Shown here: in pieces, positions 1-64,000 of the stretch
Position numbering within the stretch: position 1 is the stretch's first letter
Layout: each line of letters starts with the position of its first letter
Assembly: GCA_001931875.2 (NCBI GenBank)
Contig: MSJH02000614.1
Location: 62,001 to 126,000, forward strand
Length of the DNA stretch: 64,000 bases
Source of the DNA: Byssochlamys sp. IMV 00236
Lineage: Eukaryota > Ascomycota > Eurotiomycetes > Eurotiales > Thermoascaceae
Direction of reading: 5' to 3'
The notes under the pieces: model-generated
What the model was told of the DNA's origin: nothing
The model's input: the letters and a program-made list of their open reading frames with translations, nothing else
Database searches by the model: none
Position numbers and translations under genes: made by a program

Positions 1-1163
1 TTCTCCGCTCATATTTCTTGGTTGTATTCATATACAAGATTGAATACATGTCGGCCTCATTTAGAGAACTCCAAGTTTCTCTCCGCGTTTGTTTCACATG
101 CACACACGTCTAGAGATAATCCCTTACAGACGGCATCTGCTGACTTCTGTGGAACATGACGAGATCTCAAGCAAGTGCTACTTCTGCGTCCCTGTGGCAC
201 TTGAGAACGTTGAACCTTCCCCCAAGCAGAATGATTAACCGCCTTTTGTGTCTCTTCCTGGTCTGCACGGAGCTTTCTTCAATAAAAACCACAATTATAG
301 ATTCGCTTCAATCCAAGAGGGAAGTCAGAGAAGGTCGATTAAAGGTAGACGCCCGTCTAGATTCATCATACAAAACGATTGTAATTTGTTTTGGTGTGAA
401 CATTTTGCTGTTGCCTTTGCCTTGCCAAGATCAATTGCAAGATCAACTGAATAGAGCAAGGTTCATGATTACCATGGAAAGATAGCATCACCACCCGCAT
501 ATTTTTGGCACTGTACCTAATAAACTGCAAGGAGTTAAGGTTGACATTGTTCTAAAACCCGCGGGCCAAAAAGGAGGAGTGCTTTACTTGAAAGGATCAT
601 AGTTGGCTGAATCCATGCCAGGATGCTACAATGGCATTTTGAGCAAATATTATTGGCATTGAATAACATCATTGGACCATTTAAGTCTAATTAAAGTAGG
701 AACTATTGGACATCATAATACTCTAGATAAAAATTCTCCGGTAGGCATCACGTGGCGCAGTAAAATCCCAGCCGAAAAGGGAAATGGCACAACATCATCG
801 CTAGATTCGACGTCAAAGACAGCGCGTGTGTGTCACGTAGTATGCTGTATGTCACGTCAACAGATGAAATGATCCAATCCACTTTCTATCTAATACGCCA
901 TCCTGGATACTGGATGCTCCCACGACGTACGTTGGCAGGGATTATGACAGTGGCTGAATTCTGATCAGCGCTTTGACGTCAGGCTATGTATCCAGACCTT
1001 GGCATATCTCCCACAACTATATCATCCCCATCTCTCTGGTAGAAGAAGAGAAAGAAATGGGATAACTTAATATTTATGATTAATTATCGGATCCCGCATC
1101 ACTTTTTATCCTAGACTCTTTGATTGACATATTTCTGCCCAGCAGGTACTCTATTTCTTCAAA
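1..1163. other. Intergenic, no supported gene
   Basis: Only short unrelated open frames occur here, with no recognisable domain and no consistent splice chain. I see no tRNA, rRNA or repeat. The last few hundred bases are presumably the promoter and leader of the gene starting at 1164. Confidence 0.6.
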
Positions 1164-1745
1164 ATGGGTCTCTTTGGTCGACACTCGACTGAGAGGGATG
1201 TATCTCCTCAGACAACCGAGCAACACCAGAGACAGGAACAGCGCCACGGTTCCATCTTCAGCCATCGTAACTCGGGTTCCTCATCTCAGTCACCAGCGAC
1301 TGCGTCAAACAGTACCAACAACAGCAACAACGGGCGCAGTCTTCTACACCGGAACCAGAACCATGAAGACCCTTCTATTGTAGCTGCTCGTGAGCGAGTC
1401 GCGAGCGCTGAGGCTGCAGAGCGAGATGCAGACAAGGCTTTGGCTGCAGCGCGACAGGCAGTAAGGGATGCCAGGGAACATGTCAAGCGTCTTGAGCAAG
1501 AGGCAGCCGAAGAGTAAGCCCTATCGTTCTATACTCTCGCGTGGCTTGAGTTTTGCTTCAGTAAATGCGAGAGCTGATGCTAATGGAATCTTTCTATAGG
1601 GCTCGTCTTGCCAAGATCAAGCAGGACCAAGCGAGGTCCATCTCTAAGAGAGCTAAGCCTCTTGGTCGTAAGTTGCGCAAACTTCCAGGTCTGATGCAGG
1701 AAGAGGCTGACTGGGATGTACTTAGGTCATGAAAATGTCGTGTAA
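1164..1745 (+). CDS. Small coiled-coil protein, uncharacterised fungal family
   Basis: Three exons (1164-1513, 1600-1667, 1726-1745) encode about 145 residues. Intron 1 is GTAAGC to TATAG. Intron 2 has a perfect GTAAGT donor, a CTGAC branch site and a TTAG acceptor; reading through it instead ends at 1732. The N-terminal third is rich in Ser, Asn, Gln and His and looks disordered. Residues from about 70 to 130 are Ala-, Glu- and Arg-rich with heptad-like spacing, which suggests a coiled coil. The end carries the basic motif SKRAKPLGRH. I believe similar short proteins are common in aspergilli, but no function is known to me and none is claimed. No signal peptide or membrane segment is visible. 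Confidence 0.7.
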
Positions 1746-1853
1746 CGCTTATACGATATCCTCGTGATATTATGATTTGATGCGCATCGCTCCTTTCTGA
1801 GATACCTGCTACGTTTTGTCTTACGATTTCAACATCGTTGCTTTATGTGTTTT

Positions 1854-1885
<32 letters not shown>

Positions 1886-2791
1886 TTTCTTTTTCTTTTT
1901 CTTTTTCTTTTTCTTTTTCTTTTTCTTTTTCTTTTTCTTTTTCTTTTTCTTTTTCTTTTTTTTATGGAAGCTTATGTCCACTCCTTGTGTCTGTGTTTAT
2001 AGCGTGTACTGATAAAACACTTCGAAGCCAATGTATATTACCTTACCACCTAGCTGGTGCTTTCCTTGTCCAAGTCTGGAAGTGCGTTCTGCTATTAATT
2101 AATCGTAGTTCTCTAACCTCTTCATAGTTAGTTACGAAAAATAGTACTTTTGAATTGTCCTTCATAGCTAAGCACGACGATACTTTTCAAACTTTCCTCT
2201 TGATCTACATTATTCGGCCCGTTCAATGTTCCCATCCTGAGCTACAACTCTACACGGAGTAACTCCGATGATACATACCCACGGTCGAATACCCGGAAAA
2301 AGAGACGATTGTACGGATATATTTCCATTGTGACCTTCACAGAACAAAGCGCTCATCTTCCACGGTAACTTATACAGGAAATCTTTCTCTCAGGGGAAGA
2401 TCATTTAGAAGTCCAATGGCGTGCTCGGGAAACCTCTCTCTAGGCCGTATGAGAAGAGGGGCCTGTGGAGAAGACGCGCAATAGAACCAGCCGATTATTT
2501 GCTAGGAATTCCCGACATACAATGTCTTGTTGAAGCAGCTGCCAATGAGCACTTGGGTTGTTTATGCTTCACCTTGACTTACCCCGCGATCGCTATGTAG
2601 CTTGCGTGGTAGCAGACGCTTATCAGGAGATGAAACGCTGTGGGAAGAGGGGTTAAGTATAAGAGACTAGACGCCCGCGAATTTGGATGCTGGGAAAGTT
2701 ACTTATGCCTGGTTCTTGTTTGTGTGATCTGCGTTATTGAGACTTGCTTCTTATTATATCTGGTGCCTGAAAGCAAATAAATCTATTCACA
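1746..2791. other. Intergenic with microsatellite; promoter of the reductase
   Basis: Apart from the hexanucleotide repeat at 1850-1963 I see no gene. The stretch from about 2300 to 2791 is presumably the promoter and leader of the aldo-keto reductase, with a TATA-like GTATAAGAG near 2657. Confidence 0.5.
1850..1963. repeat. (CTTTTT)n microsatellite
   Basis: A T-tract leads into 16 consecutive hexanucleotide units. The C residues fall every six bases from 1865 to 1955 without interruption. It lies just downstream of the small coiled-coil gene and so may fall in its 3' untranslated region. An open frame through it codes only for Ser-Phe runs and is not a gene. Confidence 0.95.
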
Positions 2792-4113
2792 ATGTCGCTG
2801 GGTAGAAAGTTCAAGCTCAATTCCGGGCATGAGATTCCAGCTGTCGGTCTTGGAACCTGGGTAATAACCATCCAAATTGTCTCATAGCTGAGATCGACTG
2901 CTAATCCAGCCAAGTTGTCTAAACCAAATGAAGTCGAGGATGCCGTCGAAGTCGCGCTTCGTGCTGGATACCGACACATTGACGCAGCCGCTGTTTACCA
3001 AAACGAGGCGGAAGTAGGCAGAGGCTGGAAGAAGTCGGGAGTGCCAAGAGAGCAAATATTCGTTAGTTATGAACGGTTGCCTGGTTTCGAAGGCATTTAT
3101 ATCTGACTTGATACATTTCAGATCACCAGCAAACTGTGGAACAGTCACCACCACCCAGACCACGTCGAGGAAGGGCTTAACAAGACCTTGAAAGATCTAC
3201 AGACTGATTATCTTGACCTCTACCTTGTATGTGTCACCTAGACCCGTTGCCATGGCACGTTTCTCATACGCATATGACAGATCCATTGGCCAATTGCTTT
3301 TGAGCACAGTGACGAGACACTCTTCCCTATTGACCCAGTCACCAAGCGCTTCCGTCTGGCCGACATTCCCGTTTCTGATACCTGGGCTGCCCTCGAGAAG
3401 CTTGTCAAGGCTGGGAAGATCCGCAGCATTGGAATCAGTAACTTCACTATTGCGGAGACGGAAAAGCTGCTCAAGACCGCTACCATTCCCCCAGCCGTGA
3501 ACCAAATCGAAGCGCATCCTTACCTGCAGCAGCCTGAGCTATTGAAGTGGCACAAGGAGAAGGTTCGCCAGAATCAATAGACTTATCTCGAACAAGTATC
3601 TGACCAAAATGCACACATAGAACATCCTCGTTGTGGCCTACAGTCCTCTCGGAAACAACATTTACAACCTGCCTCGGTATGTGTCATCTCCTAACAGTAA
3701 CGACCTGGTATATTAACGAACCCAGCGTCGTCGATGACCCTGCCATCCAGGAAATCGCCAAGAAGCTTGGAAAGGATCCCGCACAGCTGCTTATCTCGTG
3801 GGCTATCCAGCGCGGTACGGCCGTCTTGCCGAAGAGTGTCACTCCAGCTCGAATCCAGAGCAACTTCCAAGGTGAGATCTATACAGTTGATACATTCATT
3901 TTACCAAACTGGCCTTGGTGGGAAACTAATGCATCTTTCTGTACAGATTTCGTCATTCCCGATGAAGACTTCGAGGCTCTTAACAAGCTTGACCGTGGTC
4001 AACGGTACAACTTCCCCTTCCGCTGGGGTAAGGATATTTTTGGAGAAATTGGAGACGCAGAAGCGGAGAGACGCGCAGAAGAGTTTGCTGCGGAGCAAAG
4101 AGCAAAGGCATAA
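2792..4113 (+). CDS. Aldo-keto reductase
   Basis: This gene encodes an NADPH-dependent aldo-keto reductase of about 323 residues, the usual family length. Seven exons join cleanly: 2792-2860, 2915-3061, 3122-3226, 3281-3562, 3621-3676, 3726-3871 and 3947-4113. The catalytic tetrad is visible as Asp46 and Tyr51 (HIDAAAVY), Lys76 (ITSKLW) and His109 (IHWP). [11 protein letters not shown] and [10 protein letters not shown] match the family signatures and the coenzyme-binding loop. The acceptor of intron 1 is AAG at 2912-2914, chosen because it restores the GTW-LSKP junction; a nearby CAG would break the frame. The sequence resembles the glycerol dehydrogenase/Gcy1-like branch, but the substrate cannot be read from sequence. 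No targeting signal is seen, so it is probably cytosolic. Confidence 0.93.
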
Positions 4114-4585
4114 ATGTCTGCTTTGCCATAGTTAAGTGTTACATTCTAGACGAATACAATAATGTATATGCCAGTTCCATGAGTAGGATGAAAATGACCA
4201 TCCGGTACGTTTACTGTGTGGCCTCCCGAACTATATTTTTTTTGAGCAGCATGGGAAATTCGACAGTTGTCACTTTGAATATGAGTGAAATCTGGGAGAT
4301 TGAAAGACATCGTACTAGACATAATTTACTAAAATGTTACACTTACATGATTTCCACTGGAATTCCATATCCATCAGTTGAGGATCTTGCTGATATGATG
4401 ACGGTGATGCATAGTATTTATTCCTTGATGCGCGACAACGCGCCCGAGCCACCAGTGCTGACCTATCCAGGCAAAGCCGACAGTTTCCGACGACTCATCA
4501 AAGTACCTACTTAACTATTGCAACCATACACAGCACAGCATAATCAGAAACTCCAATCATCGATCACGAGATCTCCTATTAAACA
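4114..4585. other. Intergenic, no supported gene
   Basis: About 470 bases between the reductase stop and the acetyltransferase start. It holds AT-rich sequence and short frames only. Confidence 0.5.
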
Positions 4586-5836
4586 ATGGTCTCATCAGTG
4601 CATGAGGATAAGGTCTCTGAACCTGAATCGAAGCCGCCAATACAATCGACAACTTCTACCTCCGGGCGCCTTGGCAAGCGAAAACGCGGTAGGGAAAATG
4701 GCGATGGTAAGTAGAGGAATGTTTCCAGCATTAATGCGATTGGATTTGCGTGATGCTCAGTATATACCCTTTTTGCTCATCTCTCCGAATACTCGATGTG
4801 GTTTGTTAAGGGCGATTTCCTGTATTGACTGAGAATGCCCCTCCCTGCTACATGCTGCGCGTCAAGTCGCGTTGTGTGTTCTCTATACAAATTGCTACTG
4901 TGCCTTATATTTATTTATGAATGTATCCACAATAACACTATAAAGTATCATTATAAACAAACACAATAATTACTGGAATCCCCTCCCAGAAGTCCCAACA
5001 CAACACCCAGAACAGTACTTTTCTAACGCGCCACAGACTCATCACGAACACCCAAACCTCTACCGAGAGTAGAACGGACCAACACACTCCCGATCGCAGA
5101 TTTCATCGAGACATATGTACCTCGTTCATATCTCAAATTCACACTCCCAGCCCCCCAAAGCTCTATCAAAGATACTGCCGCCACGACTACTACCGAAAAG
5201 GAACCTAGCACGACTTCTGAAACATACACGCTAGATATCCATAGCGCTGCATCGATTCCCTCGGCTGATTTCGAAGCCTGTTTCAATCTCGTTGAATTGA
5301 CTTCTTCTAATGACTATGAAAATTCTAGCATTGGATGGTCTCCGTCGAAGAAGAGGAAGGAGATGAAGTTGCCTGATATGCGGTATATGGTGTTGAAGAA
5401 GCAGGAGAAACAAGAGCGGGGGATGAAGAGTGAAGTTGAAGAGTCTGTGAAAGGGAATGGTGGTGCATTGCATGAAGGGAGGGACATGGCGCTTGGGTTT
5501 CTTTCCTTTATGGTTACGTATGAAGATGGGAAGGAGGTGGTTTATTGTTACGAGATCCATCTCGCGCCTGCGATGCAGGGGAAGGGGATAGGAAAACGCA
5601 TGATGGATCTGTACGAGGAGATCGGACGGAGGGTTGGGCTTGAGAAGGCGATGTTGACGGTTTTCAAGGCCAATGCTGTGGCGAGGAAATTTTATGAGAG
5701 GTTGGGCTACGAGGTGGACGAGTATTCGCCGCAGCCGAGAAAGCTGCGGAATGGGACCATCAAGGAGCCTGATTATGTGATTTTGTCTAAATCGCTAAAG
5801 GTGGCTGAACAAGAGACAAAGTCGGACGCAAAATAG
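4586..5836 (+). CDS. nat4: N-alpha-acetyltransferase 40 (Nat4/NAA40, NatD)
   Basis: The predicted product is the GNAT enzyme that acetylates the N-terminus of histones H4 and H2A. Two exons, 4586-4706 and 5037-5836, give about 306 residues. The GNAT core is clear in the second exon: YEIHLAPAMQGKGIGKRMM is the acetyl-CoA-binding motif A with its Q/RxxGxG/A loop, followed by MLTVFKANAVARKFYERLGY. The family hallmarks FEACFNLVELTSSNDY, SSIGWSPSKKRKEM and the aromatic segment VVYCYEI are present. The start exon encodes a basic stretch (GKRKRGRE) that could serve in nuclear localisation. The intron of 330 bases is long for this window, so a small missed exon or another 5' model is possible. An in-frame TAA just before the chosen acceptor at 5036 supports the splice site. 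Confidence 0.85.
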
Positions 5837-5893
5837 TCCGCATGAATAATGAAGTGTGTAGTAATACATGAACCTTTGGAGATAAATGAGAGC

Positions 5894-7373
5894 TCAAATT
5901 TGTCTCACAGGCTTGCCCTTCATGTGTGGGTTTTCATGTTCCCATTCATCACGCAGGGCAGCAAAGATGGAATCTGCGACTAGGATTGACAGCCCCAGAC
6001 TCCATACCAAGGTGATGGCGTAGAAGAAGTTGGCATTTCCAGAACCCGCGTAGATCCACAGGTGGTGGAATACCGGTCCTAGAAGAGTCGCATAGAGGAG
6101 AGCGGAAATAGCGAAGAATGTGTATCGCATCACTATTGGCGGTTAGAAGAGGCAGGTAGCAACGATTTGGTATACGTACGAGGGAATAGATGCCGGTACA
6201 GAGCTAGCAACGCTAGATACGGAGAGACATCCGCGATGCTCGGATACGGCTTGAAAATGGCGAAAATGCCCAAGAGAGAAGTGATTACGAACAGTGGCTG
6301 TCGCCGTATGCGCACCGTCAACCCTCCAACGTAACCAGTAAGGTGTAGCCAGAATACACCTAGGAAGAATTCCCGGAAGGAGTCAAAGATCTCGATGAAA
6401 AAGTACCACCACAGACCCACATTAGGGGTTAGATCAGGCACGAGCAACTGGACTCCATATGTCGCAGGAATAAATTCCCACGAGTTCCCACTGATGACGT
6501 ACGAAGCGACCAAAAGAAGGGCAATGCTACCAGCCAGTATCACAAAATGCTTCAGTCCAAAAAGCACGCTATTTGGAGGAGCTTGCTGCCGTCGCGCCTG
6601 ACGATCGTAGCATAGAAGAACGAGAGGAAGGAAGAGCAGGGCTGGATAGAGCGATAGGTAAGATGCGACGGCTAACGATAACATCGAGTTGAAACCATTC
6701 CCAGAGACAGCGCTGGAGATGGCATACAGTATAGCCGTGTTGGTGAAGACGGTGGTAGACCGGCCGAGACATGTCGCAATTGTGAAGGGATTGAATAAAT
6801 AACTAGTTCGTCCTTAGTTCTCCTGCCAGGGAAACCACCAATCACTCATACATACGCTGCTGCGATAATCACTCCGTCCCATTTGATGTTCTTTCGAGGA
6901 GTAGAGTAGAGCCGGCTTTCCACCGACTCCCCTGAATCGGAGATGGTGATCAGGGCGTTCGCGATTAAGAGATCAATGAAGGAGTAGAATATCCCTGTGA
7001 CCAATGGGTATACGCTCGAACTGGGAAGCAACGCGAAGATAGGAAGCAGAAGCGGCGCCTTGTCACTGTCAATCTCCAGCTCAAGGACATGGGTCCGGGA
7101 GTTTTACCTGGTGGTAAACACCTCCATCGTACGGAGAGACGTTCCGCGTATAAAGGAACAGACCTTCCTGCACTTCAACAACAGTCAGCAACACGAACAG
7201 GACCACTTATTATCCAACTCACATCGTTTGAAGCTGCTGACTGGCGTCGAGACCTCCACTCTGCCCGTCAACAGATCGGGGAGCGAGGGGAAACCACAAA
7301 ACAACAGGACTCGGAGGGCGACTGCGGCGGCGAACACCGCAGCCTTCCTCCTGTCGACGGACATTGTCACCAT
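5894..7373 (-). CDS. gab1: GPI transamidase subunit PIG-U/Gab1 (Cdc91)
   Basis: This is a polytopic ER membrane subunit of the GPI transamidase, which attaches GPI anchors to proteins. Five exons (7223-7373, 7108-7172, 6856-7058, 6180-6802, 5894-6132) give about 426 residues with hydrophobic segments throughout. Family landmarks in order are the N-terminal segment with PSLPDLLTGRVEVSTPVSS, the luminal motif EGLFLYTRNVSPYDGGVYHQ, APLLLPIFALLP, a central SYLSLYPALLFLPL segment, and a C-terminal LMRYTFFAISALLYATLLGP. Intron boundaries were chosen to keep these conserved joins. One donor is GTATGT rather than the GTATGA three bases away, and the acceptors before LQEG and APLL are AAG. The start could be Met at 7373 or 7364. 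It is divergent from nop7, with about 230 bases between. Confidence 0.92.
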
Positions 7374-7605
7374 CACCGTCGCTCAGAGAGTCCCATGCCC
7401 GTAGTCGAGAGCAATAGACGTGGGCGCGGCGCTCGAGGAGCTCATGTTTGTCTCCAGCTGTCCTGAGATGTGAACGCCCAGACTCCGCCCTGCACGGACC
7501 ACCGCCAGCTTTTCTCCGGCTCCCGCACCAGAAAAGTCTCAGATAACTTTTTTTCGTTATCGGTCGCCGCAACCATCGACTCCTGGTAACCACAACTACG
7601 AAAAG

Positions 7606-9780
7606 ATGGCGAAGATCAAGAAGAAGGGTGCGTTCCAGGCCATCATGCGCTCCATGAGGGTAATTGCTAATTCTCCACAGGCACGTCTGGTCAGGCGAAA
7701 AACTACATCACCAGAACGCAGGCAGTGCGCAAGCTTCAGATTTCCCTGCCTGATTTCCGAAGGCTATGCATCTTCAAGGGTATGCAAATTTTTCCTCGCC
7801 ATACCTGCGGATAAATAGAATGCTCACATATCGAGATCTTCAGGTATCTATCCCCGTGAGCCTCGTAACAAGAAGAAGGCGTCCAAGACCGCGACTCCGA
7901 ATACTACTTTCTACTACACGAAAGATATCCAGTATCTTCTTCATGAGCCACTGCTCAGAAAGTTTCGCGATCAGAAGGCGCTCTCCAAGAAGATCGCACG
8001 GTCCCTGGGTCGAGGAGAAGTTGGCGATGCCGCTCGTTTGGAAAAGAACAACGCCCCCAAGCTCACTCTCGACCACATCATCAAGGAGCGATACCCGACC
8101 TTCATCGATGCGCTAAGAGATCTCGATGATGCTCTTTCGCTTCTGTTCCTTTTCGCGAACCTTCCGTCTGACGCCAATGTGCCCCCAAAGACGATCGCAC
8201 TGTGTCAGCGCTTGTGCCATGAGTTCCAGCACTACCTTATCACCACCAATTCGCTTCGAAAGTCGTTCCTGTCCATCAAGGGTATCTACTACCAAGCGAC
8301 TATCCAGGGCCAGGATATCATGTGGCTTGTCCCCTACCGCTTTGTCCAGAAAGTCAGCGGAGATGTCGACTACCGGATAATGGCCACCTTCGTTCAGTTC
8401 TACACCACTCTACTCGGCTTTGTCAACTTCAGACTCTACTCATCAATTGGTCTTGTGTATCCGCCGAAGTTCGACACTCGCAGTGATGAAAATGGTGCAG
8501 AGCTGGCGGCATTCTCCCTGGAGGGCAAGCAGGTCAGTGCTCTCAAGGCGATTGAAGCCAAAGGCTCCCAGGCCAATGGCCATGCAGACAAGGAAGTCTC
8601 GCGTGAGATCCAGGAGAAGGTGGACAGTATGATCAAGACTGCTGCGCTGGACGAGGAACCCGAGGAGCAGGTGGTCGAGGCGGAGGAAGCGAACGAAGAC
8701 GCGATCGATAAGTTCGAGCCCGCAGCACCGGAAGCCGACACGCTTCCTCAACCAGGGCTAAGTGGCAACGAAGCTGGTTCCCTTTTCGCGCCTTTCACTT
8801 TTTTCATCTCTAGAGAGGCTCCTCGAGGCCCACTTGAGTTCATCCTGCGTGCGTTCGGCTGCAAGCGTATCGGATGGGATCCAGTCCTAGGTGACGGTGC
8901 CTTCACGACGGACGAGTCCGACCCGAGGATCACTCACCAGATCGTCGACCGGCCGCCTCTTCCTGAGTCATCTCTCCCTTCTATCCCTGACGATAAGAAG
9001 GATGGAGCTGTTCAGAAGATCAGACCTGGAATGCGTGTCCCAGGAAGGACGTACATCCAGCCCCAGTGGGTTTGGGACTGTATCAACGAAGAAAAACTGC
9101 TTCGTCCTGATCTCTACGCACCTGGTGCTACTCTTCCACCCCACCTAAGCCCCTGGGTGAAGCCGAGCAAGGGTGCCTACGATCCTCGTGCCAGCCTTGC
9201 TGAGCAGGAGGAAGAAGACGAAGCCGAGATGTCTGCCGAGGAAGAGGATGAGGAGGAAGACAAGAGCGACGAGGAAATGGAGGATGCCCCCAAGGAGAAG
9301 AAGAAACAATCTTCCAAAGCCGTGGAGGAGTCTGAAGAAGATGACGAGGACGATGAGTCCGTCGATGGCGGCATGGATATCGAACTCGCAAATTCGGACG
9401 AAGATGAGAGTGACAGTGAGAGTGATGAGGAAGATGAAGAATTCGACGGATTCGAGGAGGAGGCCGCGTCTGAGTCGGAAGATGAGGAAGAGGCCGCTCG
9501 TACCCAGCACCAGAAGGAACTTGAGGCCGAGGCTGCTGGTCTTCCTTACACCGCAGGCAGCGGTGCGGATAAGGGCAAGAAGCAATCTGCCCAGTCAAAG
9601 AAGCATGCAGCCAAGAAGCGCAAGGAAGAGGAGGAGCTGGAGAGACAGAAGATGATGATGAGCCGGAAGAAGCGCAAGCTTCTGGATAAGATGCTCTACT
9701 CCAACAAGAAGAAGGACGCGGAGGCTCAGAAGCTGCGTAGCAAGAGAAGGAAGATCGAGAAGGCCGCGGCAAAGGCGTAG
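7606..9780 (+). CDS. nop7: Pescadillo homolog Nop7, 60S ribosome biogenesis
   Basis: Nop7 is the scaffold of the PeBoW complex (with Erb1 and Ytm1), needed for 27S pre-rRNA processing in the nucleolus. Exons 7606-7627, 7681-7779 and 7844-9780 encode 685 residues. The N-terminal pescadillo domain starts [20 protein letters not shown], and the tract [24 protein letters not shown] is diagnostic. A BRCT domain spans roughly residues 349 to 470, including FGCKRIGWD and the conserved Trp in [14 protein letters not shown]. It is followed by a very acidic Glu/Asp/Ser tract and a Lys/Arg-rich coiled coil, the usual tail of fungal Nop7. Both introns sit very early, a common pattern in highly expressed ribosome-biogenesis genes. 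Confidence 0.97.
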
Positions 9781-10167
9781 GAAGGCAACCAAAAGTTACT
9801 CTTGTAAAGGAAAAATGATATCCTTGGTGTTTCTGGAGGCTTCTTTATGTGGATATAGAATTGGTTCATGCTGTGTTTATGAAATATTACCATCGTTCGT
9901 CGCATAATGCATTAAGTAGTCAAAAGGTATCGACATCTTGCACTCCATATCGACCGTGAGCCCTCTCCAGCTACATGGCTAGTTCTATCTACTAAATGAC
10001 GTCATTTGAACTTCTGGCATGGACTTGATTCTCTCTTTCATAAGGAATATCCCTAGGTTTATTTTCGTCTTCTAAACTTCACTACATACCATCCATGCCA
10101 CTATATGCTATCCTGCATCACCGGACATCCTATCCTACTGCTTAATTACAACATTCCAGACCCGAAA
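9781..10167. other. Intergenic between nop7 and the MobA-like gene
   Basis: Nothing coding is seen. It presumably holds the nop7 3' end and the promoter of the MobA-like gene. Confidence 0.5.
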
Positions 10168-10869
10168 ATGAGAGCGAGGCCCCTTCTCCTGGCTGGGGGG
10201 AACTCATCACGAATGGGGTTTCCAAAGCATCTACTGCGTCTTCCGGACGGAGAACTTTTGTATAGGCGTCTTCTCAGCCTTCTCGGTGAAGCTTCATCTG
10301 AACAAGATGTTCTCTACATGTCATTGAAGGACAAGGCGGCCCTAGAGCAATTACTTCGGGAGGATCCATATGCCGAATTAATTTCTAGCGATACATTATT
10401 GCTTCCTGGAAAGACCCAATACACCGTTAGGGTGCTATATGACGAAGATTCTGGTTCCCAAGATGGAGCTGTGACTCATAAATTAGTCGATATTGGCCCA
10501 GCTGCAGGGCTGCTGGCTGCTCATCACCATGACCTCGAGAGCTCCTGGCTAATAGTGGCCTGCGACTATCCATTACTCACTATTTCTCCTCTGCAGCAAT
10601 TACTGCACGAGTTCGAAGAGCCAGTGACTTGTTTCCGGAATTCGGCTGGTTATTGTGAGCCGCTGTTGGCTGTCTGGAGCCCTGGTGCGCTTCAGAGATT
10701 GCAGCAGAACGTGCTCCAAGGAAAATGCGGGCCAAGTTTCGTTGTGAAAGAGTTGAAAGGGAAGATGCTTCGACCCGACCATGAGGTATGGCTATTTAAT
10801 GCCAACAATAAGGAGGAATGGAAGAGCTTCGAAACTTATGCCCGCTTGACAATGTCAACTCCTGAGTAA
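10168..10869 (+). CDS. MobA-like molybdenum cofactor guanylyltransferase
   Basis: The predicted enzyme would transfer GMP from GTP to molybdopterin to make the guanine dinucleotide cofactor (MGD). It is an intronless frame of 233 residues from ATG 10168; an in-frame ATG at 10105 would add 21 residues. The N-terminus shows the NTP-transferase signature LLLAGGNSSRMGFPKHLL, matching LAGGxSxRMGxxK of MobA. DIGPAAGLLAA and the metal-site-like WLIVACDYPLL also fit MobA. Known eukaryotic molybdoenzymes use plain or sulfurated molybdopterin, so a MobA is unexpected and fits the bis-MGD oxidoreductase 3 kb away. The 3' ends of this gene and the MoeA gene overlap by 15 bases. Other nucleotidyltransferases (MocA, IspD-like) are possible, but the context favours MobA. 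Confidence 0.82.
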   Translation: MRARPLLLAGGNSSRMGFPKHLLRLPDGELLYRRLLSLLGEASSEQDVLYMSLKDKAALEQLLREDPYAELISSDTLLLPGKTQYTVRVLYDEDSGSQDGAVTHKLVDIGPAAGLLAAHHHDLESSWLIVACDYPLLTISPLQQLLHEFEEPVTCFRNSAGYCEPLLAVWSPGALQRLQQNVLQGKCGPSFVVKELKGKMLRPDHEVWLFNANNKEEWKSFETYARLTMSTPE

Positions 10870-12294
10870 AGCAGCGAGGCCATGTTCCTGCTTGCAGATG
10901 GGGTATACATCCAAGGCATCACCATCTTTCAACTCCGTATGTCCTCTTGGTATATGGATCCAGCAATCCGCACCAAGAAAAGGCTTTATTTTCCCGGGGC
11001 TGTGGTCGTGGATGATCTCAACTTCAAACTTATCACTCTGCTGAAGTGTGAAGCGTCCTGCGCGAAATACGTCTGTGTTAGGAGGGAGTCGCGCAATGAG
11101 ATCACTTGCTTCTCCTATATTACACGTCTTTTCTCCTTTCAATGGTAAGTTTCCATCCCTGATAGTCGCTTTCATGGGTCTCTCCGGTCGCTCTGAGAGC
11201 AACTTCCGAAGTAAAGGGACCACGAGAAAACGGAGACAAGCAGCGCTGGCCACAGGATTACCCGGTAATCCCAAGAATGCCGTACTTGTCTGTTTATTCA
11301 ATGGATAATCTCTGTTTCCTGCACTGTCATATCGTCCAGCGGGTAGAGTCGCAAATAATACAGGGTGTCCTGGTCGAATTGCAGCTCCATGGAACAACAC
11401 CTTAGCACCGACACTTTCGATTGCCTTCCTAACGAAATCGAATTTGCCAGCAGATACTCCTCCGGTTGTCATGAGGATATCGTATTCTCGAAGCTGAAGT
11501 TGTTGCATGATCCTTCCAGACACAGCAGAGGCATTATCGTCAATGACGCCCAGGAAGTCCACATCGCATCCCCAGTCCATCAAACTAGCGGTGATACAAG
11601 GCCCGTTGATATCCATTATCCGCTGTGCATCACTCTGAGCACCATCGTTGTGGAGCAATTCCTTCCCTGTTGAAAACACGGCTATTCGTGGCTTCCTGCG
11701 TACTGCAATCTTCTCAACACCGATAGACGCGAGTGCCATCAGATGATTGATCTTGACACAGTCTCCAGCATCTATAATGTTATCCCCTTGCTGGAAATCG
11801 TTTCCTGCAAATCTTCGATTCATGCCTTTCCTAGCAGGTTTCAGCACTTGGATAATCTTCCCTCCAGGTTCCATCCTCGTATCCTCCACTTTCACGCAAC
11901 AATCAAACTCTCTTCCATTTACACAGGTCGGGAACCTAGCTCCTGTCATGATCTCGACACACGGATATATATCCCCGTCAGGCTCGCCGCGAACTTCAAC
12001 AGGGGAATCACCGGCCGCCGACGTTCCCATGACACAGAATCTCACTGGCTTTTCAGGCGAAGCAGTTGCTGCAACCTCCGAGTTTAGTGCATATCCATCC
12101 ATTGCCGATGTGTCAAATTTAGGTGTTGACTCGGGACTAACATAATTGCGACTTGAGATACGATTGAGCGACAATGGCAAAGGGACGAGTTCCTCGAAAT
12201 TGGTAGATGAAGATGATAACTTAGATGCTTCTGCCTCAATGATCTTTAAGGCCTCGGGATACGACAACGAAGCTCCTTCAGATTTACCTATCAT
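10855..12294 (-). CDS. Stand-alone MoeA-like molybdopterin molybdenumtransferase
   Basis: MoeA inserts molybdate into adenylated molybdopterin. One intronless frame gives 479 residues. The signature DTSAMDGYAL lies at residues 61-70. MTTGGVSAGKFDFV is the MoCF-biosynthesis motif, GLPGNPVASA is the conserved loop, and the C-terminal domain IV is present. The usual fungal and animal enzyme (CnxE, gephyrin) fuses MogA and MoeA; this protein lacks a MogA half, as in bacteria. That suggests an extra copy dedicated to the neighbouring module. It converges on the MobA-like gene with a 15-base coding overlap. Its upstream side faces about 900 bases without genes and then the oxidoreductase. I infer shared function from adjacency and pathway. 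Confidence 0.9.
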   Translation of the reverse strand: MIGKSEGASLSYPEALKIIEAEASKLSSSSTNFEELVPLPLSLNRISSRNYVSPESTPKFDTSAMDGYALNSEVAATASPEKPVRFCVMGTSAAGDSPVEVRGEPDGDIYPCVEIMTGARFPTCVNGREFDCCVKVEDTRMEPGGKIIQVLKPARKGMNRRFAGNDFQQGDNIIDAGDCVKINHLMALASIGVEKIAVRRKPRIAVFSTGKELLHNDGAQSDAQRIMDINGPCITASLMDWGCDVDFLGVIDDNASAVSGRIMQQLQLREYDILMTTGGVSAGKFDFVRKAIESVGAKVLFHGAAIRPGHPVLFATLPAGRYDSAGNRDYPLNKQTSTAFLGLPGNPVASAACLRFLVVPLLRKLLSERPERPMKATIRDGNLPLKGEKTCNIGEASDLIARLPPNTDVFRAGRFTLQQSDKFEVEIIHDHSPGKIKPFLGADCWIHIPRGHTELKDGDALDVYPICKQEHGLAALLRS

Positions 12295-13193
12295 TGTATC
12301 AATAGAATAATGTGTTCAAACGGACAGACCTAGGAAACGATCTATTCTTTCTGATAGTATCTTAGCATGAATGTAAATTCATCTTCGACCAAGCACAGCT
12401 GGACTCGACTTTCCCACAGGAGAACCCCCTCTCCCTTAGAAACCCTTCCTCATCACGTCTGCAAATTCCGAAATGCGATCGCCAACTTTCATTTCGAGGC
12501 ACGTCTTCAATCATGGTGACGTACGTTTCGCACACAATCTACTTATCCGTAACGGACATAAATCTTGGCTATAGTAAAGTTTAGACTCCCGTCAACGGCT
12601 AAGTGGTACTGCATATACATGACTAGCTAGCATTTCCACCGAGGTAATATATGACGTTGAGTAAGCTATGCCTCATCCCAGGTTCCGGATATCTGGTTCC
12701 GTGGGGAAGCGCCTGGGGCATTCAAAAGCTTAACCCCGCCAGATAGCCAATACTGTTCGGCTCGTGTCAAATCCTACCTATTCTCTATGGAAATGAATTA
12801 TTAATTCTAGTATCAGGTTCGCGGCCTTCGTCCGATGTTGGGCGTTTCAACTCTGCTCTCTCCGCGGAGATAGAAGAGCCAGCAACTCGCACGGATCACG
12901 ACAGCTCCAATGAAGATGTTCTTTATTTCCAGGATTAGTGACGTGCATTCCAAGGACATGGTTTCGTGCTTATGGGTATATGGTATTCATAATGTAATTA
13001 AAACTATGGGATGTCATCGAACTCTCCGGATATTATCCCCGGGTGGAGAAAAGAGGATATCATTGGCGTAGACCATCGCCATATGGTTAACTATTCTTTC
13101 GAGCTCGGACATCGAAACTCACAGTCCAAGCTTGATACCTCGTGTATTAAAATCAAGTTTTGACTCAAGTAGCATGGGATCTAGTGTATGATC
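12295..13193. other. Intergenic, no supported gene
   Basis: I looked here for FdhD, MogA or another cofactor gene and found no open frame of useful size on either strand. It should contain the MoeA promoter and the oxidoreductase 3' end. Confidence 0.55.
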
Positions 13194-16100
13194 CTACGCG
13201 CGCAACGAGTCTGCCAGTTTGCGCGCGTCTTCTTCAAAGACGCTTCCGACAGTCTCATCGGTAGGGTCCATTGGCACGAGTAGTCTCTGCGGGGCCTTAG
13301 TCTTCATTTGCTGCGTGGTCCAACTCTTCATCCTCGTGATTTGTTGTTGAGAGAATTTGACTGCCTCGAAGAAGTTCTCGTCCCACATCGCTTGGCTCGC
13401 GGGGTGCAGCGCAACGAGGTGGCCATCGATATGGCAGAGATACATGTAGAACGCTTGCAGAGCAGTCAGGGCTTCGTACGGCTCGTGGTCGCTGTTGCGA
13501 TCTAGTGCTGGAAACAGGTTGTCGCGAACTCTGCGCGACACGGATTCACCGAAGACTTTTTGTTCCTTGTATGTATCGACGACTGGGGCGAGCCGTTCCT
13601 GTATAGACTCAGCTATGCGTTCCATGACTTTCATCCCGCCCCGGATTTCCATATCATGGATGAGCGTGGGTATCAGCTGAGAACAGATCTCCTTCAGGAT
13701 CTGGATGGCTTCGAAAATTGTCCCGAGCCACAGCTCAAGCCTGCGTGTCCTCTCCACTTTATGCTTTACCAATTGTGCCGTTGGTTTTTCCGTCTGGACT
13801 TTCCGAACAGATGCAGAATGTTGCTCTCGGGCATGAATCTTAACCTGTCCTGGCTCGATCTTTTCGATGCGAACTGCCCCCGACTTGAAGGTTGGTTGCT
13901 TCGAAATTGGGTCCCATCGTTCTGGAGCGTTGATGTTAGACTTTCGTAGGACTCAATCATATTGGTGTGCAAATCTGACCTATTGTCAACTCATTGGCTG
14001 CCCTGGATTTGCCGTCTGTAGAATCAAAGTATCCAAAGTGAAAGGGAATGAAAGCTTGTCCTGGAGCGATATCCCCGACTGAAGCTCTCATCTCGACCGC
14101 TCCCCTCCTCGATCTGACCACCACCTCATCTCCATCTTGAACATTGAACTTGACAGCATCGTCTTTGGAAATACGGATAGTAGGTTCGGGACAAGCTTCC
14201 TGCAGCGGTTTCGATCTCCCCGTTTTGGTTCTCGTATGAAAATGGTAGACATTGCGTCCTGTCGACAGTCGAATTGGATAGTTCTCATTGGGCTCTTCTG
14301 GGTCAGGAAAGTAATTTGCTGATTTGAGAATCGCTCTACCGCCTGGATTTATCGATTGGTAGTCTTCTTTGGAAAGCGGCGCACCTGTCTCGAGGTCGTG
14401 ACCAAAGCTTTCGCAATAGTCAATGTCAGTGAAGAAGACGGCATCGTCAAATAGTCTTTCTTTTCCGTAAGGGTAGGTGTCGTTGCAGGGCCACTGGATG
14501 CCAGAGCCTCCTGTCAGCTTTTCATATGACAGACCACTGTAGTCGCATGGACGACCTTTAGACAGCTTCTTCCAGGCACAGAAGACCTCCTCTGGTGTAC
14601 TGAAAGGTAGCAGGTCATTGCCATCCTTATCTTTGAAGTCCATTCTCCTTCCGAAATCGAGAAAGATATCCAAGTCAGCCCGTGCCTCTCCTGGAGGATT
14701 GACAGCCTTGTGCGATAGATGTACTGTCCGGTCAGCGTTCGTAAAGCAGCCAGTTTTCTCACCCCATTGCGCTGCAGGTAGGACCACATCTGCGATCTGA
14801 GCAGTTTCAGTGAGATAAATATCCTGGCAGATTACAAACAGATCCGGCTTCGTAAGGCATTTTCGTGCCATGGTAAGATTTGGCAAGCTGACGAGAGGAT
14901 TCGTTCCTGATACCCAGAACATCTCGATTGACCCTTCGTCAATGTACGTGAGCATATTTTCTATATGGGTCGGCTCTGCCCAGTGCGGAACTCGTAGAGG
15001 GTCTATATTCCACACGTCGGCAATTTCCTTGATATGATTCGGATTCTGAAAATTCCTGAAGCCTGGAAATTCCCCATCGCAGCCGGCCTCGCGGTTATTC
15101 TGTGCTGTTGGCTGGCCGTTCATTTGCAGTATCCCGCTCCCTGGTCTGCCGATGAGGCCACGGAGAAGATTAATATTGTTAATCTGGCAAGCGGCTGCAG
15201 TTGCTTGGTTAGATTGATAGACTCCCTGCAGGGCAGTGGACAACATCGTCTTTGTTGTGCCGATTATCTGAGCAGCTTCCTCCAACTTTCCTTTCGGGAC
15301 ACCAGTTATCTGCTCAACGAACTCTGGGGTATACTTTTCAACTGTTTCTTTAAGTTCCTGGCTGCCGACTGTATGTTTCGTGACCCAGTCGTCATCTATC
15401 CAACCGTTTTTGTACATCAGGTGTTCGATACCATTCAATACAGCGACATTCGTGCCAATTTTAGGCGCTAGATGAACAGTAACTCTTTTTGCCGTTTCAG
15501 ATTTTCTAGGGTCGACAACAATCAGCTTCGGTGGATTGGGACCGTCCAACCTATCCAGGATACGCGCCCACAGAACAGTTTGTGTAGCAGACACGTTGTG
15601 GCCGACTATGAATAGACAGTCCGTATAATCAACATCTGCGTACGATCCAGGCTGCCCGTCGGATCCAAAAGACTCTCGCATGGAAGCAGCTGCAGTAGCG
15701 GTGCACAGACGGGTATTCCCATCCCTATATACGCAGTCAGCTGCACTGATAAATGATATAATAGTTACGACTTACATGTGAAGTGCATTTAATCCTGCCT
15801 TTCCAATCATTGCAAGGGCATAATATTCTTCGAGGAAAAGCTGCCCAGACGTGTAGAAGGCGATTCCATGGCTGGTTAGGCGTCGACGAATATCTTTCGC
15901 TTTTTCCACGATAAGTGACATTGCCTCATCCCAGGACGTCTTGACGAGTTTCCCATTCTTCCGTATCAATGGATGGGTAAGACGATCTGGATGATTGATA
16001 GCTGTCCATCTGTACACAGATTAATACTCCCCTCAAATCGACTTGAAAACGATCCATTTACCCATTCAGCCCCTTAGGTCCTAAACGGCCTTTGTTGACT

Positions 16101-16378
16101 CGATCAACAACACGTCCTCTGACACCAACTACTTTTCCGTCCTTGACTCCAATGTCTAATCCACATCCATTGCTATGTTGAAAGTCAGCACACTCAGACA
16201 ATACTCTGCACAATCAGATTGACAGTTCAAACCTGCACAGAACGCAAGCACTCTGCACCCATTTATCAGGCTCATCCAAAAGATATGCATCCTCTCTTTG
16301 AGGCCATTGGTGTTTATAGGGCTGTCGAGAGCCCCAGATGTCTTCAATTGAATTTCTGCTTTGGTAATAGGGAACCAT
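13194..16378 (-). CDS. Mo-bis-MGD oxidoreductase (FdhF/NasA superfamily) with C-terminal extension
   Basis: Five exons (16233-16378, 16062-16172, 15776-16009, 13980-15724, 13194-13921) join in frame to 987 residues. The first 800 or so residues are a molybdopterin oxidoreductase: an N-terminal iron-sulfur motif CVLCSNGC (Cys45, 48, 52), PDRLTHPLIR, a predicted Mo-ligand Cys171 in TRLCTATAAAS, GQPTAQNNREAGCDGEFPGF, SGTNPLVSLP, QDIYLTETAQIADVVLPAAQ and WGEKTGCFTNADRTVHLS. The C-terminal cofactor-binding domain ends NELTIERWDPISKQP, restored only after removing a 58-base intron. The fourth Cys expected near residue 80 is Gly (RLGPKG). The residue after the Mo-ligand Cys is Thr, not the His of formate dehydrogenases. 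From about residue 800 an unassigned, mostly helical extension follows. No targeting peptide is obvious. The start at 16378 is the first ATG after an in-frame stop. Confidence 0.88.
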
Positions 16379-16660
16379 ATTTGCTGCACCGATGCCGCCA
16401 GAGCAACAATCGGGCGAGCTCTCTCAGCAAATAAGTTACCAGGTATTCATAAAACTAACAGTCCCGCGGAGAACCCGAAACGCGGGGAATTCTTGACATT
16501 TTCTTGGAACGTGATGTCAATGCGACGCACGTACATCACTTAATGGGTCGAAATGCGAAGCCGACGCGATCCGCTAAGCTTTGTGCGCTTGGCTAAAAAT
16601 CACTGTAAATATTATATACAGTAAATGGGAGGACCGCATTGCAAGAAGGGGATCGCAGAA
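16379..16660. promoter_or_regulatory. Shared divergent promoter region, oxidoreductase and TDT transporter
   Basis: The two start codons face away from each other with 282 bases between them, so both promoters must lie here. The spacing suggests co-regulation. I did not find a site I could assign to a named regulator. Confidence 0.5.
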
Positions 16661-17933
16661 ATGAGCGAAACTGGTGGGAGTCAAAGACGAGCACTGCAAC
16701 ACCCATCAAACCCAGCAGCTCTGGCTTTGTGGAATTTCTCTTCGCAGTGGTTCCTAGTTCCGCAAGGCACAGGAATAATTGCGGTGACACTTCACCAATT
16801 GGATTATCAATTCCACGGGTTGAAAACCATATCACAGATAGTCTGGGTATACACGATCGTGTTGCTGTCGTCCTTTGTCTTTCTCTACCTGCTCAGGATT
16901 CTTTTGTACCCGAGACATGTGGCCAATCGGCTGCGAACGAGCATTATCGAGACATCATGCCTGGCTAGCATTTCTATCAGCTTCGAGACAATAATTCAAA
17001 TGATCGCACTGTCGATAGTGCATGACTGGGGACCGGCCTGGGGCATTGTCGCTTATGTTCTGTGGTGGACCGATACAGCCATGGCGGTTGTCTCATGTAT
17101 AGGAATTCCCTATGTATTTGTGAAATTACAACCCCCAGGAATCCATGCAGTTACCCCGTCTATCCTGCTGCCTCTTATTGCAGCTCTCACTTCAGCCGCT
17201 GGAGGAGGTATCATATGCAGGTATGGTGCCATCAGTGACCGGCTCCAAGTTCCAGTTATTGTCGTGGCATACCTGGAAATGGGAGTTGGGATTCCACTAG
17301 CGATGAGTTTTGATACCATATTCTTATCAAGACTCTTCAACAAGTCGTTTCCAGATATCGAAAAGATCTATCAGGACATGATATTATGCGGTCCTTTTGG
17401 ACAAGCAAGTTTCGCGCTGGAGATACTCGGCCACGCTGTGTCGAGAAATAGCTTCGCGAGGTACAATAAAGGAGAATTCTTGACTGCGAACGCGGCTACT
17501 CCAATAGCGTTTGCAAGTCAGTTTGCTGGCTTGCTTTCATGGGGATACGGGACGTTCTGGTGGTGCTTTGCTATCATCAGTATCGTGCATACTGTAATCG
17601 CTCAGCCTGGCGGCTGGAGAAAAACCAAGTTCAGCATGTCCGCGTGGGCTTTGATTTTCCCATGGGTAAGTCACATCCATTGTTGCGGAGAGGGCAGGTT
17701 CATAGTAACCAAGAAACTAGGGAGTTTACACCAACGCTGCAGTCCACTTGGGGCTACTTCTCGATTCACCAGCCTTCAAAGCCTGGTCGACGGCCCTGCT
17801 GATCATGCTTGTTGTGATGTGGATAATAGAGCATATCTTGACTATAAAGGGTCTTATCACTGGAAAGGTGCTGGGTCTTGATCGGGGCTGGAAAACGACT
17901 TATGACGATGACGATGATACCCATAATAAATAG
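16661..17933 (+). CDS. TDT/SLAC1-family anion transporter (Mae1/Ssu1-like)
   Basis: A membrane carrier of the tellurite-resistance/dicarboxylate transporter family, which includes Mae1 malate permease, Ssu1 sulfite pump and plant SLAC1 anion channels. Exons 16661-17665 and 17721-17933 encode about 405 residues; an in-frame ATG at 16625 would add 12. About ten hydrophobic segments are seen. Family features include the early WNFSSQWFLVPQGTGIIAV, a helix ending in a charged VHDWGPAW loop, a WWTDTAMAV segment, and FSMSAWALIFPWGVYTN across the intron. The C-terminus is short, acidic and cytosolic. Substrate cannot be told from sequence: sulfite, malate or another small anion are all possible. Because it shares a promoter with the bis-MGD enzyme, formate or another oxyanion substrate is a hypothesis. 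Confidence 0.85.
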
Positions 17934-18662
17934 ACATATCCAGTATGTACTTCTTTTCCCCACAATATCAAAACATGTGACTAGTAGAAGGTTCGGAAAT
18001 GTAAATGCTATATCATCATCTTATTCGTGCAATAGCTTTCAAGAAGACTCGTGTGTGCTACATTAGGAACCTTATCTAGATGTTACCCACACGGCCAATG
18101 GGAGTTTGTATATATGTTGGACTAATTTTGACCAGATGGCTTCTCAGTGACCAGTATACAAATTTCCACATACAAATCCAAGCAACATTTGAGAAGTAAT
18201 CTCATCACGCGCTCTTCAAATCGCACTTGTAGAAGAAATTTGGTTTTGAAAGCAGTGATATCCTCGAAAGGGTAACTGAAATCACGTGACCCGTAATTTT
18301 CGCCCGACTCCACCGGATCGTATTATTGTCCAATTACTTCAGCACCTTGGAGCTAACACCATAAGATTCTAGATGAGCGGTGGTATTCCTTTCTTGTACA
18401 GTAGTAAGGATACCTTTCAGGAACCAGCCATACTCGTCAAATTTCGCGGAAGCCAGGTTTCAAGCCGCTATCCAATCCTCCTCGACACGGCATAATTTTG
18501 GGGGAGAATTTGAACATCGCTACAGTATTGGCTGTCTGCTGACACGAGCGCTCTTTGTCGAAAGTACTCTGCAGATATTACAATCGTCCATGTGATAGCC
18601 TCCTGCATTCGACAAGAAAGAGCGGGAGGTGATCCCTCGAACAGAGATTTCAGATAAAGGCT
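17934..18662. other. Intergenic, no supported gene
   Basis: About 730 bases with only short frames. It includes the promoter and leader of the Rrn9-type gene. Confidence 0.5.
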
Positions 18663-20480
18663 ATGTCCGCGTCGTCGCAGCAACGTCCAGATCATGAATA
18701 TCCTCCCCAATCGGCTCAACCCTATCGTTCCATATTTGGATCGAGCAGTCAGCCTGTTGAACATGACGAGGCCAGAGAGTCTGACCATGACGTGGATATC
18801 GAAGATGTACTAAATGAGGAGCTACCTCCTATGGGTGATGACTCTGATGATGCGACATACGACGCGAGTGACGAAGACGCGCCTCTTCCTGAGAGGCGCA
18901 GTACGGTGGAAAACAAAGCCAAGGAAAAGAAGAAAGCAAAATACAAGGCGTCCATTTCGTATAGTGATACAGACATTTATCGTTCGGAGTCACCACCTGT
19001 GCATCGACCAAATAGGTACCATGGTCCTACCTCTACTTGGCGCTTATGGACTCAGAAAGAGCGTCAAGTTGCTGAATCCCTGGAGATCATACGTGCCAGA
19101 GATCTCTCAGCTCATCTGTTCAATGCTCATGCGCTGAAACGACGGGCCAGAGAGATTCGAAAGAGAATTGCTGAAAATGGCAGCCAGGAAGAGGAAGAGA
19201 CGGCGTTTGTCCCAGGCAAGCTGTGGACAGCATGGCCTATGCCACCTGAGGAAGTTCCCAGGTTGGATGAATCGCTGATCAACGACAACGATGATATATA
19301 CACGATTAAAAGAGCGCCGGATATCAGACCAAGTGCTCCGTTAGAAGAATCTCTCATAGCCGTGATGCTGAAGATTTCGAAGGAACGGTTCCAAGCTAGG
19401 GAAGAGATGCCGAAGAGTTATGTTTGGCACAAGAGAGAGAGTTCTCGTGGATACGATACTACGGAGGCATCTGGAAATGAAGGCGGCTGGAAGAGTGAAC
19501 CGGATACTGCAGAAGGTATCCAATATCGCCCAGTAGTTCAAGCGGACGATGAGACGTCTCGACGACAACTACGGCCTCTGACACGACAAACTTTGAGTCG
19601 GTTAGACTCACTTCTAATGAGTTTACACCACGCGCGGAAAGCTAGTATGGTCCCAGACGAGAGTTCTGCCAGCGAGAGACAGTCTGAGGCAGAGAGCTTG
19701 GCTTCTCGTCTATCATCACCCAGAAAGAGGAGAGGGACAAGCACACTCGAAAGGGGTCAATCAAGAGGGAGAAAGAGAGCTCGTGCATCCTCTCGCAGCC
19801 AAAGCAGAAAAAGAGCTGCCTCAAACCCCGAAGAGGCTCCAGAATATGCGATAGACTCTTCTGAGTCTGATTCGTCTGCTTCCGAGACTTCACGTCCTTC
19901 AAAGCGAGAGTCGACAAGGACACCGGTCTCCTTGTCACGAAGTCGTTCAAGGGTTGGAGGGCGGTCAGCAAGACTCGCTATAAGGGATTGGAGCGATGTT
20001 CTCGGAATCGCTTCCATGACCGGGTGGCCTTCCGAAGTGGTAATGCGCGCCGCACGACGATGTGCTGATTTATTCGGCGAGGACATGACTTTCCAGACAT
20101 TGAGCGAAGGAGCCGTACGGAAGACGAAGTCTACGGATGGAAGAGATCTATGGAAGTATTCGGCCAGCGAAGAAGAAGAGCCGCCTGCTCCCAAGCTCAA
20201 ACGTACGCGGTCCCGCGCGCAGTCTACCAAAGGAGAGAGCAGTCGAGCAGCGTCTGTAGTTGCGAAAGAGGACGGTGAAGAGCAGAGCGCAGTAAGGCCG
20301 TTCAAAGGCAAAGGAGAGCACCGCAAGAAGGATCTTGTGTGTCCTGTGAAGGGTTGCAGTAGACATACCGATGGTTTCACACGCACGTGGAATTTGAACT
20401 TGCATATGAAAAGAGTCCATCCGTCACACCCGTTGAGGAGTGGGAATAAATCAAACCCTGTAACGGACGATGATGGCTAG
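18663..20480 (+). CDS. Rrn9-domain RNA polymerase I factor with C2H2 finger
   Basis: An intronless frame of 605 residues. The segment from about residue 123 to 195 (TWRLWTQKERQVAESLEIIR through DLSAHLFNAHALKRRAREI to GKLWTAWPMPPEEVP) matches the Rrn9 domain of the yeast upstream activation factor, which recruits RNA polymerase I to rDNA. It is flanked by an acidic N-terminus and long Ser/Arg/Glu-rich disordered regions. A single C2H2-like finger closes the protein (Cys560, Cys565, His581, His586), a feature I do not know from yeast Rrn9. The predicted location is nucleus or nucleolus. Identification rests on the Rrn9 domain alone; other functions remain possible. Confidence 0.75.
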   Translation: MSASSQQRPDHEYPPQSAQPYRSIFGSSSQPVEHDEARESDHDVDIEDVLNEELPPMGDDSDDATYDASDEDAPLPERRSTVENKAKEKKKAKYKASISYSDTDIYRSESPPVHRPNRYHGPTSTWRLWTQKERQVAESLEIIRARDLSAHLFNAHALKRRAREIRKRIAENGSQEEEETAFVPGKLWTAWPMPPEEVPRLDESLINDNDDIYTIKRAPDIRPSAPLEESLIAVMLKISKERFQAREEMPKSYVWHKRESSRGYDTTEASGNEGGWKSEPDTAEGIQYRPVVQADDETSRRQLRPLTRQTLSRLDSLLMSLHHARKASMVPDESSASERQSEAESLASRLSSPRKRRGTSTLERGQSRGRKRARASSRSQSRKRAASNPEEAPEYAIDSSESDSSASETSRPSKRESTRTPVSLSRSRSRVGGRSARLAIRDWSDVLGIASMTGWPSEVVMRAARRCADLFGEDMTFQTLSEGAVRKTKSTDGRDLWKYSASEEEEPPAPKLKRTRSRAQSTKGESSRAASVVAKEDGEEQSAVRPFKGKGEHRKKDLVCPVKGCSRHTDGFTRTWNLNLHMKRVHPSHPLRSGNKSNPVTDDDG

Positions 20481-22183
20481 TGATCTCACGTTTCAGAAGC
20501 AGTGCTATTGCGCCAGTTTTTATCTTCTTTTTGATGGATATGTATTTTCAAAGTTAATACGCCGAGCTAAGATCTATACTTGCTACATATGTAGAAGTCT
20601 TATCATGATTACAGCCTTAGGAGCTGGTCCTGGAGCAAGTCGTTTTTTCACTCCTGATTCAGACACTACTATCAAAAGTCGGAATACGCTGGACGCTACG
20701 CTTTCTATGTTTCTTTACGCTTCTGATCCCACTTCCTATCGTGGTCGCAACCAATCCCTCGAGATTCATCAGTAGACGGCGCACACGCATCGACCTTGAA
20801 ATAGCCAAGAAGCCGGTATTCTTCCTGTCGACTATCACAGCATTGCTGCAGGCTAAGTAGCGGGAACCTAGTTCCACTGACATTCCTGTCAGAATTCAGC
20901 GTCGCCCTCGGATATTCTGCTTGGCTTTGGGGCGATTCTTATCTGTATCAACAGCGCAATTAATGCTGGCAGCCGAATCCTCACCGGGATAGCCGCTTTA
21001 GATATCAAATTCCCTTTCCTACAGTCTCTACTTTGCGTTCAATTTCCTTTTTTCTGGGCTTCCTCCCGTGCTGTACCAAGATAAACTGGCTGTGCGCTAC
21101 TTAGCTAGCGTAGCTTTTTCACTACAAGTACTTCAATTATTATACTATCTCATATTGCGGCTCGTCCCTACTCCTCTGTGGTTAATAGAGGTGAACAGAC
21201 TCTGAGAAATCGAACAGACTCGTGCTGATATCTATGGCACTAATGTAATGGATACGGCATCCTTAAGTATGGCCCGAGACCAGCACCACGATACATCTTC
21301 CAATCGCGGTCTCCACTGGTAAAAAAGACCAGGATAAATCTTTGGTATACTGACTACCTATATATATAGGTCATGGGCTCATATTTTTTCGAGGAACAAA
21401 AGTACGTGCTTGTCGTGAAAAGTTCGCGATCCCTGCAAAGATAAGTAAGTATCTGTCGAGCCTGATTCTCAGTCGACCAAGCCGCGCGGCCGACAGTGTT
21501 GGATGTCAATCAAGTCATTGATCTGTAGTAGTCAACTGCCAATTTCCAGAGTACCCCAGTTGCAGCCCTTGAGAAGTAATGTAAATAACCGGTAGATAGT
21601 CGTATCTACTTACCGGATTGAGTTGGCGGTGGAATCTTAAGTAGACAGTAAGTAAGTATCCTGGTATCATGTCCAGGATGTCACGATTGAGATTATCATC
21701 CTGGTTTAAATGAATCTACTTAACGGAGTCCTCCGTACATTTTTTCCACACTGGTAATTCAAGCTAGATAACTACTACATCAGAACTCTATCTTGAGTAT
21801 TTATCGGTGCAACGTTGATGGGACTTTCACTGGGGCGGCTCGTAAACTCATAACATATCGGGGTTAGTTACTTAGCGTAAGTAGTGTCGAAGAGTCAGTA
21901 GTCGTTCTTGTTCGTTCTTATTTTCCGCTTCTTGATATAGTTAGTTAGTGACTTTCGATGGAGAGTATACGCACTTAATAATAATAGCATAGCAAGTCAA
22001 GAAGCAACGGTTGATTATCCGGATATTGGCGCATGTGTCTCTCGTTAAGTACTTAGAAAACCCTCCCGATGATGTGTCGCGGGACAGCATGGATAATGAT
22101 ACCATAAAACTGGACACCACCAAGGTTTCTTCGATTCGCTTGACCTTTTTATTATTATTGACGATGATCGCATATTCGCTACC
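20481..22183. other. Gene-poor 1.7 kb, no supported gene
   Basis: No coding region, tRNA or mobile element could be supported. From about 21400 to 21900 several short recurring motifs of the TAAGTA/TACTTA type appear in both orientations, without a clear repeat unit. It probably includes a long promoter and leader for the secreted protein gene at 22184. Confidence 0.5.
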
Positions 22184-24046
22184 ATGATGCTATCATTCAT
22201 CAATCTGTTCGTCCTTTCGCTGGGCTGGTCCTTCCTACCTGTACTGGTGGTTGGAGCACCCAGCAACAACATCAACATCAACATCAACAACAACAACGAC
22301 GATGGATTCACAGCTCCTCTACTAAACTCTAACCATGTTTTCAACGCCATCTACGCATCAATGAGACACCGTGCCTCCTCGCTCTATCCAAACGGCGTAT
22401 CTTTCTTCCTCGCAACCGTGCCCAAAGGCACGCAGTTCTATCACGGCTCGGGAAACTCTACCCCCGTCACGGGCGTGGAGTGGTTAGCTTTTGAGCCAGA
22501 ACATGCTCTGGGTTTCGCGCATAGGAGTGAACAGCATGGACGTCCTCGTTTCCCGATCCAGGATCAGGATCAGGACCAGGACCAGCGGGGCGGATATGAT
22601 GCCCATACTGGGAAGAACGCGGCTCAGCGACCTTTGGGCTCTGATGATGATGAAGAAGATGATGGCGAGACTGCTGGAGGATATTTACACACCTACGTGA
22701 CGGCGAGAGATCTACGATTACTCTATCTTGATGGCGAGTCGGGAATGAGGGGTCATGCGCTCGATGCGCAAGATCGGATTTTATTCAATGATACTATAGG
22801 TAGTGAGTCTCGGATGATGCGAGAGACAGGGATTGGTGGACCGCCCGACGAACAGGAACGTGCGATCCTGGCTTGTAAAATGGCGAAGGAGGTCTGGAAT
22901 GATCGCATTGATGGGCTGATTCGTACTGAGGCTGACTTTGAGATTATCCTTTGCAACTTCGAACGGGATTTGGAAGTTGAGTATATTACTCGCACGATGC
23001 CGCAGAAAGGTCGCGAACATCGAGGGAAGTCATCGAGAGAAAAGGAATGGCGGCAGAAGGATCATGGAGACAAAGAAGGCAAGGGGCCTCGAGATGAGAA
23101 GCGACACCGAAAGCACAAGTCTGATTCCCCGTCGACAGAGCGCGAACAGCAAGGGAAGTTATGTCAAGAGAAGGAATGGCAGCAAAACGATCACGGACGG
23201 GGAGAAGGCAAAGGGCATCGAGAAGAGAAGCAGCAACAACAACGAAAGCATAAATTCGATACCCCGTCATCAGACCGCGAGCATCAAGGGAAGTTCTCTC
23301 GAGAAAAGCATGGACAGCAAATGGATCACAGAAAGGCAGAAGGTAAAGGGCCTCGCGAGGACAAGCGACAAGGGAAGCATAAGCCTGATACTCCATCGAC
23401 AGACCCCGAACGCAGACACGGTCCCAAGCACAAGGACCACGGAATGGAAGGACGACCGCGCTACAACGACCTTGCAGGCCATCGAGTGATTATCGATTTC
23501 GAACACTTCGTCACTGCATACACTTATGACCTGGACCTGTTTCCCAATAACTCTACCCTACCACGTCTAGACCATCTCTCGACGGAAGAACTGCAGCCGA
23601 TCAGGGAAGATATCACCCACATGATCCTAACGCGAGATCCATCGCGTCATGCATTTGATTGGCAATCCGTAGTCGATATGATCATGGCGGAGTACTCTGA
23701 GGAGTTACGCAGACTGGCCAGGGGCCACTTTCCGTCCGTGACGGCTCTGCGCGAGGAGCTGGAACGCAAGCTCGAGCCTTTTATTGATTATAGTGATATT
23801 GGTGATTGGGAGTCTGTCACTTATCGTTGTCAGGAACGCTTTATTCCGAAACATGTCGCCAATGATACCGTTGTGGTGCGTGCTGTTCGAGATATTTCGC
23901 GTGAGATCTGCTCTGCCATGACTTCCGTATTGGCGGATTCTGAAATCGATATGGAAACTGCCGGCGGAATTTTCCAGCAGTTGGTCCAATACTTAGCATG
24001 GCCGGCTGAGAGACATGGGCCGCGAGAAATAGTGGCCAGTAGATAG
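22184..24046 (+). CDS. Secreted fungal protein with charged tandem repeats
   Basis: An intronless frame of 620 residues. The N-terminus is a likely signal peptide of about 25 residues (hydrophobic FINLFVLSLGWSFLPVLVV, then GAPS). The N-terminal domain has the tracts YPNGVSFFLATVPKGTQFYH, VEWLAFEPEHALGFA and HTYVTARDLRLLYLDG, a pattern I recognise from uncharacterised secreted proteins of filamentous fungi. The middle (residues about 277 to 407) holds three imperfect repeats of 43 to 45 residues rich in Lys, Arg, Glu and His. The C-terminal part returns to an ordered domain (DLAGHRVIIDFEHFVTAYTY and onward). Short runs near the N-terminus (Asn-Ile and Asp-Gln) are low complexity. No function is known to me; a cell-wall or extracellular role is inference. 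Confidence 0.8.
   Translation: MMLSFINLFVLSLGWSFLPVLVVGAPSNNINININNNNDDGFTAPLLNSNHVFNAIYASMRHRASSLYPNGVSFFLATVPKGTQFYHGSGNSTPVTGVEWLAFEPEHALGFAHRSEQHGRPRFPIQDQDQDQDQRGGYDAHTGKNAAQRPLGSDDDEEDDGETAGGYLHTYVTARDLRLLYLDGESGMRGHALDAQDRILFNDTIGSESRMMRETGIGGPPDEQERAILACKMAKEVWNDRIDGLIRTEADFEIILCNFERDLEVEYITRTMPQKGREHRGKSSREKEWRQKDHGDKEGKGPRDEKRHRKHKSDSPSTEREQQGKLCQEKEWQQNDHGRGEGKGHREEKQQQQRKHKFDTPSSDREHQGKFSREKHGQQMDHRKAEGKGPREDKRQGKHKPDTPSTDPERRHGPKHKDHGMEGRPRYNDLAGHRVIIDFEHFVTAYTYDLDLFPNNSTLPRLDHLSTEELQPIREDITHMILTRDPSRHAFDWQSVVDMIMAEYSEELRRLARGHFPSVTALREELERKLEPFIDYSDIGDWESVTYRCQERFIPKHVANDTVVVRAVRDISREICSAMTSVLADSEIDMETAGGIFQQLVQYLAWPAERHGPREIVASR
23012..23404 (+). repeat. Intragenic tandem repeat, 3 units of 43 to 45 codons
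   Basis: Units begin at about 23012, 23141 and 23276, each with RExxGK at the start, a DHGDKEGKG-like centre and a KHKxDxPS ending. All length differences are multiples of three, so the frame is kept. A degenerate fourth partial unit may follow. Confidence 0.85.
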
Positions 24047-24233
24047 ATCCGTTCGTGGACTTACGGATGATGTGATTTATTGAATGGGCGGAAGGATAGA
24101 TAAAGTCGTATCCGAATATTCATATCATTGATATATAATTCATACTAGTTAGTTATGTACATTACATGAGTCATCAGATCCAATCCAATCGGATCTTAAA
24201 TTAAAACACAACAATTTTTGCTGATATGCTTCG

Positions 24234-25930
24234 CTACAGACGGGCTCCCTGCAGCGGGTCGCTCATGCCACCGAGAGTGATGCTCTTGATGGTGAGGTAC
24301 TCTTCGATACCGTACATGCTGCCCTCACGGCCGAATCCACTCTGCTTGACACCACCGAAGCTGTATGATCGTTAGCATATGGTTGTTACACAGTGGATTC
24401 GGGAGTTCATTTCCAGGGAGAACTTACGGAGAAGCAGGGTCACTAATCAAACCGGTGTTCACACCAATCATACCGACCTCCAGGGCCTCAGCGACGCGGA
24501 AGATGCGCTTCACGTTGCTGCTGAAGAAGTAGCCTGCCAGACCGACGTCGGTGTTGTTGGCAAGTTCAACGACTTCCTGTTCCGTCTCGAAGGGGAAGAG
24601 ACCGGCCACAGGACCAAAGGTCTCCTCAGAAGCGATCTTCATGTCCTTGGTCATGCCAGTCAAAACAGTGAGCTGGTAGAAGTTGGGGCCGAGGTCAGTG
24701 GCCGGCTTTCCACCGACGACCACCTTAGCACCCTTGGATTCAGCGTCCTTGACATGCTCAGCGACCTTGTCGATGGCACGGCCGTGAATAACTGGACCAT
24801 GGGTAATTCCCTCGGCGAAACCACCGCCCATGGTGAACTGGCGAACCTTGGCGGCAAACTTCTCAGCGAATTCGTCGTAGATGCCCTTCTGCACATAGAT
24901 GCGGTTAGCGCAGACACAGGTCTGGCCGGAGCTGCGGAATTTGGAGGCAATGGCACCCGCAACAGCGGCGTCGATGTCATCAACATCGTCAAACACGATA
25001 AACGGGGCGTTTCCACCCAGCTCCCAGGAGACCTTCTTGAGGGTGGAGGAAGCCTGCTTCATGAGCAGCTTGCCCACATTGGTAGAACCGGTGAAAGAGA
25101 TCTTGCGGACATCCTGGTGGGTCGTGAGAATCTGTCCAACCTCCGCAGTGTTCTTGGACGCGGTAACAATGTTGACCACACCCTTGGGAATCCCAGCGCG
25201 GTGAGCCAGCTCCGCCAGTGCGTTGGCCGTGAAGGGAGTCTCTCCGGGAGTCTTCACGACGACCGTGCAACCGGCCGCCAGGGCGGGAGCAACCTTGCGG
25301 GTGATCATGGCGGCGGGGAAGTTCCAAGGAGTAATCAGACCGCAGACTCCAATGGGCTCCTTGATGGTCATAACGCGGTTACCTGGCACACTGGAGGGGA
25401 TCGTGTCTCCATACACCCGGACGGCCTCCTCACTGAACCACTCGAAGAAATTGGCGGCATAAGTGACCTCACCCTTGGCGTCGGCCAGGGGCTTTCCGTT
25501 TTCCCAGGTGATCAGGGTGGCCAGGTCCTCTGCGTTGTCGATACAGAGCTGGTACCAGCGGCGCAGCATGCGGGCGCGCTCGCGGGCCAGTGTCTTGCGG
25601 AAGGAAGGGAAGGCAGCCTTTGCGGCGGCAATGGCTTTGAGCGTGTCGTCCGCGTTCAGCTCGGGGCAGGTTCCGATCAACTTTCCAGTGGCCGGATCTC
25701 GAGTAGACAGTCAGCTTGATCATGTTTGCGCAGGACAAGCACGGCAGCGGCGCATACCATGGACCTCGAAGGTCTCGCCCGACTGGGCGGCGACCCATTC
25801 GCCATTGATGTAGCTCTTCTGGATGAAGAGCGACTTGTCTTTCAACTGTGAGGTAGACAGTCAGACCAACCATCCGTGTTTCCAGCAGTCATCAAGCTCC
25901 CATACTCACCGCAGGGACCGTGTGAGCCAT
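24234..25930 (-). CDS. NAD(P)-dependent aldehyde dehydrogenase, succinate-semialdehyde type
   Basis: Four exons (25910-25930, 25758-25845, 24428-25697, 24234-24360) encode 501 residues. All aldehyde dehydrogenase landmarks are present: [24 protein letters not shown] in the cofactor domain, the general-base motif [11 protein letters not shown], the nucleophile in [10 protein letters not shown], and [11 protein letters not shown]. The C-terminal [22 protein letters not shown] is typical of succinate-semialdehyde dehydrogenases, which feed GABA-shunt carbon into succinate. The first exon codes only seven residues, a pattern easily missed. No obvious mitochondrial presequence is seen, so a cytosolic enzyme is likely. 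Glutarate-semialdehyde dehydrogenase is a close alternative. A 446-residue open frame on the opposite strand is a codon-bias shadow. Confidence 0.92.
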
Positions 25931-27670
25931 TCTGGATATATATCGAGGGTACAACGACGACGCAGCGGGGATAGCGTAGGGATATCGCGGTCGTGATCGT
26001 ACAAACTGGCGGGATAGCGGACGGAGGATTGTCTCCATGGCCGGGGCAGAGCGGGGGTCGTCTGTTGAGCTTTATAAGAAGCCCGAGGATAAAAAAGGAG
26101 GGGCAGGTGGATGTTTGGTCGAGAGGGTCTGATCATTGATGTCGATTTCCTGAACGCACCACTCCGATGATCCCCGACGGCCCGAGGGGGGAAGCTCGAC
26201 CTTCGAAAAGTTGGGGTTAAGCTGGCTTGATGCGGTCGTAACGGGGGTTTGATGCGATATTTGAAGGCTTTGCTGATGGGCTGGGGGTCTCGAGCTCAGG
26301 AGCAGCAGGCTTCACGCCGATTGCTTCGTTTCTCCGAGTTCTGATGCTTTGATTAATTGCTTAATTGATTAAATTAATTAATTACTACTTACTTTTTGAT
26401 CGTTTTCTATGGGATTTCACGATGATGTTATGCCCCACATCACGTGGATCGACGTCACGCTTCTGGTATTTTTCATCTGGAAATTATTATTATTATTATC
26501 ATTATTGTTATTATGACAATAAGACCTTATCCTTATAGTAGAGATCCTGCAATTCTTCCACTAGCAGTAATAAATAAATAACAATTTAATAATCGGATTT
26601 CCAGTCTTCTTTCGGATCTGAAGCTCTTCGGTAAAAACCACCAGTAGGAAGCCTCGAATCGCTTGCGGCTTTTTCGACCAGTCGGCATAAAGACCGTCTC
26701 CATCGGTCGGTGTCATGTCCGAGATATGTCCTTGGGAGATATATTTGATATATATCCGTTGTTGTGATTTCAGTAATCAACTTACTGCAGCGTCAGGAAC
26801 TAAATCAACAATCCTAGGAACTAGAATACAATTCTGAAGTGTCTGAGCTATGATCTCTCAGCGGGACGTCTCCCCGCGGGGTGAGAGTCATCCGGGAAGA
26901 ACAGCCGGGGATCTCGGGAAGATACGCACCTGGTGTAAAAGAGGGAAGAGACAGAAATTGCTTATATATGGAGTTCGTTCTAGGCGTTAGTTATGTTCCA
27001 AAGCTTGCTGCTAGTATTAAATTGACTTGGGCGGAGAAGTCGGGTCTATCTACTGTAAGCACGAAGATCAGAAGAAACGCTATTGGTGAGAGCCGAAAAA
27101 CTTCAGGGACCGGGATAGGGCGGAAGCCGTGGTTTTCTGGACCACTAAAAGGACCCTACAACATCTGGCCTAATCTTTGCCATTTAAATTGAGATGAATA
27201 AAGGGATAATCCAAGGACTAGCTAACTACTTTGCAGAGAATGATTGAGGGCATCAGTAGTATCATACTAGGCTAGGCCATCGCACTGTCCTTACACATGG
27301 AGATCTTTAAGCTAAAATTATCATTGGTAAACAAGGCTGGGACGACTTGATGACAGGGTATCTCATGATGCAGGCATCTACAGTACTGTGTATTAATGAC
27401 TCCTGTATCAAAATCACGTACAGTAAGCCGGGGAAATCCGGGGTATACTAGAGTGATTACCCGAGGGAACAGACAATCTAGAAGATGTGATTCAGGAGAG
27501 TGAGTCGAGATATTTGTTATAGTATGGCTCTCGACGAAGATGATTCGTGTCAGTTGAATGGTAAGTAAATTTGATTGGTAAGTGTACATGGATTTTGTCT
27601 AATGAGGTCTGAGGATGTATGTACAGTACAAGGCATCAATGTTCGCAAATGGACACGAATAGACAATAGA
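25931..27670. other. Gene-poor 1.7 kb, no supported gene
   Basis: The left part should contain the dehydrogenase promoter. Around 26460-26600 there is low-complexity ATT-rich sequence. I see no credible coding exon on either strand. The pex1 3' untranslated region falls in the right part. Confidence 0.5.
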
Positions 27671-30600
27671 TCACATCAAGCTCGTTCGTCCCCCAATTTC
27701 TCTTGCCCCCTCTCCGTTTGGCATCTCTCCATTTCTGCCAACGGCAAATTCATCGTATATAGCGTCGAGCCGTCTGCGCTCAGCCTCACTCAGCGAACAA
27801 CGCGTGGTGGAAAGTGAGCGCTCGACATGCTCCCAGCGGATCACAACTTCATCACGTGCATCATCATCATGATGAATACCGTTTGTGCCATTTGTGACTG
27901 GCTGTGCAGCAGAGTCTGCTGCACCTCCAGCTCCGTGCTCAAGCTGACGTTGACGGCGTCGCGCCTGCTTCATGGCTTCGAGCTTAGCGGCCACAACCGC
28001 TGGCGGCGTAAGAGCGGATGATCTGATACCACGAGATGAGATGGCGGCATCGTGTTCAGATGAATCGTATAGAAATTGGATAAAGGACTTGCTAGTAGCA
28101 TCTTTAGAGGCACGATCGGCTGATTGGTTTTTGGTGGGTTCAGATGATCGGTCCCCGAGGACGTCGTGGATGGCTTCTAAATGAGCANNNNNNNNNNNNN
28201 NNNNNNNNNNNNNNNNNNNNNNNNNNNNNNNNNNNNNNNNNNNNNNNNNNNNNNNNNNNNNNNNNNNNNNNNNNATTTGCGTGAGAAGCTGATTGACAAC
28301 ACGGTCAGTGACACCAGTAGAGTCATGGCCACGCTTAGGAGCTATACTGTCAAACTCGTCGAAGAAAAGAATGCAGGGTCTGGCAGCTTCTGCTCTCTCG
28401 AACAGATCTCGGACGCTTTTCTCACTAGCACCGATGTATTTGTTCAAGATTTCTGGGCCCTTGACGCTGATGAAATTCAAACCGCACTCGCCTGCAACGG
28501 CGCTTGCAAGCAATGTCTTACCACAGCCAGGAAAGCCGTATAGAAGTAGACCAGACCGCAGTCGGAGAGGACATTGAGCAAAGATGGGTGCATATTTGGT
28601 TGGGTATTGCAGCGTTTCCAGCAGCGTCTGTCTCGTCTGGCGGAGACCACCAACAGCAGCAAACGTCGTAGAAGAAGACGTGAGAGTAACGTTGCGGAGG
28701 GAAGCTGGCGTGAACCCCTTGAGTGCGCGCTCAAAATCCTCCGTTCCCAAAGTAATACCCGTCGAAGTTGCTTCAGTATCCTGAACGGACCGAATAAGAG
28801 CCTCATTCCGAGCACGAGCGACCAATAATACTAGGTCTCCCGGCATGTAGCCATCGGTCTTACCGGCCAAGTCGAGAAAATCGAGATCTCGAGACAGATG
28901 GAACCCATCTGCACCGGACGAACTTGGACGACTTCCGGGGTTTGACGGATCCAGCCATGAATCTTGCGTCGAGGCGCTCCTACTGCGAGCATGGCCGTTT
29001 AGAGTGCTATCTTGCTTGTCCTCCTGTGTCAGCTTTTCCAAGATCTTCCGTCGTCCTTCTTTGTCAGGCGCTTTCAAGGCGACTATTTCCCTCACGACGT
29101 GACCACCCACAATAGTATTGTTCAGAGATTCTTTCGACTGAGCAGTTGCGAGCAGAACAACGGAGGATGTCATCGTACAATACTCGCGAACTACAGAGCA
29201 TATAATCTCGCTGACTTGACGGCTCCGTCCATTCTCGCCTCCCACCTGAAGCTCAGTTTCGACAGGACACAATTTATCCAAATCATCCAGAATCACGACT
29301 GATTGTCCACCAAGACGGGCACACCAGGCAGCAGACATGAAGAGACGGTTTAGCGTCTCCCTGATTGTGGAAACACGTGTCTCATCTGTGACCAACTTGC
29401 GACATGAGAAGTAGGTAACGTTGAACAGATACTCTTCCCTCAGCCGATGTGCTAGAAGGTGGCTGAGTGTCGTCTTTCCGGATCCAAGTCCACCGGTCAA
29501 TAGTACAGAAGAGGACCTGGTTAAATTTGCCAGACTCGAATCAATGAGGGAATCAATTCCCACCATCTCTGGTGGTGAGGATGGTATTTGCTCATCGGAT
29601 GGAAGCGAAGACAAGAGGGGATCGACCGGTTTAGGTATTTCCGCCTGCACCTCTATATTCAGCTTACCTTCTGATCCCAGCAGCCACCCAAAACTTGGTT
29701 TGCTGGCGTCAGAGGAGTTCTTCAACGGCGGATCGAAACGAATGATCCCGCCATCAAACGTGGTGGCGATATGACTTTCCACCTTTGGGATCATCATACC
29801 GTCTGTGATAGGGCCCGACAATAGCCCGTTATCCGAGCCCGGACTACCGTAAGTGATCCTAATGCGTTCCGCCAATGCCTCCCTAGATGCCGCAGTGTCA
29901 CCTCCGAATTTCAGACCTTCTTTTTTCTTCGAACTATCCAAGGCGAACGGATATATCTTCAGAGACTTGACTGCGGATCGCTGCAGTTGGGATGGGGCTG
30001 CCTCCACTCGTACAATGCCTCCCATCATCTTTTCACTTCCCAACGCAGCGCATAGGGCAGAGGAGACAGCCACATGCTTGCTGTCTGGGGCATCTTCCCA
30101 GGGGATCACTTTGGCAATCAATTTTGTCGCAGGACGGCCAGCTTCGGTTGATTCCTGCTCCTTCTGCTGCAACTGCTGTTGAGGGTCCACGGGTGCCTGC
30201 AAACCAGCCGGTTGGACCACCAACACAGAGACCCAGCTCGTGCCACGCAGTTCGTTTGTAGCCAGAACATCCCGGTCAATCCAGACGCGGAATCCATCAT
30301 TACTGTGTTCTGCTGCTTCCTCATCAAACCATTCCTCAGCGAACTGGCGATCGACCCCTCGAAGATATACAGCGCCTCTGGTTGTGGAATCAGCACCATT
30401 GCTCTTAGATCGTACCGTACTACTCGTGCTCCTCCCCCCGGTACTCCTCCGGCTACTGCCTGTGATGCTTCTAGTCTCCCCACGCGACCCTTTTGTCGAC
30501 TTGGCACGGACCTTCGGCGCCACGATGACCTCCGCATCCGGCGCAACCTTCGCGAATGGTGAGGTTGTCGGTACGGGGGGTGTCAACGAGGTTATAATGA

Positions 30601-31346
30601 TATTAGCAGTAGAGGTTGGAGACAGGTGCAGTGTCAAAGGATGCAGATGCTCCCCCTGTCCTGAAGCACCACTATTGTAGGCGGGGTTTGGCAGAGCACG
30701 AATCTGTGATTGCAGGTTCAGTTCCAGAAAGGTTGCATGAAGTTCGATGACTGTGAAATGTGTCAGCAGAAGTTCCAGTGGCAAATGGGCTAGACATTCA
30801 TACTCTCCCAGTCCGTTGGAGTCAAAGGCTCAATATTGATTGTATGTGCTACTGGAGGATCAAGGTGAACAAATAGCCCAACCTATTACCATTAGTATCA
30901 TCAGCAAAAGGCACGAGCGCATACTACATACCTTCTGCCCCTCTGTCAAGCCCAAGATCTTTCCAAACGTCGAGTCTATTTCTATAGCGGCCACTTCATG
31001 TTCTCTGCTTGAATCTCCTCGAAGACCATCCTTGCCGATGACCGGGGCAAGCCTCCGCTTACTGGGCATTCCTGTCCATCCCAGGTATGAAGACCGTTGC
31101 ACAGGTCCCGTGTTTGAGTGAGAGCCTGACGATCCGATGGACGAGCGATACTGAAGCTCAACGATGACATTCTGCGCAGCCTAATAAGGGAAGTTAGCTC
31201 ATATGGCAAGTCCATGGGGGCAAATCCAAGCTTACCGCATTGGCATTGACCAGCATCGACACCAGAGACGGCGGCAAGTTGACCAGGCAGCTCTTCAGCG
31301 GCACCAGGGCCACCTCAGCAGTGGTTGTGGGTTTCCTGGGGGCCAT
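27671..31346 (-). CDS. pex1: Peroxisome biogenesis AAA ATPase Pex1 (assembly gap inside)
   Basis: Pex1 and Pex6 form the AAA complex that extracts the import receptor Pex5 from the peroxisomal membrane. Four exons (31236-31346, 30932-31180, 30804-30882, 27671-30750) encode about 1172 residues counting the gap as written. The start MAPRKPTTTAEVALVPLKSC leads into the N-terminal double-psi barrel region (CLVNLPPSLV, LGLTEGQKVGLFVHLD). D1 has a Walker A at about residue 567 (GGLGSGKTTL) and VVILDDLDKL. D2 has AAVGGL, Walker A GFPGCGKTLL near 885, Walker B ILFFDEFDS near 944 and DRVVNQLLTQ. A run of 87 N then removes the arginine-finger region. Conserved sequence resumes at AHLEAIHDVL. The true protein is probably longer than modelled. 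Confidence 0.95.
28188..28274. other. Assembly gap (87 N) inside pex1
   Basis: Unsequenced bases in the last exon of pex1, between the D2 Walker B region and the C-terminal lid. In Pex1 homologs about 85 residues lie between the flanking motifs, but 87 bases allow only 29 codons, so the run does not represent true length. Confidence 0.98.
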
Positions 31347-31783
31347 TGCAAGGATCCTGATGCCAGAACAACCACATAGAATAGCAGCTGAAAGCAAGTC
31401 GAAGCCAAGTCTCGCGGGGAAGGCGATGCCAGGCCTGAGCTTCTGCTCTACTCCGGACTGACTCCGCACTCTGGTCGAAGTCCGCGGAGAGTCACGGGAG
31501 GCCGACGGGCCGAGGGTTAATCCGCTCCGCGCCACGGGCCCTGATGCGTGCCTTGCGCTAGTCTGTTTCTGGCCTAGTTCCAATTAAGGAATGAACAGAC
31601 GCGTCTCGATCCAGCTAATCGCGTGTCGCGTCGCGTCGTGGCATCTCCAACCTCCGATTTCTGCGCCCGTTGCCCGTTGTCCACATTATTTTGCGACACC
31701 TGAGGGGGGAACTAATACAGTTTCTCATCACCACCTCCTCGTACAGAATCGGCTGGTGTGCGCAGAGACGTGTTTAACGCATC
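31347..31783. promoter_or_regulatory. Divergent promoter region of pex1 and mcm7
   Basis: The two start codons are 437 bases apart on opposite strands. The half nearer mcm7 is rich in CGCGT words; see the MCB site. No separate gene is seen. Confidence 0.6.
31599..31604. promoter_or_regulatory. MluI cell-cycle box (ACGCGT) upstream of mcm7
   Basis: A perfect palindromic ACGCGT lies 180 bases before the mcm7 start. TCGCGT-type variants follow at about 31619-31637. In yeasts this element binds MBF (Mbp1/Swi6) and drives G1/S expression of replication genes. Its use here is inference from motif and location. Confidence 0.55.
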
Positions 31784-34385
31784 ATGGCTTTATTACAATT
31801 CCCAGCGCCGGTCGATTATCCGGCCCAGCTGGACGCCTTCAAGGACTTTCTGAAGCACTTCAAGACCTTCGAATCCGCGTCAGAGTCAGCTGCGACTGAG
31901 GCGATTGAGGACCTGCATATCGACGGTGATACAACCAGTGACGAATATGACTTCATGGACGATGTTGAGCAGGATGGAGCGGGCGGAACAGGGAGAAACA
32001 GAAGACGACGAGAGCCGAAGCAGAAGTATATGCAAATGCTGCAAGAGGTGGCAGACCGGGAGCGTAACCACATCCTGATTGAGTTGGACGATCTGGAAGC
32101 GGTCAGTAAGGGCGGAGTATGCAATAGAACACGACTCTGACGTTGTCATGTGCAGTTCGAAAAAACTCTTCCCGACGATGCAAATTTGAAGCTTGTCGAG
32201 ACGGTCCAGCGCAACACGAAACACTATGTCGACATTTTCTCTCAAGCTGTGGATGAAGTCATGCCAAAAGAGACCAAGGAAATGACGTAAGTGAAGTAGA
32301 ATACCGCTCATGGATTCAGCAATGTTGCTAATGTTCGGCAGTTTCAAGGACGATGTTCTCGATGTTATCATGTCGCAGAGAGAAAAGCGCAATGAAACAA
32401 TGGCTATGGCGATGGAGGCTGACATGGATGCTGCGATGACAGCGCCGTCAATGTTCCCTCCGGAACTGACCCGTCGATACACCCTCAACTTCAAGCCCCT
32501 TACTCCATCTGGCTCCAGCAGTGATCGCAGCTCGAAGGCACTGGCAGTGCGAAATGTGAGAGGTGAACATCTCGGCAGTTTGATCACCGTCAGAGGTATC
32601 ACCACGCGAGTTTCAGATGTCAAGCCGGCGGTTGAGATCAACGCCTACACTTGCGACCGTTGTGGATGCGAAGTCTTCCAACCGATCACGACGAAACAGT
32701 TCATTCCCATGACAGAATGCCCGTCAGAAGAGTGCAAGAAGAACAATTCTAAGGGCCAGCTGTTCCTGTCTACCCGCGCGTCCAAGTTCATCCCTTTTCA
32801 GGAAGTCAAGATCCAGGAGATGGCCGACCAAGTGCCGGTGGGCCATATCCCCCGTACCATGACTATTCACTGTCATGGGGCTTTGACCCGGCAGGTTAAC
32901 CCTGGTGATGTCGTGGATATAGCGGGAATCTTCTTGCCTGTCCCCTATACGGGTTTCAGGGCAATCCGTGCCGGTCTGCTGACAGACACCTACCTGGAGG
33001 CTCAGCATATCACCCAGCACAAGAAGGCATACAATGATCTCATTATGGACCCTCGCACTCTTAAGCGGATCGAACAATATAAGAACTCTGGGAATATGTA
33101 CGACATTCTCGCTCGCTCTATTGCACCCGAGATCTACGGTCATCTGGACGTGAAGAAAGCACTCCTTCTACTTCTTATCGGAGGTGTGACGAAGGAAATG
33201 GGCGATGGTATGCACATTCGTGGAGATATCAATATCTGTCTCATGGGTGATCCTGGTGTTGCCAAGTCTCAGCTGCTCAAGTACATCGTCAAGGTGGCTC
33301 CTCGAGGTGTCTACACGACCGGTCGTGGAAGCAGTGGTGTCGGTCTTACTGCTGCCGTGATGCGAGATCCAGTCACGGACGAAATGGTCCTCGAAGGAGG
33401 TGCTCTTGTGCTTGCAGACAACGGTATCTGCTGTATTGATGAGTTCGACAAGATGGATGATACCGATCGAACCGCTATCCACGAAGTGATGGAACAGCAG
33501 ACCATTTCGATTTCCAAGGCAGGAATTTCCACCACTCTCAACGCGCGTACATCTATTCTCGCCGCTGCCAACCCTCTGTATGGACGCTACAACCCGCGTG
33601 TCTCCCCTGTGGAGAACATCAACCTTCCAGCGGCCCTTCTATCACGTTTTGATATCCTTTTCCTTCTTCTTGATACTCCTTCTCCCGACGGGGATGAGGA
33701 ACTAGCAAACCATGTAACCTACGTCCACATGCATAACAAGCACCCGGACACCGGGGAGAATGCCGTCGTGTTCACTGCTTCTGAAGTCCGACAGTATATT
33801 GCCAAGGCCCGAACATACCGCCCTGTTGTCCCTCAGTCGGTGTCCGACTACATGGTCGGTGCATATGTACGGATGCGCAACCAGCAAAAGAAGGAAGACG
33901 GCACCAAGAAACAGTTCTCTCACACTACTCCTCGTACTCTTCTGGGAGTTATTCGTTTGTCCCAGGCGTTGGCCCGTCTCCGATTCAGCGAGGAAGTTGT
34001 CGAGGAGGACGTGGACGAGGCCTTGCGTCTGATTGAGGTTAGCAAGGCATCTCTGCGCAACGATGGCCAGGGCGGCCAGGACCAGAGCCCCACCACCAAG
34101 ATCTACAACTTGATTCGTGCCATGAGGGACAGCGGAGCTGCGGCTGTTGGTGATGGCGAGGAGGGAGAACTGAGCATGAAGAGAATCCGTGAGCGTGTCC
34201 TCGCGAAGGGATTCACCGAGGACCAGCTCGTGCAGACCGTTGACGAGTACGCTAACATGGACGTAAGTCTCCTTGTATCCCATTTATTGTTACTCTATAT
34301 TGACTTTTGCTGTTTTCAGGTCTGGCAAATCACGGGCAACGGGACGCGTCTCATGTTCGTCGAAAACGATGGCATGGACATGTGA
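31784..34385 (+). CDS. mcm7: DNA replication licensing factor Mcm7 (Cdc47)
   Basis: Mcm7 is one of the six subunits of the MCM2-7 replicative helicase. Exons 31784-32101, 32156-32286, 32342-34262 and 34320-34385 give 811 residues. A zinc-binding element ([14 protein letters not shown]) lies near residue 250. The AAA core has Walker [10 protein letters not shown] near 451, Walker [10 protein letters not shown] near 512 and the arginine-finger motif [11 protein letters not shown] near 580. [12 protein letters not shown] and [17 protein letters not shown] are standard MCM7 sequence. A winged-helix-like C-terminus ends [17 protein letters not shown]. An acidic segment (residues 45 to 70) precedes the N-terminal domain. 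The last exon of 22 codons is supported by frame and by the conserved ending. Confidence 0.97.
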
Positions 34386-34936
34386 GACACCGTCAAGATG
34401 GAAAAGCGAAACATCCTCTTCTATTTCTCCCGTTTCCCTTAATATCTGTTTCTGTTCTGGATTACGGTCTGATCTATTAATGTGATCTCATGTGATATCG
34501 TCATGGCAGGTAGAGTGGGACCCGGTGTGGTATGGCGTTCGTGTCTTGACAGACAAATTATTCGAGCTATTTTATATTCCAAAATGATCCCATTTGGCTT
34601 TGCTGCATCAGTTTAGATCTTACTACTTGCTCTAGACCCTTTCACATCTTTGTATATCAACCAGATTATGGAATCAGCTTTGAGTGGGGAAGGGACTTGC
34701 ATATCTTGCTCTATGCTCTATTCTCTCTGGAGCCGGACGGCTCAAACATGACTGCCCAAGCAGCTCTGGTATATAGGCTTGCAGCTCTCACCAATAAACC
34801 AACGCAAAACGCCGCTCAGAAAGGGTACCCCGTTTATTTTTACCCACACCTTCGCTCACATTGCCCACATCACAGCCGCCTTTTATTCCCCTTTCCTTCC
34901 CTCCAGTCCTCTTATTTCCTTCACGTAAAGAGGCCT
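34386..34936. other. Convergent intergenic between mcm7 and isu1
   Basis: This 550-base stretch holds the 3' ends of two convergent genes. No other gene is seen. Confidence 0.55.
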
Positions 34937-35690
34937 TCAAGCCTCCTTAGCGAAAGCCTTAGCAGTCCCAGCCAGATTCGTAGCCGCGGCACCAACGCTC
35001 GCTCTCTTCGAGTGGTAATTCGAAATAGCAGCCTTGATGGCGTCTTCGGCGAGAAGGGAGCAGTGCACTGTTTTTGTTTCCCAATCAATATTCCATACTC
35101 ACACAACCAAATGATATATGAATTGAATCCGGGGAAGAAGGGACAGTAACTCACGCTTCACGGGCGGAAGGCATAGTTCGGCTGCAATATCGGTGTTCTT
35201 GATCTTCGCGGCGTCCTCCACTACACACCAGAAACCATTAGCTTATTATACAAAGCCATATCATAAACCACCACCTATAACTCTCATTTCCGTCATCATT
35301 TTCATTTTTTTTTTTTTTTGGATATCTCCGTCCCCTTTCCTTTTCTCCTCAAGAAAGAATCCACTCACAAGTCTTCCCCTTGATCAACGTCGTCAAATAA
35401 CTCGAGCTCGCAATCGCCGAACCACACCCGAAAGTCTTGAATTTCGTATCCACAATCGTCCCCGTCGCCTCATCGACCTGGATATCGAGTCTGATCACAT
35501 CACCGCACGCAGGGGCGCCAACAAGGCCGGATCCAACGGAGGCGGACTTGCGGTCCAGAGAGCCGCTGTTCCGGGGATTCGAGTAGTGGTCGAGTACTTT
35601 CTCATGGTAAGAGCGAATCTGAGGCACGGAGGAGCGGATGAAAGGCGTCCGCGACGAGGCGGCGCGGGTGACTGGTCGGAGAGAAAACAT
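34937..35690 (-). CDS. isu1: Mitochondrial Fe-S cluster assembly scaffold Isu1
   Basis: Isu1 is the scaffold on which Nfs1 and frataxin assemble [2Fe-2S] clusters in the mitochondrial matrix. Three exons (35369-35690, 35155-35220, 34937-35067) encode 172 residues. The first 25 or so residues are Arg- and Ser-rich without acids, a typical presequence. The NifU-N/IscU core begins YHEKVLDHYSNPRN. The three cluster-ligand cysteines are visible in APACGDVIRL, FGCGSAIASSS and HCSLLAEDAI. The Hsp70 recognition motif LPPVK precedes the third Cys and is split from it by the second intron. The tail is Ala-rich. It is divergent from the unknown gene at 35938. Confidence 0.96.
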
Positions 35691-35937
35691 TTTTTTCTGG
35701 TGAAAGAGAGAGAATAATTAAAAGAAGGTCGGGGTGGTGGATATAGAGAGGCCTGGACAGACGCAAGAGACACTTCAAGTTGCATTCGGAGACCTGGGGA
35801 AGGATTGATAATCTGCATCAGATAAGCTGCGTCACGTGATATGGTCGGGGTTTGCTTGTGTCTTTTCTTCTAATAGATGAATCCTCAGTGTTTTCATACT
35901 CATCACAGCCAATACATTCTGCGACGCAAATTACAGG

Positions 35938-36435
35938 ATGATGATGCCGCACGGCAATGCGGAACAGGAGGAGTCTATGCTGGGGCTTCCGACGAAGTAC
36001 AAGCGCGGCTCGAAAAAGCCCATGAAGAAGCCTCTCACAGCACCTTGGGATCTGCCGATCAGCGATGCAGACGTGGAGAAGCTCAAAGTCGGGTTCAAAT
36101 CTCGAAGCATGGACGACAAATGGGACATGCTGATCGAGGATCCGGACGAAAATGGCAACATATCTCTCCACATCCTTCGAAGCTGGTTACAGGAGCCGTG
36201 CTACATACTTCACATTGTTCCTAAACCAAGCGACGATGATTGCGGGAGTGCAAAGATCCAAAGCATCACCTGGGAAGGGAACAAGGCTGGGTTGCAATGC
36301 GATGCAGAGCAGGCAAAAAAGGAAACCGTAATTCTGACCAGATGCCACCTCCACTGCGAGTTTGAGATGCTCCCGGACTACCCGTCCTCAGTGTTTTGGG
36401 ATCCTAGTGCTTATAAGAAGCTGGACGCGGAATAG
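35938..36435 (+). CDS. Hypothetical protein, 165 residues
   Basis: An intronless frame with three consecutive in-frame ATG codons at 35938, 35941 and 35944, so the exact start is ambiguous. The N-terminus is basic (KYKRGSKKPMKKP). The middle mixes charged helices (DADVEKLKVGFKSRSMDDKW) with a compact segment (HILRSWLQEPCYILHIVPK), and several Cys and Trp residues occur in the second half. No signal peptide or membrane segment is seen. I do not recognise a family. Continuous frame, ordinary codon use and the divergent arrangement with isu1 (247 bases apart) support it as a real gene. Confidence 0.65.
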   Translation: MMMPHGNAEQEESMLGLPTKYKRGSKKPMKKPLTAPWDLPISDADVEKLKVGFKSRSMDDKWDMLIEDPDENGNISLHILRSWLQEPCYILHIVPKPSDDDCGSAKIQSITWEGNKAGLQCDAEQAKKETVILTRCHLHCEFEMLPDYPSSVFWDPSAYKKLDAE

Positions 36436-37349
36436 GTTACCAGGCTCCCTAGAAGGCCATCCGGCGGACCTGCAGCTAGTAGTGCCATTTCTGCAATATC
36501 CTGCTTCCATTGTGTCGTAGCGGCTGTCATGCTATTGTTTGCTCCTTGAGAGTTGGATAGGCTAGTACTACTTTTGAGGTTTTGGCACCCGTAGTATAAC
36601 TACAGTATAACCTTAGGTACAGACGTCTCTTCGTAATCAACTTTCTTCTCCTGGACACCATGCCGAGCCGGTATACTCTAGATACAGATAATGACAGTTT
36701 CTTTGTCTAGAGTATGGACACCACTCGCTTTGACGTGCTGGTCGAGTCACTCGGCTACTGGCATGTTACAGGGAGGTTGTAATAGTAAATAATATGAATC
36801 AAAAGGTTTTCATTTGTTGGTTATGTCTAGTATCTCAAACCATCGGCTCTTTCTCGCAGGGAAAAATCTCTCAACTTTTCCGAAATATCTCTGCACGAAT
36901 TGGTATGAGAAGGTATCTCCCATAATTATCGCCTCCGGTGATGCCGCTATATTTTGTTCCTTCGATCTGCTGAAGCACTGTCTGAGGGGGCCGTCCAGCT
37001 CAGCCGATGGAAGGGATCCAGATCGATGTAACAGCAGTAGCCGGCACTACCACTTCTGCAGAATTCTGGCGGAGTGGAATTTTCCTGTGGCGTACGAGCC
37101 AGTATGCTGGTCTTTCCGTATAGGGATGTACAACCTGATGCCGTATATCCCAGTGTTTACCCTTTCCCAAACAGTGAAGCCTATGGCAGACCATGGCTGC
37201 AAGACCCCTGTTGATATTGCTGCACAGCGAAGGGATATTTGGACCCACGTGCAGCTGATACTGTGACTGTATCCTGACTGAGGCCAGGGTACAGTGAGTC
37301 TCTGCCATAATAGTGGTATCATGTCCGTATTTCAGGCAACAGTGTCCAC
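36436..37349. other. Intergenic, no supported gene
   Basis: About 900 bases between convergent genes. Frames of 90 to 150 codons occur on both strands near 36814-37452 but overlap one another and match nothing I know. Confidence 0.5.
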
Positions 37350-38877
37350 TCATGTAAGGATGAAATGGAGAAACAGCAGTCCCAATATCGTAAGAAGACC
37401 ATGAGGAGCGGTCGCAGCAGCAGCGCTCCGCCTCTTCGTATGGGGAAACCACTTTTTACACACATCGACATTTGCTGACCAGTCGAGCCCCGAAGCGTTG
37501 GCGGGAATAACACCCGCAGCGGTGGCGCCTGAGTAAGTCCATCGATAGTCGAGGTCGCTTCTCCACGTCCAGAAAATCCAACCATTTGTCTGCTCGTACA
37601 ATTGCTGCTGCGCGGCGAACCAGTCGCTATAAAATCCCTTGTTCTGGTTGTTGCTGATGGTGAAGTCTGGATCGTCCTGGATTTTGTTGCCAACCATCAG
37701 CGACCATTCCTGCACGACCTTCGGCGCCTCTTTGTCGGTTCTCCGGTTATCTGTCTGGCAGCTGTACCACATATAGGTGGTCTGGTTGCCCCCTGTCAGG
37801 ACAGAAAGCACGTAGTTGTGGTCATCGTACGCAATTGATTTATCTTTGCCCAGATTGGAGTCGGGATCACCGGCACCCCAGAGCTCGTCCATGTATTGGA
37901 CGTGCAGGGCATCAGCGTCGGACACTCCCAGCAGTTTCTCAGCAGTCCGGATGGCTGACAAGGCCTGCGGATAGAAGACCGAGGTCAGAGTATTCTCTCC
38001 CGACGCGGGATATGCACTGCCATCGTTCTTGCTAACCGGCTCGTTCAGGACTTCAAGAATGCCGACAGTCTTGTACGCTGGGTTCGTGTGGATCCTCTTC
38101 GTCATCCAGCTCAACCAGAGTGCTGCACGGCCATAATTTGCCGCATCGTAGAAGCCAGGAACCGTAGTTAGCTACAAAGTCCAGCAGTTCGGTCAGTTAT
38201 CCGTGGCTCAAGCTCTTGGCGATCATCCAAGATCAGTCGGATCTACACAACTTACCTGGCCTGTGAATGGATCGTCTTGCTGGGCTCCAGGTGCTCCGTG
38301 CAGATCGAGAATAACGAATATCCCGAGATCGGCAGCTTTCTGGACAACAGCGTCCAGGTACGGCAGCATGCGATCACCGTCGGGGAAGTGCTCACTGGGG
38401 AGGACGATGTCCTTGTAACTCCAATACCCTGTGTCCTTCGTTAGATGGAAGGATTCCCCGCGTATTTCAGAAAGACCGCATACCGATAGGAATCCGGATC
38501 GTGTTGAGACCAACGTCGTACACGGACTTCACACTGTCGGGGGTGATCCAGTTCTTCCAGTGATCCTCAAAGCGATCGTTCTGCTCGGAAGTATTCTTGG
38601 CCTGCAACATGCAGTCGAACTCGGATTTCGCATTGCCGCACTTGAGAGTCTCGTTCCATTCTTGAGACATCATCCAGGGCTCCGAGATCAGCCAGCCTCC
38701 AAAGTTGACGCCGCGGATTCTGTTGTTCGTGCCCGATTTCTTCGGCGCTTTCTGCTGCCCGAGTTCTGCGTATCGCGCGGTCGCATTGAAGGCTGCCAGG
38801 TCCCGACTGCTCGGTAACCAGGCATGCGCCAGAGCGGCATAGAAGACCGCTACAAAGAGAGCGGTGCAGGCATGCAT
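37350..38877 (-). CDS. GH5 beta-glucanase, probably secreted or GPI-anchored
   Basis: A glycoside hydrolase family 5 enzyme of 462 residues, closest in my recognition to fungal beta-1,6-glucanases (exgB type) that act on cell-wall beta-glucan. Exons are 38484-38877, 38256-38428 and 37350-38171. A signal peptide is seen (MHACTALFVAVFYAALAHA). The motif RGVNFGGWLISEPWM opens the catalytic domain. NTIRIPIGYW, LGIFVILDLHGAPGAQ, the acid/base Glu233 in LEVLNEP and the nucleophile Glu344 in VVQEWSLM are all present. GWIFWTWRSD is the conserved sugar-binding Trp segment. The C-terminus is odd: after small residues (RRSAAAATAPHG) comes a hydrophobic tail of about 15 residues, which could be a GPI-anchor signal. 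The beta-1,6 versus beta-1,3 specificity is not certain. Confidence 0.88.
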
Positions 38878-41595
38878 CTTCGTTGGCGGGCAGTTCAGCG
38901 GACGTCCAGCGTGCCTGTCCTGTCTACTAGACTGGAGTATGCGATCAGCGAGAAGGGGCCCGGTCTCGATCTTATACTTCAAGGTACGAAGATTTAAGGT
39001 AACATCACTAACTACTACTAACTCAGGGGCTGTGTCCATATGGCTGGATCACTGATAAAGCAACTGTCGATCGTACACCTAGTGCTCACCATGATCATCA
39101 TACAGATTGGATGCTCAATCTCATTAGCTTTCGACATGCGGAATCTCGGGGCCATCTGGAATAGTTCCAAGAGGTACCCGTTCAGCCGGCATCCACCAGG
39201 CGGGTGATAAACCTGCTTAAACGAACTTTAGTCTACGGAGTAGTCTACGCTTTAAAGGATTTAGCTCATCGTGCGATCTGACATTGACATCGCCAAGGTC
39301 ACCAGCAGGACCCTGGCAGCAGCAGGCAGAGTTACAACCTCCACCTCGTACCGTACCGGTCTATCTTGCTTCGCCATTCGATCAAGATATGCATGCTGCA
39401 CGGCTTATAGTGGACTGTTGCATTCGATCTTTCTATCGCAGGCACGTTTCCGAACGTAGACAAGAAGCCGACTGGCCCTGCCGATCAATCGGACTCAGCC
39501 TGATAGAACCAGCAAAAGCTCCACAGAACAGTTCCTTTTTTTTTTCATTATTTGAACCACGGAGGCTCTGGTGTTGGTAGCAGGGAATTAGCATCGAACG
39601 GGGGAATCCCGTCGCCATTAGCTACTCCGTACAGACTTTCTAATTCTTTAGCAATCGACCCACGCACCATGAGGACCTCGTCCGATGTCCCCCGTCTATC
39701 TTTGCGCCTACGATGTCGCTCGGACCTTGACGGCGATCTTCAAGCGCCTATCACCAAAGAATTAGGATCTGGATTCCGAAGAGCCAAGGTTACACATAAT
39801 CACAACGTTAGTGATATCGTCCGACCCCTACAGCATCCCCACGACGTGGCCCATTCTCCTCTTCGTCGAGGTCCATATTGTTTGCGAGTTGTTACCGGCA
39901 AGTTCTCCGATCGGCGATGAGTGGGCCTGGGTGAATTAAGCGTATCTGAATGCCGGTTCAACTATTCAGTCAATGATCTACAATTGCCGTGCTAGAGCCT
40001 GCTACGAACCAAGAGCCGTGCCCGAAAGAAACTACTAACTTATCGACATTCGCATGTCGCGTCAAGAGATAAGCCTGTCTGAGGTTATTATTTGCTGCGC
40101 TAAGGACCCTCGTCTATACTTTATCTTCACCTGGATCGGAACTATACTATGTCTGTGGCTGGTGCTTGGTAGTATTCTCGACTTTATGCGTCAGTAGTTC
40201 CCGTCCGCGACCGTCTCGGCATACCGAGCAGTATGAAGCAGTGAAGCAGTTAAACAGTGGGCGCTTTGCTCTCCGATATCACTCTGCGATATAAAGTCGC
40301 GAATATTGATTGATCGCTTTTTTGCTCCCTTGTGAGTGGCGGTTATTGTCGCTATATTCCCAAATAACTAACTGCCCATCGTCTCGTGCTGATAAAATCA
40401 CTGGCCGTGGGGTAGTCATCAGAAGGGAGTCTGGTCAAATAAATGGCATATATGCCAGTGTGCAAACTATGCGAAGGACCAGATCATGTCAGCGGCAAGA
40501 GGTCAGCTTCCAGAGCCCTATATGACTGATCTAGTGATCCGTCTGGTCAGTTTATCAGCGCTACACATTTTCCTTGAGGATGTTCCTGTATCTGCACAAT
40601 ATAGCAAAAGACATAGCTTGGGAACGAGAGAAATCTGCTGAACACCATACCATATTCTCCCATCGGATCGGATCCCCTCATCCATACAAAATAGAATTCG
40701 CGGGGTCAGATCCAAAGATAGATTCTCAGTGCCATCCTTGGACGCCGCGAGCCAAGCCGGTGGTTTCCAGCCAACCGCGCCTCTTCCGTCAACCTATAAA
40801 AACTTCCTTATTATGATGACTCTCACGGTGTTCCGTACCAGCCGGCAATTTCCTCGTATCCAGGCCTGACATTGGTCTTTTTGCCATCAGAACAGGTCAG
40901 CAGCCTTAGCCGGGACCGGAAACAGCAACTGCTTGAACTACTAGTACTCGTCTAGCCTGTCAGCTCTCTCGTATCCCATCTTGGGGTTGTCTCACTCATA
41001 ATGCATCGCGGCGCACATGATCGAGATGTTCCCCGCATTCAACATTATTCCCGCTGGAACTCCCTTGTTTCCATTTGCCAATGCTGACACATTCTATAAG
41101 CAGATGTCGGGTACGCAACTCTTGAAGTCATGATATCGTATTTATAAAACAGGACCATATACCGCCTGATGCCAAGTGTATCCCGGACTGGCCGGCTTCG
41201 GAATGGCTCTTTGACAGCATCTTGTATTGGTCGAGCAGGAGACAATAATAGCAGCACTCGATGGGTTTTTGATGAATGGATTCAGCTGCCGGTCAAATTT
41301 ACTGGACTTCCTGCCTAAGACCTGGGCTGTCATCATGACTTTCTTCGGATCAGGTGTTGCCGGTTCAGCTGGATCTGTTGGGAGGCCTCAAAGCCATGTC
41401 TCAGCTCCGTTTCCTTCATTGCTGATATTGATCGAACACGGCAGATGTCTATATCGACCAAAGCTATATAAAGTCCCCCTGACCGTCCCTGTTATTGCGT
41501 GCTTTTTCAGATCATCGCACAATAATCCTCAGCGAATAACCAGATCAATCTCATTCTTTGACTTTCTATATCAAAACCAAAACCACCAATCCACA
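38878..41595. other. Gene-poor 2.7 kb, no supported gene
   Basis: Only short frames without domains or splice chains are seen. The far right holds the promoter of the small secreted protein. The glucanase promoter lies at the left edge. No tRNA or mobile element was recognised. Confidence 0.5.
41465..41472 (+). promoter_or_regulatory. TATA box of the small secreted protein gene
   Basis: TATATAAA lies 124 to 131 bases before the ATG at 41596, in front of a CT-rich leader. This is a good position for a TATA box with a leader of about 90 bases. Confidence 0.6.
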
Positions 41596-41958
41596 ATGGC
41601 ACCCCTTGGCATGCTCGCTTCTCTCTCCCTCCTCGCCGCTGCTGCTATCGCAGCTCCTGGAGCCCCTCTCCAGCCATACTGTGGCACCTGCAATCCGCTC
41701 TCTGGCCAGAACTCTTGCGATGTGACCACATCCTGCATCAACACTGGCTCGCTCTTCCACTGTGCCTGTCGTGCCGGCTATAAGGCGTCGACAGACAACG
41801 ATGACTACTCGAAGCAGTTCCGTCTCAATGTCCCGAATTACCAGTACCTAGTCTTCACACCAGAGAACACGGCCTGCGATACTCTCTGTGACAATCCTTA
41901 CGGAGCTAGCGCGGAGCTCTGTGCTGAGGTCCCCATTCAGGACAAGTGCACTGTTTAA
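41596..41958 (+). CDS. Small secreted cysteine-rich protein, EGF-like
   Basis: An intronless gene for 120 residues. The first 20 residues are a classical signal peptide (MAPLGMLASLSLLAAAAIAA). The mature part of about 100 residues has ten cysteines (29, 32, 41, 47, 56, 58, 94, 98, 109, 118), an even number compatible with five disulfides. CINTGSLFHCACRAGYKA carries the CxCxxGY signature of EGF-like modules. Size, secretion, Cys content, a strong TATA box and a position 310 bases from a transposon island resemble fungal effector-type genes. Calcium-binding EGF or a developmental cell-surface role is equally possible. I know no named homolog. Confidence 0.8.
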   Translation: MAPLGMLASLSLLAAAAIAAPGAPLQPYCGTCNPLSGQNSCDVTTSCINTGSLFHCACRAGYKASTDNDDYSKQFRLNVPNYQYLVFTPENTACDTLCDNPYGASAELCAEVPIQDKCTV

Positions 41959-42262
41959 ATAGCCTGAGGAATTGGACGAGGAATATATGATGGATTATGA
42001 GGAAGACATATGGACGCTTCTGTATTTACTCCCGGCCTAAACGACCATTTTCTATAAATTTAAAACCAGCTCCCAAGTAACGGATGGACTGCAGAAACTG
42101 GCCTGTCATTATTTGCAGCCACTTCTTCATCTCTCTATGTGATTTAAATGTCTCCATCTGCTCCACTAGCTAATAATTGGCTATTCTTCCGTGCCTTGCT
42201 AATATTAGTATCCTGCGTGCCTTATTCAGTTCGCTCCATAATTTTGCGTTTTGTATTATTAT

Positions 42263-42267
42263 GAGAC
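42263..42267. repeat. Target-site duplication of outer retrotransposon, left
   Basis: GAGAC immediately precedes the left LTR and is repeated exactly at 57834-57838 after the right LTR. Confidence 0.9.
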
Positions 42268-42431
42268 TGGCATGGAACGGTATAGTAGGAGGAAAGAAGC
42301 TTGGATTCTCCCCTCCTGTTGGAGAGGTATACTAAATACTAGCTAAGCCTAAGGCGGTATAGGATACTGCCATTTGACACCTCTGTGCCCCTTTATAGGA
42401 TAGCTCCCTAGCTACGCCCTATTCTATAATA
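42268..42431 (-). repeat. Left LTR (3' LTR) of outer element
   Basis: 164 bases aligning without gaps to 57670-57833. By my hand alignment the two differ at about 23 sites, all transitions. Its left part is less mutated (starts TGGCATGGAACGG), its right part more so (ends CTATAATA). Confidence 0.92.
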
Positions 42432-45149
42432 AATTCCCCTTTCTAAAAAATATTATTATCCTTATTAATAATATATAAATATAAATAAGCTTATATATTC
42501 CTATTCTTTTTTAGTCTGCCTCTATATTATAATTTAGGAATTGTTACTATATCTATAGTTAGCTTTTTTTTAAAATATTTAGGCTTATACTGCAGTACTA
42601 GTATTAAAGATAATTTAATAAGATTATTTAGCTATAATAAATATTAAGCATTATATTCTATAAGTAATTTAAATATTCTAAGGAATAGCTTATATTTTAA
42701 ATATTAAATATTATATTTTAAACTATAATTCTTTTAGTATATTAGATATTTTAAAATAAATAGACCTTAGCTATATTTAATGCAATATTAATTAATTAGC
42801 TGCCTAATTTTAAAGTATTACTATCTTTTTTTATTAGTAAACTTAAGCTTATTTAGCATTTTAACTATAATAGGGCATTTAAATAGATTTTAGCTAAGCT
42901 ATAGCTCTAAGTAAGTAATAGAAAATACTAAGTAAATATACTAATAAGATAAGAGTTTAAGTTTATAAACTAATTATCTTACTCTCTATAATATTATAAA
43001 AGAGCTAGTATATTATACTAAGAGTTTAAGTCCTAGTATAACTATAGATAGTAAGCTATACCTATAATATAGCTATAAAAGAATTTAGTTATTTAGTATA
43101 AAATAGATTAAACTATAAAGACTATTATATTAATATTTTATATCTATTACTATTATTATTACTATCTTCTATATATTAATATAGTAGGTAAAGTCTTAGC
43201 TTTATAATAGTATAGTTATAAGTAATATAGAAATATTAAGCTTAATACTATAAGATAATTTATAAGATAAAGATTTAATAGAAGTATTTAAGACTAAGTT
43301 TAATACCTTCTAAAGCTATAGTAAAATATATAGCTAGGCTATAGTATTATCTAATATTATAATATAATATTAAAGTATATACTTAGTTATTTAATTAATC
43401 TTTTTAGACTATTTATTAATCTATAAGTAATATAATATAAAAAATATTAATTTATATCTAAGTTATTAAAATATAGTATTTTATATTTTTAATATAAACT
43501 TATAATCTCTATTAGAGATAATTATATATAAAATATCTTAATCCTTAAATTATAAGTAAGTAATAAGAGCTTTAACCTATATATATATTATTTAAACTAT
43601 ATTCTCTAAGATAAAGATTACTCTCTTTATAAACTTATAAGTAATAGATATAATATAATTAAATTAATTACTCCTTAATAAGCTTAAGATAAAATTAATT
43701 ATTATTATATAAAATAAGATTAATAATATTATAATTAATTATAGAGAGCTATATAATCTATAATATTATAAGTAATTAAAAAGATAAGCTTTATAATACT
43801 ATATATAATAATATAATATCTTAAAATATTAATAAATAAATAAACTATTTAAACATATAATAATATGTTTATATTTAAAATAGCCTATATTATTATATAT
43901 AATTCTAAATATATTACTAAGTAAACTTTAAAGAATATATAAATACTGCTAATCTATATACTTATTAATAAAATATAATAAATTATCCTTTATTATATAT
44001 AGTAATTCTGTAGTATTATATTTTAATTTAGTATTTAATTTAATTATTATAATAATCTTAGCCTATTATAAATTAAACTTATATTCTATAATAATTTAAG
44101 CTTTAAATATATTATTAATACTAACTAGAGTCTATTAATATAGTTTTAAATTCTTTATATCTATTATTATACTATAATATATACTATAGTAATAATTAAT
44201 ATTCTTAAGTATTAAAATATTTAGATTAATTATAAGTAATTTAAGATAAGATAATATATCTGCTATAATATTTATATATTTAAGCTTATATATTAGTATA
44301 AGTTTAAATCTCTAGATATACTATAATATAAGAATAAGGCGAAGATTTATCCTATTAATAGATATTAATTTTAGAGATATTTATTTAGCTATTATAATTA
44401 TTATATTATAGTTTATAAAAATAATTAATAATTCTTTTATTACTTTTATTATATAATATATTTTCTATAATACTTATATTAAGCAGGCTACTTTTATCTC
44501 AATTAGCTAATATTATTTTTTAACTAGATTAAGCTATTTAAATAGAAATATTACTAGCTAAATATAAAATCTATTAAATATAGCTTTTATATTTAAATAT
44601 AATATTAAAAGATAATAACTATTTAATATTACCTTAGTTTTATCTTATAGATAATATATTATAACCTTAAAACTAAATGCACTAGTATTAATATTATAAT
44701 AGAATTAATATATAGTATTATAATAAATTAAAAAGAATAATAATTAAAAATAAGTATAAATTATCTTAAATATATTAAGTTTTACTTTTATTAGTATTTT
44801 AAGTAAAGCTTTTTTAGTATAACTTTCTCTTAATTTACCTTTAATTAAAGCTACCTTTAATAGTATAATCTATTATTCCTAGAGAGAATTAATAATTTTT
44901 ATATATATTAAGATATATTATTAAAACTAGCTAGTTAATTTAAAATAAGTCTTTAAGGCTTAAGCTATTTTAAAGAAAGAAATATTAACTATTATTTTAA
45001 CTTTCTTATTAATAAATATTATATCTAATAAATCTATATAATAGCTAAGAAGTTATACTAAGGAAAAGCCTATAAAGGATTTTCTTAGGCTAAGCTTAAT
45101 ATTTAACTTTTTTATCTTCTTAAAAACTTAATATAAATACTTATAATAT

Positions 45150-45485
45150 TAGTTAAATATTTTTAATATTATAATAATATTATTAATATATATTCTTATA
45201 AAATTATAAAAGGGCTATAGATAATAATTTATTTAATACTATATATAAGCTAATATATTATAAAAGCCTATTATTATAATATTAAAAATCTCTTATTTAT
45301 AATAAGATATTATAAAAAGCTTATTTTTATAGTTTTAATAAATACGCTATTAATATTAAAAGGATATAGTATTAAATACTAAAATATATAGCTTACTAGC
45401 TATTAATATAAAGATCTTTTTTTAAAGAGAGATAAGATAAGTATTAAGCTTAATAATCTAGTTAAGCCTATAGATATTTATTATT
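45150..45485 (-). pseudogene. Reverse transcriptase relic of outer element
   Basis: Read on the minus strand in one frame with stops ignored, this shows the spacing of a Ty3 reverse transcriptase: IIKLNTYLISL (from a YPIPL-type motif), GFYNILAYI, then YINN at 45179-45190 where the active site YVDD/YIDD is expected. Both Asp codons now read Asn, the G-to-A change RIP makes. Confidence 0.75.
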
Positions 45486-47205
45486 ATTTTACCTTTATAA
45501 ATAATAGTTTTATTATACTTTATATTACGCTAAATAATAAAGATAAAATATTTATTAAGTATATAAGTTACTGTATATTTTATATAGCTTTATTTATATA
45601 ACTTATTAAAGGTTTAATTTATTATTTTATAATTCTTTAGGCCTAGAGAATATATTTTAATATATTTTAAAACGCTAGATTTTTATTTTTACTTTAAGAG
45701 AATTATAAGTTATTAATTAAAAGGAATATTAATTAAACCTTAGTTTAACTATATATTATATAATATTATAAGTTACTTAAGTTAATATATAATATTAAGA
45801 GTATTATATATAGTAATACTATTATTAAGCTTTTATTTAAAGTATAAATTATTACTTTATATTAATAACTCTTTAATCTTATTAATAATAAGTAATTAGG
45901 CTAATAATATTATAATAAGATTAATATAGAAGGTATATATTTCTTTATAATTATTAATATATTTTAAATAAGTTTTTTAAAAGATTATTTATTTATTAGC
46001 TATAGTATTAATAGCTTATATAAATAAGAAGTTTATATTAATAATATAAGTATATAGACTAACTCTATAATACTTTAGCTTAAAAAGGTAATTTTAATTT
46101 ATAAATAGATTTCTTTTAAAATATATTAAGATTTAAATAAAGCTATTTAATAATATTATAATTTTACTAGTTAAGTAAACTAGTTATAAATATATATAAT
46201 TTAGCTTTATTATATAAATATCTTTAATAATAGTATAGGCTAGTATTATAAGATATATTAATAAACTATAATAATTTATTATATTAATATTTAATAGAAG
46301 ATTTATCTTTAAGTAATTAATTAAATATACTTTAATATTTAAATAAAGCAGTATTAATTTATTATTTTAAGTTACTAAATAGTTTAAGGTAATATAAATA
46401 TATTTAATTAAATTATAAACTGCTAGTTCTATTCTATTAATTCTTATCTTAAATATTTAATAAATTTTTACTTATAGAGTAACTTATTTAAGAAATTTCT
46501 TATCTATTATTATTATAGAATATCTAGAATTTAAGTAAATTAGCTTAATATTAGGGCTATTTATAATATATACTTTTACTATAGTATAATACTATCTATA
46601 AAATATATAGCTAAGCAGTATTTAAATAATTAAAAAATTAGTTTAAATAAGCTAAGATATTATTATAATTATACTTATTATTATATTTAGAGTTATTATA
46701 TTAAATTTAACTATTATACTTAAAGTTATTTTATTAAATAATATAATTAAAGGTATTTACTTTTAATAGTAATTTATATTATATAAATACTTATAGAGCT
46801 TATTATTTAATTTAAATATTCTTTAATAAAGCTAATATTTAAATATAGAAATAATTAGTAATATTATATAGTATATAAATATATTATAATTATTATAGCT
46901 ATAGTTTAATTTAAGCTTAAAGTTATTATAATAATTATAACTGCCTTAGTTAAAATATTTCTTATATTCTAGTATAAGATTTTAAATATATTTAAGATAT
47001 ATTATATAATAAGTATTTTTATATCTCTATATATTTATATTCTTTTAATTATTTTCTATTATTTTTTTAAGTTACCTTATAATATTACTATTATAAACTA
47101 TAGCTTATAATTAAGCGCTTATAAAAGAGTTATAATTATTATACTATTAAAAATATAGTTAATAAGTATTATTATTATAGTATTAAGTCTAATTCTATAG
47201 TATAT

Positions 47206-47331
47206 AGTATTATTAGAGTTAAATACTATATTATTAGAGTTAAATACTATATTATTAAGGTTAAATACTATATTACTAAGGTTAAATACTATATTACTAA
47301 GGTTAAATATTATATTGCTAAGGTTAAATAT
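47206..47331. repeat. 21-base tandem repeat inside outer element
   Basis: About six copies of a unit like GTTAAATACTATATTACTAAG follow one another. The unit length is a multiple of three, so it may have been a seven-residue repeat in the ancestral protein. Confidence 0.8.
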
Positions 47332-47964
47332 AAGGCTAAGTTAAAGGCTATATCTAGTTTTAATTCTATTATTATTATTAATTACTTTAGTTTATTTAAA
47401 AGAATAATATTATATTTAAATAAATAGAATAATTAGAATTTTAATATAAATTCTTATTCTATATAAACTATTTTAAGGCTTTATCTTTAATCTAGTTATT
47501 AATATTAATATTATATTAGTTCTACCTTAATATAATTAGAAAGAGAGAATAATAAGAAAAGAAAGTTCTTTAATTATTATAATTATACTATTAATAATAG
47601 TATTTATTCTTATCTACTTATTTTTATTAGATAATATATATTTTTTTAATATATTTAATAAAGTTAAATAGTATAGTATTAAGTTATAGCGCCTATATAT
47701 CTTATTTTAAAGATAGTAAAAATTTATTCTATATAATTAATAGCTAACTATATATCTTAATAGTACTTATAGTATATAATAGTTATAATACTTATTAAAT
47801 AAACCCTTAAGATATTTAACCTATAATAATATTCTATATAGTATAGTATAAAAATTCTAATTATCTTATTATTATAGTAGTATTAAGCTTAAAGCGCTTT
47901 ACTATTATAGAGATCTATTTCTCTTTAATTAAATAGTTCTATAAAAAATTATAATTATTATTAA

Positions 47965-47969
47965 ATAAC
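47965..47969. repeat. Target-site duplication of inner retrotransposon, left
   Basis: ATAAC directly before the inner left LTR, repeated at 55845-55849. Confidence 0.8.
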
Positions 47970-48124
47970 TAATATAAAGTAAAGAGATTAATACTAAAGT
48001 TATTCTTATTAGAGAGTTAGAAGAAATCTTAAGATTTAATAGGTTTAAGTATAAGAAGTTATATAATATATTATATAACTAGTAAGTTATATAACTTAAG
48101 GTCTAGGGGTTTATCTCTATAATA
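47970..48124 (-). repeat. Left LTR (3' LTR) of inner element
   Basis: 155 bases matching 55690-55844, nearly all differences being transitions. It contains a perfect 24-base palindrome at 48057-48080 followed by a 14-base one. Confidence 0.85.
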
Positions 48125-48839
48125 TTTATCTCTCTTTTTAAAGAGACTTATACTTATATAAAGTCTTAGAAGTTAAATTAAAAACTATAATATATTACTA
48201 AATATTATTATACGCCTTTAAATATTATATTATTTTATAAGTTCTTATAAGATATTATAGTAGCTATAATTAAAATTTTAAATTAAGGTAATATATAGAA
48301 GAAATATTACTAAATATAGTTATAGAAAAGAGAAATATTACTAAATATTATAAGAATATAATAAGGGAATATTAAAAAGATAAGCAGAATTATCTTAAGT
48401 AATACTATTTAAAAAAAAATTATAGAAGGAATATTCTATAAATATTAAGCTGCTTTTTTTTTATTAATATTTAATTACTTCTTCTTTAATTAATTGCTTT
48501 AATCTCTCTTTTTAATTAAATTCTTAAGTAAGGAGATAGCTTTAAAAATATTTAATCTCTTTAATTTAATAACTTTTTTATAGTTTTTATTCTATAAGAT
48601 AATTAAATTATAAGTAGCCTCTCTCTTAATAGATTTATTATTAATAAAATTAATTACTAATATTATAATATCTAGTTTAATTTTTATTATTTATTTAGAA
48701 TTAATATTTATATCTATTAATATAGTCTCTTATTTTAATATTAAGTTAATAATTAAAAAAGTCTTATAAGTAAGTTATTCTAACTTTATCTATATATTAT
48801 TAACTCTATTATTATTTTTTATAATTACTAGTAAATTAT

Positions 48840-49020
48840 TATTTAATATATCTAGAGAATTATTATTTTATATTATTATATTATTAATAATATTATTATT
48901 TTAAGTTATTATAAATAAGTTATTTACTAAGTTATTATCTTATATTATTATACTATTAATAATATTATTATTCTAAGCTATTATAAATAAGTTATTTACT
49001 AAGTTATTATTCTTTAATAT
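48840..49020. repeat. 72-base tandem repeat in inner element
   Basis: The motif TTATAAATAAGTTATTTACT recurs at an offset of 72 bases (near 48908 and 48980), with a partial copy to the left. It lies in the 3' part of the inner element, read on the minus strand. Confidence 0.7.
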
Positions 49021-50104
49021 ATTATTTATAGTATTTAAAGTATTAAGAATTAGCTCTTTAATATTATTCTTAATTATAACTAGTAATAGTCTAGTTTTAC
49101 TTATTAATATATTTATTATTTACTAATCTTTACTTAATCTGCTAATAATTACTAATATAAAATATTATATATTTAGTATTTTAATATTTAGTATAATAAA
49201 GTTAAGGTAATCTCTTTTTATAATTCTCCCTTATTTAAAAAAGAGCTATTCTCTAATTATAAAAGTCTATAATTTTTTATTATAAGCTATTATTCTCTAG
49301 ATTTCTTTATTATTATTAGCTAATACTAACTTAATTATAATATTTATAATATTCTTTTTTTCTAGAATATTTATTAGAGATATTATTTATTCTTAATAAT
49401 TAATAAACTAGTATATATATAATTTAGAGGCCCTCCGCATAATCTATATATATATATTATTTCTTACCTTTTAATATACTAGTATATATAATTTATAAGA
49501 TATAAGATATTCTTTCTTAATAGCCTAGTCTTTCTATTACCTTTAATTCTTTATATATTTAAGGCTTATTAAGCAGTTTTTCCTGATTTTACCTATATAG
49601 ACTCTATATTAAATCTTAAATCTTTTTAGTAAAAGAGGTTTAATAGATTATATTTAAGATATTTAATCTCTATTCTAGATTAGTAAAAATATTTTATATA
49701 TAGTTTTTAAACTAATTTCTTATAGTTCTCTATAGATATTAGTATATATATAGTATATTATTAATAAGGTATATTTCTATAAGGTTAAAATAGAGATATT
49801 AAATTCTAGTAGCTATTTAATTATATATTAAGCTTAACTATTTATTTTATTAGTAAATTTATTAATAGAATAAAATATATTTCTTTTATCTATAAATATA
49901 TTATCTTTAAAATCTTATTTATTATTTAATTCTATTATATATTATTAAAGAAATTACTTTACTTAAATAAAATTATTTACTTAATCTTATTAAAGAGGCT
50001 AAGTTAAAATAATTAATAGTAAAGTTTCTTATAATAAAAGAATACTAAAAGTAAAGTTTAACTAAGTAATTCTCTCTATATTTATTTACTTATCTCTAGT
50101 CTAG

Positions 50105-50230
50105 GCTTATATATAGATTTAAATAGTATTAATACTTATTCTTTAAATAAAAGTATCTTTAATCTAAGCTTATATATAGATTTAAATAATATTAATATTT
50201 ATCCTTTAAATAAAAGTATTATATTATTAT
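50105..50230. repeat. 63-base tandem duplication in inner element
   Basis: GCTTATATATAGATTTAAAT starts at 50105 and again at 50168, with the following sequence also shared apart from transitions. Its length is a multiple of three. Confidence 0.75.
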
Positions 50231-52844
50231 AGCTTTAAATAGTAGTATTTATACTTAGCTTAATATAGCTTTAAATAATAGTAACTTATTTAGCTAATAA
50301 TCTATAGCCTTAAATAGTATATATTGCGTTTAGCTTCTTATCTCTCTTCTCTTAAAACTATTATCTTAAATAATACTTTTATACTTAGCTTCTTTAATAT
50401 AAATTTAATTATTATATAGATCTAGTATAAAAGAGTACTTTTTATAAAACTTTTTAATAGCTTTTAAAGTATATAATAATTTCTTTATTAAAATCTAGTA
50501 TTAGTATAATACTTTTAAAGTATTTTAAAGGTATTATATAAGCTTTTATATATTCTCTTAGTCTTTATAATCTTTTTACTTAATAAGATATTTTAATATA
50601 TAGTTTTTCTCCTTTATATTAAGGATTTTCTCTATTTCTTATTCTTTATATTAACTTAAATTATTTATAACTTAGACTAATAGCTTTAGCTATAGTTCTT
50701 AGTATAGCTTACTTATCTTTTAAGATAATAATAAGAAAATATAGAAGATAAAGTATATTTAGTATATTGCTAAGAGTTTTAATCTATATACTTAGAAATT
50801 AACTTTTATAATAATCTTAAATAAGCCTTACTTTTTACTATTTAATTTCTTGCTAAGCTTATTTATTTTAAGGTATTTTATATTTAATAAGATTTTATTC
50901 TCTATCTTAAATTATATAGGGTATTTTAATTAGTATTTTAACGCGTAATCTTATAAGTATAGTAAATAATTAATAAGGTTTTTATATAGTAAAATTATAT
51001 CTTTTATAAATTTTTATATATTTAGTTCTTTATTTATAAGAACTTCTATTATTAATAGTAATTTAAAGTAATAACTATAATATATAAAAAATAAGAATAG
51101 TCTTATTATTATTCTTTAAGTATTATTATATATATATTTTACTACTAGTAGTAATTATACCTAGTTATTTTATTTTTAATTAGTAAATATTTATAAGTAT
51201 TATTCTAGTATCTAGTTTAATCTCTCTATTATATTATCTATCTGTAAATAGAAAGCTATAAAGAGTTAATAGTTAATATTTAATACCTTTAATAATATTA
51301 TCTAGAATAAAGATATAAATAGGGAGCCTTTATTAAAAATAATAAATATTTAAAGATTATAGATTTTATATATAGTATTAATATAAAGATATATAAATAT
51401 TATTAAGTTAATATCTATAGTATAGGTTATAAAGTAAGCTATATAATTAAAATAGTTAATAAAAACTAATATAATTAAATACTTTAATTTATATATATTA
51501 GTACTTTTTAATAATCTTATTATAAAGTCTATAATTATATAGTCTTATAGTCTATTAAGAACTAGAAGTATAGTAAACTCTCTATATATTATATAGACTG
51601 CCTTTAATCTCTAGTATATTAAGTAACTTTATATATAATCCTTTATTATCTTAGCTAAGTTTAGCTAAAATAATTATCTGCAGATTTTATCTATAATTAT
51701 CTTTTAATTAAAATAGCCTCTAGAATAAAAGTTATAAAACTATTTAAGTATATCTATTTATAAATCTATTATTAATATATAGACTTTAATCTTATTATAA
51801 TAATAGACCTTATTATTCTTATTTTAATATATATTAAGCTAAGAGTTTACTATTATTTTAATATTATTATTATAGCTTTACTTAATCTTATTTTATAAAA
51901 AAGGTTTAGAAATAGCTAAGTTATTAATTATAGTAATATTATCTTTATATAGTTCTATTATTATTATCTATATATATTATTATTTCTTTTTATAATATAT
52001 TACCCTTAGTTAAAATAGTTATATTAATATATTATATAGTATTTACAGTAATTTATAATTATCTCTTTAAGAAAGTTTATCTATAGGATTTTTCTTTTCT
52101 AGTTTATATTTAATATAAAAATAGAACTATTTAAGATACTTAGCTTATTTTACTTATTTTTTTATTAAGATTCTTATTATTAGGAAATATTTAAGGTTAT
52201 TATAATTAGTAAATACTTTAACTAGCTTATTAATATTAATTAAGAAATATTACTATATTTTAAATATATTTATTATAGTAAATAGTTCTTATTTATATAT
52301 TAGCTAATATAATTTTATATTAGTAAATTTTACGCTATAAAATACTATTAAATACTATTCTTTATCTTTAAAAACTTAGTTTAATATAGCTAATTATATA
52401 AAGCTATTAGTATTTATTTTTAAAATCTTTAGCTTAAATATATTAAAATAGTATAGTAATAAGGCTTTTATAAAATATTTCTTTAGCTCTTTAAAACTAG
52501 TCTTTATATTATAGTTTTAAATAAAAGGTATATTCTATTTAATAAGCCTTATTAGTAATAAAATAATCTTACTATAATAATAAATAAATTACTTATAGAA
52601 GTTAATAAACCTTAAGAAATAAACTAAGGCTAATATAGAGATAAATATTAACTAGCTAGTAATTATATCTAACTAGTAAATATCTATAGCTATTTCTTTT
52701 ATTATTATTATAAATTCTAGAAATATAACTTTTATTACTAAAAATAAGTATTTCTCTAATTTATAAAATAAGTAATTATTTAGTAAATTCTATAGAACTG
52801 CCTAGATATATATAGTATAATCTTATTTATTTATATTAAATATT

Positions 52845-53170
52845 AATATATTATTTAAGTATATAATATAGTACTTATTAATATATTTACAGAGTATATT
52901 ATTAATAAAGGCTTAAAAAATTACTAATATATTATAAAGCTTAAATAATATTATTAACTATTTAAATAAGCTCTTTTTAATATAAAAGGCTATTTTCTAT
53001 TTATAACTCTTTATAATCTAGATAAAGTAATAGGCTAAATATAAGTCTAATCTTATAAATACCTTAGCCTTCTTAATTTAAAGAAAGAGATTATCTATAG
53101 TTAGTATTAAGTATTTATTCTTTAATATATATTTATTAAGTGCTTAATAGTCTATATATAGTTATAAGTT
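52845..53170 (-). pseudogene. Reverse transcriptase relic of inner element
   Basis: One minus-strand frame shows, through stops, the order of a Ty3 reverse transcriptase: ALNKY, KNKYL, TIDNLF, KAKVF, RLDL, IAFY, AFINNIL and then YLNN at 52850-52861 at the place of the catalytic YLDD. The residues lost are those RIP would hit (Gly, Arg, Asp and Trp codons). Confidence 0.85.
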
Positions 53171-55689
53171 TAGCTTTTCTTAGTCTAGATTTACTCTATA
53201 TATTTATCTTATATTTATACTTTTACTATCTTTATTTTTTAGTATAAATAATAGTAGTAAGCTATAAGAAGCTATAGATAGTTAAATAATTCTATAGTAT
53301 AAGCTATTATTAAAAAATTTATTAAATATTTTTAATTTTTATTTAAAAAGGTAATAATAAGGCTTATAAAGTATTATTACTCTCTTTATAAAATAAATCT
53401 TATAATTAATTCTTAGTTATTATAGAGATAGGGCCTTTACCTTAAATTTACTAAATATTCTTATTAAGTCTATATACTATTTAAGTATCTCTATAGTCTT
53501 AGTATCTTTTTTATTCTATAAATTTATTACTACTAGAAGTAATTTAACTCTTTATATTAATATAAATCTTTTTTTAAAGTTATTCTTTTTAACTAAGTTA
53601 AGATTTTCTTTTAATTACTATCTCTTAATTAGTTATTAAAATATTTATCTCTATTTCTAGTTTATTAATAGGTTTATTAATAGGTTTATTACTATTAACT
53701 ATAATAGTCTTAGTATTAAGTTAAATAATATAGAGATTGCGTAAAATGCGTGCAGTTTTATTTCTTTACTAAATATTATATAATAAAGTTTAAAATAGTA
53801 TTTAGTTATTAATATTAACTAAATATTATTTATATTAGAAATACTTAAAAATAATAAGAGATTTAATATTAACTATAAGCTTTTAATTCTACCTATAATA
53901 GTTATATTTAAATAGTTAATATTTACGCTATTATTAATAAGTACTATTAATATAATTATATAATTTAATTAAAGTAAAGTTATTATTAAGATAGTAATAA
54001 TAAATTATATATTAAGAGAAATATATAAGAATAAAGTATTAATCTTAATATTAATACTAATAGTTAATTCTAGTAATAATATAAGCTAATTAATATTAGG
54101 CTTATTAAAGAGAGAGTAAATTTATTTTCTTATCTCTTCTTTTAATTTTTTAAGATAAAGAAAGCTTTTAGTAGCTAAAAAGCTTTAAGACATTATTTTT
54201 CTTAATAGCCTTTCTTGCTATAATATAGATATAGGCTTTTATTTTATTATCTCTTCTACTTCTTATTAAATAATATATATTTTTTATTACTTTTAAATAG
54301 TTAAAGTAAGTAATATTAATTTTATTTATAGCTTTATTATAATAACTTCTATAGCTTCTATTATAATAATTAACTCTTAATATTATATTATCTTTTTATT
54401 TAGCTACGCTCTCTTTATTTATATAGAGAAAACTTTATACGCCTTTAATTTTCTTAGATATATAACTTTATTTATTATATTACGCGCTTCTATTTAATAT
54501 AAAAGGCTAATAAATAAGTAAAGTAGCCTTAATAAATCTTTTAAGCGATTTATAGTATTAGCTTATAATTAAATATATTGCTTAAAATAGTATTATTCTA
54601 ATTTAAGTTTACTATAATTATTTTAAAATTATTAATAAAATCTTATAGTAGCTAGTTATAATATTATTAAAGTTTAAATATCTTTTATATTACTATAATA
54701 TTAGTATTTACTAGCTTATAATAATTAAGTAATTATTTCTAGAATAGAGTATAGTTTATAAAGATTAAATTTTTAAGATTATTAATTTTTAATATTATTA
54801 GCTATTATTTAATCTAACTCTTTATATAAGAGTATAAATAAGAGATATATTCTTTAATATTATAAAGTCCTTTATTATTTAACTATTTCTTAAACTTTAT
54901 TATTTAATAATATAGTTTCTTTAATAAGCTATTAAATAGCTTAAGGCGCTATAGTTTAAGTTTCCTTAATAATATTAAGGATAAGGTTATCTTAAATCTA
55001 TAACTACTAATATATTTAAATTAATTTAATAATCTTTAATTATTTAATAACTATACTTATTAATTTTATATAATTATATCTAACTATTATTATAGTTCTT
55101 AAATTATATTACTTTATTATAGTTAGATTTATTAGTTTATAGTAGTTTATTTAACTATAGCTTTATTCTCTTATAGTTATTTTATTAGCTTAATAGCTCT
55201 TATAATAATATTATTAATTAAAGGACTTTAATTTTATATTCTTATTAAAGAAAATATTCTTTATTACTTAATATTAGTATTATTATTATTATCTATATTA
55301 TTATTACTTAATATTACTTATTATTATTAAGATAATCTTTATCTTATAATATTCTTTAAGACCTAGGTTTATTCTAGATTTTATATAGCTATTTTACTTA
55401 ATCTTATTATAATTATAAAGTTATTTTAATAAAGTTTTATTATTTATAGCTTAATCTTATTACTATTATTAATAATAAGTTTATTATTAATTATTAATTC
55501 TTATAGTTTATTATAAAAAGTTATAATTAATTATTATAAGTATTACTCTATAATTAGCTATAATTCTTTATTATACTATAAAGTCTTTAATAGCTAAATA
55601 TAATTATCTATAGTTTTTAAGCTAAGTCTTAAAGTTCTTTTAATAAGTATATTATAGTTAATAAAAAAAAATAAGAAATAAAAATAAAA

Positions 55690-55844
55690 TAATATAGAGT
55701 AAAAGAGTTAATATTAAAGTTATTCTTATTAGAGAATTAGAAGAAATCTTAAGATTTAATAAGTCTAAGTATAGGAAGTTATATAATATATTATATAACT
55801 AGTAAGTTATATAACTTAAGGTCTAGAGGTTTATATCTATAATA
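55690..55844 (-). repeat. Right LTR (5' LTR) of inner element
   Basis: Partner of 47970-48124; the 24-base palindrome is conserved at 55777-55800. Confidence 0.85.
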
Positions 55845-55849
55845 ATAAC
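55845..55849. repeat. Target-site duplication of inner retrotransposon, right
   Basis: ATAAC, identical to 47965-47969. Confidence 0.8.
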
Positions 55850-57669
55850 TCCGCTATATATTATTATAATATAAGGCCTTATAAAAATCTTTAAATATAG
55901 CTTTAAATTAAAGCTTTTCTTTTTATTATAGCTAAGTTATAAATATAATTAGTAAAAATATATATATTCCTATAATATATATAACTACTAACTATAACTA
56001 TTAAGCTTATATTAATATAGTCTATATTATTAAGATTAAGGTAAAAATATCTTAGCTTAATTTACTTCTATTAAGTATTATTAATTATAATACTTATTAG
56101 TATATTTAAGGTAAATTTAAGTTTAATAGAGTTATTTAAGTTTATAAGATATTTTAAATTAAGAGATTAACTAAAATATCTCTTATTATAAACTTAAGTT
56201 CTTTACTATTAAATTAACTATTAGTTTCTTTATTACTAAGCTTATTAATTTATTTAGCTATTATAGTAAGCCTTTAGCTTAATATAGTAATTCTAGAGAA
56301 TCTTTATTATTATATAATTTTAGTTATATAATTCTATAATTTATTAATTTATATTTTCTGCTATTTTCTTATTAGACTTAGCTATAATATTTAATATTCT
56401 CTAAAATATATTTATTAGTATAGTATTTAAGTTAAATAGAATATTTAAGCTATTATTTATATTTAAATTTACTATAATATTATTTACTAGAGCTATATTT
56501 TATAAAGACTTAGTTTTTATATAGAATAGTTATATATATATATATTATCTCTAGATAGAGTTGCGCAGATTTCTAGAGATAAAGAGAGATAGAATAAATA
56601 TAGCTGCAGTTATTAATACTAAGATTCTAGCTTTTAGTCTTATATTAAAATCGCTAATATTATTAGTATTATTAATATATTTAGAGAAAAAGAGTAAATT
56701 AAGAGAGTCTTCTTTTAGTTGCAAGATAATTAATATAGCTTAAAAAAATAGCTCTAAATTTTCTTTTAACTATATATATACTTTACTAAGTAATTATAAT
56801 AGCTCTTCTATTTTAAGATATTATTCTCTTATTTTTATTTATTAAATTATAAAATAAAGATAACTTAATAATAGTATTACTTTTTTTAAAAGACTTTTAA
56901 TTATATTATTTAATAATATATAATTAATTATTTAATCTATAGAATATTTAAATTATCTATTTAATATTAAGGCTATATATAAAATAATCTATAAAGTTTA
57001 TTTATATACTATAAATCTCTTTTATATAAAATTAAGCTTTAAGTAAAAGTAAATAATAAACTTAATTAAGTTTAATATCTTCCTATTAAACTAGTTCTAA
57101 AACTATAAGGCTTTTAATTAAAATATTATTAAGGAGAAAGCTATTACTAAAGTTCTAGTACTTAATAAAGAAAGAGTAATATTAATATACTATTTATTAG
57201 GTAATAGTATTATTATAGAGATTCTCTTAATAAATAGATATAATATTAAATATTATATAATATATTAAATATTAAATAAATAAATAGACTAAAGATAAAT
57301 TATAATAAAATAAATATAGATTATAATAAAATAAATATAAGTCCTTAATATTCTATAGTAACCTTAAGGTTATAATACTTAATATTAAATCTTAAAATAA
57401 ATTAAATTAATAAAATATATTTTATTATAATAGAGTAAAATAAAATTACTAAAATTTTAATAAAAAAAATAAGTAAGTAAGTATTAGCAGTAATAATAAC
57501 TAGAGATATAAAATTTAAGATAATAAGAGAAATAATATTATAGAAACTTATTAATACTATTAAATTTAATAGAATAATAGCTTTAATAGTATAGAGATAT
57601 TTTTAATAATTTTTAAAGCTATTCTAATAATAGTAAGGCCTTAATAATATCTCTTAATATATTACTAAA

Positions 57670-57833
57670 TAGTATAGAATAGTATAATAGGAGAAAAGAA
57701 GCTTAAATTCTCCCCTCCTGTTAGAGAGATATACTAAATACTAGCTAAGCCTAAGGCGGTATAGGATACTGCTACTTGATACCTCCGTGCCCCTCTATAG
57801 AGTAGCTCCCTGGCTACGCCCCGTTCTGTAACA
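57670..57833 (-). repeat. Right LTR (5' LTR) of outer element
   Basis: Partner of 42268-42431. Its right end is nearly intact (CCCCGTTCTGTAACA), while its left end is AT-shifted (TAGTATAGAATAG). Confidence 0.92.
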
Positions 57834-57838
57834 GAGAC
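57834..57838. repeat. Target-site duplication of outer retrotransposon, right
   Basis: GAGAC, identical to 42263-42267. Confidence 0.9.
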
Positions 57839-58418
57839 CTTATTTTTTAGCCATATAACTCTTTCTTAATAATCTTAATAGTGCATATTGATATTATAAA
57901 TGTTAGAATTACCTTAGTATTTTATGTTACAGATAGAACTATATATCTTAACAAGCGGTCTTCTTAGTTTGTATAACTACTAGGTTGTATTATAGTATCT
58001 GGCTAGTCATAATTTCTTTTAATATTCTATCTTTAAGTTATTGTAATACTTGAAAGAAGTGGTTTTATATGGAGATCTACTTAGTGCCGGGCACTTGCTT
58101 GTAGTTTATGTTAAAAGCATATATTACTACTAGACACATGTGACCTTAACACACTCCCAGACTATCTATGATTTTGCAGAAGTTATATATGGTTCAACTT
58201 ATCAAACAATCGCATCAACAAATAAGTGGTGTGTAGATCTTTAGCTAGCCGCACCACTCTGCAATCTCAATAGCATCAACGGAGTGTAGATCTTCAGCCA
58301 GCCACGCAGAAAAGTGGGCGATCGCCGCACTGCTTTGCGATTTCAACAGTGCGTCCTAACCTTTGTGACGCAATCATTCTCTCTACGAGCAGCTTGATTG
58401 GGGGGGCATTGGGTTTAT
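57839..58418. other. Non-coding, probably retroelement-derived
   Basis: Moderately AT-rich and free of genes. A motif of the type GTGTAGATCTT-AGC-AGCC appears twice (about 58230 and 58279) in a partial tandem arrangement. The adjacent Ty3 fragment suggests the whole stretch is element debris. Confidence 0.4.
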
Positions 58419-58640
58419 CTACAGGATTATACCATGCATCGCGGTCCTCGTCGCAGCCTTAATCCGCAGAATCCAGAAGGAGAGTTCCTTAAACTGGGTC
58501 CACCTCCATTTTACCTTGCCTGTAAGGTGGCACAGAGGTCTAGCTAGCTCAGCAATGTTCTTTATCCATCGCCTAGCTATCCTGATAGCCCCGAGGAAAG
58601 GGCCCATTACTTGTATTAAGTGGGGGAGGATTTCGCACGA
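58419..58640 (-). pseudogene. Ty3 pol fragment (reverse transcriptase/RNase H junction)
   Basis: A 62-codon minus-strand frame reads VMGPFLGAIRIARRWIKN, then ELARPLCHLTGKVKWRW and IKAATRTAMHGI, the conserved segment after the Ty3 reverse transcriptase palm. It ends in stops and no LTR or further pol sequence is evident. Its base composition is normal, unlike the RIP island 600 bases away. Confidence 0.8.
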
Positions 58641-58668
58641 CAGGTATGCTGCTACTCGAGCTAAACCT

Positions 58669-58676
58669 TATAAATA
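58669..58676 (+). promoter_or_regulatory. TATA-like box before the thioredoxin gene
   Basis: TATAAATA, 169 to 176 bases before the ATG at 58845. It falls just outside the retroelement fragment. Confidence 0.5.
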
Positions 58677-58844
58677 GATCTGAAAACTCACGAAATCTTT
58701 CAAAGCAAGCAACCACTATTCATATCCCTTTCCACATTTTTCTCATTCTGCAATTCGATCGGTGCAAAATAATATCAAGAACGAGAGATTTCAGCAACCT
58801 ACCTCTATACAGATCACAATAACTATCTATCTCTTTGAGACAAA

Positions 58845-59218
58845 ATGGGGGTCACTCCTTTGAGCGGGTATGTTCGCCTCTCATATATTATTGTTTTAAT
58901 TGCACAGACTAAAGATGTTCCAGGCTGGAAAGCTTCAGAGAAATCATCAACAACGGCAATTTTATCATTATCGACTTTTGGGCGACTTGGTGCGGGCCTT
59001 GCAGACTGATGTCTCCTATTTTCGAACAGTTGTCGGAACAGATATCAGGTCCGGAGTTCTATAAGGTGGACGTTGACGAGGAGCAGGCCATAGCCGAGGA
59101 AATCGGTATCAGATCTATGCCAACATTTACAGTGTTTAAAGACGGAGGGAAGGTCGACGAACTAGTCGGTGCCAATCCGGGAAGGCTTGAAACGTTGGTT
59201 CGGCAATTTGATATGTAA
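58845..59218 (+). CDS. Thioredoxin
   Basis: A small disulfide reductase of 105 residues, the standard size. Exons 58845-58867 and 58924-59218; the first encodes only eight codons and joins through a GTATGT to CCAG intron. The active site WCGPC is at residues 30-34 in the context FIIIDFWATWCGPCRLMSP. The buried Asp25, the cis-proline in SMPTF and the glycine turn in VGANP are present. There is no targeting extension, so a cytosolic protein is expected. It is isolated between a transposon remnant and a gene-poor stretch. This is probably an accessory copy rather than the housekeeping one, and might serve a nearby secondary-metabolite cluster; both are inference. Confidence 0.93.
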
Positions 59219-62200
59219 TTAAAGCGATCTGATCTTATACAACCGAGAAAAGGCGATGTAACGGACTCCCAAGAGCAAAGGACGCTTTCTTGTTTTTTTA
59301 TTTTGGATTTCTGGTTAGAGTAATCCCATTATTGTTGTGGTACTACGTAGGGCGGCTGCTAAAACCCTCTATTATTGCCTTTATCCCTGAAATAATAATA
59401 GTGATATGGTCCCCACCTACATCTGCACTGTCATTTGGTTACACCCTCTCTTTGACTACATTGAGAACATGGCTCCCTTCCCACTAAGCTCCAATCTAGT
59501 CGTTGGCCCAGGCGTCCGTAATGCATTCTAGCCAGGCTGGCCCGAGAATGTGATCTAATGCTGCAACAAGGGCAACACAAGCAGTGAGATAGATATAGTT
59601 TGCAGAATAATGCTTAAATCCATCAAATACCACCCTAACTGATCTGGACATCATCCCAGATACTCGAATTGGGGATTCTTTTACGATTTGGGGCTTATTG
59701 CAACTGGGTAAATTATAGTCCAAATAGGACAAGCTGAATGTTGTCAGGCACATGGAAACAATAATTCTTATCCAATCGAAAGGAGGAATAATAGACCCCT
59801 CAACCTTTGAGCCCGGCATCTATCTATAGTCCCCATTCTTAATTTAAAAAAAGACAATATCTGGGCTAATGCCAACACCCAAGCCAGAGTGGAAACAGAA
59901 CTCATTTGCCAATCCCAAGAAGGAAGAAAGAGATAATGAAGCCCGAGGCCATTCCTATTGATGGCATGGAGTTACAAGGCTAAACCCTGGCTAAGTCTGC
60001 TATCTCTGGCAAGCTGTCTGGTGTATGAAATTCAGAAGAGTTTTTTCTTCTCAAACGATCTGGTCAAATTGCAGTTTCTCTATTATTCATCAAGAATCTG
60101 AACAAGCTTATATGGTTCGTCACTGGCTGTTGGCTTTAGCTGCTCACTGATATGCCCTGCACTAGCCGGCGGCTATTGGGTGATTGTGACCTCCTGCATT
60201 CCTCTTGGATCCTTAAACTAGTCGCTGACGTCAAGGGTAAAGGATGTAAATGATGTGGACAGCCCCGAAAGTTGCGATTTGATCACAGAGCTTGAAAAGG
60301 GTAGGTAAATGGGCCTGATAGCTCTCACCAAGTTCCAAGTTCCTTGCCAAGGAGGTTGTCCTCTTTATAATCCGCACCCTGATAGTACTCTGCAGCACTT
60401 TCAATACCAATATGCCTGATACTACAGTTTTAAGCAAAACTCCTCCCCTCCTCTATTGACCAGGTGCAGGATGCTCTGATTAGTGGGAAGAGAAGATATC
60501 GCTCCTAGGAAGTGACATGTTGTCTCAAGGGAGTTTAGGATTATCTTAGCCATACTCTTGAGGTATTTGGCTCTGTGATGAACAATGGAAAAGTCGACAA
60601 ATAGATAGAGTTCTTTCTTTATCATCTACCTATGCTAATAATATACATAATCCAGTAGAATCTGCTAGATAGCCGGGCTAATCCCCGCCTATTCTGAGGT
60701 TACATAGCAGACAGTATTATTTTAGGGGCGGTATATTTCCCTAGTCAGTACTCGTATAATGAGTCAAATTATATTCCTCGTGAGGGTTAGCGAATATCGC
60801 GTGGCAGAGGGGTTATGGGGTCAAGGTAGTCTAGACTCCGTACTTACTTCGTGCATCCCGTTCCTACTCCGGATCGAAGCTAGCCACGTCTGCGCTCCCT
60901 GCGTGCGAGAGAGGGGAAGTAGCTGCTACACTGCTGCATATATGAGGTGAGATTTAGTGGCGGAGCCAGATCGAAGGCCGTTTAACTACTACTGCATGGA
61001 GCACGACATCGTGTCGCAGTCAAACACATGGTCCAAGTGAAAGAACCAGCAAATAATCGCTGCAGGACTATCGCCGGGAAGCACATGCTCATTTTGACAT
61101 CTGCGCTTCAATACGCCTCGTGCAGGGGTCTACATCTCGCGTGCAGTACTAATGTGGGAGGGATTTGACTCCTTCGAATGGAACCCAAGAAGAAGGATGG
61201 CAACTCGATAGGTCACGGCGGACTGAATGCACAAGACGGACAGGGAAAAAGAAACGAAGACTGCTATCCTGAATAAGGGCAACATTGCGATTGGTTTGGT
61301 AGAAACCAAGCAGTCTGTGCCAATCATGTCCTCGAATGCCTTGCAATTTCACCATTCCTATTTGCTGTTTACTTAGCGATGTGGCTTGTATCTAGTAGCC
61401 TAGCTTACTTCGGATGAAACAAGTGATTCCGTTAGCCTAATGTGGCTGGGAACGATTCGTACAATTCAGCGATTATCATGGTTAGAGGGAGACTACTGGT
61501 ATGTTCATAGAAGGCATTTCAAGTGCGCCAATGGCAGACAGTATGGAAAGACCGAAGTGAGGATGACGAGAGGGGAGGCGCAAGCCAGAATTTTCGATCG
61601 GAAAATAGGGGAATTTAGCCATGGAAAAGGCTGAATTGGCCCCCAAGTCGACTTGCCCACGTACATCAGCAGTGACGACGGAGTAGTTACTAATAAAGAA
61701 TATCGCTTACAAACTGATGCGGTTAGACTGAACCCGTGTTCTCACGGTTAGGCTGATCTCGCTAATATCCATGGATCTTGGTGGACTCTGAATCTGCCTG
61801 TGTATATGACTCGGGTCCATGCTCCTTCGGGTGCAATATCTCAGTTCTATACAGCGATATATAGCGCGCCTTACGTACACCACCGCCCCCTCGGATTCAA
61901 GATCGCGCCGAGAAGTTAGCGAGGTCAGCTCAACTGGTGCCTGCTGAACCCCGAGACGCTGATAGGCTGTAGATATTACTATATCCTCAGCCTAAATTTA
62001 CATCTTCGAAATGGCCCAAGGCGAGAAGATAACGGCAGCGACTGAAAAAGGATGCAGAATATTGGGGTAATCTGGAGAACAGAAGCAGCTGAAGAGAAAA
62101 TAGTCGAAAGAGCCAGAGATGGACCTTGATATATCGAACTCTCTTTAAGGATGGGCGAAATGTATTGTATGTAGTATGTGTAGTCGTTGAATAGACGTCC

Positions 62201-62529
62201 TAGACTACGATCAATGCACTGCCAGAGGCTCAGAATATGTAATACACTCTGTACATGTAAAAGAAGCCTTGGACTAAACCCCCTGCACTATCTAGGTCGT
62301 TTTGAAATGAAGGATCCTAGATTCCCGTTAGCAAGAAGCGAGTACCCAATAAATCCAAAGACATACCTAGCTGGTGATGGATTCTTTGGGGGCGATTCTC
62401 ACCAGCCAGCATCGAAGCCTCGCGCTTACTAAAAGGGAAAGGAATAACAATAGATATAAACTTGGCTCCCTCCGAGATGCTGTACGAATTGACCTGTTCA
62501 GAAACCCTTGGGACAACCACACTGGCATT
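59219..62529. other. Gene-poor 3.3 kb, no supported gene
   Basis: A minus-strand frame at 59496-59819 (107 codons, two hydrophobic segments) and weaker ones at 60231-60625 could be decayed exons of a membrane protein, but I could not join them or name a family. The remainder shows nothing supportable. Confidence 0.45.
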
Positions 62530-63898
62530 ATGTTCGGAACTCTGCACTGGAGCCCTCATGGCAAAGAGGCAGAATTCATTGAGAGGCCACACGGATCCTC
62601 GAACCTAGAAAGGAATCCAGCGTGCGATCGGTGCAGGGCCAGAAAGGTGATCATGAACTGGCCCACCTGTCAGAGACCTGAAACAGTTCAAACTGACAGA
62701 TTGGGTTATACAAATGTAGGTGAAATGCAGGGATCTCGGTAACGAAGGTTGCACCCGATGCATACGCCTGGGGAAGACGTGCACATTCAGTACTGGCAAG
62801 CATCGAGGCGATCACCGAATACAAAAGGCAAGCATCAACAAGCATACACCACACCAGCACTCGCCGGGCTGGCTGGACTCGTTTCCTCAGCCGTCAGCGT
62901 CGTCGAGCTGCAAAGATACAGAACATGAGGAAGAAGAGCCTGAGCACAAAGACATGGGGAAACAGCCTCCTATGTCTTCCCTACCAGACCCCCAGGATGG
63001 CGATGGCGGTGGAAACGTAAATGTAAATGAAATGACCTTCGACCTGTCTTTTCTCGCCAACTTCGACCATGAGTCGAGCGATCGAGGCGGCGAGGACTCT
63101 TCCAGGTTTGCCCTTTTCTCTGCAATCTCACCCAGCACGCAACCCGATCCAGAGCCCAGCTCTATCACCAGCATGTTGGGGACACTACTCTCACCACCAC
63201 TCAGCTCAGAGGACGAGTCCCAATACTTCTCTCCTGTCGGCCACACTCACCCGCAAGACCCGTCTAACCTCTTCGACATCTGCATCCCCACGCCCGCATC
63301 TCTACACACATCCACATCCACGGCGTTTCCCTCTGGGCTGTCCGGCCAGCCATGTGATTGTCTCGCGGCCGTCGTCTTCGCCGTCGAGCAATTCGAGGCG
63401 AGCTGCCACGCCGGCCACCGCGCTGAGCTGGACTCCATCGTCTCATACCAGAAGGAAGCCATCAAGTGCTGCCGCGCGCAGCTCAAATGCAGCAGCTGCA
63501 TCGCCAGGAGAGAGACCCTCGTGCTGCTGGTCTTCATGCTCGAGAAAATCGTCGCGGCCTGTGGTCTGGTTGTCGGGCTGTACCGTCTGAAAGACGTACA
63601 ACCTCACCGACCTTCCTCGTCGTTGCGGGTCAACGGTGATGGGAGTCTAGATCTTGGCCTTGCTACGTCCAAGGCTGACTGGCGGGAACTCCTCCTGGGC
63701 GACTATGAAATTAGCTCACCCCTGGAATGGGAACATCTGGTCCGCGTGCTCATCCTTCTCCAACTAAGGGCAGTGATGGAGCTGTTGGCGGACGTGAAGA
63801 GCATGGAGAGCGAGGTGCTGGGAGAAACGCTGATGGCTAGCCTCACACAGGCGGAGATACGGCTCGGCGAACTTGAGAAATCCATATTCATTCTATAG
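62530..63898 (+). CDS. Zn2Cys6 transcription factor, AflR-like
   Basis: Exons 62530-62646 and 62720-63898 give about 431 residues; the intron falls inside the zinc cluster. The joined cluster has Cys at 32, 35, 42, 50, 53 and 60 (ACDRCRARK-VKCRDLGNEGC-TRCIRLGKTC), a fungal binuclear DNA-binding domain. An acidic, Ser/Pro-rich linker follows. The C-terminal half (CDCLAAVVFAVEQFE, YQKEAIKCCRAQLKCSSC, LEKIVAACGLVVGLY) resembles the AflR regulatory domain of aflatoxin/sterigmatocystin-type cluster activators. An in-frame ATG at 62377 would lengthen the N-terminus by 51 residues. Such regulators usually sit inside the gene cluster they control, and none of that cluster is in this window. The target pathway cannot be stated. 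Confidence 0.88.
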
Positions 63899-64000
63899 AA
63901 CTGGGTGTACTTTCATGGTGACATGCTTATTTTCTCTTTCTTTTAGGGTTCTACTCCGTATTCCAATGTTTCAACAATATATCTAGACCAAGAAACCCCC

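Follow-up and report, generated by a model that had tools for sequence, protein, structure and literature searches.

The question raised by this locus is whether a fungus can carry an enzyme of the DMSO reductase family together with its own means of making the bis-MGD cofactor. In the portions available, reviews treat both MGD and this enzyme family as prokaryotic only, and fungal MoeA as either fused or lost. A molybdenum-use survey (PMC6147048), as far as the available part describes it, used SO, XO and mARC proteins to look for molybdoenzymes in eukaryotes, and because of this choice of queries it would have missed the enzyme described here. None of the matches listed in the open-licence PMC literature describes an MGD enzyme from a fungus, nor is such an enzyme mentioned in the available parts of PMC9751292, PMC12482460, PMC6650914 and PMC6321594.

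A four-gene block in Paecilomyces variotii

The window, 64,000 nucleotides of contig MSJH02000614.1 of Byssochlamys sp. IMV 00236 (P. variotii), contains a block at 10168-17933 flanked by the housekeeping genes Pescadillo and RRN9. The earlier note, made from the sequence alone, had proposed four consecutive genes here, and Pfam searches and gene models located all of them: a MobA-like guanylyltransferase (+), an unfused MoeA (-), a DMSO-reductase-superfamily oxidoreductase (-) and a SLAC1-type anion channel (+). The MobA and MoeA genes lie tail to tail, their 3' ends overlapping by 15 nt, and the enzyme and SLAC1 genes are divergent, 246 bp apart. The features are as follows.

10168..10869, + strand: MobA-like molybdenum cofactor guanylyltransferase, 233 aa, intronless (Pfam NTP_transf_3, E 2.7e-19)
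10855..12294, - strand: unfused MoeA-like molybdotransferase, 479 aa, intronless (PF03453, PF00994, PF03454)
12860..12869: palindromic NirA-consensus site CTCCGCGGAG, ~570 bp upstream of MoeA (site scan)
13194..16378, - strand: DMSO-reductase-superfamily oxidoreductase, 987 aa, five exons (PF04879, PF00384, PF01568; gene model)
16378-16233, 16172-16062, 16009-15776, 15724-13980 and 13921-13194, - strand: oxidoreductase exons (gene model)
16173..16232, - strand: oxidoreductase intron 1, 60 nt (gene model)
16010..16061, - strand: oxidoreductase intron 2, 52 nt (gene model)
15725..15775, - strand: oxidoreductase intron 3, 51 nt (gene model)
13922..13979, - strand: oxidoreductase intron 4, 58 nt, with a CTAAC branch-site-like sequence (gene model)
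13194..13921, - strand: oxidoreductase last exon, encoding the C-terminal helical domain (homology to a separate bacterial protein)
16379..16624: 246 bp intergenic stretch between enzyme and SLAC1, with a NirA-consensus site at 16464-16471 (site scan)
16625..17933, + strand: SLAC1/TDT-type anion channel, exons 16625 (or 16661)-17665 and 17721-17933 (PF03595, E 4.2e-66 for ORF 16625-17881; intron model)

Introns had been expected in the oxidoreductase, and it has four, all GT-AG; the channel gene has a single one (17666-17720), and the MobA and MoeA genes have none. A deposited P. variotii protein matches the spliced 987-residue model from end to end without a single difference.

The oxidoreductase and its probable cofactor genes

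The fungal enzyme has the DMSO reductase (Mo-bis-MGD) superfamily architecture of PF00384, PF01568 and PF04879, the last of these, an Fe-S domain, being found also in the identical deposited protein; PF01568 is a dinucleotide-binding domain family. These three domains are shared with the nitrate reductases NapA and NasA/NasC, as are the position of the Cys Mo-ligand and the DGN-RLC and GQPxA...R stretches, and the protein aligns end to end with periplasmic nitrate reductase (2jim/2nap). Judged from its motifs (DGN-RLC, GQPxA...RE), the active site is NapA/NasA-like, with both the Cys ligand and the conserved Arg of GQPxA...R in place: the ligand, Cys171, is found in 32/33 fungal rows (one gap) and 57/57 prokaryotic rows, and Arg375 in 33/33 and 57/57. 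There are also differences from NapA, NasA and NasC. Their set of four [4Fe-4S] cysteines is incomplete in the fungal enzyme, which keeps C45, C48 and C52 but has Gly80 at the fourth position, a Gly shared by 32/33 fungal (one gap) and 56/57 prokaryotic rows; next to the Mo-ligand Cys, on its C-terminal side, the Met of NapA gives way to Thr in 32/33 fungal and all 57 prokaryotic rows. One actinobacterial group (7/57 prokaryotic rows) has lost the cluster cysteines, and the path of the electrons is therefore uncertain. In addition, the fungal enzyme resides in a eukaryotic host and has no leader visible by eye at its N terminus, being probably cytosolic, and it scored far under the NCBIfam equivalog cut-offs for NasC (421.7 of 1100 bits), NasA (367.7 of 1000) and NapA (321.8 of 930.55 and 339.7 of 904).

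A further difference from these nitrate reductases is the extra C-terminal helical domain. It is homologous to a separate protein, usually of ~152 residues, encoded directly downstream of the enzyme gene in many bacteria, and a bacterial homolog was modelled as a four-helix ferritin-like bundle. The domain is fused to the enzyme in all 14 fungal rows aligned, some of the listed fungal models being shorter. This fused small subunit had been overlooked in the earlier note, as had the spread of the enzyme across fungi and the carrier linkage in bacteria.

The NCBIfam MobA models matched the MobA-like protein below their cut-offs (TIGR02665, 40.4 of 151.85 bits; NF001457, 59.3 of 164 bits), yet above MocA. 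Its AF2 model (pLDDT 91.4) had MobA-type entries as all nine of its best Foldseek matches, and the predicted fold resembles that of E. coli MobA, although the two proteins have only ~19% identity across the structural match. The LAGGxSSRMG, GPAAG, CDxP and NxN stretches are much like those of bacterial MobA, so that both MobA motifs and a predicted MobA fold are present. Unlike the E. coli protein, the fungal one belongs to a Bacteroidota-type subgroup, and the four-gene block contains no MobB.

In the MoeA-like ORF we identified MoeA_N, MoCF_biosynth and a weak MoeA_C (E 2e-6), domains it shares with fungal CnxE (gephyrin type, a MogA-MoeA fusion), whereas Pfam found in it no fused MogA (G) domain of the CnxE/gephyrin kind. 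The active-site motif is present in a PGHP variant (RPGHP where the fungus's own CnxE has KPGKP), the motifs being otherwise kept; the NCBIfam MoeA equivalog cut-offs were not reached (NF007960, 230.1 of 440 bits). The statement that fungal CnxE is a fused protein held in this same genome, which has an ordinary CnxE with its MogA domain on another contig (C811) beside the unfused MoeA; CnxE and niaD are genes separate from the cluster. In trees the fungal unfused MoeA forms a distinct clade beside fused CnxE (100/100), with long branches that leave a bacterial or other origin without placement.

The supposition that the block is self-contained is not borne out: none of its four genes makes molybdopterin, and a genome-wide search returned no other MogA-type match on the cluster's contig, which leaves the host pathway as the necessary source of molybdopterin.

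Distribution, descent and bacterial relatives

Among the 120 listed of 7,926 enzyme homologs, all 77 organism-named rows were fungi. The proposed co-occurrence of MobA, unfused MoeA and the enzyme is borne out by their being neighbours in many fungi: taking rows on contigs of equal size as lying on the same contig, pairs among the three fell together in 25 of the 27 fungal species that allowed the comparison (enzyme and MoeA in 13/14, enzyme and MobA in 7/7, MoeA and MobA in 9/10), and ordered locus tags were adjacent or two apart in 6/7. This linkage exceeds chance. The linkage to SLAC1 in fungi was seen at this one locus.

Against the prokaryotic rows, all 33 enzyme rows that are fungal or fungal-like formed a single clade (SH-aLRT 100), as did the 15 fungal rows of a 50-row tree (100/100). 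The Pezizomycotina rows grouped at 100/100 to the exclusion of those from Saitoella, basidiomycetes and chytrids. The bacterial descent that had been proposed thus stands in part: the trees show both enzyme and MobA to be prokaryotic in kinship, but do not bear out an arrival as one bacterial block. In a 31-row tree the MobA of fungi sits within that of Bacteroidota, the enzyme shows no grouping with that phylum, and the MoeA tree, which sets the unfused protein apart from CnxE, has long branches. In the rooting four outgroup rows stayed together, but a fifth (L172) is in the wrong frame with a branch length of 10, and for this reason we do not claim an exact bacterial sister to the fungal enzyme. 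We also considered a fungus-to-fungus transfer into Paecilomyces. P. variotii grouped with Sordariomycetes (99/97) in the 50-row tree, but a denser fungal tree leaves it unplaced and a single Eurotiomycetes clade was not rejected (p-AU 0.368); the transfer was not retained.

The closest bacterial counterparts are a clade of 'molybdopterin oxidoreductases' (Hymenobacter, Massilia, Nitrospira, Micromonospora and others) of the same subfamily, with 48-64% identity in the best segments, which share the fourth-position Gly, the LCT motif, the small helical partner (separate or fused) and nearby anion carriers; the fungal gene differs in its introns, its fused small domain and its adjoining MobA and MoeA. 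A Moco operon beside the bacterial enzyme was found in one locus (L003), in a search that covered part of the loci. Clustering all ORFs near the bacterial relatives, with HPP and SLAC1 ORFs checked by Pfam, placed HPP carriers at 17 of 79 loci and SLAC1 at 8 of 79, nearly all within 700 bp of the enzyme gene (16/17 and 8/8, respectively), SLAC1 being the partner in Bacteroidota and HPP elsewhere. The HPP-family protein AtNITR2;1 is described, in the part of PMC4137279 available, as a nitrite transporter candidate.

Candidate functions

A NirA-consensus site lies in the 246 bp between enzyme and channel (chance ~0.011), where no GATA site was found. The window has six such sites, a number reached by 11 of 100 window shuffles; the niaD locus served as the positive control for the scan. 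Such sites occur upstream of more than 800 A. nidulans genes according to the available part of PMC3020322, a nitrate transcriptome paper whose main text, as available, lacks the stem 'molybd'; A. nidulans may or may not carry the cluster.

From these sequence features we favour, with moderate confidence, a fungal bis-MGD enzyme for the reduction of nitrate or a similar oxyanion, with the conserved cluster constituting a second molybdenum-cofactor branch. The ordinary fungal pathway would supply molybdopterin, the unfused MoeA (or CnxE) would insert molybdenum, and the MobA homolog would add GMP to give bis-MGD, which the oxidoreductase would bind through its dinucleotide-binding domain and Cys171. 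Electrons would pass via a cluster held by three cysteines only, the substrate would most likely be nitrate or a similar oxyanion, and the divergent SLAC1 channel may carry nitrate or nitrite, as substrate or product anion, across a membrane. The enzyme would have entered fungi a single time, early in the spread of Dikarya if not before it, with mainly vertical descent since then. It counts against a nitrate reductase that the fungus already has a normal one.

Several other readings were weighed against this. The enzyme might be a bis-MGD reductase acting on a different substrate, such as chlorate, selenate or an N-oxide, or else a member of the superfamily without redox function, the carriers exporting a toxic product. 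This is a possibility we take seriously at perhaps a quarter of our belief: the Thr in place of the NapA Met, scores below every NCBIfam cut-off shown and the loss of Fe-S cysteines in the actinobacterial group all point that way, but nitrate or nitrite agrees best with the HPP/SLAC1 linkage and the NirA site, and the 25 listed of 164 neighbour families held no other conspicuous gene specific to a substrate. Cytosolic formate oxidation by a formate dehydrogenase or CO2 reductase, the SLAC1-type channel carrying formate, seems unlikely. Among PDB entries the top score, 387.9 bits, did go to the FdhF subunit of a hydrogen-dependent CO2 reductase, with NapA at 372.6 bits, and Fdh-alpha was the top NCBIfam model, above those for nitrate reductases, all being sub-cut-off (501.2 of 666.25 bits for Fdh-alpha); we nevertheless ranked this low, as the Cys/Sec-His pair (LCHAP of FdhF) is missing from the LCTAT found here, NGQPTAQNNRE, which resembles nitrate reductases, stands in the place of PLRGQNN, and a search for FdhD (FdhD-NarQ) that was positive in 8/14 control genomes had no match in this one.

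It is less probable still that the enzyme uses nucleotide-free bis-molybdopterin and the MobA-like protein does another job. Such a bis-Mo-MPT cofactor exists in E. coli YdhV (PMC9103625, as available in part), and the MobA scores fall under the equivalog cut-offs; against this, MobA, MoeA and enzyme occur together in many fungi, the best structural matches are to MobA, and the PF01568 family is present. Contamination by bacterial DNA, a transfer that reached this one strain recently, or a relic in decay could be suspected from an assembly that is large for the species, contains contigs in duplicate and has a further CnxE-like gene, but these are effectively ruled out by four spliceosomal introns in an open 987-residue frame, housekeeping genes on both sides, the identical deposited protein and the many fungal homologs.

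Returning to the bis-MGD oxyanion reductase, we think it probable on balance that fungi provide the first example known among eukaryotes of a functional bis-MGD pathway and of a DMSO-reductase-family enzyme. On this view a single acquisition, early in Dikarya or before, brought in the enzyme along with a Bacteroidota-type MobA and a specialised second MoeA, and the genes have stayed in one cluster with an anion channel, forming a system tied to nitrate or nitrite that runs alongside the classical NiaD route. If bis-MGD is what the enzyme contains, the line dividing the molybdenum biochemistry of eukaryotes from that of prokaryotes shifts, and many fungi, including Aspergillus, Fusarium and Colletotrichum species, would possess an overlooked enzyme that may act in nitrate, nitrite or NO metabolism.

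The four-gene cluster and its host genome

The MobA-like, MoeA, bis-MGD-superfamily oxidoreductase and anion-transporter genes that the earlier note had read as consecutive are indeed so, and all four lie on contig C613 between two housekeeping genes, Pescadillo and RRN9:

8038-9780: Pescadillo, housekeeping gene, one flank of the cluster
10168-10869 (+): MobA-like protein, no introns
12294-10855 (-): unfused MoeA, no introns
16378-13194 (-): oxidoreductase, five exons, four GT-AG introns of 60, 52, 51 and 58 nt
16625-17933 (+): SLAC1-type channel, one intron
18663-20480: RRN9, housekeeping gene, other flank

The MobA-like and MoeA genes are arranged tail to tail and overlap by 15 nt at their ends, while the oxidoreductase (below, the enzyme), whose 987 residues are all identical in a deposited protein of Paecilomyces variotii, is transcribed divergently from the channel gene, 246 bp apart. 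The introns that had been ascribed to the enzyme gene are present there and absent from MobA and MoeA; the channel gene also has one.

The host keeps its ordinary molybdenum genes as separate loci. As had been assumed for fungal CnxE, the copy of this assembly is a fused protein: on contig C811 a MogA-like stretch (184871-185134) precedes a same-strand E domain, and the end of a G domain is in frame with the latter. On contig C802 we identified niaD, with its Mo-co dimerisation and cytochrome b5 parts, and on C805 a sulfite-oxidase-like gene; a third PF00174 match, on C498, is weak. PF00384 matched at two places, the cluster gene and C834, where a partial sequence gave complex I NuoG as its top NCBIfam match, the 211 bits falling short of the cut-off. 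A search for FdhD-type genes that was positive in 8 of 14 control genomes identified none in the assembly. In addition, there were pairs of identical stretches on contigs C223/C367 (loci L085-L088) and C121/C740 (L090, L091), the former holding a second, differently built CnxE-like gene; for an assembly of 47.4 Mb over 840 contigs, this points to contig duplication or to a second organism.

Linkage and spread of the cluster in fungi

Linkage was judged from longest contigs of equal length and from locus tags, using the 120 matches listed for each protein out of 7,926 (enzyme), 132 and 3,411. Among these listed matches, an equally long contig held enzyme and MoeA in 13 of the 14 species common to both lists, enzyme and MobA in 7/7, and MoeA and MobA in 9/10; the co-occurrence across ascomycetes by which the earlier note proposed to check its idea was found, with at least one gene pair so placed in 25 of 27 comparable species. 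For 4 of these 25 the linkage is weak because the shared contig exceeds a megabase. Among the matches listed, seven cases had ordered locus tags (JGI-style protein numbers, as in A. multicolor and A. oleicola, being excluded), and in six the tags were neighbours or differed by two: Helicocarpus (AJ79_03241 to 03243), Onygenales PD_40 (though its contigs differ in length), Penicillium ucsense, Trapelia, Dothideomycetidae sp. 11243 (numbered in steps of ten) and Paecilomyces lecythidis. The counter-case was Penicillium IBT 35674x, with MoeA and enzyme on one contig but 290 tags between them. A single deposited 1,241-aa gene model of Monosporascus sp. GIB2 (P0057) spans the enzyme and MoeA domains, and is either a true fusion or an annotation merging two adjacent genes.

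Of 7,926 enzyme homologues scored, 120 were listed, 77 of them with an organism name; all 77 read as fungi, namely Ascomycota, two Basidiomycota (Crassisporium, Filobasidium) and one chytrid (Rhizophlyctis), the lineage being looked up for Rhizophlyctis and Saitoella and taken from the name for the rest, with several rows sharing species. Seventy of these models have at least 900 residues and seven have 721-899. A tree of 90 rows, drawn from 38 of the 120 listed proteins and 52 of 80 prokaryotic loci, united the 33 fungal or fungal-like rows in one clade (SH-aLRT 100) and placed five environmental rows among bacteria; a slower 50-row tree returned the same fungal clade at 100/100. Inside it Pezizomycotina received 100/100, with the Saitoella, basidiomycete and chytrid rows outside; in a denser fungal tree eleven Sordariomycetes (87/55) and eight Eurotiomycetes (99/97) clustered, P. 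variotii and two further Eurotiomycetes remaining unplaced. Judging from these sequences, the pattern fits, without proving, a single old gain followed by mostly vertical descent and losses. The branches adjoining the fungal clade in the 50-row tree had supports of 80/73, 84/65 and 83/38, which does not settle the bacterial sister. The row joined at 80/73, a weak support, is a fused-type gene in a supposed archaeon (L007, a Methanomicrobiales MAG), whose short contig of 4,555 bases may be mis-binned.

Descent of the MobA-like and MoeA proteins

The MobA-like protein matched NCBIfam MobA models with scores below their cut-offs. Its AF2 model (25-row alignment, pLDDT 91.4) had MobA-type entries as its top nine Foldseek matches (E 2e-10 to 1.5e-8), with GlmU following at 5.9e-8. 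The motifs LAGG-SSRMG, GPAAG, CDYP and EPL are retained in nearly all 25 aligned rows and recur, with changes, in MobA proteins of bacterial genomes. When we searched 34 enzyme-carrying genomes with the fungal MobA profile, 10 of 11 Bacteroidota gave E-values of 1.8e-18 or less, and the other 23 genomes gave no match better than 1.2e-8. In a 31-row tree, in which long branches were flagged and which covers some of the Bacteroidota genomes searched, the 22 fungal rows formed a clade (100/100) nested within Bacteroidota, joined with four Bacteroidota rows at 93/98 (not starred), or 96/81 with Niastella added.

The 19 fungal MoeA rows likewise grouped together (100/100), a long branch separating them from the host's own CnxE E domain and from 28 bacterial rows. 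The MoeA motifs are retained; in the PGxP motif, however, His occupies the variable position in each of the 12 fungal rows compared, nine reading RPGHP and three KPGHP, and in none of 13 CnxE and bacterial rows, CnxE having Lys there and the 12 bacterial rows K in eight, R in two, Q in one and G in one. This His is possibly a mark of specialised molybdenum insertion. The bacterial descent proposed earlier is supported for MobA, by its position within Bacteroidota, and for the enzyme, by its prokaryotic kinship, but not for MoeA, a separate clade on a long branch.

The enzyme, its bacterial neighbours and its possible role

The enzyme aligns end to end with periplasmic nitrate reductase (2jim/2nap), having DGNTRLCTATA..SFGSD...GSYADVD where the latter has DGNPRLCMASA..SFGKD...GTYADID, and GQPTAQNNRE opposite its GQP...R stretch; at the corresponding places, formate dehydrogenases instead carry PLRGQNN and a pair of Cys and His, which reads LCHAP in one of them. 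Against a nitrate role, its highest PDB score was to an FdhF and its highest NCBIfam score to an Fdh model, every model scoring below cut-off. Cys171 is present in 32/33 fungal rows (one gap) and 57/57 prokaryotic rows (from 52 loci plus five environmental proteins), and Arg375 in 90/90. At the position of the fourth Fe-S cysteine, 32/33 fungal and 56/57 prokaryotic rows have glycine, and therefore a [3Fe-4S] or unusual cluster is expected. The remaining three are also absent from 7/57 prokaryotic rows, all Actinomycetota (L041, L060, L071, L072, L074, L080 and L082, with Thr/Ser, His and Asp instead), so that part of the family seems to have lost the cluster. In a Filobasidium floriforme protein (P0109), Tyr and Ser replace two of these three cysteines; from its sequence, this copy may be degenerate, mis-modelled or altered in function.

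Among 79 prokaryotic loci with an enzyme ORF, 44 (25 genera) encode a small homologous protein, usually of ~152 aa, directly downstream (e.g., L037:10326-10784), the two genes overlapping by 4 nt in 11 loci; in fungi and other prokaryotic loci it is a fused C-terminal domain of the enzyme. One homologue scanned matched no Pfam family, and the 16-row model (pLDDT 88.8) predicts a ferritin-like four-helix bundle resembling bacterioferritin, symerythrin and YciF, the lowest Foldseek E-value being 5.9e-3 (TM 0.74), with no match reaching 0.001. HPP-family membrane proteins occur at 17/79 loci, representing 11 genera, and at 16 of these they lie less than 700 bp from the enzyme; SLAC1-type channels occur at 8/79, all within 700 bp and all in Bacteroidota (8/15 loci of that phylum), one being a 150-aa piece. 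A Pfam scan took in 138/170 flanking ORFs, from 26 of 30 non-actinobacterial loci chosen so that each named genus was represented once; of 164 families, the 25 listed include HPP (6), SLAC1 (4) and voltage-gated chloride channel (2). The Arabidopsis HPP protein AtNITR2;1 is described as a candidate nitrite transporter, which showed high affinity upon expression in a cyanobacterial host (PMC4137279). In a Myxococcota MAG (L003:3601-11350) enzyme and HPP genes diverge from moaA, a MoaC-MoCF_biosynth fusion, a MOT1 molybdate transporter and moeA.

The NirA consensus, given as CTCCGHGG in PMC3020322 and PMC5348485, had six matches in the window versus 2.87 expected (at least six in 11/100 shuffles). 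Four fall in the cluster at three places: between the divergent enzyme and channel genes (chance ~0.011), upstream of MoeA (a palindrome, counted twice) and within the enzyme gene; the niaD locus had three versus 0.32 expected. These sites are weak evidence on regulation, because more than 800 genes of A. nidulans carry them (PMC3020322).

The literature states that eukaryotes make SO and XO family enzymes only (PMC9103625), that the most diverse Mo/W family occurs in prokaryotes alone (PMC10609526), as likewise the DMSO reductase family (PMC4633490), that MoeA was retained as a fusion or lost in a set of 171 fungal genomes (PMC11733289), and that Mo-insertases of sampled fungi are fused, exceptions being in other groups (PMC13262936); the main text of a paper on DMSO reductase origins (PMC7331816) contains neither the stem "eukaryot" nor "fungi" or "fungal". 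Among the matches listed in searches of open-licence PMC papers, none describes an MGD enzyme from a fungus. As listed homologues bear the database names "nitrate reductase", "periplasmic nitrate reductase" and "4Fe-4S Mo/W bis-MGD-type", the enzyme is annotated yet, within the literature searched, not described. Its cofactor, substrate and electron donor are inferred. There is good support for the module and for its kinship with prokaryotes; the cluster is real, old and widespread in fungi, and looks like a eukaryotic bis-MGD system.
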